Below are positions 1 to 64,000 of a stretch of 64,000 nt of DNA, piece after piece (position 1 is the stretch's first letter; the number at the start of each line of letters is the position of its first letter). The translations under genes and the position numbers were made by a program. The DNA comes from Bradyrhizobium sp. PSBB068 (GTDB lineage Bacteria; Pseudomonadota; Alphaproteobacteria; Rhizobiales; Xanthobacteraceae), in NCBI GenBank assembly GCA_016839165.1, contig CP069300.1:6706001-6770000 (forward strand), given 5' to 3'. The notes beneath the pieces are model-generated. The model was given only the letters and a program-made list of their open reading frames with translations. It was not told where the DNA came from and ran no database searches.

Positions 1-1305
1 GGCGTCAACCAGCTGCTCACCGATCGCCGCGGCGCGGCGACGCCGTTCGACTACGCCAACCAGCAGACGGCAAGCGTCACGGCCGGCTTTACCAAAACAT
101 TGACCAACGGCGTCGACCTCATCGTCGACGGCGGCTGGCGGCAGCGTGAGACGCAAAGCGGCTTCTTCGGCACAGTGCCGACCATCAGCTTCGCCTCGAC
201 CTACAACGATGCGGCGCTGCAGACCTGGTCGCTGACACCGCGGCTCAGCATCAAGAACGTCGCGTTCGGAATGCCGTCGACGATCCTGACCGGCATCGAC
301 TATTACGATTCGACGTTCCGCGAGGCGCGCGGCGCCTATCAGGGCGTCGACCCCTTCCACATCTACAACATCGAGCAGCAGACCGTCGCCGGTTACTGGC
401 AGCATACGCTGGGTCTGTTGCCGACGACCGATTTCTCCTACGGCGCGCGCGTGCAGAATACCAACGTCTCGGCGCGCGACCGCTACGACCCGAACGCGCC
501 GTTCGCGTTCGACACGCAGGCCTCCCCGCTCGGCAGCAACGAGACGCAGTACGCTGCACATGTCGGCATCGAGCATCGCTTCACCGACACCTTCTCGGTG
601 TTCGGCCGCGCCGCGCGTGCCTTCCGCACGCCCGATGTCGATGAGCGCGTTTTGTCAGGCCCGGGCTTCGACGCGTTCTTCAACCCGTTGCCGCAGAACT
701 TCCAGCTCAAGACCCAGACGTCAGAGGACGTCGAGGGCGGCTTCCGGGTCAAGACCAACCTGTTTCAGGTGCAGACCAGCGTCTATCTGATGGACCTCGA
801 GAACGAGATCCATTTCAACCCGGTGCTGTTCTACAACGTCAACCTCGACCCCACGCGGCGCTATGGCTCCGAGACCAGCGCATCGCTCAAGGTCAGCGAC
901 AGCGTCACGCTGCGCGGCGGCATGGCGATCACCCGTGCCGTGTTCCGCGACGGCATGTGGGCCGGCAACGACGTGCCGCTGGTCTCCCGCTACACCGGCA
1001 ACATCGGCCTGACCTGGAATATCTGGCAGAACTATCTGGTGTTCGACGCCACGGTGCGGGCCTGGAGCTCGCGCATCATGGACAACGATCAGGCCAACAC
1101 CCAGAGCCGGATCCCCGGCAACGCCACCGCCGATCTGAAGCTGAGCGGACAAGTCGACCGCTTCTTCTGGTCGCTCAGCGTCAACAACCTGTTCAACGCG
1201 CTGTACTACGACTACGCCATCGCGAGCTCGTTCACGGCCGGCCGCTTCTCGGCCTATCCGCTGCCCGGCCGCACCTACATGGTCAAGGCCGGCGCGACCT
1301 TCTAG
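1..1305 (+). CDS. TonB-dependent outer-membrane receptor, C-terminal part (5' end outside window)
   Basis: The frame is open from the first base, so the gene begins upstream of the window; the internal TTG at 100 is not a credible start. The visible 434 residues are a beta-barrel C-terminus: alternating aromatic and polar strands, loops rich in N, D and G, a late segment WSLSVNNLFNALYYDYA that matches the conserved 'NLFN..Y' strand of TonB receptors, and a terminal strand ending in GATF with a final Phe, the outer-membrane assembly signal. Family members import iron-siderophore complexes, cobalamin, other metals or glycans using TonB energy. The plug domain and TonB box are not visible, so the ligand cannot be inferred. 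The call as a TonB receptor is firm; substrate is open. Confidence 0.9.
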   Translation, partial: GVNQLLTDRRGAATPFDYANQQTASVTAGFTKTLTNGVDLIVDGGWRQRETQSGFFGTVPTISFASTYNDAALQTWSLTPRLSIKNVAFGMPSTILTGIDYYDSTFREARGAYQGVDPFHIYNIEQQTVAGYWQHTLGLLPTTDFSYGARVQNTNVSARDRYDPNAPFAFDTQASPLGSNETQYAAHVGIEHRFTDTFSVFGRAARAFRTPDVDERVLSGPGFDAFFNPLPQNFQLKTQTSEDVEGGFRVKTNLFQVQTSVYLMDLENEIHFNPVLFYNVNLDPTRRYGSETSASLKVSDSVTLRGGMAITRAVFRDGMWAGNDVPLVSRYTGNIGLTWNIWQNYLVFDATVRAWSSRIMDNDQANTQSRIPGNATADLKLSGQVDRFFWSLSVNNLFNALYYDYAIASSFTAGRFSAYPLPGRTYMVKAGATF

Positions 1306-1416
1306 AGCCTGACTGGCGCGGCGGAGTGTGACCGGCCGCGCCATCTCCTCACGTTACAAGCGCCAGGGAACTGAGTAGAATTCCGGCAGATGATTTGACC
1401 CGTGCAGAGGAAACGC

Positions 1417-1587
1417 ATGGCCAAGGCAGGAAAGACAAGCAAGGGCGGCGCCACGGCTCGCGACAAGCCCGACGACAAGCCAAAGAAGCCGCCGCCGCCA
1501 GCGGCGTCTCAGGACGACGATTACGAGGATGGCGACATCGCCACGCCGAAGCTCGACCGCTACGGCAATGATGACGAGCCGTTGTGA
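1417..1587 (+). CDS. Small lysine/proline/acid-rich protein, function unknown
   Basis: A 56-residue reading frame. I chose ATG 1417 because GAGGAAA lies four bases upstream; a GTG at 1402 would add five residues without a better site. The protein is highly polar: a basic N-terminal half (MAKAGKTSKGG), a PKKPPPPAA linker, then an acidic stretch DDDYEDGD and a charged end. It has no hydrophobic segment, signal or cysteine, so it is probably a disordered cytoplasmic protein. I do not recognise a family. The good ribosome binding site and biased composition argue for a real gene, although such a short frame in GC-rich DNA could be fortuitous. Confidence 0.5.
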   Translation: MAKAGKTSKGGATARDKPDDKPKKPPPPAASQDDDYEDGDIATPKLDRYGNDDEPL

Positions 1588-1610
1588 GCGATGAACGATC
1601 CATCCCCACG

Positions 1611-1732
1611 GCGTCCCGGCGAAAGCCGGGACCCATACTCCGCGGCGGATGTTGGGAATGGGACTCGTTGTTCCACCGTCACTCACCAAGGACCGTTCGT
1701 GGTTATGGGTCCCGGCTTTCGCCGGGACGACG
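1611..1732. repeat. Family A palindromic repeat pair (REP-like)
   Basis: Two copies in inverted orientation, about 1611-1637 and 1704-1732. Each contains the imperfect palindrome CCCGGCGAAAGCCGGG or its complement followed by ACCCATA. The same pair recurs near 15331, 43099 and 50879. The right copy overlaps the 3' end of the leftward ATP-grasp gene. Confidence 0.85.
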
Positions 1733-2992
1733 TGTTGAGGGATCGTGCAAGAAATCCTCCCCCTCGATTGTCCTGATGCTCCCGCGATCGAGCAGGTGCG
1801 CGCCGAACCCCCCGCGCGCCAGCGATGCGGCGATCGGCGGCGAGGCCAGCAGCAGCGCGGCCGTCATCCCGAGCGGCACGGCGCTGAGCCAATCGAGCCG
1901 GACCGGCGTCAATTCCTCGGCGCTGCCCCGATAGAGGCCTTCACCCGCAGCGATCCGGCCGCATTCCCGGATCAGGTCGCGCCGCGTGCCGTCGCGCGAG
2001 GCGCTGCCGAGCAGCGCCTGCATCGCAAGGTGCGTCCGCACACCGGCGCGGCTCTCCCCCAGCGGCGCCGGGGTCTCGCCGCGCGAGACCCGCAGCAAGA
2101 GATCGACCAGATCAGTGCCGGACTGGTAGGCGTTCATCGGCTCGACCAGCCGCGGATTGCAGTCGATCAACAGCGGGGTTGCGCTGTCGAGCGGCATGAT
2201 GACGTCGACCGAGAGCGCGCCGTGCCAGCGAAGATGCGCACCGATGGTCTCGAGATTGGCGCGGATCGCCGGCCGGCTTACGCTCTCCTTGATCGCCTCG
2301 CCGCCGCCGACCCCGGCTGCGATCTGCCGGTAGGCATGGAAGCCGACCAGCGTGCCGCGGCAGAACACCGACTGCGCCTTCGCGACCGTACCGGTGATGA
2401 GATCCTGCGCCAGCACCTCGCCGGCAAAATCGCCTGACGATTCGAGATCGTAGAGCGCGCGATTGAGATCGCCGGCGTCGCGCACGAACCAGATGCCGCG
2501 GCTCGCGGTGCCGACCGACGTCTTGACCACGGACGGAAACTGCAGGCCGTCGCGCAGCTCCTCGGCCGAGGTCACGATCCGGGTCGGCGGCTGCGGCTGG
2601 CCGAGTTGGTCGAGCAGCCGGCTGAAGCCGGCCTTGCTGTGCACGGCGCGATAGGAGGCGAAATCCGGCAGCGCCAGACCAGTGCGCGAGGTCAGCCGCG
2701 CCGCGGCGCGGGCGAACAGGAAGCCTTGCTCATGGGTCGGCAGCAGCACGTCAAAATGCTGCGACGCCAACAGCTGCTCGACGAAGCGCAGGTAGCCGGC
2801 CGGATCCGACCGCAGCGGCGGACAATGGTGGTACTTGCGGACAAAGCGGGAATAGCGGGCCAGGCACCAGCGTGAGGGATCGCAGACCTCGACGTGATGG
2901 CCGGCCAACCCCAGGATCGTGATCGCCTCCCGGCCGGAGGTGCTGGAGCCCTCTGACACAAGCACCCGGAGCGGCTTCTTGGCGTCGATCAT
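1703..2992 (-). CDS. ATP-grasp domain protein (carbamoyl-phosphate-synthase-like fold)
   Basis: A 429-residue protein. The N-terminal 110 residues form a Rossmann-like pre-ATP-grasp part (RVLVSEGSSTSGREAITIL, typical of the biotin carboxylase/CPS-like group). The central region has ATP-grasp features: FPSVVKTSVGTASRGIWFV (lysine and Gly-rich loop, about residues 150-172), and DCNPRLVEPMNAY (about 277-289), the metal-binding 'xNPR' motif. Family members ligate a carboxylate to an amine or thiol through an acyl phosphate. The hydrophobic segment LGMTAALLLASPPIAASL near residue 380 could be membrane-associated. The last 10 or so residues (RRPGESRDP) are the translation of a family A intergenic repeat and the TAA stop at 1703-1705 lies at its edge, so the native C-terminus was probably shorter. 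Neighbours give no substrate clue. Confidence 0.8.
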   Translation of the reverse strand: MIDAKKPLRVLVSEGSSTSGREAITILGLAGHHVEVCDPSRWCLARYSRFVRKYHHCPPLRSDPAGYLRFVEQLLASQHFDVLLPTHEQGFLFARAAARLTSRTGLALPDFASYRAVHSKAGFSRLLDQLGQPQPPTRIVTSAEELRDGLQFPSVVKTSVGTASRGIWFVRDAGDLNRALYDLESSGDFAGEVLAQDLITGTVAKAQSVFCRGTLVGFHAYRQIAAGVGGGEAIKESVSRPAIRANLETIGAHLRWHGALSVDVIMPLDSATPLLIDCNPRLVEPMNAYQSGTDLVDLLLRVSRGETPAPLGESRAGVRTHLAMQALLGSASRDGTRRDLIRECGRIAAGEGLYRGSAEELTPVRLDWLSAVPLGMTAALLLASPPIAASLARGGFGAHLLDRGSIRTIEGEDFLHDPSTRRPGESRDP

Positions 2993-3153
2993 GGCCGATC
3001 ATCACCGCAGCCCCGCACTTTGTCGCCGCCTTTAATGCCGCATGTGTCGATCCGGCACGCCCGCGCCGGGGGCAGCCATGCACCTGCGTTCATGGACAAT
3101 TAGCGGCCAGCCTCTATTTTCTGGCGGCCCTGCCGGGCATTACTTTCATTTGA

Positions 3154-3199
3154 CGCGTTTTCTTCACGCGAACCGGTATCCACTTCGCTTGAAAACGCG
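3154..3199. repeat. Inverted repeat element upstream of the MFS gene
   Basis: A perfect 9-base inverted repeat, CGCGTTTTC at 3154-3162 and GAAAACGCG at 3191-3199, encloses CACGCGAACCGGTATCCACT. I recognise this sequence style as a short element scattered through Bradyrhizobium intergenic DNA (from memory, not searched). It lies 25 bases before the start of the MFS gene and would be in its leader if the promoter is further upstream. Confidence 0.6.
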
Positions 3200-3223
3200 C
3201 TGGAAGATGGGGTTGTCTCAGCA

Positions 3224-4456
3224 ATGGTCGACATTCTGGCCGCACCGCAGCAAGCGAGAACCGACAGCGCGCTGCGCACCCTGACCGGGATTTCGGTCGC
3301 CCATTGGGTCAGCCATTTCCATATCTTCGTGCTGCCGATGCTGTTCCCATTCCTGAAGCAGCAGCTCGGCGTCGGCTATGTCGAGCTCGGTTTCGCGCTG
3401 ACGGTGTTCGCGGTGGTGTCGGGCCTGACCCAGGCGCCGATCGGTTACCTTGCCGACCATATCGGCGCGCGCAAGATCCTGCTGGTCGGGTTGACCGTCG
3501 GCGGCTGTGCGCTGATCGGACTCGGCCTGCATCTCAGCTACACCTCGCTGATCGTCTGTGCCGTGCTGCTCGGCCTCGCCAACAGCGTCTATCATCCGGC
3601 CGACTACGCGATCCTGTCGGCCCATATGGATGAGGCGCGGATGGGCCGCGCCTTCTCGATCCATACCTTTGCCGGCTTCCTCGGCGGCGCGGTGGCACCG
3701 GCGATCATCGCAGCTCTCGTCGCCTCGATCGGCGGCCACGGCGCGTTGATCGTGGCCGGCGCGGTGGGACCTTTGGTGGCGCTGTTCCTGATCGTGCTCG
3801 GCATTCCCGATGCCGGCGCCAACAAGACCAAGGCAAAGGACGATACCGCAGCCAAGGCCAGCGTGATCACGCCGGCGCTGATGGTGCTGACCGCGTTCTT
3901 CACGCTGCTGAGCCTGTCGACCTCGGGCATCAACAATTTCGGCGTGGTCGCGCTGATGGGCGGCTACGGCGCCTCGTTCTCGACCGCCAACATCGCGCTG
4001 ACCGCACTCCTCGGCGCCAGCGCCGCGGGCGTGCTCGCCGGCGGCTATCTCGCCGACTGGACCCATCGCCACAGCCAGCTCGCCGCGGCCTGCTTCGCGG
4101 TCAATGCCGTGCTGGTGCTGCTGGTTACGCTGGTGAGCCTGCCGCCGGTGGCGCTGACGCTTACGCTCGGGCTCGCCGGATTCCTCGGCGGCGTGATCGC
4201 ACCGTCGCGCGACATGATGGTGCGCAACGCCGCGCCTCCCGGTGCCGCCGGCCGCGCCTTCGGCATCGTCTCGACCGGCTTCAACTTCGGCGGCATCGTC
4301 AGCCCGCTGCTGTTCGGCTGGATCATGGACCAGCACATGCCGCATTGGGTGTTCGGCGCGTCGGTGGTCTTCATGGTGCTGACCGTGCTGCTTGCGTTGG
4401 TCACCGAGCGCAAGCCGCAGGCCTCCGGGTTTACGATCCAGGCGCAGCCCCGTTAG
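3224..4456 (+). CDS. MFS transporter, Fsr (fosmidomycin resistance)-like
   Basis: A 410-residue integral membrane protein with about twelve hydrophobic segments and the major facilitator motif region 'GYLADHIGARKILL' between segments 2 and 3 (about residues 75-88). The signature ANSVYHPADYAILSAHM (about 122-138) resembles the Fsr subgroup, where a YHP motif lies at the same place. Members export small organic compounds by proton antiport; fosmidomycin efflux is the best-known case, but most homologues have no known substrate. The gene stands alone, preceded by about 230 bases holding one inverted repeat and followed by the convergent CYTH-CHAD gene only 33 bases away. Family confident, substrate unknown. 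Confidence 0.88.
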   Translation: MVDILAAPQQARTDSALRTLTGISVAHWVSHFHIFVLPMLFPFLKQQLGVGYVELGFALTVFAVVSGLTQAPIGYLADHIGARKILLVGLTVGGCALIGLGLHLSYTSLIVCAVLLGLANSVYHPADYAILSAHMDEARMGRAFSIHTFAGFLGGAVAPAIIAALVASIGGHGALIVAGAVGPLVALFLIVLGIPDAGANKTKAKDDTAAKASVITPALMVLTAFFTLLSLSTSGINNFGVVALMGGYGASFSTANIALTALLGASAAGVLAGGYLADWTHRHSQLAAACFAVNAVLVLLVTLVSLPPVALTLTLGLAGFLGGVIAPSRDMMVRNAAPPGAAGRAFGIVSTGFNFGGIVSPLLFGWIMDQHMPHWVFGASVVFMVLTVLLALVTERKPQASGFTIQAQPR

Positions 4457-4489
4457 GGCAACCGCACGGATCGCCTGTGGACGCCGGCG

Positions 4490-6097
4490 TCACCGGCCCC
4501 AGAACGCGGGCGCCGTCTTGAACCGCCGCCAGCTCTTGCGCAGCGTTTTCGCCATCGCGATCTGATCGCGGGCCAGCCAGCCGGCCATCGCGCCGATGCC
4601 GAGATGAAGTTCAGGCTGGTCGTCCTGCCGGATGGTTTGGAGCAGCACGCGCGTGCTTCCGATGTCGCACACCCGGCCCAGACTGCTCTGCAGCCCGGCG
4701 AGCCGCTTCACGTAGCGCTTCGCCGGTGCGTGGGCTGCATAGAGCGGCAGGAAGAACTCCGCCGCATAGCGCAACTTCTTCAGGTTGATCCGCAGATTGT
4801 GCTGCGCATGGATATCGAGCCGCCGGAACCGCGCACCACGCTTCAATGTCTTGCGGTGCAAGCGTTCCAGAATGCGATCGGCAAGCACCGGCATCGGTTG
4901 CGACAGGATCGCCAGCGCTTCGCTGTCGATCTCGTTGCGCCAGCTGCGGCGCTCCACCAACTGCCCCAGCGAGAGCAGGAAGCGGCTGCAACGGGGATCG
5001 GCTAGAACGTCCTGCAAGGCGCCGTAGCTCGACTTCTGGCGCTGTTCGACCGCTTGGCGGAGACCGCCGAGATCGATATCCGGTACCGCTTTGACCAGGC
5101 GGGTGATCGTCGTTTCGGCGAAGACGTCCCAATCCCGGGTCTGGCCGAGTTTCCGCATCAGCCATTTGGCTTCGCCGTTGACCGCCAGAAATGCCGGCGA
5201 TGGAATGTCGCGTCGGAACAGCGCGCAGATCGTCCGCAAGCGCCGCAAAGCCACGCGCATCTGGTGCACGCCTTCGGGATCCGAGCCCTGCTCGGCCACC
5301 GCATGATTCTTCAACAGATGATGCCAGCAGGACCCTACCAGCAGCGCGATGACGTCGTCGACCGCAAGCTCCGCGGTGATGCCCGACAACTCGGCCTTCG
5401 CCGCGGATGGCGCGACATCGAACGCGAGCGCATAGCCGCGTTCCGCCTTGCTGCGCGTACCAATCTGCAACGGCGCGGCGTCGAGCAACTGCGTTCCGAG
5501 ATCGAACAGGACGCCGGCATTGCCGCTCTTCAGTTCGATCTCGATTTCCGACAGCACCTCCTGGCGTGCATCGGCCTCGATCGTCCCCTCGTCGAACGCG
5601 ACTTCAACCGACGCGTCGGGCAGATCGAGTTGTCGCGCGTGCCGGCGCACCTTGGTCGCGAACACCGGCACCAGCGCGTCGTTGCTCAGCGCCGCCACGA
5701 CATCGCCGACCTCGTCGGCGGGGAACAGCGCGAGGTCGGGGGTGATGCCGGCAACCGGCATCTCCCACTGGCGTCGCTTCAGGGGCTGCCCGTCATCGGG
5801 TGGAAGCTTCAGCGTCTGGATGAAGTTCTTGCCGCTGTGTCGCACGCGTAGCGACATGCCCCGCTGAAACAGCAGGCGCTCCGCCGTGTCGTAATACACG
5901 GTTTCCAGCCGGTGATATGCGCCGCGGTTGCGCGCATGCTGCACGATACAGGGCGCCTCGCGCAGCTTTTCGAGGCTTCCTTGCGGCGCAAGCAGCTTGA
6001 GCTCGAACTCCGCCTGATCGCCATGCCTGACGGCAATAGCAGTCCCTGCATCGGTCACGACCGGCCGCCGTCCATTCAATGATATCGTTCCCCTCAT
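4490..6097 (-). CDS. CYTH-CHAD domain protein, putative inorganic triphosphatase
   Basis: A 535-residue two-domain protein. The N-terminal CYTH domain (about residues 28-210) carries the diagnostic ExExK motif as EFELK at 30-34, followed by the YYDT, R and K residues that line the triphosphate tunnel. The C-terminal CHAD domain (about 235-520) is alpha-helical with repeated conserved histidines and basic residues (VHQMRVALRRLRTI near 277-290; NLRINLKKLRYAAEFF near 440-455). CYTH enzymes hydrolyse or bind triphosphates; CHAD domains bind polyphosphate. The fusion equals E. coli YgiF in layout. The start is uncertain: ATG 6097 has little ribosome binding site, while a TTG at 6079 has GAGGGGA eight bases upstream. 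Confidence 0.85.
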   Translation of the reverse strand: MRGTISLNGRRPVVTDAGTAIAVRHGDQAEFELKLLAPQGSLEKLREAPCIVQHARNRGAYHRLETVYYDTAERLLFQRGMSLRVRHSGKNFIQTLKLPPDDGQPLKRRQWEMPVAGITPDLALFPADEVGDVVAALSNDALVPVFATKVRRHARQLDLPDASVEVAFDEGTIEADARQEVLSEIEIELKSGNAGVLFDLGTQLLDAAPLQIGTRSKAERGYALAFDVAPSAAKAELSGITAELAVDDVIALLVGSCWHHLLKNHAVAEQGSDPEGVHQMRVALRRLRTICALFRRDIPSPAFLAVNGEAKWLMRKLGQTRDWDVFAETTITRLVKAVPDIDLGGLRQAVEQRQKSSYGALQDVLADPRCSRFLLSLGQLVERRSWRNEIDSEALAILSQPMPVLADRILERLHRKTLKRGARFRRLDIHAQHNLRINLKKLRYAAEFFLPLYAAHAPAKRYVKRLAGLQSSLGRVCDIGSTRVLLQTIRQDDQPELHLGIGAMAGWLARDQIAMAKTLRKSWRRFKTAPAFWGR

Positions 6098-6516
6098 GGT
6101 CTATGAACGTTTCATGACAATGACAAGGCATATTGCCGTTATCCCAGCGTGTAATAGCCGTAAAATGTATCAAAAATACCGCTTTAAGTCGCATTTGTCC
6201 GGGTTGCCAGCCAAGGGCGAAGGGGCGTGCTACACGGGCGCGCGGCGTTGTTCATTCCGATCGCCGCGACAAAATCTGCTTGAGGTCGGCGTCTCGCTTC
6301 TGTCTCGCGCAGGAGGACCAGCGCGTCGTCGGCAGTATCGGCCGGAAGGACCTGGTGCGCGGGCGCGCCCGCTCGGCGGAACAAATTTCCGCGGCATGGT
6401 GGCGCGCGATCCAATCGCCGCCAGCGCATTCCAGAGCTTCATCGGCGCTGGTTGACAGCACGATGGGGTCGCCGATGATGCCGGACAATCAAAAAGCAGC
6501 CCCGGGATGAAACGCC
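6098..6516. other. Intergenic region without a supportable gene
   Basis: A 419-base gap between the divergent CYTH-CHAD gene and the amidohydrolase. Its first 100 bases are AT-richer than the surroundings (for example TGTATCAAAAATACC), as expected for a promoter region of one or both genes. Short frames here have no ribosome binding site or protein-like composition. I see no repeat pair or RNA gene. Confidence 0.5.
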
Positions 6517-8235
6517 ATGACCTCGACCCCAGACCTCGTGATCCGCGGCGGCACCATCGCCGATGGCAACGGCGGCGAGCTCTATGAAGCCGATGTCGCA
6601 ATCACCGGCGGCAAGATCGCCGAAGTCGGCAAGGTCTCCGCCAAGGGCAAGGAAGAGATCGACGCGCGCGGCAGGCTGGTGGCGCCCGGCTTCGTCGACG
6701 TCCACACCCATTACGACGGCCAGGTGACCTGGAGCCAGGACATCACGCCGTCATCGCAGAACGGCGTCACCACGGCGATCATGGGCAATTGCGGCGTCGG
6801 CTTCGCGCCGTGCCGGCCGAGCGATCACAACCGGCTGATCCAGCTGATGGAGGGCGTCGAGGACATTCCGGAGCCGGTGCTTTCCGCCGGCATTCCCTGG
6901 GCGTGGGAAAGCTTCCCCGACTACATGGACTGGCTGTCGAAGCGCAGCTTCGACATGGACATCGGTGCGCAACTGCCGCATGCGGCGCTGCGGGTCTATG
7001 TGATGGGCGAACGCGGCGCACGCCGCGATCCGGCAACGCCCGAGGACAACAAGCAGATGGCTGCGCTCGCCGGCGACGCGGTGCGATCGGGCGCGCTGGG
7101 GTTCTCGACCTCGCGCACGCTCAATCACCGCACCTCGACCGGCGACTACACGCCGACGCTGAAGGCGGGCGAGGACGAACTGACCGCGATCGCCGGCGCG
7201 ATGCACGGCGTCGGCCGCAGCGTGCTGCAATTCGTGCTCGACCAGAGCACCGTCCACGAAGACCTGCCGATGATGCTGCGGGTCGCCGAGAACACCAAAT
7301 GCCCGATCTCGTTCTCGGTCGCGCAGGCCGACAAGGCTCCGCGGCGCTGGCGGCAGACCATGGACACCATCAATGAAGCCGCCGCGCGCGGCCTGTCGAT
7401 CACGACGCAGATCGCGGCGCGGCCGGTCGGGCTGTTGCTCGGGCTGGAATTGTCGCGCAACCCGTTCCAGACCCATCCGAGCTATCGCGAGATCGCGAAG
7501 CTCCCGCTGGCGGAGCGGCTGACGCATCTGCGCCGGCCCGAGATACGCGCCGCGATCCTGAGCGAGAGCGCGACGGCGACCGACGATCCGCTGTTCTTCC
7601 GGCCGAACTACGACAAGATGTACCTGCTCGGCAATCCGCCGGACTATGAACAGCCGCCGGAGAACGCGCTCGGCCCGCAAGCGCGCCGCCAGGGCCGGCA
7701 GCCGGAAGAGCTCGCCTATGATGCGATGCTGACCGACGAGGGCCGCGGCATGCTCTATGTGCCGTTCCTGAACTACGCCGACGGCAACCTCGACGCCGTG
7801 CACGAGATGCTGCGCGAGCCGAGCGCAGTGCCCGGCCTGTCCGACGGTGGCGCACATTGCGGCATCATCTGCGACGCCAGCTTCCCCACCTATCTCTTGA
7901 CGCACTGGACCCGCGACCGCAGCCGCGGCGACAAGCTCTCGATCCCGTTCGTGATCGCAGCGCAGTCGCGCAAGACCGCGCTGTCGGTCGGCCTCACCGA
8001 TCGCGGCGTGATCGCGCCCGGCTTCAAGGCGGACGTCAACGTGATCGATTACGATCGGCTGCATCTGCATCCGCCGAAGGTGCATTACGATCTCCCGGTC
8101 GGCGGCCGCCGCCTCTTGCAGCAGGTCGACGGCTACGACGCCACCATCGTCTCCGGCATCGTCACCCAGCGCGAGGGCAAGGCCACCGGCGCACGGCCGG
8201 GCAGGCTGGTGCGCGGCGCACAGGGATTGAACTGA
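6517..8235 (+). CDS. N-acyl-D-amino-acid deacylase / D-aminoacylase-family amidohydrolase
   Basis: A 572-residue cytoplasmic metal-dependent hydrolase (amidohydrolase superfamily). The N-terminal beta-sandwich begins DLVIRGGTIADGNGGE; the metal-binding HxH appears in FVDVHTHYDGQ (about residues 66-76); the conserved Cys segment GNCGVGFAPC (about 91-100) matches the D-aminoacylase group, where the Cys is a metal ligand. A late SDGGAHCGI (about 442-450) supplies the conserved Asp. Length is slightly longer than classical D-aminoacylases (about 480). The reaction expected is hydrolysis of N-acyl-D-amino acids, or possibly another cyclic or acyl amide. It faces a convergent MFS transporter, so uptake and hydrolysis of one substrate class is possible. 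Family firm, precise substrate not. Confidence 0.85.
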   Translation: MTSTPDLVIRGGTIADGNGGELYEADVAITGGKIAEVGKVSAKGKEEIDARGRLVAPGFVDVHTHYDGQVTWSQDITPSSQNGVTTAIMGNCGVGFAPCRPSDHNRLIQLMEGVEDIPEPVLSAGIPWAWESFPDYMDWLSKRSFDMDIGAQLPHAALRVYVMGERGARRDPATPEDNKQMAALAGDAVRSGALGFSTSRTLNHRTSTGDYTPTLKAGEDELTAIAGAMHGVGRSVLQFVLDQSTVHEDLPMMLRVAENTKCPISFSVAQADKAPRRWRQTMDTINEAAARGLSITTQIAARPVGLLLGLELSRNPFQTHPSYREIAKLPLAERLTHLRRPEIRAAILSESATATDDPLFFRPNYDKMYLLGNPPDYEQPPENALGPQARRQGRQPEELAYDAMLTDEGRGMLYVPFLNYADGNLDAVHEMLREPSAVPGLSDGGAHCGIICDASFPTYLLTHWTRDRSRGDKLSIPFVIAAQSRKTALSVGLTDRGVIAPGFKADVNVIDYDRLHLHPPKVHYDLPVGGRRLLQQVDGYDATIVSGIVTQREGKATGARPGRLVRGAQGLN

Positions 8236-8251
8236 GATAGGTGCGGCAATG

Positions 8252-8280
8252 CACCCTCCCCTGGAGAGCAGGGGAGGGTG
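8252..8280. terminator. Strong hairpin between convergent genes, possible bidirectional terminator
   Basis: A perfect 11-base inverted repeat, CACCCTCCCCT (8252-8262) and AGGGGAGGGTG (8270-8280), with a 7-base loop. It lies between the stop of the amidohydrolase (8235) and the stop of the leftward MFS gene (8296). There is no T-run, so it may equally be an intergenic repeat that blocks readthrough or stabilises 3' ends. Confidence 0.5.
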
Positions 8281-8295
8281 AAGCGTGTGCCTGCC

Positions 8296-9612
8296 TTACG
8301 TCGACGACACCGCGCCCCTGATCGCGCCCGCCGGCTGCGACGTGCCCGTCAGCCGTGCGCGCTCGGTGTTCGGCCACAGCAGCAGCAACCCGAACACGCC
8401 CGACCCCACCATGATCGCTGCGTTGATGGTGAAGCCCGTCATGTAGCCGGCCATCACGGCTCCGGCATGCTGGATCACACTGCCCATCACCTGCGGCGCC
8501 AGAATGCCCGAGAGCGTGTACAATGCGCCGTAGATCGCGATCATCGCGCCACGCTGCGATACCGGGGTGAACTCGCCGAGCATCGCCGGACACACCACAT
8601 AGATCGAGCCGCACAGCCCGGAGCCGACCACCAGCAGTGCGATCATCAGCGGGCCGGGCGCGACATGGGGCAGCGTGGCCAGAATGCAGCCACCGACGAT
8701 CAGCGGCACCGAACCGAGCACGCCGCGCGCGCCGCGGGTGGTGAAGCCGCGCGCCAGCATCAGCTGCGAGATCCAGCCGGTGAGGATCACGACGACAGCG
8801 CCGAACACCCATGGCAGGATCGAGATGAAATTGGCCTGCTGCTGGGTGTAGCCCAGTCCCTCGATGATGAAGGAGGTGAACCAGGTGAGCCCGAGCGACA
8901 GCGCCCAATAGGCGCCAAAGGTCGCCGCCACGCAGCCGATGAAGGTGCGCGACGTCAGAAGCCGCCAGTAGGGAATCCGTTGCTCTTCGGTGACGACAGC
9001 CGCCGTCGACACCAACGGCCCTTCCTTGCCGAACACAAACCAGGCGACGGCCCAGAGCAGGCTGACGACACCGAGCACACCGAACGCCAGATGCCAACTG
9101 TAGCTGTTGATGACCCAGCCCAGCGCGGGCATCGTCAGGATCACGCCGAACGCCGAACCCTGCGACAGGATCGCGGTCGGCAACGTGCGCTTCTCGTCGG
9201 GGAACCATTTGTAAATCGCATGAATGGCAACCGCCGCCGCCGGTCCTTCGCCGGCGCCGAGGATGATGCGGCAGATCATCAGCGTCGTGAAATCGACCGT
9301 CCCGACCATCGGAAACTGCGTCACCGCCCAGATCAGCGCCAGGATCAGCAGAATCCAGCGCGTCGACGCCCGGTTGGCGACGAAGCCGATCACGATCGCC
9401 GAGATCGAGAACAGATAGAAGAACGACGATCCGAGGGTGCCGAACTGCTCGGGAGTGAGGCCCAGATCCTTCCTGATCGGGACGCCCGCCAGACCGACCA
9501 CAATCTTGTCCGCAAAGTTCACCACCATGAACAGGAACAGAAGGAAGGTGATTTGCCAGGCGCCTTTGGGCGTGCTCTTCACCATCCCCCTGGGCATCGG
9601 TTGTGTCGTCAT
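8296..9612 (-). CDS. MFS transporter, anion:cation symporter (ACS)-like
   Basis: A 438-residue membrane protein with about twelve hydrophobic segments. I chose ATG 9612 because GGGGAG precedes it by six bases; the reading frame upstream to 9738 has no membrane segment or site. The N-terminus (GAWQITFLLFLFMVVNFADKIVVGLAGVPIRKDLGLT) in short pieces shows the D(K) of ACS-family segment 1 and the 'ADK' motif; GAGEGPAAAVAIHAIYKWFP near residue 120-140 is the typical loop of tartrate, glucarate and phthalate carriers. Members import organic anions with protons. Its convergent neighbour is an amidohydrolase. Substrate unknown. Confidence 0.85.
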   Translation of the reverse strand: MTTQPMPRGMVKSTPKGAWQITFLLFLFMVVNFADKIVVGLAGVPIRKDLGLTPEQFGTLGSSFFYLFSISAIVIGFVANRASTRWILLILALIWAVTQFPMVGTVDFTTLMICRIILGAGEGPAAAVAIHAIYKWFPDEKRTLPTAILSQGSAFGVILTMPALGWVINSYSWHLAFGVLGVVSLLWAVAWFVFGKEGPLVSTAAVVTEEQRIPYWRLLTSRTFIGCVAATFGAYWALSLGLTWFTSFIIEGLGYTQQQANFISILPWVFGAVVVILTGWISQLMLARGFTTRGARGVLGSVPLIVGGCILATLPHVAPGPLMIALLVVGSGLCGSIYVVCPAMLGEFTPVSQRGAMIAIYGALYTLSGILAPQVMGSVIQHAGAVMAGYMTGFTINAAIMVGSGVFGLLLLWPNTERARLTGTSQPAGAIRGAVSST

Positions 9613-9824
9613 GTCTGGCTCCCCGTCGTTTGTTTTTTTGGCTTCGTAAGTTCGGCCCCAATCGGCGATGCTAGCCACGCCTCGCCGCGCAACGCAACAG
9701 CGCATTTTCCTATGGTCGCAGCCGTAACAGCCGATCACGATCGCGTCGGCGCGGCCGCGACACGGTGATCTGTCATGGCGGCGCTGCTATGTTCTGCGCA
9801 ACGAAGAAAGCCCGGGGTTATTCC

Positions 9825-10577
9825 ATGAGCAGATCAATCCTACGCGCAGCCGCCTGCATGGCATTGTTGTCCGCCGCGGCGCCCGCTGTCCGCGCGCAGG
9901 ACGCGGCGAGCCCCGACTATGCGGCAATCGTCGCCGCACCCGATCGCAGCGACGCCGATCGCCAGACCGACCAGCGCCGGCAGCCGGCCAGGATGCTCGC
10001 CTTCGCCGGCGTCAAGCCCGGCATGACTATCCTCGATATGGCGGCGAGCGCGGGCTACAGCACCGAATTGTTGGCGCGCACCGTCGCCCCGTCAGGCAAG
10101 GTCTACGCCCAGGATTCGGCCAGTGTGCTGGAGCGATTCGTGAAGGACAAATTCGACACTCGCGCGAAGGCGCCCGCGATGAAGAACGTGGTCCATGTGG
10201 TGCGAGACTATGACGATCCGATTCCGCCCGAGGTGAAGGACTTCGACATGATCACCTTCTTCTTTTTCTATCACGACATCAGCTATCTGCCGGTCGATCG
10301 CGACGCCATGAACAGGAAGATGTTCGCAGCACTCAAGCCGGGCGGCTATCTCGTGATCGCGGATCACTCGGCCAAGCCGGGCGACGGCACCAACGTCGCC
10401 AAGACGCTGCACCGGATCGAGGAGAGCACCCTGAAACAGGAGATCGAGGCCGCCGGTTTCAAGCTGGTCGCCGAGGGCGATTTCCTGCATCATGCGGAGG
10501 ACCCGAAGGACATTCCCGTCTTCAAGGCCGCAGTGCCGATCGACGAGTTCGTCCTGAAATACCAGAAGCCGCAATGA
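9825..10577 (+). CDS. Exported class I SAM-dependent methyltransferase-like protein (COG4798 type)
   Basis: A 250-residue protein. The start at ATG 9825 gives a clear cleavable signal peptide: basic MSRSILR, hydrophobic AAACMALLSAAAP, and AVRAQD as the cleavage region. The mature part has a Rossmann methyltransferase core: VKPGMTILDMAASAGYST (motif I, near residue 62-80), GKVYAQD (acidic end of strand 2), FDMITFFFFYHD (motif near strand 4) and LKPGGYLVIADHS (near 165-178). Proteins of this kind are annotated as predicted methyltransferases yet carry export signals, which is odd because SAM is cytoplasmic. Stop TGA 10575 is followed directly by the ABC ATPase frame, suggesting co-transcription. 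The true reaction is unknown. Confidence 0.82.
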   Translation: MSRSILRAAACMALLSAAAPAVRAQDAASPDYAAIVAAPDRSDADRQTDQRRQPARMLAFAGVKPGMTILDMAASAGYSTELLARTVAPSGKVYAQDSASVLERFVKDKFDTRAKAPAMKNVVHVVRDYDDPIPPEVKDFDMITFFFFYHDISYLPVDRDAMNRKMFAALKPGGYLVIADHSAKPGDGTNVAKTLHRIEESTLKQEIEAAGFKLVAEGDFLHHAEDPKDIPVFKAAVPIDEFVLKYQKPQ

Positions 10578-10586
10578 GGCATCGCC

Positions 10587-11267
10587 ATCGCTTCGCCTGA
10601 CCAGACCGCCGCGCTGCTTCGCGTCACCGGCCTGACCAAGAGTTACCGCTCCGCCGGCGAAGACGTCGCGGTGCTGCGCGGCGTCGACCTCAATGTGGCG
10701 ACCGGCGAGAGCGTCGCGCTGACCGGCGAGTCCGGCAGCGGCAAGAGCACGCTACTGCATCTGATCGCGGGGTTAGACGCCGCCGACGGCGGCGAGATCA
10801 CGCTCGCCGAGATCATCGTCTCCGGCCTCAATGATGCCGGACGCGCCGAATTGCGGCGCGACCGGCTCGGCCTCGTGTTCCAGCAGTTCAACCTGATCCC
10901 AAGCCTGACGGTCGCGGACAATCTCGTGTTCCAGTCGCGCATCGCCGGCCGCCACGATGCGGCCTGGCATGACGAGCTGGTCGAGCGCCTGGGGCTGAAA
11001 GAGCTATTGAAACGCTATCCCGAGCAATTGTCCGGCGGCCAGCAGCAGCGCGTCGCGATCGGCCGCGCGCTGGCGCCGAAGCCGCTGTTGCTGCTCGCGG
11101 ATGAGCCGACCGGCAATCTCGACGAGGACACCGCCGACGAGGTGCTGCATCTGGCGCGTGATCTCGTTGCTCGCACCGGCTGCGGCTTCCTGATGGTCAC
11201 CCACAGCGCGCGGCTCGCCGCGACGCTCGACCGCCAGGTCACCCTGCATGCTGGAGTTATTGCGTGA
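10587..11267 (+). CDS. ABC transporter ATP-binding protein (MacB/LolD type) with no canonical start codon
   Basis: An ATPase of about 226 residues: Walker A GESGSGKST, Q-loop FQQFN, signature LSGGQQQR, Walker B LLLLADEPTG and the switch His in VTHS are all present. It energises the FtsX-type permease encoded next, with which it overlaps by four bases (GTGA). The first ATG/GTG/TTG in frame is GTG 10671, but beginning there would remove the first strand and the A-loop tyrosine (LLRVTGLTKSY). The frame is open back to the TGA at 10575 of the preceding gene. The best candidate is ATC 10587, seven bases after GAGG at 10576-10579; ATC 10581 and CTG 10614 are alternatives. A sequence error is also possible. 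Confidence 0.88.
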   Translation: MASPDQTAALLRVTGLTKSYRSAGEDVAVLRGVDLNVATGESVALTGESGSGKSTLLHLIAGLDAADGGEITLAEIIVSGLNDAGRAELRRDRLGLVFQQFNLIPSLTVADNLVFQSRIAGRHDAAWHDELVERLGLKELLKRYPEQLSGGQQQRVAIGRALAPKPLLLLADEPTGNLDEDTADEVLHLARDLVARTGCGFLMVTHSARLAATLDRQVTLHAGVIA

Positions 11268-13735
11268 GGCGCCCGCTCTGGATCCTCGCCGTGCTGCTCA
11301 GCCACTGGCGACGGCATCCGATGCAGCTTGCGACGCTCTTGATCGGGCTGATCTCGGCGACTGCGCTGTGGAGCGGCGTGCAGGCGCTGAACCAGCAGGC
11401 GCGCATCGCCTATGACCGCGCGGCTGCGACCTTCGGCGGCTCGCGCACCGCGATGCTGGTGAGCCGCGACAGCGCAACCTTCCCGCAACGACTGTTCGTC
11501 GATCTGCGCCGCGCCGGCTGGCCGGTATCGCCGATGCTGGAGGGCCGGATCCAGATCGACGGCCGCAGCTTCCGCCTGCTCGGGGTCGAGCCGGTGACGC
11601 TGCCCTCCGAGGTCGGCACCGCGCCGGCGGTGGGGCGCGGCAGCCTGCAAGCCTTCGTCACGCCACCCGGCGAAATGCTGGTGGCGCCGGAGACACTGCG
11701 CGATCTCGGCCTCAAGGAAGGCGAGCGGCCGCGCGCCAGTGGCATGACTCTGCCGCCGCTGCGCGTGCAGGCCGAGCTCGCACCCGGCGCGCTGGTGGTC
11801 GATATCGGCATCGCGCAGGATATCTTGAAGCTACCCGGCCAGGTATCGCGCCTGCTGGTCGGAAGGTCCAAAGGCAAATCCGAGGCACCGCACGCCACGC
11901 TCGAAAGCGTGGCGGGCGACAAGCTTCGTTTGATCGAGCCGAGCGCCGAGAGCGACCTCGAACGGCTGACCGACAGTTTCCATCTCAACCTCACCGCGTT
12001 CGGCTTGCTGTCATTCTTCGTCGGCCTGTTCATCGTCAACTCCGCGATCGGGCTCGCCTTCGAGCAACGGCTGCCGATGCTGCGCACGTTGCGCGCCTGC
12101 GGCGTCTCGGCACGGATGCTCAACAGTGTGCTGGTGATCGAGCTGGTGTCGCTGGCCCTGGTCGCGGGCCTGATCGGACTCGTCTGCGGATATTTCATCG
12201 CGGCAGCGTTGCTGCCGGACGTCGCGGCGTCACTGCGCGGGCTCTACGGCGCGCAGATTCCGGGACAGCTTTCGCTCAAGCCGGTCTGGTGGCTCGCCGG
12301 CGTTGCCATCAGCATCCTGGGCGCGCTGGCCGCCGCGGCCGCGAGTCTGATCAAGGCGATCCGGATGCCGGTGCTGGCAACCGCGCAGCCGCAGGCCTGG
12401 CAGCAGGCGCAACGGCGCTGGCTCATGTTCCAGAGCACAGCAGCGCTCGCGGTGTTTGCTGTCGCTGCCGCCCTCATCCGGTTCGGCGATTCCCTGATCG
12501 CGGGCTTTGCCGTGCTCGCCGCGCTGATGCTGGGCGCCGCATTGATCCTGCCGATGGTGCTGCAGATCGCGCTCGCGATCGGCCAGCGCAGCGCGCGGGC
12601 GCCGGTCGGCATCTGGTTCTGGGCCGACAGCCGACAGCAGCTTTCGGGACTGTCACTGGCGCTGATGGCGCTGCTGCTCGCGCTCGCGGTCAATGTCGGT
12701 GTCGGCACCATGGTGGACAGCTTCAGCCGCACCTTCCTGGTCTGGCTCGACGGCCGCCTCGCCGCGGACGTCTATGTCAGTGCCGCCAGCGATGCGCAGG
12801 CCAAGGAGATCAAGGCCTGGCTGCACGACCAGCCGGAGGTCGAGGCGATCCTGCCCGGCGGCCGCGCCGACACGCAATTTGGCGGCTCGCCGATCGAGGT
12901 GCTCGGCCTGCCCGATCACAGCACCTATCGCGACAACTGGCCGTTGCTGGAGAGCACGGCGAATGCCTGGATCAGGCTGCGCCCGGGCGACGCCTGTCTC
13001 GTCAGCGAGCAGCTGGCACGACGGATGAATCTCGGCCTCGGCGACCACATCGAGGTGCCCACGCCCGGCGGTAACTGGTCGCTCGAGATCGTCGGCATCT
13101 ACGCCGATTACGGTAATCCGAAGGGTCAGATCGCGGTCAACTTCGCTGCGCTGACGCGCCGATTCCCGCAGACGCCGCAGACCCGGCTCGGCCTCCGCGT
13201 CGCGCCGGATCGCATCGCGCCGCTGATCACGGCGATGCAGGAGAAGTTCGGTCTCGATGACCGCAGCGTCGCCGACCAGGCGACGATGAAGCGGGAATCC
13301 AAGCGGATCTTCAATCGCACCTTCTCGGTGACCGCGGCGCTCAACGCCTTCACGCTCGGTGTCGCTGGCATCGCGCTCTTGACCAGCCTGCTCACGCTGG
13401 CCAATTCGCGGCTGCCGCAGCTGGCGCCGCTATGGGCGATCGGCCTGACGCGGCGGCGACTTGCGGCGCTCGAACTGCTGAAGACCATGGCGGTCGCGCT
13501 GATCACCGCGCTGTTCGCGCTGCCGCTCGGCCTTTTGGTCGCCTGGTGCCTGCTTGCGATCGTCAACGTCAAGGCATTTGGCTGGCGGCTGCCGTTCCAC
13601 GTCTTCCCGCTGCAACTGATCGAGCTGCTCGCGGTGGCGATGGCCGCAGCGCTCTGTGCCGCCGCGCTGCCGGTCGCCAGACTGGCCCGCATGCAGCCGG
13701 CCACCCTGATCCGGACTTTCGTCAATGAGCGCTAG
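11264..13735 (+). CDS. ABC transporter permease, FtsX-like (large MacB/LolCE-type)
   Basis: An 823-residue membrane protein starting at GTG 11264, overlapping the ATPase stop by four bases. It has an N-terminal membrane segment (about residues 20-40), a periplasmic domain, a first FtsX block with several segments (about 240-380), two further segments (about 395-440), another segment near 465-485, a second periplasmic domain (about 500-660), and a final FtsX block (about 690-820) ending in ARLARMQPATLIRTF, the typical 'P..ALR' end of this family. Such permeases move lipids, lipoproteins or peptides out of the inner membrane rather than importing nutrients. The next gene, an AttH-like exported protein, overlaps by eleven bases and is a likely partner. 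Confidence 0.88.
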   Translation: MRRPLWILAVLLSHWRRHPMQLATLLIGLISATALWSGVQALNQQARIAYDRAAATFGGSRTAMLVSRDSATFPQRLFVDLRRAGWPVSPMLEGRIQIDGRSFRLLGVEPVTLPSEVGTAPAVGRGSLQAFVTPPGEMLVAPETLRDLGLKEGERPRASGMTLPPLRVQAELAPGALVVDIGIAQDILKLPGQVSRLLVGRSKGKSEAPHATLESVAGDKLRLIEPSAESDLERLTDSFHLNLTAFGLLSFFVGLFIVNSAIGLAFEQRLPMLRTLRACGVSARMLNSVLVIELVSLALVAGLIGLVCGYFIAAALLPDVAASLRGLYGAQIPGQLSLKPVWWLAGVAISILGALAAAAASLIKAIRMPVLATAQPQAWQQAQRRWLMFQSTAALAVFAVAAALIRFGDSLIAGFAVLAALMLGAALILPMVLQIALAIGQRSARAPVGIWFWADSRQQLSGLSLALMALLLALAVNVGVGTMVDSFSRTFLVWLDGRLAADVYVSAASDAQAKEIKAWLHDQPEVEAILPGGRADTQFGGSPIEVLGLPDHSTYRDNWPLLESTANAWIRLRPGDACLVSEQLARRMNLGLGDHIEVPTPGGNWSLEIVGIYADYGNPKGQIAVNFAALTRRFPQTPQTRLGLRVAPDRIAPLITAMQEKFGLDDRSVADQATMKRESKRIFNRTFSVTAALNAFTLGVAGIALLTSLLTLANSRLPQLAPLWAIGLTRRRLAALELLKTMAVALITALFALPLGLLVAWCLLAIVNVKAFGWRLPFHVFPLQLIELLAVAMAAALCAAALPVARLARMQPATLIRTFVNER

Positions 13736-14810
13736 CGGCACGATCACGCGGCGCGCGTTTGCCGGCGGCGCGCTGGCGCTGGCACTCGGCGGCAAGGGCT
13801 TTGCGCAGGGCTTTGCCGGGCTCGGCGAGAATGCCGAAGGTTTTTCCGCCGTCACGCCGGGCAAGCCGTTCGCTTTCCCTGTCGATCACGGCCCACATCC
13901 CGAGTTCCGGATCGAGTGGTGGTACGTCACGGCGAATCTTTCCGACGCCAGCGGCGCGGCCTATGGCGCGCAGTGGACGCTGTTCCGCCAGGCGATGAAG
14001 CCGGGCGGCCCCAACGAGGGCTGGGCCAACCAGCAACTCTGGATGGGGCATGCCGCCGTGACCAGCGCCACCACGCATCGCTTCAGCGAGACGTTTGCGC
14101 GCGGCGGTGTCGAGCAGGCCGGTGTCGCGGCCGTGCCTTTCCACGCCTGGATCGATGCCTGGGAGATGCGCGGGCTCGATGGATTCGACGCGCAGCGGGT
14201 CGCGCCGCTCGAGCTCAAGGCCTCCGCCGCCGACTTCTCGACCACGCTCCGGCTCGACGCCGACCGTGCGCTGGTTTTACAAGGCGACCACGGCTACAGC
14301 CGCAAATCGGATCGCGGGCAGGCCTCATACTACTACAGCCAGCCGTTCTACACGGCGTCCGGCCGCATCGTGATCGACGACAAACCGGTCGACGTAACCG
14401 GCACGGCGTGGATGGATCGCGAATGGAGCAGCCAGCCATTGGCGGCCGACCAGACCGGCTGGGACTGGTTCTCACTGCATCTGCCCGGCGACGAGAAGCT
14501 GATGCTGTACCGGCTGCGCCAGCAGGACGGCCGCGAGAACCTGTTCGGCAACTGGATCACGCCGGACGGCCGCTCGACCGAGATCGCAGCCGCCGGCAAT
14601 AGCCTCACCCCAATCGCGACCACCGAGATCGCCGGCCGCAAGCTGCCGACATCATGGCGCGTCGCTCTGCCGGCGCGCGGCCTCGCCATCGAGACCACGC
14701 CGCTCAATCCCCGGAGCTGGATGGGCACCAGCTTCCCCTATTGGGAAGGCCCGATCCGCTTTTCAGGCAGCTATGCCGGAATCGGCTATCTTGAGATGAC
14801 GGGATATTAG
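13725..14810 (+). CDS. AttH / carotenoid 1,2-hydratase-like exported protein
   Basis: A 361-residue protein whose start overlaps the permease by eleven bases, so it is probably translationally coupled. The N-terminus TITRRAFAGGALALALGG with AQG is a twin-arginine-type signal (RR followed by F and a hydrophobic run). The mature part has the AttH/CrtC lipocalin-like signature: FPVDHGPHPEFRIEWWYVT (about residues 46-64) with the paired Trp, and later TGTAWMDREWSSQ (about 225-237) and the final FSGSYAGIGYLEMTGY. The set ATPase + FtsX permease + AttH protein is a recurring proteobacterial gene arrangement. A hydrolase or lipid-binding role has been proposed for the family, but the substrate is not known. 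No carotenoid genes are nearby, so CrtC function is unlikely. Confidence 0.85.
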   Translation: MSASGTITRRAFAGGALALALGGKGFAQGFAGLGENAEGFSAVTPGKPFAFPVDHGPHPEFRIEWWYVTANLSDASGAAYGAQWTLFRQAMKPGGPNEGWANQQLWMGHAAVTSATTHRFSETFARGGVEQAGVAAVPFHAWIDAWEMRGLDGFDAQRVAPLELKASAADFSTTLRLDADRALVLQGDHGYSRKSDRGQASYYYSQPFYTASGRIVIDDKPVDVTGTAWMDREWSSQPLAADQTGWDWFSLHLPGDEKLMLYRLRQQDGRENLFGNWITPDGRSTEIAAAGNSLTPIATTEIAGRKLPTSWRVALPARGLAIETTPLNPRSWMGTSFPYWEGPIRFSGSYAGIGYLEMTGY

Positions 14811-14913
14811 GACGTCGACGGAAGATCGGCGCCGCAAAAGAAGCCCTGCTTGTCACACTGCGCGGCGCCGCCGCGTCATGACATCGGAGCCAACAGAAGA
14901 GGATACGCCTGCC

Positions 14914-15303
14914 ATGTACCATTACACGGCCATCGTCACCTGCCTTGCCGTTGCGTTCTACTTCTTCACCTCGACACAGGTTTCGCGCGCCCGTGCCGCC
15001 TACGGCGTCAAGCTGCCGGCGATTTCTGGCAATCCGGATTTCGAGCGCATCTTCCGCATCCAGATGAACACGCTGGAATGGATGCCGATCTTCCTGCCGT
15101 CGCTGTGGCTGTTCGCGATCTATGTCGGCGACGCTGCCGCGGCCGCGATCGGCGCGATCTGGGTGATCGGCCGCATCGTCTGCTTCATCGGCTATCGCGA
15201 GGCGGTGGCGAAACGCAGCCCCGGCTTCGCCATCCAGGCGGTCGCCTCCATCGTGTTGTGGGTCGGCGCGATCGGCGGCGCGGCGTGGCGTCTGGCGCAT
15301 TGA
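14914..15303 (+). CDS. MAPEG family membrane protein
   Basis: A 129-residue protein with about four hydrophobic segments: residues 3-20, 50-68, 70-90 and 108-125. ATG 14914 has GAGGA about ten bases upstream; the in-frame ATG 14878 would add a short charged tail. The conserved MAPEG features are visible: R and N/E residues in FERIFRIQMNTLEWMPIFLP (about 46-65), the family core 'RxxxNxxE' helix. Eukaryotic relatives are microsomal glutathione transferases and leukotriene synthases; bacterial ones may detoxify electrophiles with glutathione, which alphaproteobacteria make. The gene stands alone after the AttH gene and before a repeat pair. Confidence 0.85.
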   Translation: MYHYTAIVTCLAVAFYFFTSTQVSRARAAYGVKLPAISGNPDFERIFRIQMNTLEWMPIFLPSLWLFAIYVGDAAAAAIGAIWVIGRIVCFIGYREAVAKRSPGFAIQAVASIVLWVGAIGGAAWRLAH

Positions 15304-15330
15304 AGGCGCGATCGCGCCACAACCACCGCT

Positions 15331-15451
15331 GTCGTCCTGGCGAAAGCCAGGACCCATAACCACAGCAACCAGTTTTGCGAAGGCTGGGGCCACAGCGCAG
15401 CAGGGTAGCTAACATCGGTGGTTATGGGTCCCGGCTTTCGCCGGGACGACA
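15331..15451. repeat. Family A palindromic repeat pair
   Basis: Left copy about 15331-15360 with the variant arm CCTGGCGAAAGCCAGG, right copy about 15418-15451 with CCCGGCTTTCGCCGGG, in inverted orientation. The compensated base changes in both arms of the left copy (C-G to T-A pairs) show that the stem is maintained. It separates convergent genes. Confidence 0.85.
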
Positions 15452-15477
15452 CCGATACTTGTTGCCCCAGCGACGCA

Positions 15478-16668
15478 TCACTTCGTCAGCGGGCAACCCG
15501 AGTCCTTGGCCTTCGGGAAAGCCTGGTCGCCGGGCACCACGGCGAGCTGCTTGTAATAGTCCCACGGCTTCTTCGATTCCGACGGCTTCTTGACCTCGAA
15601 CAGATACAGGTCGTGGACCATGCGGCCGTTCTCCTGCACCTTGCCCTGGGCAAAGGCGTCGTCGACCGGCAGCTCCTTCAGCTTCTTGGCGACCGCATCC
15701 GAGTCCTTGGTGCCGGCGGCCTTCACCGCCTTCAGATAGCTCAGCGTCGCCGAATAGGTGCCGGCGTGGATCATGCTCGGCATCCGTCCGGTGCGCTTGA
15801 AGAAGCGCTCGGAGAAGGCGCGGCTCTTGTCGTCATGATCCCAGTAGAACCCCTCGGTCAGCACCAGGCCCTGCGCGGCCTCGAGCCCGAGACCGTTCAC
15901 CTCGGCGAGCGTCATCAGGAGGCCGGCGAGCTTCTGGCCGCCCCTGACGATGCCGAACTCGGCGGCCTGCTTGATCGAGTTGGTGGTGTCCTGGCCGGCA
16001 TTGGCGAGGCCGATCACCTTCGCCTTCGAGCTCTGTGCCTGCAGCAGGAAGGAGGAGAAGTCCGACGAGTTCAGCGGCACGCGCACCGAGCCCAGCACCT
16101 TGCCGCCGGCAGCGGTGACGATCTCGCTGGTGTCCTTTTCCAGCGCGTAGCCGAACGCATAGTCGGCGGTGAGGAAGAACCAGCTGTCGCCGCCGGCCTT
16201 CACCAGCGCGCCGCCGGTACCGACCGCGAGCGCATGGGTGTCGAACGCCCAGTGGAAGCCGTAGGGCGTGCAGGCCGCGCCCGTGATCGCCGAGGTCGCT
16301 GCGCCGACCACGATGTCGACCTTCTTCTTTTCCTTCGAGAGCTCCTGGACCGCGAGCGCCACCGACGAGGTTGTCAGCTCGGTGATCATGTCGACGCCAT
16401 CGGCGTCATACCAGCGCCGCGCGATCGAGGTCGCGAGATCGGGCTTGTTCTGGTGATCGGCGGTGATCATCTCGATCTTCTGGCCGAGCACCTCGCCGCC
16501 GAAATCCTCGATCGCCATCCTGGCGGCTTCGACCGAGTATTTTCCGCCGTAATCCGCGTAGACGCCCGACTGGTCGTTCAGGATGCCGATCTTGACACCC
16601 TGGGCCATCGCCGGCGCCGCCAGCATCAGGCTGCACGCCGCTACCGCGGCCAAAAATCCCGACTTCAT
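15478..16668 (-). CDS. ABC transporter substrate-binding protein, branched-chain amino acid (LivK) type
   Basis: A 396-residue periplasmic binding protein. ATG 16668 has GGGAGAG upstream. The signal peptide is MKSGFLAAVAACSLMLAAPAMAQG. The mature protein starts VKIGILNDQSGVYADYGG, the standard opening of type 1 periplasmic fold proteins (Peripla_BP_6). No permease or ATPase genes of the Liv type are adjacent, so it must use a transporter encoded elsewhere, or act as a sensor. In Bradyrhizobium such orphan binding proteins are very numerous and often bind aromatic acids or short carboxylates rather than amino acids. The sequence is clearly distinct from the two binding proteins at 49637 and 56925. 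Confidence 0.9.
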   Translation of the reverse strand: MKSGFLAAVAACSLMLAAPAMAQGVKIGILNDQSGVYADYGGKYSVEAARMAIEDFGGEVLGQKIEMITADHQNKPDLATSIARRWYDADGVDMITELTTSSVALAVQELSKEKKKVDIVVGAATSAITGAACTPYGFHWAFDTHALAVGTGGALVKAGGDSWFFLTADYAFGYALEKDTSEIVTAAGGKVLGSVRVPLNSSDFSSFLLQAQSSKAKVIGLANAGQDTTNSIKQAAEFGIVRGGQKLAGLLMTLAEVNGLGLEAAQGLVLTEGFYWDHDDKSRAFSERFFKRTGRMPSMIHAGTYSATLSYLKAVKAAGTKDSDAVAKKLKELPVDDAFAQGKVQENGRMVHDLYLFEVKKPSESKKPWDYYKQLAVVPGDQAFPKAKDSGCPLTK

Positions 16669-16789
16669 TGTTATGCTCTCCCAGCAGTTTTTTGATCAGG
16701 AAAAATCGACGCGACATTATTTTATAACCCGGCGCCTGCCCATCGATTTCAGTTCAGCCAAAAGTATGGGCTTGCGGTGCCTTACCCCT

Positions 16790-16892
16790 GTCATTCCGGG
16801 GCGCGCGCAGCGCGAGCCCGGAATCCATCGGGCCGCAGTCCAGGTGGATGAATGGATTCCGGGCTCGCCGCTACGCGGCGCCCCGGAATGAC
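16790..16892. repeat. Family B palindromic repeat pair
   Basis: Starts GTCATTCCGGGGC and ends with its complement GCCCCGGAATGAC, with nested GAGCCCGGAATCCAT and ATGGATTCCGGGCTC inside. The whole block of about 103 bases can fold as one long imperfect cruciform. Related copies lie at 32347, 48431 and 53787. Confidence 0.85.
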
Positions 16893-16909
16893 GGAAGAGA
16901 GATCATGGC

Positions 16910-19900
16910 TCACCCCGCCGCAGCAGCCGTTTCCTTCGGCTTGCCCTCGTTCTTCCCTTCCGCGAGGTTGCGCACCACCATGTAGAAGATCGGGGTGAAG
17001 ACGAGGCCGAACAGGGTGACGCCGAGCATGCCGAAGAACACGGCGACGCCGACCGCCTGCCGCATCTCCGAGCCCGAGCCGGTCGACAGCACCAGCGGCA
17101 GCACGCCGAGGATGAAGGCGAACGACGTCATCAGGATCGGCCGCAGGCGGAGCCGGCAGGCTTCGATCACTGCCTCCAGCCGCGGCCTACCCTCGAGCTC
17201 GATGTCGCGCGCGAACTCGACGATCAGGATCGCGTTCTTGGCGGCGAGCCCCACCAGCACCACGAAGCCGATCTGGGTCAGGATGTTGACGTCCTGGCCC
17301 ATGATGCGCACGCCGATCGTGGCCGCGAACAGGCACATCGGCACGATCAGGATCACCGCGAACGGCAGGGTCCAGCTGCCATATTGCGCGGCGAGCACGA
17401 GATAGACGAACAACACGCAGATCGGGAACACGTAGAGGCCGGCATTGGCGCCGTTGACTTGCTGATAGGACAGGTCGGTCCATTCGAACGAGAAGCCGCT
17501 TGGCAAGGTCTCGTCGGCGATCTTCTTGATGGTGTTGAGCGCCGTCGTTGAGCTGACGCCCGGCGCCGGCTCACCCTGTAGTTCGGACGCCGAGTAGAGA
17601 TTGTAGCGCGCGACACGGTCGGGGCCCGAAATGTCCTTGAAGTCGACCACGCTGCCGAGCATCACCATGTCGCCATTGGCGTTGCGGGTCCGCAGCCGCG
17701 ACAGGTCGGTGGCCTCCTTGCGGAACGGCAGGTCAGCCTGTGCGGTGACGTGGTAGGTGCGCCCGAACAGGTTGAAGTCGTTGACATAGGTCGAGCCGAA
17801 ATAGGTCTCGATCGTGTCGGTGATGTTGGCGATCGGCACGCCGAGCTTCTGCGCCTTGACCCGGTCGATATCGACGAACAGCTGCGGGGTGTTCGCAGAA
17901 TACGGCGAGAACACCGATGTGAGGCTCGGCGACTTGCGCGCGGCCTGCACCAGCTCGTCGGTCGCGGACGCCAGCAGTTCGGGGCCACGCCCCTGCCGGT
18001 CCTGGACACGGATCGTGAAGCCACCGCCGGTGCCGATGCCGGGCACGGCCGGCGGCGGAATCACGATGATGAAGGCGCCCTGGATCACCGCCAGCCGCTT
18101 GCGCAGCTCGGCGGTGATCGCGTTCGCCGTCAGCCCCTTCTTCAGGCGCGCCTCGGGCTCGTCGAACACCGGGAACAGCGCCGCGGCGTTGCCCGCCTGG
18201 GTGCGCGTCGCGCCGGAGAAGCCGGCGAACGCCGCGACGCGAACGATACCCGGCGTATCCAGCGCGATCCGCTCGATCTCACGCACCACGGCCGTGGTCC
18301 GCGCCAGCGACGCCGCGCCCGGCAGCTGCGCCGAGATGATGACGTAGCCGCGATCCTGCGCCGGGATGAAGCCCTGCGACGTGGTCGCCAGCAGCCAGCC
18401 GGCACTGCCGATCAGTGCGAGATAGATCACGACCATCACCACGGTGTGCCGGATCACGAAGTCGGCGACACCAGCATAGCCATGGGCCAGCCGGTCGAAC
18501 ACCCGGTTGAACAGCGCAGTAAAGCTGTCCCAGCCGCGCGCGATGATGTTCCAGCGTGCCGGCGGTCGCTTCTCCTCGTGCGGCACCAGGATCTGCGAGG
18601 CCAGCGCCGGTGACAGCGTCAGCGAGCAGAAGCAGGAGATCGCGGTCGCGACCGCGATGGTCACGGCGAATTGCTGGAAGAATTGCCCGGAGATGCCACC
18701 GAGGAACGCAGTCGGCACGAACACCGCGCACAGCACCAGCGCGATCGAGACCAGCGCGCCGCCGACCTCCTCCATGGTCTTCAGCGCGGCGTCGCGCCTC
18801 GACATGCCGTGCTCGAGATGCCGCTCGACGTTCTCGACCACCACGATGGCGTCGTCGACCACGATACCGACTGCAAGCACCAGGCCGAACAGCGTCAGAT
18901 TGTTGATCGAGAAGCCGAGCGCGGCCATCACCGCGAAGGTGCCGACCAGCGACACCGGGATCGCGATGATCGGGATGATGGCAGGCCGCCAGCCCTGCAG
19001 GAACACCAGCACCACGATGACGACAAGCGCCATCGCCTCGTAGATGGTCTTGATCAGCTCATGCACCGATTGGGCGATGAATTCGGTCGGGTTGTAGCCG
19101 ATATTGTAGTCGAGCCCCTTCGGGAAGCCCGCCTTCATCCGCTCCATCGTGTCGGTGATGCCCTTGGCGGTCGCGAGCGCATTCGATCCCGGCCGCTGCG
19201 TCACCAGCAGAGCGACCGCGGACTTGCGCAGCAGGAAGCTGTTGGTCGCGTAGGACAGTGCACCGAGCTCGACGCGGGCGACGTCACGCAGCCGCACGGT
19301 GCGGCCGTCGGAGCCGGCCTTGACCACGATGTCCTCGAACTGCCTGATGTCCTTGAGGCGGCCGGTGAAGACGAGGTTGGGCTGGAACGCGCGATCGGCG
19401 ATCGGCGGCTCGGCGATCTGGCCGCCCGCGATCTGCAAATTCTGCGCCCGGATCGCCGCCAGCACCTCGGCCGAGGTCAGACCGAGATTGGCGATCCGGT
19501 CGGGATCGAGCCACAGCCGCATCGAATAGTCGCGCGCGCCGAACATCTGGATGTCGCCGACGCCGTCGAGCCGCAGCAGCTGGTCGCGCACCTGCAGCAG
19601 CGCGTAGTTGGAGATGTAGAGCTGGTCGAACGTGTCGTCGGGCGACAGCATGAACACGACCATCAGGATGTCGGGCGAGTTCTTGCGCGTGGTGACGCCG
19701 TTGCGCTGCACCTCTTCAGGCAGCCGCGGCTGCGCAATCGCGACGCGGTTTTGCACCAGCACCTGGGCCTTGTCGAGGTCGGTGCCGAGCTTGAAGGTCG
19801 CGGTGATGGTCAGCTGGCCGTTCGAGGTCGCCTGGCTGTAGAGGTACAGCATGTCCTCGACGCCGTTGATCTCCTGCTCGATCGGGGCGGCGACGGTGTC

Positions 19901-20080
19901 GGACACGGTCTGCGCCGAGGCGCCCGGATACTGCGTGGTGACGACGACGGTCGGCGGCACCACCTGCGGATATTCCGAGATCGGCAGCGTCGGATAGGCG
20001 ATCGCGCCGACGATCAGCAGCACGATCGACAGCACCATCGCGAGGATGGGCTGGTTGATGGAAAGCCTTCCGAGATTCAT
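16910..20080 (-). CDS. RND multidrug efflux pump, inner-membrane subunit (AcrB/MexB, HAE1 type)
   Basis: A 1,056-residue protein of the length typical for HAE1 pumps. N-terminal segment 1 (about residues 10-30), a large periplasmic loop, a cluster of segments about 335-560 with the proton-relay motif VGIVVDDAIVVVENVERH (paired Asp near residue 405), GGISGQFFQQFAVTIA (about 462-477), a second periplasmic loop, and segments 870-1035. It exports hydrophobic compounds by proton antiport as a trimer with the adaptor encoded immediately upstream (4-base overlap) and an outer-membrane TolC-like channel. No channel gene and no TetR repressor is present nearby, so the channel is supplied in trans. Confidence 0.95.
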   Translation of the reverse strand: MNLGRLSINQPILAMVLSIVLLIVGAIAYPTLPISEYPQVVPPTVVVTTQYPGASAQTVSDTVAAPIEQEINGVEDMLYLYSQATSNGQLTITATFKLGTDLDKAQVLVQNRVAIAQPRLPEEVQRNGVTTRKNSPDILMVVFMLSPDDTFDQLYISNYALLQVRDQLLRLDGVGDIQMFGARDYSMRLWLDPDRIANLGLTSAEVLAAIRAQNLQIAGGQIAEPPIADRAFQPNLVFTGRLKDIRQFEDIVVKAGSDGRTVRLRDVARVELGALSYATNSFLLRKSAVALLVTQRPGSNALATAKGITDTMERMKAGFPKGLDYNIGYNPTEFIAQSVHELIKTIYEAMALVVIVVLVFLQGWRPAIIPIIAIPVSLVGTFAVMAALGFSINNLTLFGLVLAVGIVVDDAIVVVENVERHLEHGMSRRDAALKTMEEVGGALVSIALVLCAVFVPTAFLGGISGQFFQQFAVTIAVATAISCFCSLTLSPALASQILVPHEEKRPPARWNIIARGWDSFTALFNRVFDRLAHGYAGVADFVIRHTVVMVVIYLALIGSAGWLLATTSQGFIPAQDRGYVIISAQLPGAASLARTTAVVREIERIALDTPGIVRVAAFAGFSGATRTQAGNAAALFPVFDEPEARLKKGLTANAITAELRKRLAVIQGAFIIVIPPPAVPGIGTGGGFTIRVQDRQGRGPELLASATDELVQAARKSPSLTSVFSPYSANTPQLFVDIDRVKAQKLGVPIANITDTIETYFGSTYVNDFNLFGRTYHVTAQADLPFRKEATDLSRLRTRNANGDMVMLGSVVDFKDISGPDRVARYNLYSASELQGEPAPGVSSTTALNTIKKIADETLPSGFSFEWTDLSYQQVNGANAGLYVFPICVLFVYLVLAAQYGSWTLPFAVILIVPMCLFAATIGVRIMGQDVNILTQIGFVVLVGLAAKNAILIVEFARDIELEGRPRLEAVIEACRLRLRPILMTSFAFILGVLPLVLSTGSGSEMRQAVGVAVFFGMLGVTLFGLVFTPIFYMVVRNLAEGKNEGKPKETAAAAG

Positions 20081-21348
20081 GGCTTCGCACCTGCCGCCGG
20101 CTTGGCATCTGCGGGAGCTTTGTCACCCGTCGGGGCCTGGGCCATTTTCGGCGTCACCTTGGCGCCGACGCGGGCGCGTTGCAGTCCGTCGACGATCACG
20201 TGATCTTCCGGCTTGAGGCCCTCGCGAATCACGCGCAGGCCGTCATCCAGCGGCCCGAGCGTGACCGCGCGTGCCTCCACCGTGTTGTCGTCCTTGACCA
20301 CGAACACGATCTTGCGCGACTGGTCGGTGGCAATGGCGGTATCCGGGATCAGCAGCGCCTCATAGGGCGAGGAGCCGATCAGGCGGACGCGGCCGAACTG
20401 GCCGGGCAGGATCGACAGGTCCTTGTTCGGAATCACCGCGCGGCTGCGCAGCGTTGCAGTGGAGACGTCGAGACGGTTGTCGATGAAGTCCATCTTGCCC
20501 TCATGCGAGGGCTTGGTCTCGCCGGTCAGCGTCACCTGCACCGGGTTCGCCGTATCGCGCGAGCTCGGGCGCCGGCCTTCGAACCACAGCTTGCTGTTGC
20601 GCTGATAGGTCGCCTCGTCGACGTCGAAATAGATGTAGATCGGATCAAGCGACACGATCGAGGTCAGCAGCGTCGCGCCGCCCTCGCTGCCCTGCACGAG
20701 GTTGCCGGGGGTCACCAGATGCCGGCTGACGCGGCCGGTGATCGGCGCCAGCACGTGGGAGAACTCGACGTTGAGCTGCGCGGCCTTCAGCGAGCCCTCG
20801 GCCTGCGTCTCGGCGGCGCGCGCCGCCTGCAATGCCTGACGGCGCTGGTCGACGACCTGCTCCGAGACCGCGCTGGTCTGCACCAGGTTGAGCCCGCGCT
20901 CGAGATCGCGCTTGGCAAGCTCACCCTTGGCCCGCGCGTCGGCGAGCTGGCCTTCGGCCTGCAGCACCACGGCCTCGAACGGCCGCGGATCGATGATGTA
21001 GAGCAGATCGCCGGCGTGGACGATCGCACCGTCCTTGAACTCGACGCTGTTGACGAAGCCGCCGACGCGAGCGCGGACCTGCACCTCCTCGATCGCCTCG
21101 AAGCGGCCGGTGAATTCGTCCCAGTCGGTGACGGTGCGCTTGACCGGCTGCGCGACGGTCACGGGCGGCGCCGGGGGCGCGGTCTGCGACTGCGCGGCCT
21201 TCTCTTCGCAGCCGCCGAGCGCCAGCGCGGCCAGCAGCCCGAGCGGCGCCAGGCCGCGCCAAAGGCCGGGCGATGCTTGGCGTCGAAGCGAATGGCGCCC
21301 GACGCCGCTCACCGGAGCCAGACGGTCCGTTCTGTCAATCGACCTCAA
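20077..21348 (-). CDS. RND efflux periplasmic adaptor lipoprotein (AcrA/MexA type)
   Basis: About 423 residues. A hydrophobic stretch LGLLAALALGGC ends in a lipobox Cys, so the mature protein is a lipoprotein. After it come the beta-barrel, lipoyl (VGGFVNSVEFKDGAIVHAGD) and alpha-hairpin parts of membrane fusion proteins, and a Pro/Ala/Lys-rich tail. Start choice: no ATG exists upstream in frame. TTG 21348 follows a GGGGGAGAGGGAA tract and is my choice; GTG 21312 would give a more usual signal length (lipobox Cys at residue 35), and TTG 21429 the longest form. The gene overlaps the pump gene by four bases and forms a two-gene operon with it. It faces a 760-base divergent gap before the giant gene. 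Confidence 0.9.
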   Translation of the reverse strand: MRSIDRTDRLAPVSGVGRHSLRRQASPGLWRGLAPLGLLAALALGGCEEKAAQSQTAPPAPPVTVAQPVKRTVTDWDEFTGRFEAIEEVQVRARVGGFVNSVEFKDGAIVHAGDLLYIIDPRPFEAVVLQAEGQLADARAKGELAKRDLERGLNLVQTSAVSEQVVDQRRQALQAARAAETQAEGSLKAAQLNVEFSHVLAPITGRVSRHLVTPGNLVQGSEGGATLLTSIVSLDPIYIYFDVDEATYQRNSKLWFEGRRPSSRDTANPVQVTLTGETKPSHEGKMDFIDNRLDVSTATLRSRAVIPNKDLSILPGQFGRVRLIGSSPYEALLIPDTAIATDQSRKIVFVVKDDNTVEARAVTLGPLDDGLRVIREGLKPEDHVIVDGLQRARVGAKVTPKMAQAPTGDKAPADAKPAAGAKP

Positions 21349-22079
21349 TTCCCTCTCCCCCAAAAGACCACGAAGCACGCCGACCAATGCAGGGCTACGA
21401 AAGTCGCAACTGAATTTGCGGTGTTTCAACGCGGATGGACCACCGCGATGCCGCGGCGGCGGACGTCACAGATGTAGCCGCCCCTCAGTGTGTTCAAGAT
21501 GGCCGCCGGATCAAGAAAATAGTTGCGTAGTCTGAAAGCCTTACGACGCGCTCGCGAAACCGTGACGACGAAAAGGGGCAGATTGGCTGGCCTATCGGAC
21601 GCGCGAGATCACAGACGAATGGTCCTTAATCAATCACAACGCGAATTCGTATCACAGATTCGTCACACCACGTCGAACTCGACTTTTGGCACGGAAACCT
21701 CCGCCCCGCAGCCGGCACGTCCGGCCGGATTCCCCCACTCTACCTCCCGCTGTAGGACAGGAATCGTCGTTAATGGCGCGGTTGTCATCCGTGCGCACAT
21801 TGACACTCGGTTGTATCGCCAATACGGTCATGGTTGCCAAAGCATGAATTTTTTTGGCCGCCGCCTATTTCTCGAACATTCATCGTATTTTGTCGCGGCG
21901 CGAGTGTGTGAAGGCGACTACGTTATGGCAAGCGCATTTGATCTTGCTGATGTCACGGCTCCGCGGACATCGCGGCTTTCCCGTATTGCAGGCGGCTTGG
22001 TGCCGACCCCCGTCGCAAGCGGTCAACTTCAGCGTGTGAACGGCTTCACACGTCATCGTTCCCAACAAATGTAATTCTT
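21349..22079. other. Long divergent intergenic region, AT-richer than surroundings
   Basis: About 730 bases between the efflux operon and the giant extracellular protein gene. Base composition is visibly more AT-rich than flanking genes, with runs such as GAATTTTTTTGG near 21845. Short overlapping frames lack protein-like composition and good ribosome binding sites, so I call no gene. It is long enough for regulatory sites of both operons; one candidate promoter (21800) and a hairpin (22080) are listed separately. Confidence 0.5.
21800..21828 (+). promoter_or_regulatory. Candidate sigma-70-type promoter for the giant gene
   Basis: TTGACA at 21800-21805, a 17-base spacer, and TACGGT at 21823-21828. 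The -35 box is perfect, the -10 box matches only three or four positions. It would give a leader of roughly 275 bases. Pattern match only. Confidence 0.3.
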
Positions 22080-22099
22080 GATCGGCTTGCACGCCGATC
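22080..22099 (+). promoter_or_regulatory. Hairpin directly before the giant gene's ribosome binding site
   Basis: GATCGGC (22080-22086) and GCCGATC (22093-22099) form a perfect 7-base stem with loop TTGCAC. The Shine-Dalgarno AGGAG follows two bases later, at 22102-22106. It could be an operator or an RNA element affecting initiation. Confidence 0.45.
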
Positions 22100-22111
22100 G
22101 CAGGAGTGCTC

Positions 22112-25100
22112 ATGACGACCATACCTGCTTATACAATCGGTGGTTTAACTCGCCCCGAACTTCAGCTCGATTCGACCGGCCATATCGTCCTCGATTCGGC
22201 CGCGTTGTCGTTCGCTGACACGTATGGTCTGCAATATCTCTACCTCGGCTGTCCTCCCGGCACGCCGTGGCCGCCGGTCACCGAATCGCTGGCGACGCCG
22301 GTTGACGCCAATCCAGGAAGCGGCACGGTCAGCGAAGGTGCCGCAGCCAACACCCTGGTCAACATTACCGCGCAAGCCGTCAGCAGCAGTGGCAATCCCG
22401 TCACCTATACGTTGACCGGCGATAGCTCCAATGGCGGCTTCAAGATTGATCCGAACACCGGCGTGGTATCGGTCGCCGACCCCACCAAAGTCAACTACGT
22501 GACCAGCCCGGGTCACGCCTACACCATCACGGTTCAGGCGAACGACGGCATAGCGACGAGCTCGCAGAGCTTCGTCATCGCGGTCACTGACGTCGCGCCG
22601 TCGACGCCGGTCGACAGCAACGCAGTCCCCAACAAGATCGCGGAAGGAGCCGCCGCCGGCACACCGGTCGGCATCACGGTAGTCGCGGCCGACATGAATG
22701 CGGTGACCTACAGCCTGACCGGCGATAGTTCGGGCGGCGGCTTCAAGATCGACCCCAACACCGGCGTGATCACCGTCGCCGATCCCAGCAAGATCGACTA
22801 CACGACCGCTCCCGGTCACGCCTACACCGTCACGGCGACGGCAAGCGACGGCACCCTGTCCAGCTCACAGACCTTCACGATCGCGGTGACGCTGGGCGCC
22901 GCCACGCACTTTGTCGTGAGCATCCCGGCCAACGGCACAGCGGGGACGCCGGGCTCGGTCACCGTTACCGCGCTCGATTCCCTGAACCACGTCGTCACCA
23001 ACTACACCGGCACGGTTCATTTCACGTCAAGCGACGGCCACGCCGTGCTGCCGGCCGACGTCACCTTGACCAACGGGGTCGGCAGCTTCAGCGAGACGCT
23101 GGATACCGCCGGCAGCCAAACGATCACGGCGACCGACACGGTCGATCACACCGTCACCGGGACGTCGAATGCCGAAATCGTGACGCCGGGCGTCGCCACG
23201 CATTTTTCTGTCAGTCTCCCCGCCAATGGCACAGCAGGGACGCCGGGCTCGATCATCGTCACGGCGCTTGATGCCTTCGGTAATGTCGCCACCGGTTATA
23301 CAGGAACCGTCCACTTCACCTCGACCGACGGCATTGCCGTGTTGCCGGCTGACACGACGCTGACCAACGGGGTCGGCACCTTCAGCGAGACGCTCGATAC
23401 CGCCGGCAGCCAGACCATCACCGCGACCGACACGGCGCACGGTGCGATCACCGGCACCTCGAATACCGAGACCGTGAAGGGGGGCGCCGCCACGCACCTT
23501 GTCGTGAGCATTGCCGCCAACGGTGCGGCGGGGACGCCCGGCACGGTCACCGTCACCGCGCTCGACGCCTTCGGCAACATCGCTACCGGCTATTCCGGCA
23601 CGGTGCACTTCACCTCGACCGACGGCCACGCCGTGCTGCCGGCCAACATGACGCTGACCAATGGCGTCGGCAGCTTCAGCGAGACCTTCGAGACCGTCGG
23701 CAACCAGACCATCACCGCGACCGACACGGTCAGCGCGGGCATTACCGGCACCTCGAACCCGGAAACAGTGGCGCCGGGGCCTGCGACCCATTTCACGGTG
23801 AGCATCCCGGCCAACGGAACCGCGGGCACGGCGGGTTCGGTCACCGTCACGGCGCTCGATGCCGGCAACAACATCGTCACCGGCTATTCGGGCACCGTGC
23901 ACTTCACCTCGACCGACGGTCAGGCGGTGCTGCCGGCCGACGTGACGCTGACCAACGGGGTCGGCACCTTCAGCGAAACCCTCGATACCGCCGGCAGCCA
24001 GACCATCACCGCGACCGACACGGTCCACAGCACGATCACCGGCACGTCGAACGCCGAGACGATCACGGCCGGCGCCGTCACCCATTTTGCGGTGGCCATC
24101 CCGGCCAACGGAACGGCCGGTTCGGCCGGTTCGGGCACGGTGACCGCACTCGATGCCTTCAACAATGTCGTCACGGGTTATTCGGGCACCGTCCACTTCA
24201 CGTCGACCGATGCCGCCGCCGTGCTGCCGGCCGACATGACGTTGACCAACGGCATCGCCACCTTCAGCGAGACCTTCGATAGCGCAGGCAGCCAGACCAT
24301 CACCGCGACCGACACGGCGCACGGTGCGATCACCGGCACCTCGAATACCGAGACCGTGAAGGGGGGCGCCGCCACGCACCTTGTCGTGAGCATTGCCGCC
24401 AACGGTGCGGCGGGGACGCCCGGCACGGTCACCGTCACCGCGCTCGACGCCTTCGGCAACATCGCTAGCGGCTATTCCGGCACGGTGCACTTCACCTCGA
24501 CCGATGGCCACGCCGTGCTGCCGGCCAACATGACGCTGACCAATGGCGTCGGCAGCTTCAGCGAGACCTTCGAGACCGTCGGCAACCAGACCATCACCGC
24601 GACCGACACGGTCAGCGCAGGCATTACCGGCACCTCGAACCCGGAAACAGTGGCGCCGGGGCCTGCGACCCATTTCACGGTGAGCATCCCGGCCAACGGA
24701 ACCGCGGGCACGGCGGGTTCGGTCACCGTCACGGCGCTCGATGCCGGCAACAACATCGTCACCGGCTATTCGGGCACCGTGCACTTCACCTCGACCGACG
24801 GTCAGGCGGTGCTGCCGGCCGACGTGACGCTGACCAACGGGGTCGGCACCTTCAGCGAAACCCTCGATACCGCCGGCAGCCAGACCATCACCGCGACCGA
24901 CACGGTCCACAGCACGATCACCGGCACGTCGAACGCCGAGACGATCACGGCCGGCGCCGTCACCCATTTTGCGGTGGCCATCCCGGCCAACGGAACGGCC
25001 GGTTCGGCCGGTTCGGGCACGGTGACCGCACTCGATGCCTTCAACAATGTCGTCACGGGTTATTCGGGCACCGTCCACTTCACGTCGACCGATGCCGCCG

Positions 25101-28100
25101 CCGTGCTGCCGGCCGACATGACGTTGACCAACGGCATCGCCACCTTCAGCGAGACCTTCGATACCGCAGGCAGCCAGGCCATCACCGCGACCGACACGGC
25201 GCACGGCGCGATCACCGGCACCTCGAATACCGAAACCGTCGCGCCGGGCGCCGCCACGCATTTCGTGGTGACCATCCCGGCCAACGGCAGGGCGGACGTT
25301 CCAGGCACCGTCACAGTCACCGCACTCGACGCCCACAACAACATCGCCACCGGCTATTCCGGCACGGTGCACTTCACCTCGACCGATGGCCACGCCGTGC
25401 TGCCGTCCAACATGACGCTGACCAACGGCACCGGCACCTTCAGCGAGACCTTCGGAACCGCCGGCAGCCAGACCATCACGGCGACCGACACGGTGAGTGC
25501 CGCCATCACCGGCACTTCGAATTCGGAAACGGTGGCGCCTCCGGACGCCCCGCCGGTCGTCACCGCGGGCCACACCCTGAACTACCTCGAGGCCCAGCCC
25601 GCGACGGCAATCGACCCGGCATTGACCGTCACCGATTCCGACTCGGCCAATCTGACGTTTGCGACCGTCCAGATCACCGGCAACTATTTCGCCGGCCAGG
25701 ACGTGCTCGCCTTCAGCCCCATTGGTGCCATCACCGGGGCGTTCGATGCCGTGCACGGCACGCTGACGCTGACCGGCAACGACACGGTCGCGCACTATCA
25801 GGCGGCGCTGGATGCGGTGACCTATTTCAACACCAGCAACAACCCGTCGGCCCTGGCCCGCACGGTCACCGTCATCGCCAGCGACGGCATCGTCGACAGC
25901 ACGCCAGTGACCGACACCATCAATGTCACGCCGGTCAACAACCCGCCGGTGGTGACGATCGGCGCGATCACCAACTTCAGCGAGCCGCCGGTCGGCACGC
26001 CGACCACGAGTTCCATCCCGGTCACGATCGCTCCCAACCTCACGGTTACAGACGTCGACAGCACCAATTTGATCAGCGCGACCTTCGTGCTGAACGACCT
26101 CAAGCCTTCTGACGCGCTCTCGATCGCGGGCCACGCCGGCTCGAGCGGCGACATCGGCAACATCCACTTCGCCATCACCAGCACGGCCACCACCGAAACC
26201 GTCACGCTGACCGGCACCGACACGATCGCGCACTACAATGCCGTGCTCGATGCCGTGCAGTTCAACAACACCGGCGAGCCCCCCGATACCACGGTGCGCT
26301 CGTATACCGTGACCGCACAAGACGATGGCGGCACCGCCAATGGCGGTCACGATACCGGTTCGGCGAACGCAACCCAGACCGTCACCGCGATCGACGATCC
26401 GCCAACCGCGACCGTGCCGTCGGATTCGTCGGTCGGCACCGCGTTCTCGCACACCAACCTCGCGATATCGGGGCTCTCGGTCGGCGACATCGATTCCGCA
26501 GGCCGCAATGAAACCGCAACGATCACGTCCAACCACGGCGCGTTGATCTTCGACACCACCGGCCTTGCCAGTTCCACCAACAACGGCAGCCACAGCGTTA
26601 CGCTCACCGGCACGATCGCGCAGCTCAACACCGCGCTGGCAACGCTGAACTACAACAGCGACAGCGGTTTCACCGGCTCGGACACCGTTACGCTGAATAT
26701 CAACGACAACGACCACACCGGCACCGGCGGCCCGCTCACGTCGGGACCGCAGAGTTTCCACGTCGGCGTCGTCCCGCATGTGTTCTACATCGACAACTCG
26801 GCCACCACGAGCCACAACCTCGGCACCCAGGCCGACCCGTACACCTCGATCGCGGCCTTCAACGCGGCGAATCCGGCAGGCGCAGGCGACTACGTCGTGC
26901 TCGAACACGGCACCGGCACCTACAGCGAAGCCAACGGCATCAGTCTCGCCAACGGCGTCAATTTGATCGGCGGCAGCCATCCGCTGCAGTTCACCAATCC
27001 GGTGACCGGCGCAACGGTCACCGCCAATGTCGGTTCCGGCACCGATCCGGTCATCCAGGTCACCGGCGCTCACAACGGCATCGACCTGCTCGGCACCACG
27101 GGCCACACCATCACCGGCGTCAACATCGATACCTCGGCCTCGACCGGTATCGGCATCAGCGACGACGGCAACAATGTCGGCACCGTCACGATGTCCGACA
27201 TCACGGTCAAGACATCCAGCGGCGCCGGCTTGAGCTTCACCCATGGCGGCACGATCACCGTCACCGGCAGCAACAACACCATCGCGTCCACGACCGGCAC
27301 CGCGCTCGATGTCGAGCACACCAACATCGGCGCCGGCAATCTCACCTTCAAGAGCATTTCCGCGACAGGCTCGTCGGGCAGTGCCGGCATTATCCTCGAC
27401 ACGACAGGAACGGCCGGCGGGCTGCATATCACCGGCACCGGGAGCGCGGGTTCCGGCGGCACCATCAACAACAAGACCGGCGCGGATATTCTCACCGGCA
27501 CCGATGCCGGCGGGCAAACCACGTCGGGCACCGGCGGAACGGGTATTTTCCTGCACAACACCGCCAACGTGTCGTTCACCGACATGTCGCTGCACGATTT
27601 CAGCAACTTCGCGATCTACGGCAACAACGTCACCGGATTCACCTTCGCCAGCGGCAGCATCAGCGGCGTCAACGGCACCAATAATGCGGGGAACCAGGAA
27701 GAGAGCAGCATCCGGTTCGACAATCTGCTCGGTACCTCGTCGATCACTGGGTCGAGCATTTCCGGCGGCTTCGACGAGAATGTCGACCTCTACAACACCA
27801 GCGGCACGCTGAACCGCCTGACGATGGATAGCGACACGTTCGGCTTGGTCGGCTCCGCCGGCAACGACAACGTCCGCGCGCAGGTCTTCAACTCCGCGAC
27901 GGCCAACTATACGCTGACCAACAGCACATTTGCCGGCACGCGAGCCGACTTCATCGCGATGGTTGCCAACAACAATTCGTCGATGGACGCCGTGGTCCGG
28001 AGCAACACGTTCCACAACGGCGAAACCATCGTTCCGGGCGGCGGAACGGCGGTCCATATTGCCAGCGGATCCGGCGGCAACGTCTCCGCCGCGACCACCA

Positions 28101-29560
28101 CGTTCGACATCTCGCACAACATCCTGACCGACGGCGGCGCCAACGCCTTCGACACCGCGGGCATCTTCGTTTCCAAGGGCCAGGACAACGGCACCATGTC
28201 CGGCACGATCGCCAGCAATCAGATCGGCCCCGCTCAGGTGAACTCGAATTCCGACGGCATCTTCGTCCGCACCGCCGGCAATGGCAGCCTGACCACGCTG
28301 ATCCAAAACAACACCATCACCGGCGTCGGCGACAATGGCATCCATCTACAGAACAACGACGGCAGTTCGACCCTGAACGCCACGGTCTACGGCAACTCGG
28401 TGTCGTCCCCGACCTCGACCAATCCGTTTGCGGCCATGCTCGTCGACAATGGCGCCACCGCGGGCCCGCCCGCCGACACCAGCACGACGAATATCGTCAT
28501 CGGCATGGGCCCCGGCGGCACCGGCAGCAAGAACACGCTGAACCACAGCTCGCTCTACGCCACCGACGTCGAGCTGAGCAACTTCGGCAGCAGCACCCAT
28601 CTGAACCTTTCGACGAACGGTTCGACGGCGAACAATCCTGCTGGCGTGATCACCGCCGACAACAGCAGCACCACGGGCGGCATCACCGTCGACACCACGG
28701 GCGGCAACGGCTTGACGACGCTGGTCTCGACGCTGCCGGCGCTTCCCGCGGTGGTCGCACCGCTGCTTGCCGAGGCGGGTGGCGTCGAGGCATCCAATCC
28801 CACCACGGGCGAGATGCACCTGACGCAGGATGAGCTCACCTCGGTGGTGTCGGCGGCGATCGCGCAATGGGCGAGCGCAGGCGCCAACGCGACGCAGCTC
28901 GCCCTGCTGCATGCCGCGACCTTCAGCATCGCCGACCTCTCCGGCCAGATCGTCGGACAGGAAGGCGCCGGGCATATCACGATCGATACCGATGCCGCCG
29001 GCCGCGGCTGGTTCATCGACCCGACGCCTGCTGACAATTTCGAGTTCACCCACGCCGTCAACGCTGCCGGCACCGATCTCCTGACCGATCCGTCGAGCGC
29101 CGCGGCCGGTCATCTCGATCTGCTGACCACCGTGGTGCACGAGCTCGGTCACGTGCTCGGCCTGCCCGATTCCATCTCGCCGTCCGATGCCAGCAGCCTG
29201 ATGTATATCGGCCTCTCCGACGGCGAGCGCCGACTGCCCACGGCTACGGATGTCGCTCAATCCAACCTGGCGTTGCAGAAGGCCATGCCGGCACAAGACA
29301 CGACGACCTCGGGTCAGCAGACGACGACGGTCAACGTGAGCAATGGGGATAGCTTCGACTTCTCGTCATTGACCAAGACGTCGTCGCAGACCACCACAAA
29401 CCATGTGGACCCGATCGCGAACACACAGACCTTGTCCGATCTGTTCAGCGGGCTTTCCAATGCCGCGCCCCCTTGGTGGGTCGGCCACGAGGCGACGTTC
29501 GCCGCCATGGGCGGAACGCCGACCGATCACCTCCAGACCCATCACGATCTGGTGGTTTGA
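22112..29560 (+). CDS. Giant secreted repeat protein: cadherin-like and Ig-like repeats, beta-helix, metzincin-like C-terminus
   Basis: A 2,482-residue protein. ATG 22112 has AGGAG five bases upstream; GTG 22106 overlaps that site. Order: a unique N-terminus without signal peptide (1-60); two cadherin-like modules with 'GGFKIDPNTGV' strands (about 62-261); nine 98-residue Ig-like repeats (262-1143); three cadherin/VCBS-like modules with DSD..N and NNPPVV linkers (about 1144-1550); a parallel beta-helix rich in N, G, T and S (about 1553-2195); and a domain at about 2225-2395 containing HELGHVLGLPD (2343-2353), the metzincin HExxHxxGxxD pattern, with a following SLMY methionine-turn candidate (Met 2364). 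Acidic, nearly Cys-free composition and lack of a signal peptide suggest type I secretion, but no exporter is adjacent. Probable roles are adhesion or matrix building with a processing protease; this is inference. Confidence 0.85.
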   Translation: MTTIPAYTIGGLTRPELQLDSTGHIVLDSAALSFADTYGLQYLYLGCPPGTPWPPVTESLATPVDANPGSGTVSEGAAANTLVNITAQAVSSSGNPVTYTLTGDSSNGGFKIDPNTGVVSVADPTKVNYVTSPGHAYTITVQANDGIATSSQSFVIAVTDVAPSTPVDSNAVPNKIAEGAAAGTPVGITVVAADMNAVTYSLTGDSSGGGFKIDPNTGVITVADPSKIDYTTAPGHAYTVTATASDGTLSSSQTFTIAVTLGAATHFVVSIPANGTAGTPGSVTVTALDSLNHVVTNYTGTVHFTSSDGHAVLPADVTLTNGVGSFSETLDTAGSQTITATDTVDHTVTGTSNAEIVTPGVATHFSVSLPANGTAGTPGSIIVTALDAFGNVATGYTGTVHFTSTDGIAVLPADTTLTNGVGTFSETLDTAGSQTITATDTAHGAITGTSNTETVKGGAATHLVVSIAANGAAGTPGTVTVTALDAFGNIATGYSGTVHFTSTDGHAVLPANMTLTNGVGSFSETFETVGNQTITATDTVSAGITGTSNPETVAPGPATHFTVSIPANGTAGTAGSVTVTALDAGNNIVTGYSGTVHFTSTDGQAVLPADVTLTNGVGTFSETLDTAGSQTITATDTVHSTITGTSNAETITAGAVTHFAVAIPANGTAGSAGSGTVTALDAFNNVVTGYSGTVHFTSTDAAAVLPADMTLTNGIATFSETFDSAGSQTITATDTAHGAITGTSNTETVKGGAATHLVVSIAANGAAGTPGTVTVTALDAFGNIASGYSGTVHFTSTDGHAVLPANMTLTNGVGSFSETFETVGNQTITATDTVSAGITGTSNPETVAPGPATHFTVSIPANGTAGTAGSVTVTALDAGNNIVTGYSGTVHFTSTDGQAVLPADVTLTNGVGTFSETLDTAGSQTITATDTVHSTITGTSNAETITAGAVTHFAVAIPANGTAGSAGSGTVTALDAFNNVVTGYSGTVHFTSTDAAAVLPADMTLTNGIATFSETFDTAGSQAITATDTAHGAITGTSNTETVAPGAATHFVVTIPANGRADVPGTVTVTALDAHNNIATGYSGTVHFTSTDGHAVLPSNMTLTNGTGTFSETFGTAGSQTITATDTVSAAITGTSNSETVAPPDAPPVVTAGHTLNYLEAQPATAIDPALTVTDSDSANLTFATVQITGNYFAGQDVLAFSPIGAITGAFDAVHGTLTLTGNDTVAHYQAALDAVTYFNTSNNPSALARTVTVIASDGIVDSTPVTDTINVTPVNNPPVVTIGAITNFSEPPVGTPTTSSIPVTIAPNLTVTDVDSTNLISATFVLNDLKPSDALSIAGHAGSSGDIGNIHFAITSTATTETVTLTGTDTIAHYNAVLDAVQFNNTGEPPDTTVRSYTVTAQDDGGTANGGHDTGSANATQTVTAIDDPPTATVPSDSSVGTAFSHTNLAISGLSVGDIDSAGRNETATITSNHGALIFDTTGLASSTNNGSHSVTLTGTIAQLNTALATLNYNSDSGFTGSDTVTLNINDNDHTGTGGPLTSGPQSFHVGVVPHVFYIDNSATTSHNLGTQADPYTSIAAFNAANPAGAGDYVVLEHGTGTYSEANGISLANGVNLIGGSHPLQFTNPVTGATVTANVGSGTDPVIQVTGAHNGIDLLGTTGHTITGVNIDTSASTGIGISDDGNNVGTVTMSDITVKTSSGAGLSFTHGGTITVTGSNNTIASTTGTALDVEHTNIGAGNLTFKSISATGSSGSAGIILDTTGTAGGLHITGTGSAGSGGTINNKTGADILTGTDAGGQTTSGTGGTGIFLHNTANVSFTDMSLHDFSNFAIYGNNVTGFTFASGSISGVNGTNNAGNQEESSIRFDNLLGTSSITGSSISGGFDENVDLYNTSGTLNRLTMDSDTFGLVGSAGNDNVRAQVFNSATANYTLTNSTFAGTRADFIAMVANNNSSMDAVVRSNTFHNGETIVPGGGTAVHIASGSGGNVSAATTTFDISHNILTDGGANAFDTAGIFVSKGQDNGTMSGTIASNQIGPAQVNSNSDGIFVRTAGNGSLTTLIQNNTITGVGDNGIHLQNNDGSSTLNATVYGNSVSSPTSTNPFAAMLVDNGATAGPPADTSTTNIVIGMGPGGTGSKNTLNHSSLYATDVELSNFGSSTHLNLSTNGSTANNPAGVITADNSSTTGGITVDTTGGNGLTTLVSTLPALPAVVAPLLAEAGGVEASNPTTGEMHLTQDELTSVVSAAIAQWASAGANATQLALLHAATFSIADLSGQIVGQEGAGHITIDTDAAGRGWFIDPTPADNFEFTHAVNAAGTDLLTDPSSAAAGHLDLLTTVVHELGHVLGLPDSISPSDASSLMYIGLSDGERRLPTATDVAQSNLALQKAMPAQDTTTSGQQTTTVNVSNGDSFDFSSLTKTSSQTTTNHVDPIANTQTLSDLFSGLSNAAPPWWVGHEATFAAMGGTPTDHLQTHHDLVV
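22895..25540 (+). repeat. Nine in-frame tandem 294-bp repeats (98 residues each)
   Basis: Nine consecutive units of exactly 294 bases encode Ig-like modules that each begin G-x-x-THF or THL, contain GTVHFTSTD and LTNGVGSFSET, and end TATDT...ITGTSN.ET. Units 1, 2 and 9 are the most diverged; units 3-5 are copied as units 6-8. The end at 25540 coincides with the change to a PDAPPVV linker. Confidence 0.92.
23407..25170 (+). repeat. Recent 882-bp duplication of three Ig-like units
   Basis: The stretch about 23407-24288 is repeated at about 24289-25170 with an offset of exactly 882 bases (3 x 294) and only a few base changes, for example CGCTACCGG versus CGCTAGCGG at 23581/24463 and GCGCGGGC versus GCGCAGGC. 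Near identity at silent sites implies a recent event or ongoing gene conversion. Confidence 0.9.
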
Positions 29561-29586
29561 TCGAACGCCGCGGCGACTCGAACAAT

Positions 29587-29609
29587 GCCTGCCGGACCAT
29601 CCGGCAGGC
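29587..29609 (+). terminator. Terminator hairpin after the giant gene
   Basis: A perfect 10-base stem, GCCTGCCGGA (29587-29596) and TCCGGCAGGC (29600-29609), with loop CCA, followed by GTTTCGATCTT. It lies 26 bases after the stop codon, so transcription of the tail-collar genes probably needs its own promoter. Confidence 0.7.
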
Positions 29610-29732
29610 GTTTCGATCTTGATCGGATCGCATACGCATCGATGCGGGTTGCGAAAGCTCCACGTCATCGCGACGACATCCATGTGTCACGCATCTAAAC
29701 AAAAAATCACAGAACTCATATGATCGTTGAGG

Positions 29733-29760
29733 TTGCACTTGGCGCAAAACACGCTATCGT
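29733..29760 (+). promoter_or_regulatory. Candidate promoter for the tail-collar operon
   Basis: TTGCAC at 29733-29738, a 16-base spacer and TATCGT at 29755-29760, in an AT-rich stretch 84 bases before the first collar gene and after the terminator at 29587. Pattern match only. Confidence 0.3.
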
Positions 29761-29843
29761 GCATTTCGCTGTCGCACGACCGCATTTGCCTTGCATTTTA
29801 TTCATTGCATCACTGACGAGACAGATCGTCTGACGGAGGATCG

Positions 29844-30341
29844 ATGTCCCAGCCGTTTCTCTCGGAAATCAAGATGATGTCGTTCAGCTTCCCGCCGAAA
29901 GGCTGGGCGTTCTGCAACGGTCAGCTGATGCCAATCAACCAGAACCAGGCCTTGTTCTCGCTGCTCGGCACGACCTATGGCGGCAATGGCCAGACCACCT
30001 TCGGGCTGCCCAATCTGCAAGGCAAGGTGCCGATCCATATGGGCTCCGGCTTCACGCTGGGCCAGACCGGCGGCGAGACGACGCACACGCTGACGACCTC
30101 CGAGATGCCGCAGCACCCCCACATCTTCCAGGGCACGACCAACCCCGCCGACAATGCGGTGCTCACCAACAATCTGATGGCGCAGTCGGCCAATCTCTAC
30201 ACCACGCCCAGCAATCTGACGACGCTGGTCGGGAGCACCGTCGGCAATGCCGGTGGCTCGCAACCTCACGAGAACATGCAGCCCTACCTCACGCTCAGCT
30301 TCTGCATCGCATTGCAGGGCATCTTTCCCTCCCAGACCTGA
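29844..30341 (+). CDS. Tail-collar domain protein 1 (MdpB-like)
   Basis: A 165-residue protein preceded by GGAGG. The N-terminal half is a phage tail-collar domain: PPKGWAFCNGQLMPINQNQ (about residues 17-35), LLGTTYGGNGQTTFGLPNLQG (in pieces, about 40-60) and PIHMGSG. The C-terminal half has the family end HENMQPYLTLSFCIALQG. Free-standing bacterial homologues are called microcystin-dependent protein MdpB; none has a settled molecular function, and they are not part of a phage here because no head, tail or lysis genes are near. The collar fold trimerises in phage fibres, so these may form fibre-like assemblies. First of three tandem paralogues, with a 12-base gap to the next. Confidence 0.9.
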   Translation: MSQPFLSEIKMMSFSFPPKGWAFCNGQLMPINQNQALFSLLGTTYGGNGQTTFGLPNLQGKVPIHMGSGFTLGQTGGETTHTLTTSEMPQHPHIFQGTTNPADNAVLTNNLMAQSANLYTTPSNLTTLVGSTVGNAGGSQPHENMQPYLTLSFCIALQGIFPSQT

Positions 30342-30353
30342 AGGACGCCCATC

Positions 30354-30857
30354 ATGAGCCAGCCCTACGTCGGCGAAATTCGGATGTTCGGCGGCAATTT
30401 CGCGCCGGCCGGTTGGATGCTTTGCCAGGGACAGGTCGTGCCGATCGATCAGTACGACACCTTGTACAATTTGATCGGGACCACCTATGGCGGAGACGGC
30501 CAGTCGACATTCGCGCTGCCGAACCTGCAGGGCCGCCTTCCGATGCACCAGGGCGCTGGCTTCGTCATGGGGCAGACCGGGGGCGTCGAACAGGTGACGC
30601 TGATCACCCAGCAACTGCCCGTCCACAACCACCCGATGGCCGCATCGCTGAACAATGCGACCGGCAACACGGTGACCGGCAATGTCGTGGGCAGTGTGGG
30701 CGCGACCCAGATCTATCGCGAGGCCCCGGCCGCCTCTGCGATGGCGAACCAGGCGTGCACGTTCGTCGGCGGCAACCAGCCGCATAACAACATGCAGCCC
30801 TACCTTTGCATCAACTTCATTATTTCACTGTTCGGCGTTTATCCGAGCCAAACCTAG
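30354..30857 (+). CDS. Tail-collar domain protein 2 (MdpB-like)
   Basis: A 167-residue paralogue with AAGGA upstream of its ATG. It keeps the collar core (APAGWMLCQGQVVPIDQYD, IGTTYGGDGQSTFALPNLQG, in pieces within residues 17-60) and the C-terminal PHNNMQPYLCINFIISLFG, but differs from paralogues 1 and 3 in the middle region and around residues 90-140, which in phage fibres is the variable part. The consistent difference between the middle gene and its neighbours suggests three specialised subunits rather than a simple dosage duplication. Nine bases separate it from the third gene. Confidence 0.9.
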   Translation: MSQPYVGEIRMFGGNFAPAGWMLCQGQVVPIDQYDTLYNLIGTTYGGDGQSTFALPNLQGRLPMHQGAGFVMGQTGGVEQVTLITQQLPVHNHPMAASLNNATGNTVTGNVVGSVGATQIYREAPAASAMANQACTFVGGNQPHNNMQPYLCINFIISLFGVYPSQT

Positions 30858-30866
30858 GACGGGACC

Positions 30867-31394
30867 ATGTCTGATCCATTCTTGGCCGAGATCCGCATAT
30901 TCCCGTTCAATTTTGCGCCCAAGGGATGGGCCTTCTGCAACGGCCAGCTGATGCCGATCTCGCAGAACACCGCGCTGTTCTCCTTGCTCGGCACCACTTA
31001 CGGCGGCGACGGCAGGAGCAACTTCGCGCTGCCCAACATGCAGGGCAATTCGCCGATGCAGCAGGGGCAGAGCATCACCGGCTCCTCCTACATCCTGGGC
31101 GAGAACGGCGGCACCCCCTCCGTGACATTGCTGCAAAGCGAAATGCCTCAGCACAACCATCCGATTCAAGGCAATATCAATCCGTCGGATCTCGCCACGC
31201 CCAGCCCGGCGCGATCGCTGGCGCGCGCGAACCCGGGCCAAGCCTACACGGCAACGCTGAGCAACATTGCGCAGTTCGCGCCGGCCAGCTCGATACTTCC
31301 GAACGGCGGCAGCATGCCCCACAACAATTTGATGCCCTATCTCACCTTGAACTTCTGCATCGCGTTGCAGGGCATTTTCCCGCCGCGCAGCTGA
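30867..31394 (+). CDS. Tail-collar domain protein 3 (MdpB-like)
   Basis: A 175-residue paralogue closest to the first (PKGWAFCNGQLMPISQNTA and SLLGTTYGGDGRSNFALPN within residues 15-56). It has an extra insertion around residues 70-80 (QSITGSSYILGENGG) and ends PHNNLMPYLTLNFCIALQG. It ends eight bases before the GNAT gene, so the four genes very probably form one transcript. No signal peptide is present on any of the three collar proteins, so export, if any, is by an unusual route. Confidence 0.9.
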   Translation: MSDPFLAEIRIFPFNFAPKGWAFCNGQLMPISQNTALFSLLGTTYGGDGRSNFALPNMQGNSPMQQGQSITGSSYILGENGGTPSVTLLQSEMPQHNHPIQGNINPSDLATPSPARSLARANPGQAYTATLSNIAQFAPASSILPNGGSMPHNNLMPYLTLNFCIALQGIFPPRS

Positions 31395-31401
31395 GCTGGA
31401 C

Positions 31402-31962
31402 ATGGCGGATGGCTTGAGCACAGATAGGGTTTCCGCGGCGTTCGGGTGGACACGCGCGGCGGATGCCGGCTTGACCTTCCGTCATATCACCGAAGCCGAC
31501 CTGCCGTTCCTCGCGCGGCTCTACGCCTCGACCCGCACCGAGGAACTGGCGGTCACCCCGTGGAGCGCGGAGCAGAAGGCCGCCTTCCTCGCCATGCAAT
31601 TCCAGGCGCAGCACGCGCATTACCAGCAGCATTATCCGACCGCCGACTGGCTGGTGACGATGCGCGGCGGCGAGGATGTCGGCCGTCTCTATCTCGACCG
31701 CTGGCCGAGCGAGCATTGCGTCATCGATATCGCCTTGCTGCCGGAATATCGCGGATCCGGCCTCGGCGGCGCGCTGATGCGCGACCTGCTCGACGAGGCC
31801 GCCGCGGCCGGCAAGGCGATGTCGATCCATGTCGAGAAGTACAATCCCGCGATGCGACTCTATCGCCGGCTCGGCTTCGTGACCGAGGAAGACAAGGGCG
31901 TCTACGACCTGATGCGCTGGCGCGCACCGGAAGCTCCCGGCGGTCAGGTGAAGACCGCCTGA
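31402..31962 (+). CDS. GNAT-family N-acetyltransferase associated with tail-collar genes
   Basis: A 186-residue cytoplasmic acetyltransferase. The acetyl-CoA loop is LLPEYRGSGLGGALM (about residues 113-127; R/Q-x-x-G-x-G/A form), preceded by beta-strand 4 (CVIDIALL) and followed by the MSIHVEKYNPAMRLYRRLGF motif B region (in pieces, about 140-160). The N-terminal half holds LARLYASTRTEELAVTPW and the AFLAMQFQAQHAHYQ helix. Co-transcription with the collar genes suggests that it modifies one of them or another component of the same module, but no substrate can be read. Its last 19 bases overlap the end of the convergent DUF6916-like gene. Confidence 0.88.
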   Translation: MADGLSTDRVSAAFGWTRAADAGLTFRHITEADLPFLARLYASTRTEELAVTPWSAEQKAAFLAMQFQAQHAHYQQHYPTADWLVTMRGGEDVGRLYLDRWPSEHCVIDIALLPEYRGSGLGGALMRDLLDEAAAAGKAMSIHVEKYNPAMRLYRRLGFVTEEDKGVYDLMRWRAPEAPGGQVKTA

Positions 31963-32243
31963 TAGCCGTTGCCGTCTTCGAGCGGGCCAATCGGCACCAG
32001 GAAGATGTCGATCACGCCGAGCGCCGGATGCCGCACCGGATAGATCGCCTGCGGCAGCCAGGCCCCCTTCGGCCCCGCGAACAGCAGCGAGAACGCGCCG
32101 CCCGGCCGGCCGCTGTTGCCCGCGGGCTCGACCTTGGCGAGCTTCAGCACCACCACGCGATCCGCCGCCCGCAACTCGAACCCGGCATCCTGGTACGGCG
32201 TGAAGTCATCAATATGCAATTTCGCGAGATCGACGGTGGTCAT
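31944..32243 (-). CDS. DUF6916-like small protein
   Basis: A 99-residue protein; ATG 32243 has AAGGA five bases upstream. It resembles the small uncharacterised family I know as DUF6916: an N-terminal FTPYQDAGFEL, a central GAFSLLFAGPKGAWLPQ, and the strongly conserved end IDIFLVPIGPLEDGNGYQAVF. From memory such genes commonly sit beside tail-collar genes; this was not searched here. It looks like a compact all-beta domain without signal or membrane segment. It is transcribed toward the GNAT gene and overlaps its 3' end by 19 bases. Confidence 0.72.
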   Translation of the reverse strand: MTTVDLAKLHIDDFTPYQDAGFELRAADRVVVLKLAKVEPAGNSGRPGGAFSLLFAGPKGAWLPQAIYPVRHPALGVIDIFLVPIGPLEDGNGYQAVFT

Positions 32244-32346
32244 GCGCACGTCCTTGTTGCTGTCGACGTGTAACACACGTCGCGACGATACCGTCAAGGC
32301 TTCTGCCGTGCTCTCTCGCGGTCATTCCGGAGTTGCTCTCTCCCTC

Positions 32347-32451
32347 GTCATTCCGGGGCGACGCAAAGCGCGTCGCACCCGGAATCCATTTCACCAAAAG
32401 TGATGCGGCCCGATGGATTCCGGGCCCTCGCTTCGCGAGCCCCGGAATGAC
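32347..32451. repeat. Family B palindromic repeat pair
   Basis: Begins GTCATTCCGGGGC and ends GCCCCGGAATGAC, with nested CCCGGAATCCAT / ATGGATTCCGGG arms. A preceding partial copy (GTCATTCCGGAG) lies near 32323. The block occupies most of the gap between the DUF6916-like gene and the alcohol dehydrogenase. Confidence 0.85.
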
Positions 32452-32520
32452 GGGAGGATAGAGGGGCGGCCCTTGCGCGACGCTGGAGCCACAATCCCGT
32501 TCATCACCGAATGCGGTGGC

Positions 32521-32549
32521 TATGGGTCCTGGCTTTCGCCAGGACGACG
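32521..32549. repeat. Single family A palindrome
   Basis: One copy only, TATGGGTCCTGGCTTTCGCC and onward, with the compensated arm CCTGGCTTTCGCCAGG. Its usual inverted partner is absent nearby. Confidence 0.75.
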
Positions 32550-32668
32550 GCGGTGGATGCGGAGCCTCCGACCGTGCCACCGAGGTCCCTGATGACGACC
32601 CCGATTTCCTCCGCTAACCTCCACCCAAACGACCGCCGGCAAGGCGGACCATTTTGAGGGAGAGGCGC

Positions 32669-33823
32669 GTGCATCGAGGCCGTGTCGTATTCGGCGCCAT
32701 GGACGAGGTCGTGTTCGGGCGGCCCGCCCGTGAGGCCGTCGTCGAGCAACTGGACCGGCTGGGCGCGCAGCGCGCGTTCCTGATGGTGTCGGGCACGCTG
32801 AACCGCGACACCGACGAGATCGAGAAAGTCCGCGCGGCGCTCGGGTCCCGCTGCGTCGGGACCTTCGACAAGATGCCGGCGCATACGCCGCGCGCCGCGG
32901 TCATCACGGCGACGGAACAGGCGCGCGATGCGCAGGCCGATCTGATCGTCACCATCGGCGGCGGCTCGATCACCGATGGCGCCAAGGCGGTGCAGCTCTG
33001 CCTCGCCAACAATGTCACCACATCCGACGGCATCGATGCGATTCGCACCCGTGGTGGCGTCTCGCCCGAGATGAATTCGCCGGCCGTGCGCCAGATCAGC
33101 GTGCCGACCACGATCGCCGGCGGCGAGTTCTCGTCGATCGCGGGCGTCACCAACGAGGTCAAGCGGCAGAAGGAGATGCTGCGCCATCCGCTGGTGATGC
33201 CGCGCGCCACGATCCTCGATCCGGACCTGTCGGTGCACACGCCGGACTGGCTGTTTCTGTCGACCGGCATCCGCGCGGTCGACCATTGCGTCGAGGGCAT
33301 CTGCTCGCGCGAGGCGCATCCTTACGGCGATGCGCAGGCGCTGAAGGGACTTGAGATGCTGGCGGCCGGCCTGCCGCGGGTGAAGGCCAACCCGAAGGAC
33401 ATCTCGGCGCGGATGGATTGCCAGATCGGCACCTGGCTCTCGACCGGCCCGCTCGCCTCCGGCGTTCCGATGGGCGCGAGCCATGGCATCGGCTATGTGC
33501 TCGGCGCCGAGTTCGACGTGCCGCATGGCTACACCTCCTGCGTGATGCTGCCGGCGGTGATGCGCTGGAACAAGCGCGACAATGCCGGCCGGCAGGCGCT
33601 GGTCGCCGCCGCGATGGGGCGTCCGGGCGAGGACGCAGGCGACGTGCTCGACCACTTCATCCGCGATCTCGGCATGCCGCGCAGCCTGGCCGAGGTCCGT
33701 GTCGGCCCTGAACATTTCGACCGCATCGCGGCGGGTGCGATGCGCACGCCCTGGGTGCCACGCAACCCGCGCAAGATCGACGGTCCATCGCAGGTTCGCG
33801 AGATTTTGCTGATGGCTGCCTAG
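32669..33823 (+). CDS. Iron-containing alcohol dehydrogenase / maleylacetate reductase-like
   Basis: A 384-residue NAD(P)-dependent oxidoreductase of the group III (iron) type. GTG 32669 is chosen because GAGGGAGAGG lies just upstream; a TTG at 32654 is inside that site. The cofactor loop is TIGGGSITDGAK (about residues 95-106). Metal-binding histidines are offered by VDHCVEG (near 210), GASHGIGYVLG (near 270) and HGYTSC (near 285). The family includes alcohol dehydrogenases, lactaldehyde reductase and maleylacetate reductase; the split of the metal ligands cannot be assigned by eye. It is followed 39 bases later by an acyl-CoA ligase, a pairing that suggests alcohol or aldehyde processing linked to acid activation. 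Confidence 0.85.
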   Translation: MHRGRVVFGAMDEVVFGRPAREAVVEQLDRLGAQRAFLMVSGTLNRDTDEIEKVRAALGSRCVGTFDKMPAHTPRAAVITATEQARDAQADLIVTIGGGSITDGAKAVQLCLANNVTTSDGIDAIRTRGGVSPEMNSPAVRQISVPTTIAGGEFSSIAGVTNEVKRQKEMLRHPLVMPRATILDPDLSVHTPDWLFLSTGIRAVDHCVEGICSREAHPYGDAQALKGLEMLAAGLPRVKANPKDISARMDCQIGTWLSTGPLASGVPMGASHGIGYVLGAEFDVPHGYTSCVMLPAVMRWNKRDNAGRQALVAAAMGRPGEDAGDVLDHFIRDLGMPRSLAEVRVGPEHFDRIAAGAMRTPWVPRNPRKIDGPSQVREILLMAA

Positions 33824-33862
33824 GGCATGATCAAGTTGCGAGTGAGGGGGAAATAAAGCTCA

Positions 33863-35413
33863 ATGTATACCGGCAAGCATGCTTACCTGCGTCCGCTGCA
33901 ACCCGCCTTCATCATGGCCGGGACCGGCGAGATCGTCACCTATCGCGAGTTGGAGGCGCGCAACAACCGCCTCGCCCATCTGTTCCGCAACCGCGGCATG
34001 AAGCGGCTCGACCATTATTCGATCTTCATGGAAAACAACAACCGCTACCTCGAGGCCTGCGGCGCCGGCGAGCGCGCGGGCCTCTATTACACCTGCGTCA
34101 ATTCCTACCTCACCGCGGGCGAGCTCGCCTACATCCTGACCAACAGCCAGTCGCGAATCCTGATCACCTCGAAGCTCAAGCTCGACATCGCACGCGAGGC
34201 ACTCAAGGAGTGCCCGCAGGTCGAGCTCTGCATCGTGGTCGACGGCGACAGCGAGAGCGATCGCATCGTCGGACTGCGAGAAGCCACCGCAGGACTGCCG
34301 GCAACGCCGATCGCGGACGAATATGCCGGCACCGCGATGCTCTATTCCTCAGGCACCACCGGCCGGCCCAAGGGCATCGTGCGGCCGCTGCCGGAGCAGC
34401 CGCCGTCGCAAAACCTGCCGCTGTTCGATTTCCTGACCAAGCTCTGGCACTACCGCGAGGGCATGGTCTATCTGTCACCAGCGCCGCTCTATCACTCGGC
34501 GCCGCAGGCCGCGGTCAATCTGACCATCCGGATGGGCGGCACCGTCGTCATCATGGAGAGCTTCGATCCCGAACGCTATCTCGCGCTGGTCGAGAAGTGG
34601 GGCATCACCCACAGCCAGCTGGTGCCGACCATGTTCTCGCGCCTGCTGAAGCTGCCCGAGCAGGTGCGCACCCGCTACGACCTGTCGACGCTCGAGATCG
34701 CGATCCATGCCGCTGCGCCCTGCCCGGCGCTGGTCAAGGACGACATGATCAAGTGGTGGGGGCCGATCATCCACGAATATTACGGCGCGACCGAAGGCCT
34801 CGGCTTCACCGCCTGCAACAGCGAGGAATGGCTCGCACATCGCGGCACCGTCGGCAGGGTCCTGCTCGGCGACCTGCATATCCTCGACGAGAACATGCAG
34901 CCCTGTCCGAAGGGCACGCCGGGCACGGTGTGGTTCAAGACCGCGACGCCGTTCGAGTATTTCAACGATCCGGCCAAGACCAGCGAGGCGCGCTCGGCCG
35001 ACGGCAGCATGAGCACGGTCGGCGACGTCGGCTATGTCGACGACGACAACTTCCTCTACCTCACCGATCGCGCCACCTTCATGATCATCTCCGGCGGCGT
35101 GAACATCTATCCGCAGGAATGCGAGAACCTGCTGATCACCCATCCCAAGGTCGCCGACGCCGCGGTGTTCGGCGTGCCCAATGTCGATCTCGGCGAGGAG
35201 GTGAAGGCGGTGGTGCAACCGGCCGAGGGCATCGCGCCGGGGCCGGAGCTCGCCGAGGAGCTGATCGCGTTCTGCAGCCAGTCCTTGTCGCGCCAGAAGG
35301 TGCCACGCTCGGTGGATTTCGAAGCCGAGCTGCCGCGGCTGCCGACCGGAAAGCTCTACAAGCGCCTGCTGCGCGACCGCTACTGGGGCAACAAGACCTC
35401 GCGGATCGTGTGA
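33863..35413 (+). CDS. AMP-dependent acyl-CoA synthetase
   Basis: A 516-residue ANL-family ligase. The ATP P-loop SSGTTGRPKG is at about residues 162-171; YYGATEG (about 305-311) is the A5 motif; GDVGYVDDDNFLYLTDR (about 388-404) the hinge and Asp motif; LPTGKLYKR near the C-terminus holds the catalytic lysine. It converts a carboxylic acid, ATP and CoA to acyl-CoA, AMP and pyrophosphate. The class resembles medium-chain or aryl ligases, but the pocket does not allow substrate assignment by eye. It lies between an alcohol dehydrogenase and a DUF2270 membrane protein, in a rightward run of genes that includes an ABC importer. Confidence 0.92.
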   Translation: MYTGKHAYLRPLQPAFIMAGTGEIVTYRELEARNNRLAHLFRNRGMKRLDHYSIFMENNNRYLEACGAGERAGLYYTCVNSYLTAGELAYILTNSQSRILITSKLKLDIAREALKECPQVELCIVVDGDSESDRIVGLREATAGLPATPIADEYAGTAMLYSSGTTGRPKGIVRPLPEQPPSQNLPLFDFLTKLWHYREGMVYLSPAPLYHSAPQAAVNLTIRMGGTVVIMESFDPERYLALVEKWGITHSQLVPTMFSRLLKLPEQVRTRYDLSTLEIAIHAAAPCPALVKDDMIKWWGPIIHEYYGATEGLGFTACNSEEWLAHRGTVGRVLLGDLHILDENMQPCPKGTPGTVWFKTATPFEYFNDPAKTSEARSADGSMSTVGDVGYVDDDNFLYLTDRATFMIISGGVNIYPQECENLLITHPKVADAAVFGVPNVDLGEEVKAVVQPAEGIAPGPELAEELIAFCSQSLSRQKVPRSVDFEAELPRLPTGKLYKRLLRDRYWGNKTSRIV

Positions 35414-35536
35414 GCCGAGCGATGCGGCTGACGACGCTGATCCGATCGGGCACGCGCCGCCGCGCGACGGACTCGCCCCTCGCGCTGATTTCGCGCTATG
35501 CTCCGGGATTGCAAGCCAGCTTCGCCGGAGGCCGCC

Positions 35537-36235
35537 ATGCCGTCGCCCCAGCCGCGCGAGCCGGAGCCGGTGCAGGCCGGCAGGCTCGAATTCACTGCCG
35601 CCGAGATTGGCGCGCTCGCCCACCTCTATCGCGGCGAGGTCTACCGCAGCACAGTCTGGCGCACCCGCCTCGACAGCTCGACCAACTGGGCTGTTGTCAC
35701 CACCGGGATCGCGCTGTCCGCGACCTACAGCAATGCGGAGGCATCGCCTCTGCCGATGGTGCTGGTCGGCCTGCTGGTGACGGTCTTCCTGCTGTTCGAG
35801 GCGCGACGCTACCGCTACTTCAATGTCTGGCGTGCCCGTGCCCGGCTGCTCGAAACCGATTTCTACGCGCCGATGATCCGCGGCGAAGACCCATCGCCGA
35901 ATGCGGCCTGGACCGAGCTGCTGGCCAACGACTATCGCCGCCCCAGCTACCACATCAGCTTTGCCCGCGCGGTCGGCCGGCGGCTGCGCCGTACCTACGG
36001 CTGGATTTTCGCGATCCAGGCCATCGCCTATTACGGCAAGCTGGCGATCCATCCGCTGCCGTTGGTGGCGGTGACCGACATCTGGGACCGCGCCTCGATC
36101 GGGCCGCTTCCGGGAGCCATCGTGGTCCTTGCCGGCGTCGCCTTTCATTCGAGCTGGGCGCTGTTCGCCTTCGTCACGCAGCGCATTGAGGTCGCCGAAC
36201 GACGCACACGGCACAATCTGATCGCAATGGGTTGA
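35537..36235 (+). CDS. DUF2270 family membrane protein
   Basis: A 232-residue protein; ATG 35537 has GGAGG five bases upstream and the ATG 35498 does not. The family features are clear: an N-terminal ALAHLYRGEVYRSTVWRTRL helix, NWAVVTTGIALSATY as membrane segment 1, LVGLLVTVFLLFEARRYRYF as segment 2 with the conserved RRYRYF end, then LLETDFYAPMI, and two further hydrophobic segments near residues 150 and 200. DUF2270 proteins have no known function. The gene is in the same direction as its neighbours but separated by 123 bases from the ligase and 79 from the dioxygenase. Confidence 0.85.
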   Translation: MPSPQPREPEPVQAGRLEFTAAEIGALAHLYRGEVYRSTVWRTRLDSSTNWAVVTTGIALSATYSNAEASPLPMVLVGLLVTVFLLFEARRYRYFNVWRARARLLETDFYAPMIRGEDPSPNAAWTELLANDYRRPSYHISFARAVGRRLRRTYGWIFAIQAIAYYGKLAIHPLPLVAVTDIWDRASIGPLPGAIVVLAGVAFHSSWALFAFVTQRIEVAERRTRHNLIAMG

Positions 36236-36314
36236 GATGCAGCGGGCCGCGTTGCCGGTGGCGGGGTTTTGCCCTAACCTCGCTTCAACAAGAAAAATCA
36301 GGGAGGAGCTGCCG

Positions 36315-37202
36315 ATGGACGTGATCCCACTGCGCGAGGGGTTTGGCGCCGAGCTGCGCGGCGTGACGCTGTCAGACGTTGCCGCCAGCGATGCGGCCTA
36401 CGCGGCGGTGCGCGCAGCGTTCGAGGAACATTCGGTGCTGGTGTTTCGCGACCAGGAGGTCAGCGACGACGTCCAGCTCGCCTTCTCGCGCCGCTTCGGT
36501 CCGCCCGAGACGACCAAAGTCGGCTCGATGGGCACCGGCTCGCATTTCGTGATCCTCTCGACCTTCGGGCCCGACGGAAAGGTGGTGCCGTCGGATCACC
36601 GACAGCAGCTGCGCGCCAAGGCCAACCAGCTCTGGCACACCGATTCCTCCTTCAAGCGCGTGCCGGCGCTGACCTCGATCCTGTCCGCGCGGATCATCCC
36701 AGAACATGGCGGCGAGACCGAATTCGTCTCGATGCGGCTCGCCTTCGAGCGGCTCGACAAGGACGTGGCGAGGCGGCTGGAGAACTCGTTCGCCTGGCAT
36801 TCCTACGCGCATTCGCGCAGCAAGGTGGCCGCCGGGCTCGCGACGACGGAGGAGGTCGACGCGCTGCCGCCGGTGTGCTGGCGCATGGTCTGGCGCAATC
36901 CGGTCAACGGCCGCGGCGCGCTGTATCTCGCCTCCCATGCTTACGGCGTCGAGGGCATGGATGCCGATGCCGGCAAGGCGCTGATCGAGCAATTGACCGA
37001 AGCGGCGACCGCGCCCGGCGTCAGCTATCTGCATCAATGGAAACAGGGCGACGTCGTGATGTGGGACAACCGCGCCACCATGCACCGCGGCCGCCCCTGG
37101 CCGGCGCATGAGGGCCGCCTGATGATCCGCACCACCATCTCGGCGACCGACGCCGATGGTGTCGCCAACATGCAACTCCCCTCGCCGCAGGCGACGGAGT
37201 GA
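36315..37202 (+). CDS. TauD/TfdA-family 2-oxoglutarate-dependent dioxygenase
   Basis: A 295-residue Fe(II)/2-oxoglutarate dioxygenase. ATG 36315 follows GGGAGGAG. The facial triad is visible: HxD as WHTDSSF (His 108, Asp 110) and the distal His in MHRGRPW (His 257), followed by the 2-oxoglutarate-binding Arg in RLMIRTT (about 268). The N-terminus PLREGFGAELRGVTLSD is characteristic of the TfdA subgroup. Members hydroxylate taurine, alkylsulfonates, phenoxyacetates or other acids, releasing succinate and CO2. Position just before an Opp/Dpp-type importer hints that the imported compound is its substrate. Confidence 0.92.
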   Translation: MDVIPLREGFGAELRGVTLSDVAASDAAYAAVRAAFEEHSVLVFRDQEVSDDVQLAFSRRFGPPETTKVGSMGTGSHFVILSTFGPDGKVVPSDHRQQLRAKANQLWHTDSSFKRVPALTSILSARIIPEHGGETEFVSMRLAFERLDKDVARRLENSFAWHSYAHSRSKVAAGLATTEEVDALPPVCWRMVWRNPVNGRGALYLASHAYGVEGMDADAGKALIEQLTEAATAPGVSYLHQWKQGDVVMWDNRATMHRGRPWPAHEGRLMIRTTISATDADGVANMQLPSPQATE

Positions 37203-37224
37203 AGCGAGTGGTGATGCGACACCG

Positions 37225-37324
37225 CCATCTTGAGGAGCGCGAAGCGCGTCTCGAAGGATCGACGGCCCGGCTGGTGGCCGTGCATCCTTCGAGGCTCGCT
37301 CCGCTCGCACCTCGGGATGACGGG
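37225..37324. repeat. Family C palindromic repeat
   Basis: A third repeat type: CCATCTTGAGGAGCGC with GTCTCGAAGGAT, then inverted ATCCTTCGAG and CACCTCGGGATGACGG. About 100 bases. A degraded relative lies at 58221. The remaining 290 bases up to the binding-protein gene show no further feature. Confidence 0.75.
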
Positions 37325-37617
37325 AACGAGCCAACCGCGACACTAGCAATCGGCGACAAACTGTCGCTGATTGCAGTCAGCTTCACGCCACACGCTTCAG
37401 CGTTAGCAATCAAATTCCAACAGAGACTCGTCACCACATAGCAGAACGGCCGGAGTTCCACATCATCAGACCCAATATTCCCGGTCCCCGGGAATTTTAT
37501 GGTCAGTTGTCATCCGAATTGCCAATCCCTTCGTGACCCTCGCCGGTTGCCCGACAGCCTCACCGTGGTATCGTCGATGCCAATCGGCCATTGAGACCGA
37601 AATTCGTGGAGGGGACC

Positions 37618-39213
37618 ATGCGGAGCGTGCAAGCGCTGGCCGTCGCGGTGTTATCTGTGCTGACCGTCGGCGACGTTTCACGCGCAACCGAGCCGAAATC
37701 CGGCGGCATCTTCAGGATCTATCACCGCGATAGTCCCGGCAGTGCCTCGATCCACGAGGGCGCGACCTATTCGGTGAACATTCCGTTCATGCCGATCTTC
37801 AACAATCTCGTGATCTTCGATCAGCATGTCGCGCAGAACAGCACCAGCACGATCCGGCCGGAGCTTGCCGAAAGCTGGGCCTGGAGCGGCGACAACAAGA
37901 CGCTGACCTTCAAGCTGCGCAAGGACGTGAAGTGGCATGACGGCAAGCCGTTCACGTCGGCCGACGTGAAATGCACCTTCGACATGCTGATGGGCAAATC
38001 GCCGCAGAAGTTCCGGCAGAACCCGCGCAAATCCTGGTACGATCAGGTCGACGAGGTCACGACCAACGGCGATGATGAAGCGTCGTTCAAGCTGAAGCGG
38101 CCGCAGCCGGCGCTGCTGTCGCTGCTCGCCTCGGGCTATTCGCCGGTGTATCCCTGCCACGTCTCGCCGGCGGAGATGCGCACCAAGCCCGTCGGCACCG
38201 GGCCGTTCAAATTCGTCGAGTTCAAGGCCAACGAATCGATCAAGCTCACCAAGAACCCGGATTACTTCAAGAAGGGCCTGCCCCATCTCGACGGTATCGA
38301 ATTCACCATCATCCCGAACCGCTCGACCGCGATCCTCGGCTTCGTCTCCGGCAAGTTCGACATGACGTTCCCGACCGAGGTCTCGATCCCCCTGCTCAAG
38401 GACGTCAAGTCGCAGGACCCAAAAGCGGTCTGCGTGGTGGAACCGAACAACGTCTCCACCAACATCATCATCAATTCAACCGCCCCGCCGTTCGACAATC
38501 TCGACATCCGCCGTGCTTTAGCGCTGGCGCTCGATCGCAAGGCGTTCATCCAGATCATGTTCGAGGGCCAGGGCGACATCGGCGGCACCATGGAGCCGGC
38601 GCCCGCCGGCCTGTGGGCGATGCCGAAGGAGATGCTCGAATCGATTCCAGGGTATGGGCCCGACGTCGAGAAGAACCGCGAGGAAGCCCGCAAACTGATG
38701 CAGAAGGCGGGCTATGGTCCGGACAAGCATCTGCAGATCAAGGTGTCGACCCGCAACATCGCGGTCTATCGCGACCCCGCGATCATCCTGATCGACCAGA
38801 TCAAGAGCATCTATATCGACGCCGAGCTCGACGTGGTCGACACCGCGCAATGGTTCCCGAAGATCGCGCGCAAGGACTATTCGCTCGGCCTCAACCTCAC
38901 CGGCAACGCCGTCGACGAGCCCGACCAGTCGTTCTACGAGAACTATGCCTGCGGCTCGGAGCGGAATTACACCAACTATTGCAACAAGGACATCGAGAAG
39001 CTGTTCGACCAGCAGTCGGAAGAGACAAACGTCGACAAGCGCAAGAAGCTGGTCTGGGAGATCGACAGGAAGCTGCAGGAAGACGTCGCGCGGCCGATCA
39101 TCTTCCATGCTCGCACCGGCACCTGCTGGAAGCCCTACGTGAGGAATGTCACGATCATGTCCAACAGCTCCTATAACGGCTACCGTTACGAAGACGTCTG
39201 GCTGGACAAATAA
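37618..39213 (+). CDS. ABC transporter substrate-binding protein, peptide/nickel (Opp/Dpp, SBP_bac_5) type
   Basis: A 531-residue periplasmic protein. ATG 37618 has GGAGGGG upstream; a TTG at 37591 adds an uncleaved charged extension. Signal: MRSVQALAVAVLSVLTVGDVSRA. The mature domain shows KSGGIFRIYH, the family landmark FKLRKDVKWHDGKPFTSADV (about residues 96-115), and YDQVDEV. These proteins bind oligopeptides, opines, nickel chelates or sugars. It is the first gene of a complete five-gene importer, each with short spacings, so all components are coordinated. Confidence 0.93.
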   Translation: MRSVQALAVAVLSVLTVGDVSRATEPKSGGIFRIYHRDSPGSASIHEGATYSVNIPFMPIFNNLVIFDQHVAQNSTSTIRPELAESWAWSGDNKTLTFKLRKDVKWHDGKPFTSADVKCTFDMLMGKSPQKFRQNPRKSWYDQVDEVTTNGDDEASFKLKRPQPALLSLLASGYSPVYPCHVSPAEMRTKPVGTGPFKFVEFKANESIKLTKNPDYFKKGLPHLDGIEFTIIPNRSTAILGFVSGKFDMTFPTEVSIPLLKDVKSQDPKAVCVVEPNNVSTNIIINSTAPPFDNLDIRRALALALDRKAFIQIMFEGQGDIGGTMEPAPAGLWAMPKEMLESIPGYGPDVEKNREEARKLMQKAGYGPDKHLQIKVSTRNIAVYRDPAIILIDQIKSIYIDAELDVVDTAQWFPKIARKDYSLGLNLTGNAVDEPDQSFYENYACGSERNYTNYCNKDIEKLFDQQSEETNVDKRKKLVWEIDRKLQEDVARPIIFHARTGTCWKPYVRNVTIMSNSSYNGYRYEDVWLDK

Positions 39214-39243
39214 GCCACAAGCGAGATCAGGGAGAGAGCCAGG

Positions 39244-40191
39244 GTGTTTGCCTATATCGTGCGGCGGCTGTTCCTGATGCTGGTGACCCTGTTCGGGATC
39301 TCGGTCATCATCTTCGTGCTGCTGCGCGTCGTTCCCGGCAACATCGTCGATATCCTGTTCGATGCTGCCGGCTTCGTCGATCCCGCCGACAAGGCCAATC
39401 TGGAGCGCGAGCTCGGGCTCAGCCAGCCGATCGTGATCCAGTATCTGCACTGGATCGGCGGCCTGCTGCACGGCGATCTCGGCTATTCCTATGTCTCGGA
39501 GAAGCCGGCGCTGGAGGAGATCCTGCCGCGGATTCCGATCACCGCGCGGCTCGCGGGCCTGGCGCTGCTGTTCTCCGCCTCGATCGGCATTCCGCTCGGG
39601 GTGATCAGCGCGGTGCACCAGGGCTCCAAGCTCGACTACGCGCTGCGCGTCGTCAGCCTCAGCGGCCTGTCGCTGCCGTCGTTCTGGCTCGGGCTGTTGA
39701 TCCTGATGGCCTCGGTCTCGCTGTTCGGCACCATGCCGATCTTCAATCCGAACCCGAAGACCTGGCTCGAGGCGTTCAGCATCTATGCGGTGCCGGCGAT
39801 GGCGGTCGGCTTCCGCAGCGCGGCGCTGACCATGCGCATCACCCGCTCCTCGATGCTGGAGATCCTGCGCCAGGACTATATCCGCACCGCGCGCGCCAAG
39901 GGCGCCTCCGAGGCTTCCGTCAACTATCACCACGCGCTGAAGAACGCCGTGCTGCCGGTCATCACCGTGATCGGCATCGAGGCCGCGTTCCTGATCGGCG
40001 GGCTGATCGTAACCGAGACCGTGTTCAACATCCCCGGCATCGCTCGCTTCCTGGTCGAGGCGCTGCGCTGGCGCGACTATCCGATCGTGCAGAACCTCGT
40101 GATGTTCATCGCCGTCGTCGTGGTGGTCGTGAACTTCATCGTCGACATGATCTATGCGGCGGTCGACCCGCGTATCCGGTTCGGAGACTGA
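39244..40191 (+). CDS. ABC transporter permease, DppB/OppB type
   Basis: A 315-residue inner-membrane permease starting at GTG 39244 after GGGAGAG. It has the DppB layout: an N-terminal segment (FAYIVRRLFLMLVTLFGISVIIFVLLRVVPGN in short pieces), a periplasmic region, then five segments. The EAA loop that contacts the ATPases is RTARAKGASEASVNYHHALKNAV (in pieces, near residues 217-238). Only four bases separate it from the partner permease. Confidence 0.93.
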   Translation: MFAYIVRRLFLMLVTLFGISVIIFVLLRVVPGNIVDILFDAAGFVDPADKANLERELGLSQPIVIQYLHWIGGLLHGDLGYSYVSEKPALEEILPRIPITARLAGLALLFSASIGIPLGVISAVHQGSKLDYALRVVSLSGLSLPSFWLGLLILMASVSLFGTMPIFNPNPKTWLEAFSIYAVPAMAVGFRSAALTMRITRSSMLEILRQDYIRTARAKGASEASVNYHHALKNAVLPVITVIGIEAAFLIGGLIVTETVFNIPGIARFLVEALRWRDYPIVQNLVMFIAVVVVVVNFIVDMIYAAVDPRIRFGD

Positions 40192-40195
40192 CCTG

Positions 40196-41088
40196 ATGGC
40201 GTCGATCAATTTCGACAGCGAATTGCGACGCGCCGGAGCCAACGCCACCGGCGGCTGGGGGCGGCTGGCCTTCCTCGCGCAGCGGCATGTGCTCGGCACG
40301 ATCGGCCTGATCATCATGCTGCTGTTCGTGCTGACCGCAATCTTCGCCAATGTCATCAGCCGCTACGACCCGCTCACCGTCGATTCCACGCACCGGCTCG
40401 CCGCGCCCTCCGCGCTGCACTGGTTCGGCACCGATTCCTTCGGTCGCGATGTCTGGAGCCGCATCATCCATGGCGCGCGAATCTCGCTTGCGGTCGGCAT
40501 TGGCTCGACGACGCTCGGCGCCACGCTCGGCGTCATCGTGGGCCTCGCCTCGGGTTATCTCTCCGGCTGGGTCGATCTCGTGTTCCAGCGGGTGACCGAC
40601 ATCCTGCAATCGCTGCCGCTATTGGTGCTCGCGCTTGTCATGACCGCCGCGCTCGGCCCGTCACTGCCGAACGTGATCCTTGCGATCGCCATACCCTTGA
40701 TCCCGACCGTGGCGCGCGTGATCCGCGCCAACACACTGGCGCTGCGCGAGCAGCCGTTCGTCGAGGCCGCCAAATCGATCGGCATGAGCGATATGCGGAT
40801 TGCGCTGCGCCACGTGTTGCCCAACACCATCGCCCCCCTGATCGTGCTCGCCACCGCGCAGCTCGGCTCGACCATCCTGACCGAGGCGTCGCTGTCGTTC
40901 CTCGGCCTCGGCATTCCCGAGCCCTATCCGTCCTGGGGCCGCATGCTGTCGGAATCTGCCGCCGAATATGTCCGCACCGCGCCGTGGCTCGTGATCTTCC
41001 CCGGCATCGCGATCAGCCTCGCCGTGTTCGGCACCAACCTGTTCGGCGACGCGCTGCGCGACATCCTGGATCCGAGGCAGCGCGGCTG

Positions 41089-41089
<1 letters not shown>
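40196..41089 (+). CDS. ABC transporter permease, DppC/OppC type
   Basis: A 297-residue permease. ATG 40196 begins four bases after the previous stop. It has the DppC N-terminal segment, the conserved [21 protein letters not shown] (in pieces, about residues 78-98) and the EAA loop [23 protein letters not shown] (about 190-212). It pairs with the DppB-like subunit. Its TGA stop overlaps the ATG of the first ATPase gene by one base (TGATG), implying translational coupling. Confidence 0.93.
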
Positions 41090-42098
<1,009 letters not shown>

Positions 42099-42102
<4 letters not shown>

Positions 42103-43091
42103 CCGAGCAGCGCCCGCTCCTTGAGGTCACTGACCTGGTCAAGCACTACCCGGTGCGCGGCGGCGTGCTGCGCCGGCAGGTCGGCACCGTACACGCGGTC
42201 GACGGCGTCAGCTTCGCACTCGGCGCGGGCGAGACGCTCGGCCTGGTCGGCGAATCCGGCTGCGGCAAGTCGACGGTCGCGCGCACCGTGCTGCGGCTGG
42301 TCGAGCCGACCAGCGGCGCGATCAGGCTCGATGGCGAGGACATCGCGCCGCTCAGCAAGTCGGCGCTGCGGCCGTACCGCCGTTCGATGCAGATCGTGTT
42401 CCAGGATCCCTTCGCGTCACTCAACCCGCGCATGACGGCGGGCGACATCGTCGGCGAGCCTCTCACCGTGCACGGCCTCGCGCGCGGCGTAAAAAAGCAG
42501 GATCGGGTCGCGGAACTGTTCCAGCAGGTCGGCCTGCGGGCCGACCAGATGAAGAACTTTCCGCATCAATTCTCCGGCGGCCAGCGCCAGCGCATCTGCA
42601 TCGCGCGTGCGCTGTCGCTCGGGCCGCGGCTGATCGTCTGCGACGAGCCGGTCTCCGCGCTCGACGTCTCGATCCAGGCGCAGGTGATCAATCTGTTGAT
42701 CGACCTGCAGCGCCAGCAGAACTTTTCCTATTTGTTCATCGCACACGACCTCGCTGTTGTCGCCCATATCAGCCACCGCGTGGCCGTGATGTATCTCGGC
42801 CGCATCGTCGAGATCGCCGACAAGCACGAGCTGTTCGCCAACCCGCGCCATCCCTACACCCAGGCCCTGCTCGCCTCGGTGCCGATCGCCGACCCCAAGG
42901 CGAAGCGTTCCGCACCGCTGATCGACGGCGACGTGCCGAGTCCGATCAATCCGCCGCCCGGCTGCGCCTTCCACACCCGTTGCCGCTACGCCATCGATCG
43001 TTGCAGGACGGAGCGCCCAGGATTGCAGGCGACCGGCGCGAGACATCAGGTGGCCTGCTGGCTGAATGATGGAACGGGGCGCGACGAGTAA
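42099..43091 (+). CDS. ABC transporter ATPase, DppF/OppF type
   Basis: A 330-residue ATPase with Walker [22 protein letters not shown] (Q-loop and the typical 'PFASLNPR' of OppF), signature FSGGQRQR, Walker [13 protein letters not shown] and the C-terminal [17 protein letters not shown]. It is the second ATPase of the heterodimeric motor and the last gene of the importer operon, ending just before a family A repeat pair that separates it from the convergent carboxylase genes. Confidence 0.93.
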
Positions 43092-43098
43092 CTCAGCC

Positions 43099-43215
43099 GT
43101 CGTCCCGGCGAAGGCCGGGACCCATACGCCGCGGCCATGGAAACCGGCAAGCGGCCGGAGATCGTGCCGCCAACCAACATTCGTGGTTATGGGTCCCGGC
43201 CTTCGCCGGGACGAC
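43099..43215. repeat. Family A palindromic repeat pair
   Basis: Inverted copies at about 43099-43128 and 43185-43215 with arms CCCGGCGAAGGCCGGG and CCCGGCCTTCGCCGGG. It lies exactly between the convergent ends of the importer operon and the carboxylase operon, where it may act as a transcription barrier. Confidence 0.85.
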
Positions 43216-43220
43216 ACCTG

Positions 43221-45200
43221 TTATGCGGCAGCCTCGATCTCCACCACGATCTTGCCCGTCGTGACCTGTTCGCCCTCGGCGACATCGATCGACGACACCG
43301 TGCCCGCGATCCCTGCGGTGTGGACATGTTCCATCTTCATCGCCTCCAGCGTCATCACCGGCTGGCCGGCCGCGACCTTGTCGCCAGCCTTCACCAGCAC
43401 CGCGACGACCCGGCCGTTCATGGCAGCACGCACCATGCCGTCGCCGCCGGCGACTGACGCACTCTCCGGTGGCGCAAGCGTGAGGTCGCGGGCCGACAGC
43501 ATGACGCCGCGATGCAAGACAAAGAGCCGATCGCCATCGCGCAGGAATTTAGCCTGCTCCATCAGGCCATCATGGTGGAAGCGGATGCTGTCTTGATCGA
43601 GCTCGTCGATCACGAAGCTGAAGCGATCGCCGTTGCGGCTCGTGAGGTAGTTCCCGTCGCGTTCGCGGACGATCTCGATCTCCTGCACGCCATGGCCGAG
43701 ATCGATCCGCAAGCCGAGCGGGAATGTCGCCGACAGCGACCGGCCGCGCTGCCATGGCGGCGCATGCGGATGGGTGACGTAGAACAGCAGCGCCGCAAGC
43801 GCGAGGTCGCTGCCGCGATCGGCCCGCGGCGCCAACAGCGCATCACGGTTGTCGCCGATGAAGGCCGTGGTCGCCTCGCCCTTGGCGAAGACCGGATGAC
43901 GCAGGCAGTCGATCAGGAAACCTTGATTGGTGGTGACGCCGAACGCCGTGACCTGCTCCAGCGCGCAGATCAACTTGCCGCGCGCCTCGTCTCGGGTCGC
44001 GCCGTGGCTGATGACCTTGGCGATCATCGAATCATAGAACGGCGGGATCTCCGAGCCGGATTGCAGCGCATGCTCGACACGGATGCCGTCAGGCATCTGC
44101 CAGCGCGCCATCGTCCCGGATTGCGGCATGAAGTCGTGCGCGGCATCCTCCGAGCACAGCCGCACCTCGATGGCGTGCCCGGAGAAGGTGACGTCCTCCT
44201 GTCTCACGCCGAGCGGCTCGCCCCTGGCGACACGGAGCTGCAGTTCGACCAGATCGAGCCCGGTGATCGCCTCGGTAACGGGATGCTCGACCTGAAGCCG
44301 CGTGTTCATCTCCATGAAGTAGAAATTGCCGGCGCGGTCGAGCAGGAACTCCAGCGTGCCGGCGCCCTCGTATCCGATCGCCTTGACCGCCTGCACCGCG
44401 ACCGCGCCCATCAGCGCGCGCAGCTCCGGCGTCACCGCGGGCGACGGCGCCTCCTCGATCAGCTTCTGGTGCCGCCGCTGCACCGAGCAATCCCGCTCGC
44501 CGAGATGGATCGCATTGCCATGGCGGTCGCCGAACACCTGGATCTCGATGTGGCGCGGATCGACGATCGCGCGCTCGAGGATCACATTGGGGTCGCCGAA
44601 CGCGCCCTGCGCCTCGGATCGCGCGCTGCGCAGCGCATCCGGAAACGCCGCGGCGTCCGCGACCAGCCGCATGCCGCGGCCGCCGCCGCCGGCCACCGCC
44701 TTGATCATGACGGGGAAGCCGATTGCCTTCGCTTCCGCCAGCATCGCGGCATCGCTCTGGTCGGCGCCCTGATAGCCGGGCAAGCAGGGCACGCCGGCCT
44801 TTTGCATGATGTCCTTGGCGCCGGCCTTGTTGCCCATCGCAAGGATCGCTTCCGGCGACGGGCCAATGAACACCAGACCCGCATCGCGGCAAGCCTGCGC
44901 AAAGTCTTCGTTCTCGGCGAGGAAACCGTAGCCGGGATGCACCGCGGCGGCGCCGCTTGCCTTGGCGGCCGCGATGATCGCGTCGATCTTCAGATAGGAT
45001 TGCGCCGGCAGCGCCTCACCGATCCGCACCGCCTGGTCGGCCTCGCGCACATGCAGCGCGTCGCGGTCGGCGTCAGAGTAGACCGCGACGACGCTGTAGC
45101 CGAGCCGCCGCGCCGTGCGCATGATGCGCAGCGCGATCTCGCCGCGGTTGGCGATCAAAACCTTGAAGAACGGCGTCCGCTTCACGATGGTACCGCTCAT
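43221..45200 (-). CDS. Acyl-CoA carboxylase alpha subunit (biotin carboxylase + biotin carrier; MCC/GCC/PCC type)
   Basis: A 659-residue protein. N-terminal biotin carboxylase: KVLIANRGEIALRI, the ATP-grasp loop GGGGRGMRLV (about residues 163-172) and EMNTRLQVEHPVTE (about 288-301). The C-terminal biotinyl domain ends with the biotin motif LEAMKMEH, biotinyl Lys 622. It carboxylates biotin with bicarbonate and ATP, then the beta subunit transfers CO2 to an acyl-CoA. The frame overlaps the beta gene stop by four bases (ATGA). Alpha subunits of this form serve methylcrotonyl-, geranyl- and propionyl-CoA carboxylases; the partner beta subunit favours the first two. Confidence 0.92.
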   Translation of the reverse strand: MSGTIVKRTPFFKVLIANRGEIALRIMRTARRLGYSVVAVYSDADRDALHVREADQAVRIGEALPAQSYLKIDAIIAAAKASGAAAVHPGYGFLAENEDFAQACRDAGLVFIGPSPEAILAMGNKAGAKDIMQKAGVPCLPGYQGADQSDAAMLAEAKAIGFPVMIKAVAGGGGRGMRLVADAAAFPDALRSARSEAQGAFGDPNVILERAIVDPRHIEIQVFGDRHGNAIHLGERDCSVQRRHQKLIEEAPSPAVTPELRALMGAVAVQAVKAIGYEGAGTLEFLLDRAGNFYFMEMNTRLQVEHPVTEAITGLDLVELQLRVARGEPLGVRQEDVTFSGHAIEVRLCSEDAAHDFMPQSGTMARWQMPDGIRVEHALQSGSEIPPFYDSMIAKVISHGATRDEARGKLICALEQVTAFGVTTNQGFLIDCLRHPVFAKGEATTAFIGDNRDALLAPRADRGSDLALAALLFYVTHPHAPPWQRGRSLSATFPLGLRIDLGHGVQEIEIVRERDGNYLTSRNGDRFSFVIDELDQDSIRFHHDGLMEQAKFLRDGDRLFVLHRGVMLSARDLTLAPPESASVAGGDGMVRAAMNGRVVAVLVKAGDKVAAGQPVMTLEAMKMEHVHTAGIAGTVSSIDVAEGEQVTTGKIVVEIEAAA

Positions 45201-46813
45201 GGCCGCGCCACCGAGAACTGCATGCGCTGCGGGGTCCGCGCCTCAGCCTCGCGGCAGATCGAAAGCACCTCCGACAGCACCGTCCGCGTATCGCGCGGAT
45301 CGATCACACCGTCGTCGAGCACGCGGGCGCTGGTCGAGAACACGTCCATTTGGCTGTCGAACACACCGGTGATCTGCGCCTTCATGGCGTCCAGCTTCTC
45401 CTTTTCGATCGGCTTGCCGCGCCGCGCGGCCGCCGCCTCCGTGACGATCGCCATGGTTTCGGCGGCCTGCTCACCGCCCATCACGGCGGTCTTTGCATTC
45501 GGCCAGGAGAAGCAGAACCGCGGATGGAAGCCGCGGCCGCACATGCCGTAATTGCCGGCGCCGAACGAGGCGCCGCAATACAGCGTGATCTGCGGCACCG
45601 TTGCCGAGGTTACCGCCTGGATCATCTTGGAGCCGTGCTTGATCATGCCGGCCTCCTCGTAGGCGCGGCCGACCATGTAGCCGGTGGTGTTGTTCATGTA
45701 GAGGATCGGTGTGCGCGACTGGCAGCAGGCCTGGATGAAATGCGTCGCCTTGTTGGCTCCGGGCACATCAAGCGGGCCGTTGTTGGTGATGATGCCGATC
45801 GCTTGGCCCTGGATGCGGGCATGACCGCAGACCGTGGCAGGTCCGTAATTGGCACCGAACTCGGTGAAATCGGAATCATCGATGAAGCGCGCGATCGCCT
45901 GGCGCATGTCGACGGGTCGTTTGTGATCCATCGGCATGATGCCGAGCAATTCCTCGGCGTCGTAGCGCGGCGGCTTGAACGCGGCAGGTTCTGGGCTCGG
46001 CCGGTCCCATGGCAGCTTGGCCATGATCTCGCGCGCGATGCGCAGCGCATCGCGGTCGTCCTCGGCTAGATAATCGCCAAGTCCCGAGACTTGGGTGTGC
46101 ATCTCGGCGCCGCCGAGTTCTTCCTCGGTCGCAATCTCTCCGGTGGCGGCCTTGAGCAAAGGCGGTCCGGCAAGGAACGCGCGGGTGCGGCCACGCACCA
46201 TCACGATGTAGTCGGAGAGCCCGGTCTGGTAGGCACCGCCCGCGGTCGAGGAGCCGTGAGTCACGGTGACGACGGGCAGCCCGGCCGCCGACAGTCGCGC
46301 CAGATTGCGGAAAATGTTGCCGCCGCGGACGAAATCCTCCACGCGGTAGCGCAGCAGGTTGGCGCCGGCGCTTTCGACCAGCTGCACATAGGGCAGCTTG
46401 TTCTCCAGCGCGAGCTCCTGCACCCGCAGCGTCTTGTCGAGACCGTAAGGTTGCAGCGCGCCGGCGTCGATGCCGGCATCATTGGCGCTGACCATGCAGC
46501 GGATGCCGGAGACGAAGCCGATGCCGGCGACCAGTCCGCCGCCGGGCACGCTCCTGTCGGCATCAGCCACATCGAACATGTAGCCGGCGAGCGTCGACAA
46601 TTCGAGGAAGGGCGAGCCGGGATCGAGCACCAGCGCGACGCGCTCGCGCGGCAGCAGCTGGCCTCGCTTGTGGAAGCGATCCTTGGCGGCGGCGGAGGCC
46701 GTGCGCGTGCGCTCCTCCAGCCCGCGCATCCGTGCGATCAGCGCCAGCATGCCGTCGCGATTGCCCTGGAATGTGTTGCTGCTGGTGGAAATCGTGTTCT
46801 CGATGATGGCCAC
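45197..46813 (-). CDS. Acyl-CoA carboxylase beta subunit (carboxyltransferase, MCC/GCC type)
   Basis: A 538-residue carboxyltransferase with a GTG start that overlaps the preceding ligase stop by one base (TAGTG). Two crotonase-like halves: SANDAGIDAGALQPYG and THGSSTAGGAYQTGLSDYI in the first; GASFGAGNYGMCGRGFHPRF and AVMGGEQAAETMAIV in the second. The GNYGMCGR segment is the hallmark of methylcrotonyl- and geranyl-CoA carboxylase beta subunits and differs from propionyl-CoA ones. It should carboxylate the gamma methyl of a 3-methyl-2-enoyl-CoA, in leucine/isovalerate or acyclic terpenoid breakdown. Normal partner genes (enoyl hydratase, HMG-CoA lyase) are not in this window. Confidence 0.92.
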   Translation of the reverse strand: MAIIENTISTSSNTFQGNRDGMLALIARMRGLEERTRTASAAAKDRFHKRGQLLPRERVALVLDPGSPFLELSTLAGYMFDVADADRSVPGGGLVAGIGFVSGIRCMVSANDAGIDAGALQPYGLDKTLRVQELALENKLPYVQLVESAGANLLRYRVEDFVRGGNIFRNLARLSAAGLPVVTVTHGSSTAGGAYQTGLSDYIVMVRGRTRAFLAGPPLLKAATGEIATEEELGGAEMHTQVSGLGDYLAEDDRDALRIAREIMAKLPWDRPSPEPAAFKPPRYDAEELLGIMPMDHKRPVDMRQAIARFIDDSDFTEFGANYGPATVCGHARIQGQAIGIITNNGPLDVPGANKATHFIQACCQSRTPILYMNNTTGYMVGRAYEEAGMIKHGSKMIQAVTSATVPQITLYCGASFGAGNYGMCGRGFHPRFCFSWPNAKTAVMGGEQAAETMAIVTEAAAARRGKPIEKEKLDAMKAQITGVFDSQMDVFSTSARVLDDGVIDPRDTRTVLSEVLSICREAEARTPQRMQFSVARP

Positions 46814-48411
46814 TAGGCGCGCTCCACAAAATGCCCGCTATACTGCTGCCGCAGTTCGACCTTGCGCAGCTTGCCGGTCGCGGTCATCGGCATCTCCTCC
46901 AGGATACGCACCAGCTTCGGCACCTGGAAGCCGCCGAGATGCTTTCGGCAATGCGCCTCGATACCGGCCTCGTCGGCGACCGCACCGGGCTTCAGCTTGA
47001 CGAAGGCTGAGACCGCCTCGCCCCATTGCGGATGCGGCAGCCCGACCACGGCTGCGTTCTGCACGGCGGGGTGCGCGAGCAACGTCTCCTCGATCTTGAC
47101 GGAGGCGACGTTCTCGCCGCCCGACTTGATCATGTCCTTCTTGCGATCGAGGAACAGCACCTCGCCATTGGCATCGATCAGGGCAACATCGCCGGTATGA
47201 TGCCAGCCAAACTTGCGTGCCTCCTCGGTCGACTTCGGGTCCTTGTAGTAGCCCATCATCACGTTGGGGCCGCGATGCACCAGCTCGCCGATCTCGCCGC
47301 GCGGCAACAGATTGCCGTTGTCGTCCATGATCGCGGTCTCGTTGACAACAAGCGACTCGCCCCAGTAATTGCCGAACCGGTCGAGCTGCACCTCCGGCCG
47401 CGACATCGTCGTCGCCGGATACATCTCGGTCTGGCCGCTGGTCAGCACGAAATTCGGACAGAGGTCGGCGATGGCACGCTCGAGCAGCGGCTTGCCCATC
47501 GGCGCCATGGTGTAGATGCAGCAGCGCAGGACCGACAAATCGTATTCGCGCCGGCGCGGATGATCGAGGATCGCCTGGTACATCAAGGATAGGCCGACGA
47601 ACACCGTGAGCCTGTCGCGGACGATCGCCTCCATGCAGACCACCGGATCGAAGCCGCGCATCAGCGCCATGCGACCGCCGACCGAGAGATAACTCAGCAG
47701 CAGCACATGGCCGGCGCAATGGAACAACGGAAACTGCCCGGTGATCCCGTCATGACGCGACAGCTGCATCTCGATGCAGTTGCTCATCACGGCCATGACC
47801 ACGGCAAGGTGACAATGCATCGCGCCCTTTGGCCGCGACGTCGTGCCTGACGTGTAGATGATCATGGCGAGATCGCGGTCATTGATCTCGATCTCCGGCT
47901 CGATGTCGGACTGCCCTTCCAGCAGGCCGTTGAATTCCTGCAGTCCGGTCTTGCCCGCGTTGCCAGCCAGGTCGACCGCGATCATCTCCATGCCGCGCGC
48001 CTCCAGCGCGGCGCGCCGGTCGGCCTGGGCATGGAGGTTGTCGTCGATGATGGCAAAGCGGACTTCGGCATGGCCGAGGATGTAGTCCATGTCCGCCGGG
48101 CCGAGCATGGTGTTGATCGGCACCCAGACCAGGCCGGCGCGGTGGATGCCGAACAGCGCTTTGACGAACTCGACGGAGTTGTTGCAGATCGTCGAGATCT
48201 TCTCACCCGGCTTCAATCCACGCTGCACCAGATGGTTGGCGAAGCGATTGGCGTCGCGTTCGAGCTCGGTGAAGGTGACCTGTCTGCCGCCATCGGTCAG
48301 CGCGACGCGATCCGGAAACCGCCGCGCGGCGCGCTTCAGCAGATCGCCGATCGCGACCCGCCCGATGCGGCCTGGGCCCGTGACGCCGCCGGTTGCTGCG
48401 AGATTGTCCAT
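46813..48411 (-). CDS. AMP-dependent acyl-CoA synthetase in carboxylase operon
   Basis: A 532-residue ANL ligase. ATG 48411 follows AAGGAGCAAGG; the open frame upstream to 48522 is inside a family B repeat and is excluded. The P-loop IIYTSGTTSRPKGAMHCH is at about residues 185-202, the A5 motif TSGQTEMYPAT near 322, the hinge GEVLFLDRKKDMIKSGGENV near 420-440, and the C-terminal Lys in PMTATGKLRKVEL. It would activate the operon's substrate acid to its CoA thioester before dehydrogenation or carboxylation. Its stop overlaps the GTG start of the carboxyltransferase by one base, so the two are translationally coupled. Confidence 0.93.
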   Translation of the reverse strand: MDNLAATGGVTGPGRIGRVAIGDLLKRAARRFPDRVALTDGGRQVTFTELERDANRFANHLVQRGLKPGEKISTICNNSVEFVKALFGIHRAGLVWVPINTMLGPADMDYILGHAEVRFAIIDDNLHAQADRRAALEARGMEMIAVDLAGNAGKTGLQEFNGLLEGQSDIEPEIEINDRDLAMIIYTSGTTSRPKGAMHCHLAVVMAVMSNCIEMQLSRHDGITGQFPLFHCAGHVLLLSYLSVGGRMALMRGFDPVVCMEAIVRDRLTVFVGLSLMYQAILDHPRRREYDLSVLRCCIYTMAPMGKPLLERAIADLCPNFVLTSGQTEMYPATTMSRPEVQLDRFGNYWGESLVVNETAIMDDNGNLLPRGEIGELVHRGPNVMMGYYKDPKSTEEARKFGWHHTGDVALIDANGEVLFLDRKKDMIKSGGENVASVKIEETLLAHPAVQNAAVVGLPHPQWGEAVSAFVKLKPGAVADEAGIEAHCRKHLGGFQVPKLVRILEEMPMTATGKLRKVELRQQYSGHFVERA

Positions 48412-48430
48412 GCCTTGCTCCTTGCTCGCT

Positions 48431-48555
48431 GTCATTCCGGGGCAGCCCGAAGGGCTGAGCCCGGAATCCATGGCGCCAAAGGACGTGCGGCCTGATGGAT
48501 TCCCCGATGCGCAATTGCGCATCTGAGTTTCACGCTCCGCGCGCCCCGGAATGAC
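48431..48555. repeat. Family B palindromic repeat pair with internal insertion
   Basis: Starts GTCATTCCGGGGCAGCCC and ends GCGCCCCGGAATGAC. The middle contains ATGCGCAATTGCGCAT, an extra perfect palindrome not found in the other family B copies. It lies within the presumed operon, between the BKACE stop and the ligase start. Confidence 0.8.
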
Positions 48556-48556
48556 G

Positions 48557-49423
48557 TCAGTGCCTGACCCCGAAAATCTGCCGCGCCTCCGCCGGGCTCG
48601 CGATCTCGCGGCCGGCGCGGCGGGCGCAGGCGGCGAGCCCTTCGACGAGCTGTCCGTTCGACGTCACCTTGGTGCCGTCGCCGAGATAGAACGTATCTTC
48701 CAGCCCGCTGCGCAGATGGCCGCCGAGATCGGCGGCGCGCTGGTGCAGCGGCCAGATCTCGGCGCGGCCGATCGCGGTGACCTGCCAATGCGCCTCCGGC
48801 GCCTTCAGCTTCAGGAGGATCGGCAACAGCTCCGGATCGGCCGGCATACCCGAGGCGACCCCCATGACGAAATTGTATTCGAGCGGGCCGGAATACATCC
48901 CGGTCTGCCGGTACATGCCGACGCAGCGCACGATACCGACGTCGAAGCATTCGAATTCCGGGATGGTGCCGGCCGTCTTCATCACGTCGAGATAATCCTG
49001 CACCTTCTCGACCGCGTTATCGAACATCATCGGCGGCCAGGCCCAGGTGTTGTCGGCCTTGACCTTCAGATAATTCAGCGAGCCGGCGTTGCAGGCGGCG
49101 ATCTCCGGCTTGGTCTCGCGCACGCAGTCGAGCGCACCCTGATAATTCGGACCCGAGGTGCCGGTGGTGTGGTTGATGATCACGCCGGGGCAGGCCTCGC
49201 GGATCGCCTGCTGGATTTCCTTGCTGACGCCGACGTCCCAGGACGGCAGATGGCCCTTGTTCGGCTCCTGCTGACGCAGATGAATGTGCATGATGCTGGC
49301 ACCGGCGTTGAACGCGGCCTTGGCCTCGCGCGCCATCTGCTCCGGCGTCACCGGGACATTGTGCTGCTTCGGGTCGGTAAGCACGCCGTTCAGCGCGCAG
49401 GTGATGACGGCCTTGTCGCTCAT
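48557..49423 (-). CDS. beta-keto acid cleavage enzyme (BKACE, formerly DUF849)
   Basis: A 288-residue TIM-barrel enzyme. ATG 49423 gives the standard N-terminus (VITCALNG); longer starts at 49471 or further upstream are possible but lack family homology. The zinc-binding HxH is IMHIHLR (His 46, His 48), and NHTTGTSG and YNFVMGV (residues about 180-186) are typical of the family. BKACEs condense a beta-keto acid with acetyl-CoA and release acetoacetate plus the shortened acyl-CoA; the lysine-fermentation member cleaves 3-keto-5-aminohexanoate. In this operon it precedes an acyl-CoA ligase and a carboxylase, so it may finish the breakdown of the same compound. The substrate is undetermined. Confidence 0.92.
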   Translation of the reverse strand: MSDKAVITCALNGVLTDPKQHNVPVTPEQMAREAKAAFNAGASIMHIHLRQQEPNKGHLPSWDVGVSKEIQQAIREACPGVIINHTTGTSGPNYQGALDCVRETKPEIAACNAGSLNYLKVKADNTWAWPPMMFDNAVEKVQDYLDVMKTAGTIPEFECFDVGIVRCVGMYRQTGMYSGPLEYNFVMGVASGMPADPELLPILLKLKAPEAHWQVTAIGRAEIWPLHQRAADLGGHLRSGLEDTFYLGDGTKVTSNGQLVEGLAACARRAGREIASPAEARQIFGVRH

Positions 49424-49636
49424 GGGTCTCTTGTCCGCTTTGCAGTGCACGTGCGCTGCTGATTTTCCCATGATGAGAAATTTGCCGACCGGCCATCTTG
49501 CGTTGACTGGCTGTGTCGATGCGCTCACGACACAATCCGCCATCAGCCGGTTAACACAAGACGCCACGCCCACGTGACGCGTAGCCTTGCTGCAAAGCAA
49601 AGCGGCGCAACAAGCCGGCATCACGGGGAGAACGAC

Positions 49637-50860
49637 ATGGTCTCGATCAACCGGCGCACCTGGCTGACCGGCGCGGCAGGTGCGGGACTTGCCGCAGTCG
49701 GAGGTCTCAAACCTTCGTTCGCCGAAGACATGCCCGGCGTCACCGCGACCGAGATCAGGATCGGCAGCACCACTTCACTCAGCGGCCCGGTGTCGGCGCT
49801 CGGCGTGCAGGCGCGCTGCCAGGAAGCTTATTTCAAGATGCTGAACGAACAGGGCGGCATCGCCGGCCGGCAGATCAAGTACATCTATTACGATGACGCG
49901 TTCAATCCGGCGAAGACGGTCGAGCAGGTGCGCCGCCTGATCGAGAGCGACAATGTCGCCTTCCTGTTCAACATGCTCGGCACCGCGCCGAATTCGTCGG
50001 TCGTCAAATACATCAACGCCGCCAGGGTGCCGCATCTGTTCCTGTCGGTAAACGGCGACAAATGGGGCGACTACAAGACCTATCCCTGGACCATGGGCTT
50101 TGCGCCAAGCGCGCGGACCGAGGCACAGGTGTTCGTCAAATATGCGCTGAGCCAGCACAAGGACGCGAAATTCGCGGTCCTCTACCAGAACGACGATCTC
50201 GGCAAGGATTTCGTTGCCGGCGCAAGGGACGTGCTCGGCGAGCGGTTCGCGACGTCGGCCGTCGTGGCCTCGCACGAGGTCACCGATCCGACCATCGATT
50301 CCCAGATCGTCGCGCTGCGCGGCGCCAATCCCGACGTGCTGATCTCGGGCACCACGGCAAAGTTCTGCGCGCAGTCGATCCGCAAGATCTATGAGCTCGG
50401 CTGGAAGCCGATGCATTTCATCGCCAGCGGCGCGGCATCGATCTCCTCGACCATTGCGCCCGTCGGCCTCGACAAGTCGCAGGGCACGATCTCGTCGGCT
50501 TATGTGAAGGACGTCGCCGATCCGGCCTGGGCCAATGATCCCGGCGTGAAGGATTTCCTCGCCTTCATGGCGAAGTACTTTCCCGACGGCAACCCGAAGG
50601 AGGGCTACAGTCTCTACGCCTACACGGTGGCGCAGGTGCTCAAGATCGTGCTCGAGCAGTGCAAGGGCAACTTCAGCCGCGACAACATCATGGCGCAGGC
50701 GAACAATCTTAGAGATGTCGAAGTGCCGACGCTGTTGCCCGGCATCAAGGTCAACACCAGCCCGACCAATCATCACCCGCTGCAGCAGCTGCAGCTGCAA
50801 CGGATCGAAGGGCCCGGCTGGCTGCGGTTCGGCGAGGTGATCCAGGGCGCGAATTTGTAA
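49637..50860 (+). CDS. ABC substrate-binding protein, branched-chain amino acid type (paralogue A)
   Basis: A 407-residue periplasmic protein. ATG 49637 has GGGGAG six bases upstream. The N-terminus NRRTWLTGAAGAGLAAVGG looks like a twin-arginine or Sec signal. The mature part begins EIRIGSTTSLSGPVSALG (Peripla_BP_6 fold) and contains YYDDAFNPAKTVEQVRRLIE and FPWTMGF-like (YPWTMGF) segments. Divergent from the BKACE gene, with a 213-base shared control region. No Liv permeases are adjacent. It is a clear paralogue of the protein at 56925. The location suggests that it captures the substrate of the catabolic cluster. Confidence 0.92.
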   Translation: MVSINRRTWLTGAAGAGLAAVGGLKPSFAEDMPGVTATEIRIGSTTSLSGPVSALGVQARCQEAYFKMLNEQGGIAGRQIKYIYYDDAFNPAKTVEQVRRLIESDNVAFLFNMLGTAPNSSVVKYINAARVPHLFLSVNGDKWGDYKTYPWTMGFAPSARTEAQVFVKYALSQHKDAKFAVLYQNDDLGKDFVAGARDVLGERFATSAVVASHEVTDPTIDSQIVALRGANPDVLISGTTAKFCAQSIRKIYELGWKPMHFIASGAASISSTIAPVGLDKSQGTISSAYVKDVADPAWANDPGVKDFLAFMAKYFPDGNPKEGYSLYAYTVAQVLKIVLEQCKGNFSRDNIMAQANNLRDVEVPTLLPGIKVNTSPTNHHPLQQLQLQRIEGPGWLRFGEVIQGANL

Positions 50861-50878
50861 GGGTAGAAAATCCCAGGT

Positions 50879-50996
50879 GTCGTCCCGGCGAAAGCCGGGA
50901 CCCATACCGCGTGATCTATCGATGGATCGGGATGGCAGACACCTGTCGAACCGACAGGCTATGGTGGTTATGGGTCCCGGCCTTCGCCGGGACGAC
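50879..50996. repeat. Family A palindromic repeat pair
   Basis: Inverted copies at about 50879-50908 and 50966-50996 (CCCGGCGAAAGCCGGG and CCCGGCCTTCGCCGGG). Sits between the convergent ends of the binding-protein and AraC genes. Between the arms is a further short hairpin, ACCTGTCGAACCGACAGGCT. Confidence 0.85.
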
Positions 50997-51003
50997 AGCG
51001 GAG

Positions 51004-51828
51004 CTACGTCAGCGCGCGCTCCTGCCCCGTCCGGTAGATCGCAAGATCACGCGAGCCGGAGAAGATCGCGCGCGGCTTTAAGCCATAGAAGCGGCGGATC
51101 GAGTGGCTGAAATGGGTACTGTCCGGATAGCCGATATCCTGCGCGAGATGCGCGAGGTTGATGTCCTGGTTGGCGAAATGCAGCAGATGCCGCGCCCGCT
51201 TCCAGGCGCGGAAGGAACGGAACGAGATCCCGGTCTCCTCCTTGAACAGATGCAGGAAGCGCGACGGCGAAAGCCCGGCCTCGGCGGCGCAGCCTGCCGC
51301 AGTCACCGGCTCGCCGGAGAACTGCCCGATGCGGCCGATCGCGCGCACGACGCGCGGATCGAGCACGCGCTGCGGCAGCGCGTCACCGAAGCACATGGTG
51401 TCGAACTCGGCATTGGCGATCGCGTCGCGATGCTGCATCTCGCCGAGCGTGGCATAGGCGTTGCGAATCCGGTTCGCAAACAAATGAGAATCGGGTCCCT
51501 GCAGGCGGCGGGCGACGGCTTCGAGCGTACCGTCAGGCACGCTTTCCGGCTCGATCGCGACGCAGATCGCCGAACGATATTCGCTGGTGATGGTGTGGCG
51601 GAGGTTCGGCATCGTCACCGCGAGTTCGCCGTGGGATTCACGGCCCTCGCTGGTCGACAGATGCAAGCCATCGCGGATCGCGACATAGACATGGAATGCG
51701 CCGGGACAGCGTTCACGCGGGCGGCCGAGCAGCCCGGCATAGAACACCCGTTCCGGCGTAATCAGCATCCGGTGGCCGGACTGCTGCTGGCCGGATTTCT
51801 GGCACTTCGCGTCCACGATCGCGTCCAT
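51004..51828 (-). CDS. AraC-family transcriptional regulator
   Basis: A 274-residue regulator. ATG 51828 has GAGGAGG seven bases upstream. The C-terminal 100 residues are a double helix-turn-helix: GCAAEAGLSPSRFLHLFKEETGISFRSF (in pieces, about 180-208) and LAHLAQDIGYPDSTHFSHSIRRFYGLKP (about 228-255), the usual AraC pattern with the second helix preceding 'FYGLKP'. The N-terminal half is a ligand-sensing part of unknown type. It is followed downstream by the repeat pair and lies within the acyl-CoA gene region, so it is the obvious candidate regulator of the binding protein and degradative genes; the inducer is probably the pathway acid or its CoA ester. Confidence 0.9.
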   Translation of the reverse strand: MDAIVDAKCQKSGQQQSGHRMLITPERVFYAGLLGRPRERCPGAFHVYVAIRDGLHLSTSEGRESHGELAVTMPNLRHTITSEYRSAICVAIEPESVPDGTLEAVARRLQGPDSHLFANRIRNAYATLGEMQHRDAIANAEFDTMCFGDALPQRVLDPRVVRAIGRIGQFSGEPVTAAGCAAEAGLSPSRFLHLFKEETGISFRSFRAWKRARHLLHFANQDINLAHLAQDIGYPDSTHFSHSIRRFYGLKPRAIFSGSRDLAIYRTGQERALT

Positions 51829-51944
51829 GGCGGTTCCTCCTCGCGCGGCTCTTGGGGCCGCTGCGGCCGAACCACCATAGCGCAAATTGGCGGCCTGTCA
51901 CCGACGCGCTGGATCAATTCCCGGACACATCGACGCTGGCGCGG

Positions 51945-52600
51945 TCAAGGCCGCGCCCGCGGCGCAACATTCTGTTCCTGCCCGGCTTTCTGCTCCGATG
52001 CCACCGCGCGCTTGTAACCGTCGCGCTGCTGCAGCCGCGCCCAATAGGCCGCGACATTCGGCCCGAAATCCTTGGCAAGGCCGATATTGCTGGCAAGCCG
52101 GAGCGCATAACCATTGGCGATGTCGGCGGCCGTGAAGCGTTCCGCGCAGAGGAATTCAGACTTGGCGGCGGCGGCTTCCACTGCACGCAGGCGGCCCAGG
52201 AACCATTTTGCATAGTCACCCGAAACCTGCGGGTTGCGCCGCTCTTCCGGCTCGAGCTGGCTGTAGCGGAGCACCAATGTCTGCGGAAAGGTCAGCGTTG
52301 CATCGGAAAAATACATCCAGTTCAGGAACGCGCCATAGGCCGGCTCGTCGATGCCCACGATCAGCGGCGTCGGGCCATGTTTGGTGCCGAGATAATGACA
52401 GATGCCGGAGGACTCCGTCATCCTGGTCTCGCCATCGACCATGAACGGGATGGTGCCGAGCGGATTGATGCCGAGATATTCCTTGGCGAACACCCGCGGC
52501 GGGAACGGCAGCATCTTCAGCTCATAGGGCAGCCCGAGCTCCTCCAGCATCCACAGCGGGCGGAACGAGCGCGCGGCGTCGCAGTGATAGAGCGTGATCA

Positions 52601-52601
<1 letters not shown>
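51945..52601 (-). CDS. Glutathione S-transferase family protein
   Basis: A 218-residue protein whose ATG overlaps the upstream acyl-CoA dehydrogenase stop by one base (TGATG). N-terminal thioredoxin-like domain ITLYHCDAARSFRPLWML (Ser/Cys-containing loop at about residues 7-12), the cis-Pro GTIPFM (about 49-54) and ESSGICHYL, the glutathione-contacting motif 'ESxxI'. The C-terminal helical domain has the conserved FTAADIANGYAL cap. Translational coupling to a dehydrogenase hints at a role in an electrophilic intermediate's disposal or isomerisation, such as a maleylacetoacetate-isomerase-like step, but this is speculation. Confidence 0.9.
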
Positions 52602-53767
<1,166 letters not shown>

Positions 53768-53786
53768 GGTCGTTGTCCATCCTTTC

Positions 53787-53890
53787 GTCATTCCGGGGCG
53801 GCCGCGAAGCGGACGAGCCCGGAATCCATTTCACATCGAATCTGTGGCCTGATGGATTCCGGACTCGCGCTACGCGCGCCCCGGAATGAC
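53787..53890. repeat. Family B palindromic repeat pair
   Basis: Begins GTCATTCCGGGGC, ends GCCCCGGAATGAC, with nested CCCGGAATCCAT / ATGGATTCC arms. It sits between two consecutive dehydrogenase genes on the same strand, so it may be within a transcript. Confidence 0.85.
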
Positions 53891-53910
53891 GGTGGTTGAG
53901 TGAGAGGCAT

Positions 53911-55047
53911 TCACAGCCCCATCTGCCTCGACGCGAGATCCTTCATGATCTCCTCGGTGCCGCCGCCGATGGCGTTGACCTTGACCTCGCGGTAGATACG
54001 CTCGACCTTGATGCCGCGCATGAAGCCGGCGCCGCCGAAGATCTGCACCGCCTCGGAAGCGCAGTGCGCCATGGTCTGCGTGGCCTGGTTCTTCATCATG
54101 CAGATCTCGGCGACCGGGCTTTCGCCCTGGCCGAGCCGCCACGCCAGCATTTCCAGCATCGCCTGCGAAACCGCGACCTTCTGCGCCATGTCGACGATCT
54201 TGTGCCGGATGACTTGATGTTGCGCGATCGGCTTGCCGAAGGTCTTGCGCTCCTTGGCATAGGCGATCGCTTCGTCGAGGCAGACCCGCGCATACGCCGT
54301 GCAGCTTGCCGCCATGCCCATGCGCTCGCTGTTGAAGTTGTACATGATCTGCTTGAAGCCCTGGCCCTCCTCGCCGATCAGGTTCTCGACCGGCACGCGG
54401 CACTCGTCGAAATGAAGCGTCGCGGTGTCCGATGCCCACCAGCCCATCTTCTTCAGTTTCGTACGGGAGAGGCCCGGCGTATTGCCCTCGATCAAGAGCA
54501 GGCTGACGCCGCCGGGGCCCTCGCCGCCGGTACGGACCGCGACCGTCAGATAGTCGGCGCGCATGCCCGAGGTGATGAAGGTCTTCTCGCCGGAAACAAC
54601 ATAATGGTCGCCGTCGCGCCGCGCCCTGGTGCGCAGGCTCGCGACATCGGAGCCGCCGCCCGGCTCGGTGATCGCAAGCGCCGAGATCTTCCTGCCGGCG
54701 AGCACCTCCGGCAGCACCCGCGCCTTTACCTCGGGGCGGGCGGCGCGGGCGATCGGAGGCGAGCCGATGGTGTGGCTCATCAGGCTCGCGGAGACGCCGC
54801 CGGCGCCGGCGCGTGCCAACTCCTGCGAGGCCACGATCTTCATGAACTGGTCGGCGGCGGTCCCGCCATATTCCTCGGGAAAACCGAGCCCGAGCAGCCC
54901 GATCTCGGATGCCTTGGCGTACAGCTCCCGCGGAAACTCGCCCTCCTCATCCCATTGATGGGCAAAAGGCTCGATTTCCCTGGCCACAAAGCGCCGCATC
55001 ACCTCGCGAAAGGCCTCATGCTCGCCGGTGTAGAACGGGTTTGCCAT
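53911..55047 (-). CDS. Acyl-CoA dehydrogenase 2 (IVD/LCAD-type active site)
   Basis: A 378-residue FAD enzyme. ATG 55047 has GGAG about eight bases upstream; the long upstream extension is not protein-like. Landmarks: ALAITEPGGGSDVASLRT (about residues 123-140), TFITSG (about 156-161), FHDE-like VPVENLIGEEGQGF. Catalytic Glu by analogy with isovaleryl-CoA dehydrogenase is Glu 241 in NSERMG; the YEG position is Gly (IGGGTEEIM). Divergent with the next ligase gene across 215 bases. Two different IVD/LCAD-type enzymes near an MCC/GCC-like carboxylase suggest two dehydrogenation steps on a branched substrate. Confidence 0.92.
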   Translation of the reverse strand: MANPFYTGEHEAFREVMRRFVAREIEPFAHQWDEEGEFPRELYAKASEIGLLGLGFPEEYGGTAADQFMKIVASQELARAGAGGVSASLMSHTIGSPPIARAARPEVKARVLPEVLAGRKISALAITEPGGGSDVASLRTRARRDGDHYVVSGEKTFITSGMRADYLTVAVRTGGEGPGGVSLLLIEGNTPGLSRTKLKKMGWWASDTATLHFDECRVPVENLIGEEGQGFKQIMYNFNSERMGMAASCTAYARVCLDEAIAYAKERKTFGKPIAQHQVIRHKIVDMAQKVAVSQAMLEMLAWRLGQGESPVAEICMMKNQATQTMAHCASEAVQIFGGAGFMRGIKVERIYREVKVNAIGGGTEEIMKDLASRQMGL

Positions 55048-55262
55048 CCGCGTGCTCCGTTGATTCCCGGGCTCAGACGATGTCCGGATTTTTCCCTGTT
55101 CACTTGCGTCGAGTGGCTGTCCGGGGGAGCGGGTTTCCATCTGGCCGCCCCCAGCCACTAAACGCAAGACAGTATCCCGATAGCCCCCCTCCACTGCCAA
55201 TCTGTGGCATCAATCGAGCCAGGAACAGGCGGCGCAAGACTGCCGTTCCGGAGGAGGGACAC

Positions 55263-56804
55263 GTGCCGGTTCGCTACTACGACTGGATCGCGCATCATCG
55301 CCGGCGCACGCCGGACAAGACGGCGCTTGTCGATCTCGCAAGCGGACGCCGCTTTGGCTATGCGGAGCTCCACGACCGCGTGTCACGGCTTGCCGCCCAT
55401 TTGCGCGACGGCCTGAAGGTCGCGCGCGGCGACCGCGTCGCGGTGCTGGCGCTGAACACCACGGATACGCTGGAGGTGCAATTCGCCTGCTTCCGGATCG
55501 GCGCGGTCTTCCTGCCGCTCAACACCCGCCTCACGATTCCCGAGTTGCGCTACATCACCGGCGACGCCTCCCCCAAGGTGATGATCCATGACGACGACCT
55601 CGCCGAGACCGCGCTTGCGGTCGCCAAGCTCTGCGATGTCGCCGCGACCGTCCGGCTCGGCCCGGGCGGCGCCTATGAGGCCGGCATCGCGGCGGCCAAG
55701 CCGCTCGAGCGGTTCGAGGAGGTCACGCTCGATGACATCTCGACCATCATGTACACCTCGGGCACCACCGGCCAGCCCAAGGGCGCGATCATCACGCATG
55801 GGATGACGTTCTGGAATTGCGTCAACCTCGGCGGCCCCGCCTATATCTCACCGGCCTCGGTGCTGCTGACCGTGCTGCCGCTATTCCACACCGGCGGACT
55901 GAATTGCTACACCAACCCGGTGCTGCATGCCGGCGGCACCGTGCTGATCATGCGCGCCTTCGATCCCGGCGAGGCGCTGAAGCTGATCGGCGATCCCTCA
56001 CAGGGTATCAACGTGTTCTTCGGCGTGCCCGCGATCTACCAGTTCATGGCGCAGCATCCTTCGTTCGCCACGGCAGATTTCAGCCGCCTGATGATCGGCG
56101 GCGTCGGCGGCGCGCCGATGCCGGTGCCGTTGCTCAAGACCTGGGAGGCGCGCGGCGTCGCGCTGCAACAGGGCTACGGCATGACCGAGACCTCACCGGC
56201 GGTGATGGTGCTCGACCGCGAGGATGCCGCACGCAAGGCGGGTTCGTCCGGCAAGCCGGTGCTGCACACCGAGGTCCGCATCGTGCGCCCCGACGGCAGC
56301 GATGCCGCGATCGGCGAACTCGGCGAGCTCTGGGTCAAGGGCCCGAACATCACGCCGGGCTACTGGAACCGGCCGGACGCCAACGCTTCCTCGTTCACCG
56401 ACGGCTGGCTGCATACCGGCGACGCCACGCGGATCGACGAGGAGGGCTTCTACTACATCGTCGACCGCTGGAAGGACATGTACATCTCCGGCGGCGAGAA
56501 CGTCTATCCGGCCGAGGTCGAAAGCGTGCTGCATCAACTGGCGGCCGTGGCCGAAGCCGCCGTGATCGGCATCCCGAACGAGCAATGGGGCGAGGTCGGG
56601 ATGGCTGTGATCGCCGTGAAGCCGGGCCATACGCTGACGCCCGCCGAGATCCACGCGCATTGCCAGGCCAATCTGGCGCGGTTCAAATGCCCGCGCCTGA
56701 TCGAATTCATCGATGCTCTGCCGCGGAATGCGACAGGCAAAATTCATAAGCCGACGCTCCGGCAGCAATTCGGCCAGCCGAAGCCAACTGATACTGCCGC
56801 ATGA
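55263..56804 (+). CDS. AMP-dependent acyl-CoA synthetase (long-chain/fadD13-like)
   Basis: A 513-residue ANL ligase beginning at GTG 55263, right after GGAGGAGGGACAC; the open frame upstream to 54909 is only antisense of the dehydrogenase gene. P-loop TIMYTSGTTGQPKGAIITHG (about residues 161-180), A5 motif QQGYGMTETSPA (about 303-314), hinge GFYYIVDRWKDMYISGGENVY (in pieces, near 398-418) and the C-terminal catalytic lysine in LPRNATGKIHKPTLR. This is the third ligase of the window. It faces the dehydrogenase genes divergently and precedes a binding-protein gene, so it probably belongs to the same regulon. Substrate unknown. Confidence 0.93.
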   Translation: MPVRYYDWIAHHRRRTPDKTALVDLASGRRFGYAELHDRVSRLAAHLRDGLKVARGDRVAVLALNTTDTLEVQFACFRIGAVFLPLNTRLTIPELRYITGDASPKVMIHDDDLAETALAVAKLCDVAATVRLGPGGAYEAGIAAAKPLERFEEVTLDDISTIMYTSGTTGQPKGAIITHGMTFWNCVNLGGPAYISPASVLLTVLPLFHTGGLNCYTNPVLHAGGTVLIMRAFDPGEALKLIGDPSQGINVFFGVPAIYQFMAQHPSFATADFSRLMIGGVGGAPMPVPLLKTWEARGVALQQGYGMTETSPAVMVLDREDAARKAGSSGKPVLHTEVRIVRPDGSDAAIGELGELWVKGPNITPGYWNRPDANASSFTDGWLHTGDATRIDEEGFYYIVDRWKDMYISGGENVYPAEVESVLHQLAAVAEAAVIGIPNEQWGEVGMAVIAVKPGHTLTPAEIHAHCQANLARFKCPRLIEFIDALPRNATGKIHKPTLRQQFGQPKPTDTAA

Positions 56805-56924
56805 TCGGGGGACGCGAGTTACGTCTCCGTGGCCATGTCGAGAGTTGCCCGTGACCGTCTGCCGGGACCGGCCATGGGTTCGTTGCGTTGAGTCCCCACC
56901 AAATAGATCGAGGAAATTGCCTTT

Positions 56925-58145
56925 ATGAAAGCCACAAAACTGTCGCTGCTGGCCGCCGCCGCGGCGCTCTGCCTGCTCTCCACCCAGGCCGCCTTTGCGC
57001 AAAAGAAGTATGACACCGGCGCCTCCGACACCGAGATCAAGATCGGCAATGTCGAGGCCTATAGTGGTCCTGCCTCTGCCTACGGCGTCATCGGCAAGAC
57101 CGAGGAAGCCTATTTCAAGATGATCAACGATCAGGGCGGCATCAACGGCCGCAAGATCAACTGGATCTCCTATGACGACGGCTACTCGCCGCCGAAGACC
57201 GTGGAGCAGATCCGCAAGCTGATCGAGAGCGACGAGGTCTTCCTGGTGTTCAACGCCCTGGGCACGCCGACCCAGACCGCGGTGCAGAAGTATCACAACG
57301 CCAAGAAGGTGCCGCAGCTGTTCCTGGCCACCGGCGCCAGCAAGTGGAACGATCCGAAGGATTTCCCGTGGACCATGGGTTTCCAGCCGAGCTACCGCGT
57401 CGAGGCGCGGATCTTCGGCAAGTACATTCTCAAGGCCAAGCCGGATGCCAAGGTCGTGATCTTCTATGCCAATGACGATTTCGGCAAGGACTACCTGGTC
57501 GGCCTCAAGGAGGTGCTCGACAAGTCGTCCGTCAAGATCGTCGCCGAGGAAAGCTACGAGACAACGGAGCCGTCGATCGATTCCCACATCGTCAAGCTGA
57601 AGGACACCGGCGCCGACGTGTTCGTCAACATCTCGACGCCGAAATTCGCGGCACAGGCGATCAAGAAGATCGCCGAGCTCGGCTGGAAGCCGATGCATGT
57701 GATGACCGACGTCTCGATCTCGATCGGCGCCGTGATGAAGCCCGCCGGCCTTGACGCCTCCGAGGGCGTGCTGTCGGCCGGGTACCTCAAAGACGCCTCC
57801 GATCCGCAATGGAAGAATGACGAGGGCATGAAGAAGTTCATGGCTTTCGCCGAGAAGTACCTGCCGGGCGCCAATCTGTCCGACGCCAACCTGGTCTATG
57901 GCTACGCCGCGGCGCAGACCATGGTGCAGGTGCTGAAGCAGGCCGGCGACAACCTGACGCGTGAGAACGTGATGAAGCAGGCCGCCAGCCTGAAGGATTT
58001 TGCGCCGGACACGCTGATCCCCGGCATCCGGATCAATACCAGCGCGACCGACTTCGCCCCGGTCGAGCAGCTCAAGATGATGCAGTTCAAGAACGGACAG
58101 TGGGAGCTGTTCGGCGACATCATCAGCGCCGAGACCGGCGGCTAG
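56925..58145 (+). CDS. ABC substrate-binding protein, branched-chain amino acid type (paralogue B)
   Basis: A 406-residue periplasmic protein with GAGGAAA about eight bases upstream. Signal: MKATKLSLLAAAAALCLLSTQAAFAQ. Mature part begins EIKIGNVEAYSGPASAYGVI and contains ISYDDGYSPPKTVEQIRKLIE, FPWTMGF and NDDFGKDYLVG. It aligns along its length with the protein at 49637 (for example AYFKMINDQGGINGRK versus AYFKMLNEQGGIAGRQ), so the two are paralogues that may bind related ligands. No membrane components are encoded beside it. 120 bases from the ligase gene, probably its own transcript. Confidence 0.92.
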   Translation: MKATKLSLLAAAAALCLLSTQAAFAQKKYDTGASDTEIKIGNVEAYSGPASAYGVIGKTEEAYFKMINDQGGINGRKINWISYDDGYSPPKTVEQIRKLIESDEVFLVFNALGTPTQTAVQKYHNAKKVPQLFLATGASKWNDPKDFPWTMGFQPSYRVEARIFGKYILKAKPDAKVVIFYANDDFGKDYLVGLKEVLDKSSVKIVAEESYETTEPSIDSHIVKLKDTGADVFVNISTPKFAAQAIKKIAELGWKPMHVMTDVSISIGAVMKPAGLDASEGVLSAGYLKDASDPQWKNDEGMKKFMAFAEKYLPGANLSDANLVYGYAAAQTMVQVLKQAGDNLTRENVMKQAASLKDFAPDTLIPGIRINTSATDFAPVEQLKMMQFKNGQWELFGDIISAETGG

Positions 58146-58220
58146 CGCTACATGCCGACGAGCTGGCAATATCGCGAGGCCGCCCATCCGGGCGGCTTCG
58201 TTGTTTTGCGACTCTCTCAC

Positions 58221-58300
58221 CGTCACCCTGAGGAGCCGCGAAACGGCGTCTCGAAGGGTCGACGGCCACCAGCCGGGCCGTGCATCCTTCGATGACGGGG
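58221..58300. repeat. Degraded family C palindromic repeat
   Basis: CGTCACCCTGAGGAGC with GTCTCGAAGGGT, then inverted GCATCCTTCGA and GATGACGGGG. The right half lacks the 'GAGGCTCGC...CACCTCGG' piece seen at 37225, so it appears internally deleted. Confidence 0.65.
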
Positions 58301-58315
58301 CTAATTCTGTTGACG

Positions 58316-59080
58316 TTAGCCCGGCAGGAAGATCGCAAACGGCTCGTCGATCGTGCGGCGCAGATGCTCGCGATAGAGGGCGTAGCTGGCATCGTCAGCC
58401 GACACCCGGCCGAGGCTCGGCTTCGGCACGTTCTTGATCGGCAGGAATGCGATCGGCGCGGCGACCGGCGTCAGCAGCGAGCCGCGGCCGGCAAGCAGCG
58501 TCGTGATGATGCCGTACATCTCACCGGAATTGCGCGGGCGCGAGACCGTGATCACGCGATGCTGGCCGTGCCTGTTGGTCACGAGATAGACGAAACCCGA
58601 TTCATTGGGCACCGCGACCTCGCCATACTGGGTGTAGTCGGCATCCTGCCGCTCGCCCTCGCGGAAGCCGAGCGATGACGACGCCTCGTCCCACGCGATC
58701 TCCGTCCGATAGGCATAAACTGCGCCTTGCTCGCCGAACGACGGCCGCACCGTGATGTAAGCCCCCTCGATCCGCGCCACCGCGCGGCGCGAATAGGAGC
58801 CGAGGCTGTCGGGTGCGATCCCGCCATTGGCGGGGGCGGCTACCGTGATCGCCTCCGGCAGCTTGCGCAGGGACACACCGAGCGCCTGTTCAAGCCGCAC
58901 CGTGGTCGCGAGCGTGAACGGGCGGCGGCCGCCGAGCACCTTTTCCAGCGTCGACACGCTGAGCTTGGCCTGCTCGGCCAGGGTCTGCCGTGAGATTCGG
59001 CGGCGCGCGATTTCCTCGCGGATGGTCTCCGCGACCTGCTGGCTCTGCTCGGCGGAAAGCTGCTTGTCCGGCGTCGACAT
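58316..59080 (-). CDS. XRE-type helix-turn-helix regulator with a C-terminal sensory domain
   Basis: A 254-residue protein; ATG 59080 has AGGAA five bases upstream. An HTH_XRE region lies at about residues 12-72: RRRISRQTLAEQAKLSVSTLEKVLGGRRPFTLATTVRLEQALG, in short pieces. The remainder (about 90-250) is an unrecognised alpha/beta region with EGAYITVRPSFGEQGAVYAYRTEI and GEMYGIITTLLAGRGSLLTPVAAP, which resembles a beta-rich ligand or partner-binding domain. Divergent from the vWA/sortase genes with about 200 bases between starts, so it is the likely local regulator. No signal or membrane segment. Confidence 0.85.
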   Translation of the reverse strand: MSTPDKQLSAEQSQQVAETIREEIARRRISRQTLAEQAKLSVSTLEKVLGGRRPFTLATTVRLEQALGVSLRKLPEAITVAAPANGGIAPDSLGSYSRRAVARIEGAYITVRPSFGEQGAVYAYRTEIAWDEASSSLGFREGERQDADYTQYGEVAVPNESGFVYLVTNRHGQHRVITVSRPRNSGEMYGIITTLLAGRGSLLTPVAAPIAFLPIKNVPKPSLGRVSADDASYALYREHLRRTIDEPFAIFLPG

Positions 59081-59279
59081 CGGGTTCCTGCGCTGATTCC
59101 TCGTGAACCTGCGCAGTCTAGCAGACCGGACAATCCATCACAAAACCGCACAAAACCGCCTTGGACGGCGGCGGGCCGCGCCGGACGGCGGCCGATCATT
59201 GCCGATCATTCTGCTCGCGCCAAAACCGCCGTTCTCCATGATCGCGAGGCAGCGAAAGTCTCGCTCGGGAGTGACGACA

Positions 59280-61553
59280 ATGACGATTTACGATGCATGT
59301 GAGAGCAGTCCGCAGATCCGCCTGTCGCGCCGGATGCGCATTGCGCTGTTCTTCCTGGTGGAAAGCGTCGCCGCGCTGGTGATCGGCTTTGCGGCGCTGT
59401 TCGTGAGTTTCGATCCGGTGTGGTCGGCCGAACTGCCGCAGCAGGCGGTGTTGCGGCCGAGCGATGCACGCTCCGGCTCGCTGCTGTTCAAGACCGACGA
59501 CGGCTATAGGGAAGCATTGAGGCTCGGCGTCGATGTCGATCTCACGGTGTCGGGCCCGACCATCCGCGCCCGCGTCACGCAGATCTTCCGCAATCCGACC
59601 AAGGACTGGGTGGAGGCGACCTATGTCTATCCGCTACCGTCCGGCGGCGCGGTCGATACGCTGAAGATGGTGGTCGGCGATCGCGTCGTGGTCGGCGACA
59701 TCAGGGAGCGGCAGCAGGCCCGCGCGATCTACGAGCAGGCCAAGCAGAACGGCCAGAAGGCTGCGCTCACCGAGCAGGAGCGGCCGAACATCTTCACCAA
59801 CTCGGTCGCCAATATCGGTCCGGGTGAAACCGTGCTGGTACAGATCGAGTATCAGGAGCCGGTGCGGCAGAACGGCAACGAATTCTCGCTGCGGGTGCCG
59901 ATGGTGGTCGGCCCGCGCTACAATCCGCGCCCGGTGGTGCAGAGCGTCGACCTCCGTGCCGATGGCAACGGCTGGGGCGCCACCACGACCGATCCGGTGC
60001 CGGACCGCGACCGTATCACCTCGCCGGTGCTTGATCCCGCCGCGAATGCGTCCATCAACCCGACCAACATCACGGTTCACCTCAACGCCGGCTTCCCGCT
60101 CGGCGAGGTGAAGAGCCATTTCCATCAGGTCAGGATCGACAGCCCCGACAGCACCACGCGCGTCGTCAAGCTCGCCGAAGGCCCGGTGCCGGCCGATCGC
60201 GATTTCGAGCTGAGCTGGAAGCCGGCTGCAGAAAAGGCGCCGTCGGTCGGGCTGTTCCGCGAACATATCGGCAGTTCCGATTATCTGCTGGCCTTCGTCA
60301 CCCCGCCATCGGTGGAGCAGGCGCAACAAAAGCCGTTGCGGCGCGAAGTGATCTTCGTGATCGACAATTCCGGCTCGATGGGCGGCACCTCGATCATCCA
60401 GGCCAAGGCAAGCCTCACTTACGCGCTCGGCCGCCTGCAGCCGACCGATCGCTTCAACGTGATCCGCTTCGACGACACCATGGACACCCTGTTCCCTTCG
60501 CCGGTCGCGGCCAACAGCGCCAATATCGGCAATGCGACATCGTTCGTCAGCGCGATACAGGCCCGCGGTGGCACCGAAATGGTGCCGGCAATGCGCGCAG
60601 CGCTGTCCGACACCAACCATGACGACGCCGACCACGTTCGCCAGGTCGTGTTCCTGACCGACGGCGCGATCGGCAACGAGCAGCAATTGTTCGAGACCAT
60701 CAGTGCGCTGCGCGGCCGCTCGCGGATCTTCATGGTCGGCATCGGCTCCGCGCCGAACACCTATCTGATGACGCGCGCCGCCGAACTCGGCCGCGGCACC
60801 TTCACCCATATCGGCTCGGTCGAGCAAGTCGACGAGCGTATGCGCGACCTGTTCGCCAAGCTGGAGAATGCCGCGGTGACCACGCTCTCCGCAAAGTTCT
60901 CCGATGCCGCGGCCGACCTGACGCCGTCAGCGCTGCCCGACATCTATCGCGACGAGCCGCTGGTGCTGGCCGCGAAGCTCGACAAGCTCGCCGGCTCGAT
61001 CGAGATCAAGGGCCGCATCGGCGACCGCCCGTGGAGCGTGACGCTGCCGGTCGCGAACGCCGCCGAAGGCAAGGGCCTCTCGAAACTGTGGGCGCGCCGC
61101 AAGATCGCGGATGCCGAAGTCGCACGCACCACGCGGCAGCAAAGCCCTGAAGACGCCGACAAGACCATCCTTGCGCTGGCGCTGGCGCATCAGATCGTCA
61201 CGCGGCTGACCAGCCTCGTCGCGGTCGACAAGACGCCGAGCCGCCCCGAAGGCGAGCCGCTGAAGCTTTCCGAGCTGCCGCTCAACCTGCCCGCCGGCTG
61301 GGACTTTGCAAAGGTGTTCGGCGAGCGTCCAAGCCTGCCGGCCGCGCCGACCGAACGCCGCGCCGACGCAGGCGACGGCAAGCTGCAGCTCGCTGCGCTG
61401 AAGCGCTCACCGGTCGCAACGCAAGGTCCCGGCACCATCCAGCTGCCGAAGACCGCGACCGATGCGGAATTGAAGATGATCGCGGGTGTGATCCTGCTCA
61501 CGGTCAGCCTTCTGCTTCTGGTGTTCAACCGGCGTCAGACGTCACCCCAATGA
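59280..61553 (+). CDS. Sortase target protein: VIT + vWA domains with C-terminal LPKTA anchor (marine proteobacterial type)
   Basis: A 757-residue protein; ATG 59280 follows GGGAG by eight bases. N-terminal signal anchor RIALFFLVESVAALVIGFAALF (about residues 20-41). VIT domain about 50-180 (VTQIFRNPTKDWVEATYVYPLP, ARAIYEQAKQNG). A vWA domain about 357-540 has the MIDAS DNSGS (Asp 362, Ser 364, Ser 366), GGTEM and LTDGAIGNE. At the C-terminus LPKTA (722-726) is followed by a hydrophobic segment (about 735-752) and basic FNRRQ, the cell-wall-type sorting signal. In proteobacteria this architecture is the known partner of class GN sortases, which follow here. The likely role is a surface or periplasmic, metal-dependent adhesion or scaffold protein. 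Confidence 0.92.
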   Translation: MTIYDACESSPQIRLSRRMRIALFFLVESVAALVIGFAALFVSFDPVWSAELPQQAVLRPSDARSGSLLFKTDDGYREALRLGVDVDLTVSGPTIRARVTQIFRNPTKDWVEATYVYPLPSGGAVDTLKMVVGDRVVVGDIRERQQARAIYEQAKQNGQKAALTEQERPNIFTNSVANIGPGETVLVQIEYQEPVRQNGNEFSLRVPMVVGPRYNPRPVVQSVDLRADGNGWGATTTDPVPDRDRITSPVLDPAANASINPTNITVHLNAGFPLGEVKSHFHQVRIDSPDSTTRVVKLAEGPVPADRDFELSWKPAAEKAPSVGLFREHIGSSDYLLAFVTPPSVEQAQQKPLRREVIFVIDNSGSMGGTSIIQAKASLTYALGRLQPTDRFNVIRFDDTMDTLFPSPVAANSANIGNATSFVSAIQARGGTEMVPAMRAALSDTNHDDADHVRQVVFLTDGAIGNEQQLFETISALRGRSRIFMVGIGSAPNTYLMTRAAELGRGTFTHIGSVEQVDERMRDLFAKLENAAVTTLSAKFSDAAADLTPSALPDIYRDEPLVLAAKLDKLAGSIEIKGRIGDRPWSVTLPVANAAEGKGLSKLWARRKIADAEVARTTRQQSPEDADKTILALALAHQIVTRLTSLVAVDKTPSRPEGEPLKLSELPLNLPAGWDFAKVFGERPSLPAAPTERRADAGDGKLQLAALKRSPVATQGPGTIQLPKTATDAELKMIAGVILLTVSLLLLVFNRRQTSPQ

Positions 61554-61561
61554 CGTCCGAT

Positions 61562-61595
61562 GAAAGGAGCAGGTGCCCCCCGACCTCCTCCTTTC
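61562..61595 (+). other. Hairpin 1 between sortase target and sortase
   Basis: GAAAGGAGCAGGT (61562-61574) and ACCTCCTCCTTTC (61583-61595) pair over 13 bases with one mismatch and an 8-base loop. It lies nine bases after the target gene stop. No T-run follows, so it is not a classical terminator; it could attenuate sortase expression or sequester GGAG sequence. Confidence 0.6.
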
Positions 61596-61601
61596 CAAGA
61601 G

Positions 61602-61642
61602 CGCGCGCGGCCTTCCCACCCGTCCCCCAGGGGCCGCGCGCG
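61602..61642 (+). other. Hairpin 2 between sortase target and sortase
   Basis: CGCGCGCGGCC (61602-61612) and GGCCGCGCGCG (61632-61642) form a perfect, extremely GC-rich 11-base stem with a 19-base loop. Together with hairpin 1 it fills the 146-base gap and would strongly affect ribosome or polymerase progress into the sortase gene. Confidence 0.6.
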
Positions 61643-61699
61643 TCACTTCTTCCTCAGCCGTCATCGCGAGCGGCGCAAGCAATGACGAGGAAAATGAAG

Positions 61700-62269
61700 A
61701 TGCGCCGCTTCATCCTGCCGCTCACCTTCGCCCTCATCGGCCTGATCCTGTTCGGCCAGGGCAGCTATATCCACGCCAAGGCGCTGGTCGCGCAGGTGCT
61801 GCTGGAGCGCGCCTTTGCAAAGAGCATCGAAACCGGCCTGCCCGTGAAGCCATGGCACTGGGCCGATACCTGGCCCGTGGCCAGGATCGAGGTGAAGCGG
61901 CTGCACGTGTCCACGATCGCGCTGGCGGGCAGCAGCGGCCAGGCGCTGGCGTTCGGCCCCGGTCATGTCGAGCAGAGCGTCGACGCCGGCGAGCGCGGCG
62001 TCGCGGTCTACTCCGCGCATCGCGACACCCATTTCCGCTTTCTGAAAGATGTCACAATCGGCGACGAGATCGACATCACGCGAAGCGACGGCAAGACGTT
62101 TCGCTACCGGGCCGACCGCAGCGCGGTCGTTCGCTTCGATCAATCCGGTATCGATCCTATCACGGATCAACATGAACTGGTGCTGTCGACCTGCTGGCCG
62201 TTCGACGCACTGACATCGGGGCCCGAGCGTTATCTGTTGCACGCGCCCCTGATCGAACAGGGTTCCTGA
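61700..62269 (+). CDS. Class GN sortase
   Basis: A 189-residue membrane-anchored cysteine transpeptidase. I chose ATG 61700, seven bases after GAGGAAA; ATG 61694 and ATG 61682 are in frame and give 2 or 6 more residues. The N-terminal segment is RRFILPLTFALIGLILFGQG. The active site is visible: His 107 in YSAHRDTHF, Cys 165 in LSTCWPF and Arg 177 in GPERYLL. Sortases cut LPxT(G/A) signals and transfer the protein to an amino acceptor; the acceptor for GN sortases in Gram-negative cells is unknown. The upstream vWA protein with LPKTA is its obvious substrate. Confidence 0.93.
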   Translation: MRRFILPLTFALIGLILFGQGSYIHAKALVAQVLLERAFAKSIETGLPVKPWHWADTWPVARIEVKRLHVSTIALAGSSGQALAFGPGHVEQSVDAGERGVAVYSAHRDTHFRFLKDVTIGDEIDITRSDGKTFRYRADRSAVVRFDQSGIDPITDQHELVLSTCWPFDALTSGPERYLLHAPLIEQGS

Positions 62270-62435
62270 TCCACATCAATTTCGCCTGCCGGGATATCGC
62301 GCGCGACGCCCTGACTTGCGCCAGCGTGAGTTGCTACCCCCTTTCCCTCGCCATAAAAACAATGAAAAATCATCTCCTGCGGTGACGCACCGTGGGCCAG
62401 AGGAAACAAGCAGAACAAGGATAAGGGCAGGCTCC

Positions 62436-64000
62436 ATGGAAGCTATCGCACGCACCGCGTCTCATCCGTCCCACAAATGGGCGCCGCCTGCTGACGCCAG
62501 CGACATCGTCAAGAGCATCCATGCGATGCTGCACCCGCGCAACATCGTGCTGGTCGGCGCCACCGACAAGCCCGGCAACTACGCCGAGCGGATCTGGAAC
62601 AACCTGGTCAAGTACAAATATGCCGGCGGCCTCTATCCGATCAACGCCAAGCGCGAGATGATCTGGGGCGTCACCTGCTACAAGGATTTCGCCAGCCTTC
62701 CCGAAAAGCCCGACCACGTGCTGGTGCTGGTGCCGGCCCGCTTTGCCGTGCAGGTAATCCGCGACGCGGCCGCCGCCGGCGCGCGTTCGGCAACCATCGT
62801 CACCTCGGGTTTCAGCGAATTGCAGGACGAGGAGAGCCAGCGCCTTGCGGCCGAGCTGAAGCAGGCGATCAAGGAGACCGGGCTTGCAGTCACCGGTCCG
62901 AATTGCCTCGGCAATCTCAGCGCCGGCGAGAATTTGTTCACCAATATCGACGACCGCATCGTCACCATGGAGCAGGGCGCGGTCGCGATCGCCGGCCAGT
63001 CCGGCGCCATCGTGATGGCGATCCGCCAGGCGCTGGAGGATCGCGGCGTCGGCGTCGGCTACATGGTCACGACCGGCAATGAATCCGGTCTCGAGACCCC
63101 GGATCTGATGAGCTATTTCGCGGCCGATCCGAGCATCCGCGTCATCGTGGTCTATCTCGAAGGCGTCAGGAACACAAAGGTGTTCCGCGACGCCTGCAAG
63201 GCCGCACGCGCCGCGGGCAAGCCGGTGATCGCGCTGAAGCTCGGCGCCTCCGAAGGCGGCCGCGCCGCCGCGATGGCGCATACCGGCGCGCTGGCCGGCT
63301 CGATCGAGACATTCGACGCGATCTCGACCCGCGAGGGCGTGATCCGGGTGCGCGGACTGGATGAACTGATCGAAACCACCGAGTGCTTCGTCCATGCCGA
63401 TCCGCCGAAGGGCAATCGGCTTGCGGCCGTGTCGCTCTCCGGAGGCAAGCGCGGACTTTTGATCGACGCATTCTATTCCGCCGGGCTGAACTTCGCGCCG
63501 CTGAGCCCGAACGCGTCCGAGCAGCTGGCGAAGATGCTCGGGCCCGGCAGCATCGTCGGTAACCCGCTCGACGCCGGCTTCGCCGCGGTGGTCGACCCGT
63601 CCGTCTACATGAAGTCGATCAAGATCATGATCGACGATCCCGACACCGACATCGTCATCATCGATGCCGAGCTGCCCAAGGCGCCGCACGAACTGCGCGA
63701 GCGCAATCTGCGCATCGTCGACGAGATGGCGGGCCACGCCAACAAGCCGGTGATCTATATCAGCGCGATGTCGATCGGCTTCACCGACTTCACCAAGGGA
63801 CTGCGCAAATCGCTGCCCAATATCGCCGTCCTGCAGGGCCTCGACCGCGCGGTCGGCGCGATCAAGTCGCTGATCGAATATGCCGGCCTGCGCAAGGAGG
63901 TGCCCGACATCGTGTCGAGCTCGAAGGCGTCGGCGCGCGCGATGTTGGAGAAGGCGCTGAAGGCCGCCAACGGCGCTGCCGCGCTCGACGAGGTCGCCTC
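62436..64000 (+). CDS. Acyl-CoA synthetase, NDP-forming (acetate-CoA ligase family), N-terminal part
   Basis: The frame runs from ATG 62436 to the window end (521 residues seen), so the 3' end is missing. GGATAAGGGCAGG precedes the start. The CoA-binding domain opens with LHPRNIVLVGATDKPGNYAERI (about residues 30-51, Rossmann GA.....) and contains GPNCLGN (about 151-157). The following CoA-ligase halves have AIAGQSGAIVMAI, TTGNESGLE and the catalytic His in MAHTGALAGS (about 280-289; phosphohistidine site by family analogy). The ATP-grasp domain, if present, lies outside. These enzymes convert acyl-CoA with phosphate and ADP to acid and ATP, or the reverse. A 166-base gap separates it from the sortase gene. 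Confidence 0.9.
   Translation, partial: MEAIARTASHPSHKWAPPADASDIVKSIHAMLHPRNIVLVGATDKPGNYAERIWNNLVKYKYAGGLYPINAKREMIWGVTCYKDFASLPEKPDHVLVLVPARFAVQVIRDAAAAGARSATIVTSGFSELQDEESQRLAAELKQAIKETGLAVTGPNCLGNLSAGENLFTNIDDRIVTMEQGAVAIAGQSGAIVMAIRQALEDRGVGVGYMVTTGNESGLETPDLMSYFAADPSIRVIVVYLEGVRNTKVFRDACKAARAAGKPVIALKLGASEGGRAAAMAHTGALAGSIETFDAISTREGVIRVRGLDELIETTECFVHADPPKGNRLAAVSLSGGKRGLLIDAFYSAGLNFAPLSPNASEQLAKMLGPGSIVGNPLDAGFAAVVDPSVYMKSIKIMIDDPDTDIVIIDAELPKAPHELRERNLRIVDEMAGHANKPVIYISAMSIGFTDFTKGLRKSLPNIAVLQGLDRAVGAIKSLIEYAGLRKEVPDIVSSSKASARAMLEKALKAANGAAALDEVA

Follow-up and report, generated by a model that had tools for sequence, protein, structure and literature searches.

A cassette of three tail-collar genes, an acetyltransferase and DUF6916 recurs beside giant repeat proteins in several bacterial phyla

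Do a giant repeat protein of Bradyrhizobium sp. PSBB068 and the five small genes that follow it form a unit, or are they neighbors by coincidence? The locus lies in a window of 64,000 nucleotides (the whole stretch of DNA that was analyzed), for which the original prediction proposed a surface-structure system of a giant protein, three tail-collar paralogues, a GNAT acetyltransferase and a DUF6916-like protein. We recovered all of these parts where they had been placed. The giant gene (22112..29560) is followed on the same plus strand by the genes for collar protein 1 (29844..30341; 165 aa), collar protein 2 (30354..30857; 167 aa), collar protein 3 (30867..31394; 175 aa) and the GNAT acetyltransferase (31402..31962; 186 aa), and the gene of a DUF6916 protein of about 99 aa is convergent on the minus strand (31944..32243). 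The stop-to-start gaps are 12 nt (collars 1 and 2), 9 nt (collars 2 and 3) and 7 nt (collar 3 and GNAT), and the GNAT and DUF6916 genes overlap tail-to-tail by 19 nt. The 283 nt between the giant gene and collar 1 contain a strong hairpin (29578..29616, plus strand) and a weak sigma-70-like promoter match upstream of collar 1 (29696..29724, plus strand; 9 of 12 positions); two such matches were found in the region for 0.6 expected. The hairpin had been read as a terminator at 29587: it is indeed very stable (−30.5 kcal/mol; z = −4.48), but it carries no T tract and no intrinsic terminator was called.

The giant open reading frame (22106..29560, plus strand) yields a protein of 2,482 aa from the ATG at 22112, which is preceded by CAGGAG. 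The protein presents a Pfam Cadherin match (57 bits), and nine tandem repeats of 294 bp lie within the gene (22886..25539, plus strand; Tandem Repeats Finder, 78% matches). A metzincin-like stretch with the motif HELGHVLGLPD (28802..29218, plus strand; residues 2233–2371) weakly matches Peptidase_M10 (PF00413; 19.4 bits, below the cut-off of 24) and karilysin (E = 0.05), and no Pfam beta-helix model was called in the giant at E ≤ 0.01. The description of this protein as export-type fared unevenly: no N-terminal signal peptide was seen by eye, but the C-terminal end resembles, again by eye, the substrates of type I secretion. No dedicated set of ABC exporter, HlyD and TolC genes was found beside the giant gene; the adjacent genes encode an AcrB-family RND pump and its HlyD-type adaptor, divergent from the giant (minus strand, 16910–21429). 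A similar RND-like gene was noted by eye near the collars and giant of another locus (L134, 16780–19920). On the minus strand of the window, a 1,772-aa open frame (23027–28345) runs antisense across the giant's repeats and looks like a by-product of their composition.

The three collar proteins match PF07484 with 94.9, 97.9 and 97 bits, respectively, against a cut-off of 24, and they are non-identical, as predicted: collars 2 and 3 present 45% and 58% identity to collar 1. Collars 1 and 2 also weakly match the gp10 C-terminal domain (PF21939). The profile matches of the collar in the PDB are a tail fibre (8kec; E = 1e-9) and T4 gp12 (1ocy and 1pdi; E = 0.006–0.009). In T4 gp12, an HxH motif forms a metal site on the trimer axis. 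This pattern, located at residues 91/93 of collar 1, was found in 328 of 330 collars and is invariant across all three paralogues in an alignment of 25 rows. An AlphaFold model of the linked collar triplet reached a mean pLDDT of 52.5 and a pTM of 0.47, with heads at about 90 and collar cores below 50, and gave no fold match. No signal peptide was seen by eye on the separate collars, and their export is putative. Elsewhere, the genome of the window holds two more lone collar-domain genes (G000:C1:2778732-2778902 and 4908529-4908684, in open frames of 300 and 341 aa).

The GNAT protein matches Acetyltransf_1 (PF00583; 49.3 bits), and its best relatives in the PDB are N-acetyltransferases (E = 5e-8 over 70 residues). 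The DUF6916 protein matches PF21880 (90.4 bits), and its predicted model (pLDDT 94.9) bears a borderline resemblance to PilZ-N barrels. By eye, neither the GNAT protein nor the short form of DUF6916 presents a signal peptide. DUF6916 is uncommon, being found in 8 of 190 genomes of the class and 38 of 296 genomes of the family.

Genome contigs were searched with the collar alignment only, and the best 80 named loci of at least 573 relatives were inspected with GNAT and DUF6916 profiles built from this analysis. Giants were defined as large Gly/Ser/Thr/Asn-rich ORFs of at least 800 aa, or at least 350 aa when cut by a contig end. Among these best 80 loci, exactly three collars were found in 78 (the other two, L064 and L088, are cut by a contig end), GNAT in 70 and DUF6916 in 63. 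A giant lies within 1.5 kb in 67 of them: 66 pass the filter, four of them only through an ORF on the opposite strand, and we added L054, where two ORFs make up a split giant and the closer of them is 277 nt away. In the 53 of these loci that are flanked by at least 3 kb on both sides, three collars were present in 53, GNAT in 52, DUF6916 in 49, a giant repeat-type protein within 1.5 kb in 48 and all four features in 44. The fully flanked loci lacking a giant within 1.5 kb are L096, L120 (which has one at 4.8 kb), L121, L049 and L080. Filter-passing giant ORFs concentrate near the cassette, with 65 at 0–1 kb, 5 at 1–2 kb, none at 2–4 kb and 3 at 4–7 kb. The position and strand of the client gene vary between loci, and where a giant of at least 800 aa lies upstream on the same strand (40 loci), a gap of 15–57 nt was found in 13. 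Judging by the titles of their records, the best 80 loci cover six phyla: Alpha- and Beta/Gammaproteobacteria, Verrucomicrobiota, Chloroflexota, Actinomycetota, Acidobacteriota and Bacteroidota. Within the genus, the last 486 residues of the giant gave 25 matches in 117 genomes, 17 of which adjoin a triplet on the same strand; the remaining eight comprise a fragment of 387 aa (G503) and short stretches within ORFs of 9,364–13,857 aa. The original prediction feared that giant and collars were linked by coincidence and would have given up the unit if triplets usually lacked these neighbors; triplets of this kind keep GNAT, DUF6916 and a giant across phyla, and the association is real. In the window, this widespread cassette is present once, as a client gene (here the giant), three collar paralogues, GNAT and DUF6916.

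The reverse search, starting from DUF6916, points to the same association: 40 of the 47 places other than its own were fetched, and collars within about 10 kb were found in 36 of these 40, as was GNAT in 36 of 40. Four DUF6916 places lack nearby collars; L142 lies at a contig end, the triplet of L143 is about 11 kb off, that of L144 is on another contig, and L164 is likewise collarless. On plasmids, 68 records match collar 3, and eight regions were picked for diversity from the 30 matches listed. All eight present the triplet, GNAT and a neighboring protein of 899–4,170 aa, and DUF6916 was detected by profile in six of them but not in Paenibacillus or Deinococcus ficus. Annotated plasmids extend the cassette to Deinococcota and Bacillota, and the region of a Comamonas plasmid includes a ShlB/FhaC-type partner gene. 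Several loci carry additional genes. In Mesorhizobium and some others, collar 3 and GNAT are separated by an additional 400–495-aa gene of one family, which by eye looks propeller-like (L071 11574-12887, L089, L091, L101, L108, L180 18558-20042 and L185 14598-15815), and in Deinococcus plasmids the same slot is occupied by a periplasmic-binding protein with a Tat-like start (L178 14614-15864, with a PF13458 fold, and L184 7081-8241). At L133 (9291-10219), inspection by eye showed a tandem of two acidic DUF6916-like proteins, neighbored by a pair of collars and a DUF4347-like giant.

The composition of the cassette is not uniform. Eleven loci of the same genus (L212, L213 and L215-L223) present the triplet and GNAT without detected DUF6916, and nine of them carry a divergent protein of 1,432–2,101 aa whose end is autotransporter-like by eye; Pfam called 13 TIG stretches and no autotransporter model in the divergent giant of L219, but called an autotransporter model in that of L134. 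L109 has giants and neither GNAT nor DUF6916, and L156-L163 are single-collar cassettes with GNAT and DUF6916. A class-wide search for collars found matches in 26 of 190 genomes, and 15 further regions were fetched. Neither GNAT, DUF6916 nor a giant was detected at three distant triplets (L230, L231 and L232, the last two similar to each other) or at the pair L233. This class-wide sample also contains lone collars (L238, L239, L241, L243 and L244), loci with GNAT (L234-L236 and L240) and loci with a giant (L237 and L240). The triplet of L230 (9163-10862) lies beside genes that look, by eye, like polyketide/fatty-acid synthase genes, possibly a further partner class.

The number of collars is remarkably constant. 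When runs of near-full-length collar genes were counted only if no contig end lay within 700 nt, we found 125 runs of three, 1 of six, 3 of two and 11 of one, although some of the loci are identical or related and these counts are not independent; nine collar genes were found at a contig edge on L165. Ordered by nearest paralogue profile, the run of six reads 213213 and the run of nine 323323323. In the collar tree, the bipartition of position-2 collars has a support of 0.985 and unites 99 of 105 position-2 collars with 12 other triplet collars, and positions 1 and 3 are less clean (0.66 and 0.33). The identity matrices of the collars co-vary (r = 0.77–0.86 over 59 loci), a signal that either co-evolution or shared descent could produce, and the collar-GNAT and collar-DUF6916 correlations are low (r = 0.16–0.30). 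The rule of three predicts a collar head of 1:1:1 composition. Copy number and co-variation favor the hetero-oligomeric (trimeric) collar set suggested earlier, but the linked AlphaFold model, with its low scores, does not show it.

Could the collars be the remnant of a prophage or tailocin lying beside an unrelated adhesin gene? PHROGs tail families do match them and the database names them tail fiber proteins, but the scanned flanking genes (ten by Pfam, six by PHROGs) contain no phage structural, lysis or integration genes, as the original prediction had it, and no sheath, tube or baseplate genes of tailocins or contractile injection systems; they encode an RND pump, a CrtC-like lipocalin, AMP-binding, TauD and solute-binding proteins, among others. 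The 239 phage records that match the collars all do so at less than 60% identity (35–38% for the best rows listed). The three long matches in IMG/VR look like bacterial collar arrays: one "viral" contig (L165, 1-5456) is made up of three triplets, nine collar genes in all, L166 holds six collar genes and L167 holds GNAT, a triplet and a giant, and all three are likely bacterial DNA filed as viral. Together with the conservation of the cassette in several phyla, these results make a phage remnant extremely improbable. A fixed triplet that travels with GNAT, and often DUF6916, beside giants across phyla looks like a bacterial surface system rather than phage debris. PADLOC models of defence proteins recognized no family among the six proteins.

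Further evidence comes from genes in which collars and giants are joined. In the same genus, the ORFs L210 and L211 contain three collar domains inside one giant chain, and in L210 the Pfam calls are DUF4347, Collar (three stretches) and Big (two domains). A protein search with the L210-type fused region gave 171 relatives at E ≤ 1e-10; among the 120 listed, the number of collar cores is three in 116, six in three and two in one, a distribution biased towards three by a query that itself held three collars. Of the 18 listed rows that cover 63–70% of the query, 17 nevertheless present three collars. By hand count, the 120 relatives listed include 39 with RTX (PF00353), 20 with DUF4347 and 14 with Peptidase_M10, the class of the end of the window's giant. 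The HxH motif is kept in P0048, which joins a metzincin motif and collars in one chain, and in P0104, whose chain begins with a signal-like stretch and ends in a tail of T9SS type; by eye, the collars of fusions like L210 and P0028 lack it. Because collars are fused to RTX, cadherin-like, DUF4347 or metzincin chains, collar heads can probably function extracellularly, together with giant chains, and these natural fusions support the earlier idea that collars work with the giant. No GNAT or DUF6916 was seen within the 3–9 kb flanks of the three fused loci L210, L211 and L245, two of which are close relatives, which we read as an indication that the helpers matter when collars are separate chains.

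Giants are not the only partners. Of the 40 DUF6916-seeded loci, 19 (18 grouped by clustering, plus L129) have a PqqD-like gene beside the cassette or collar, as do L234, L235 and L239, and most of these loci also present genes for a lasso B2-like protein, an asparagine-synthase-like cyclase, an HprK-like kinase or a sulfotransferase, in sets that vary per locus. The B2 model scored above the NCBIfam cut-off in L125, L126, L137 and L235, and the PqqD and cyclase models scored below it. In Alphaproteobacteria, a lasso-peptide-type cluster is an alternative partner of the cassette. Like the role of three collars as the repeating unit, this partner class could not be seen from the sequence behind the original prediction. 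Small ORFs with a W/Y-x-x-P motif, which we take to be leader-like, precede the collars in 7 of 23 lasso-type loci versus 1 of the 80 collar-seeded loci (6 of 22 when leaving out L231, which was placed in the lasso-type set because of its small ORF). All seven end in serine, which the search pattern did not demand; these candidate precursors are L125 7137-7325, L131 10307-10537, L132 9351-9533, L140 10598-10774, L148 7086-7319, L152 14212-14370 and L231 8731-8961. HprK-like kinase genes were noted in several loci with a candidate precursor. The two partner classes raise the question of what trait a giant adhesin and a lasso peptide share that would call for the same head.

We give an even chance to the reading that the three collars form one hetero-trimeric, HxH-bearing head that works with an exported client, with GNAT and DUF6916 maturing or escorting it. 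The triplet would fold into a single phage-type head with the HxH metal site on its axis, and this head would cooperate with the giant extracellularly, be it as a tip, a cap or a binding head. More tentatively, GNAT and DUF6916 may be maturation or escort factors that only separate-chain collars require, and DUF6916 with a twin-arginine signal could, in some lineages, carry the pre-folded head through Tat; such a signal was found in 23 of the 80 collar-seeded loci, alongside or instead of the short form, and its pattern also occurs in 15 of the 447 remaining called ORFs. Against this reading we count the separate collars without a signal peptide by eye, the choice of only the best 80 of at least 573 relatives, the fusion query with its own three collars, the poor fold of the linked triplet, the distant triplets and the pair without GNAT, DUF6916 or giant (L230-L232 and L233), the lone collars, the single-collar cassettes, the 11 same-genus loci without detected DUF6916, the low correlations of collars with GNAT and DUF6916, and the missing HxH in L210/P0028-type fusions. 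A broader version, an extracellular assembly system in which a phage-derived, acetylated hetero-trimeric head is built in the cytosol, leaves as a folded complex (in some lineages via Tat on signal-bearing DUF6916) and is fitted to two unrelated client types, giants and lasso peptides, across phyla, strikes us as unlikely.

Other readings retain the genes but divide their roles differently. The triplet could be a functionally independent module that is merely co-localised on exchangeable surface islands, with giant and lasso genes as fellow travellers. Two unrelated partner classes, the variable position and strand of the client, the cassettes on plasmids, the low collar-GNAT correlation and, in the window, the hairpin-bearing gap of 283 nt all fit such a module; it is nonetheless improbable in view of the 15–57 nt gaps in 13 of 40 loci, the fusions of three collars with giants, and the giant-end matches of the genus, of which 17 of 25 lie by triplets and the remainder are a fragment or short matches in far larger ORFs. 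Each collar might instead form a homotrimeric head of its own, giving three alternatives that bind different ligands. Phage collars are homotrimers, some lineages have a single collar (L156-L163), and the linked AlphaFold model, with its pLDDT of 52.5, does not distinguish the two arrangements. A tool kit of alternative heads would, however, be expected to vary in number, so the copy number of three, six or nine counts against it, as do the three cores within one chain and the co-variation of collars, and we consider homotrimeric heads doubtful. Finally, the collars could serve as a cytosolic platform that chaperones or modifies an exported client and never leaves the cell; this would agree with the lack of signal peptides, by eye, on collars, GNAT and short DUF6916 and with the cytosolic location of the enzymes of lasso-type clusters, one of the client classes. 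The opposite is argued by the fusions, in which collars are part of secreted-type chains whose ends are of RTX, DUF4347 or T9SS type, making a purely cytosolic role quite unlikely.

If the hetero-trimeric head working with an exported client is the right reading or not, the cassette itself occurs in several phyla, and we found no description of it in the literature searched; its function is putative. Many bacterial genes annotated as "tail fiber protein" or "microcystin-dependent protein" may belong to such cassettes rather than to phages, which would change annotation and prophage calling. The cassette is composed of known domain families in a combination that matches no known system tested, and it could alternatively be counted as one more domesticated phage-tail part. 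Phage tail collar and short tail fibre heads (T4 gp12, PF07484; gp10, PF21939) share the domain and the HxH motif. Unlike them, the cassette collars are free-standing proteins of 165–175 aa without a shaft, encoded as three paralogues in a row without phage genes, and they accompany a client protein instead of a virion. Lasso peptide clusters share B2, PqqD-like, cyclase-like, HprK-like and sulfotransferase genes with the second class of cassette loci; we found no literature pairing lasso peptides with a tail collar or tail fiber, and lasso genes are absent from the scanned flanking genes of the window. The MdpB/RhiB-type proteins (COG4675, "microcystin-dependent protein") are likewise bacterial, free-standing collar proteins. 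In the part of the source consulted, RhiB is a collar protein of the rhiABCD operon, flanked by rhiI and rhiR (PMC13133039), and it is described there as a single collar, whereas the present cassette has three paralogues with GNAT, DUF6916 and a giant. In Solibacter usitatus, three groups of paralogues are reported to show a sign of positive selection, and phage tail collar paralogues are one of them (PMC3174227). COG4675 proteins are listed in a soil metaproteome (PMC5579227), so relatives are produced in natural settings. Giant secreted adhesins (DUF4347/cadherin/RTX, type I or type V secreted) are similar to the giants of the cassette in repeat composition, size and export-type ends, but the giants described here are accompanied by, or fused to, three collar heads.
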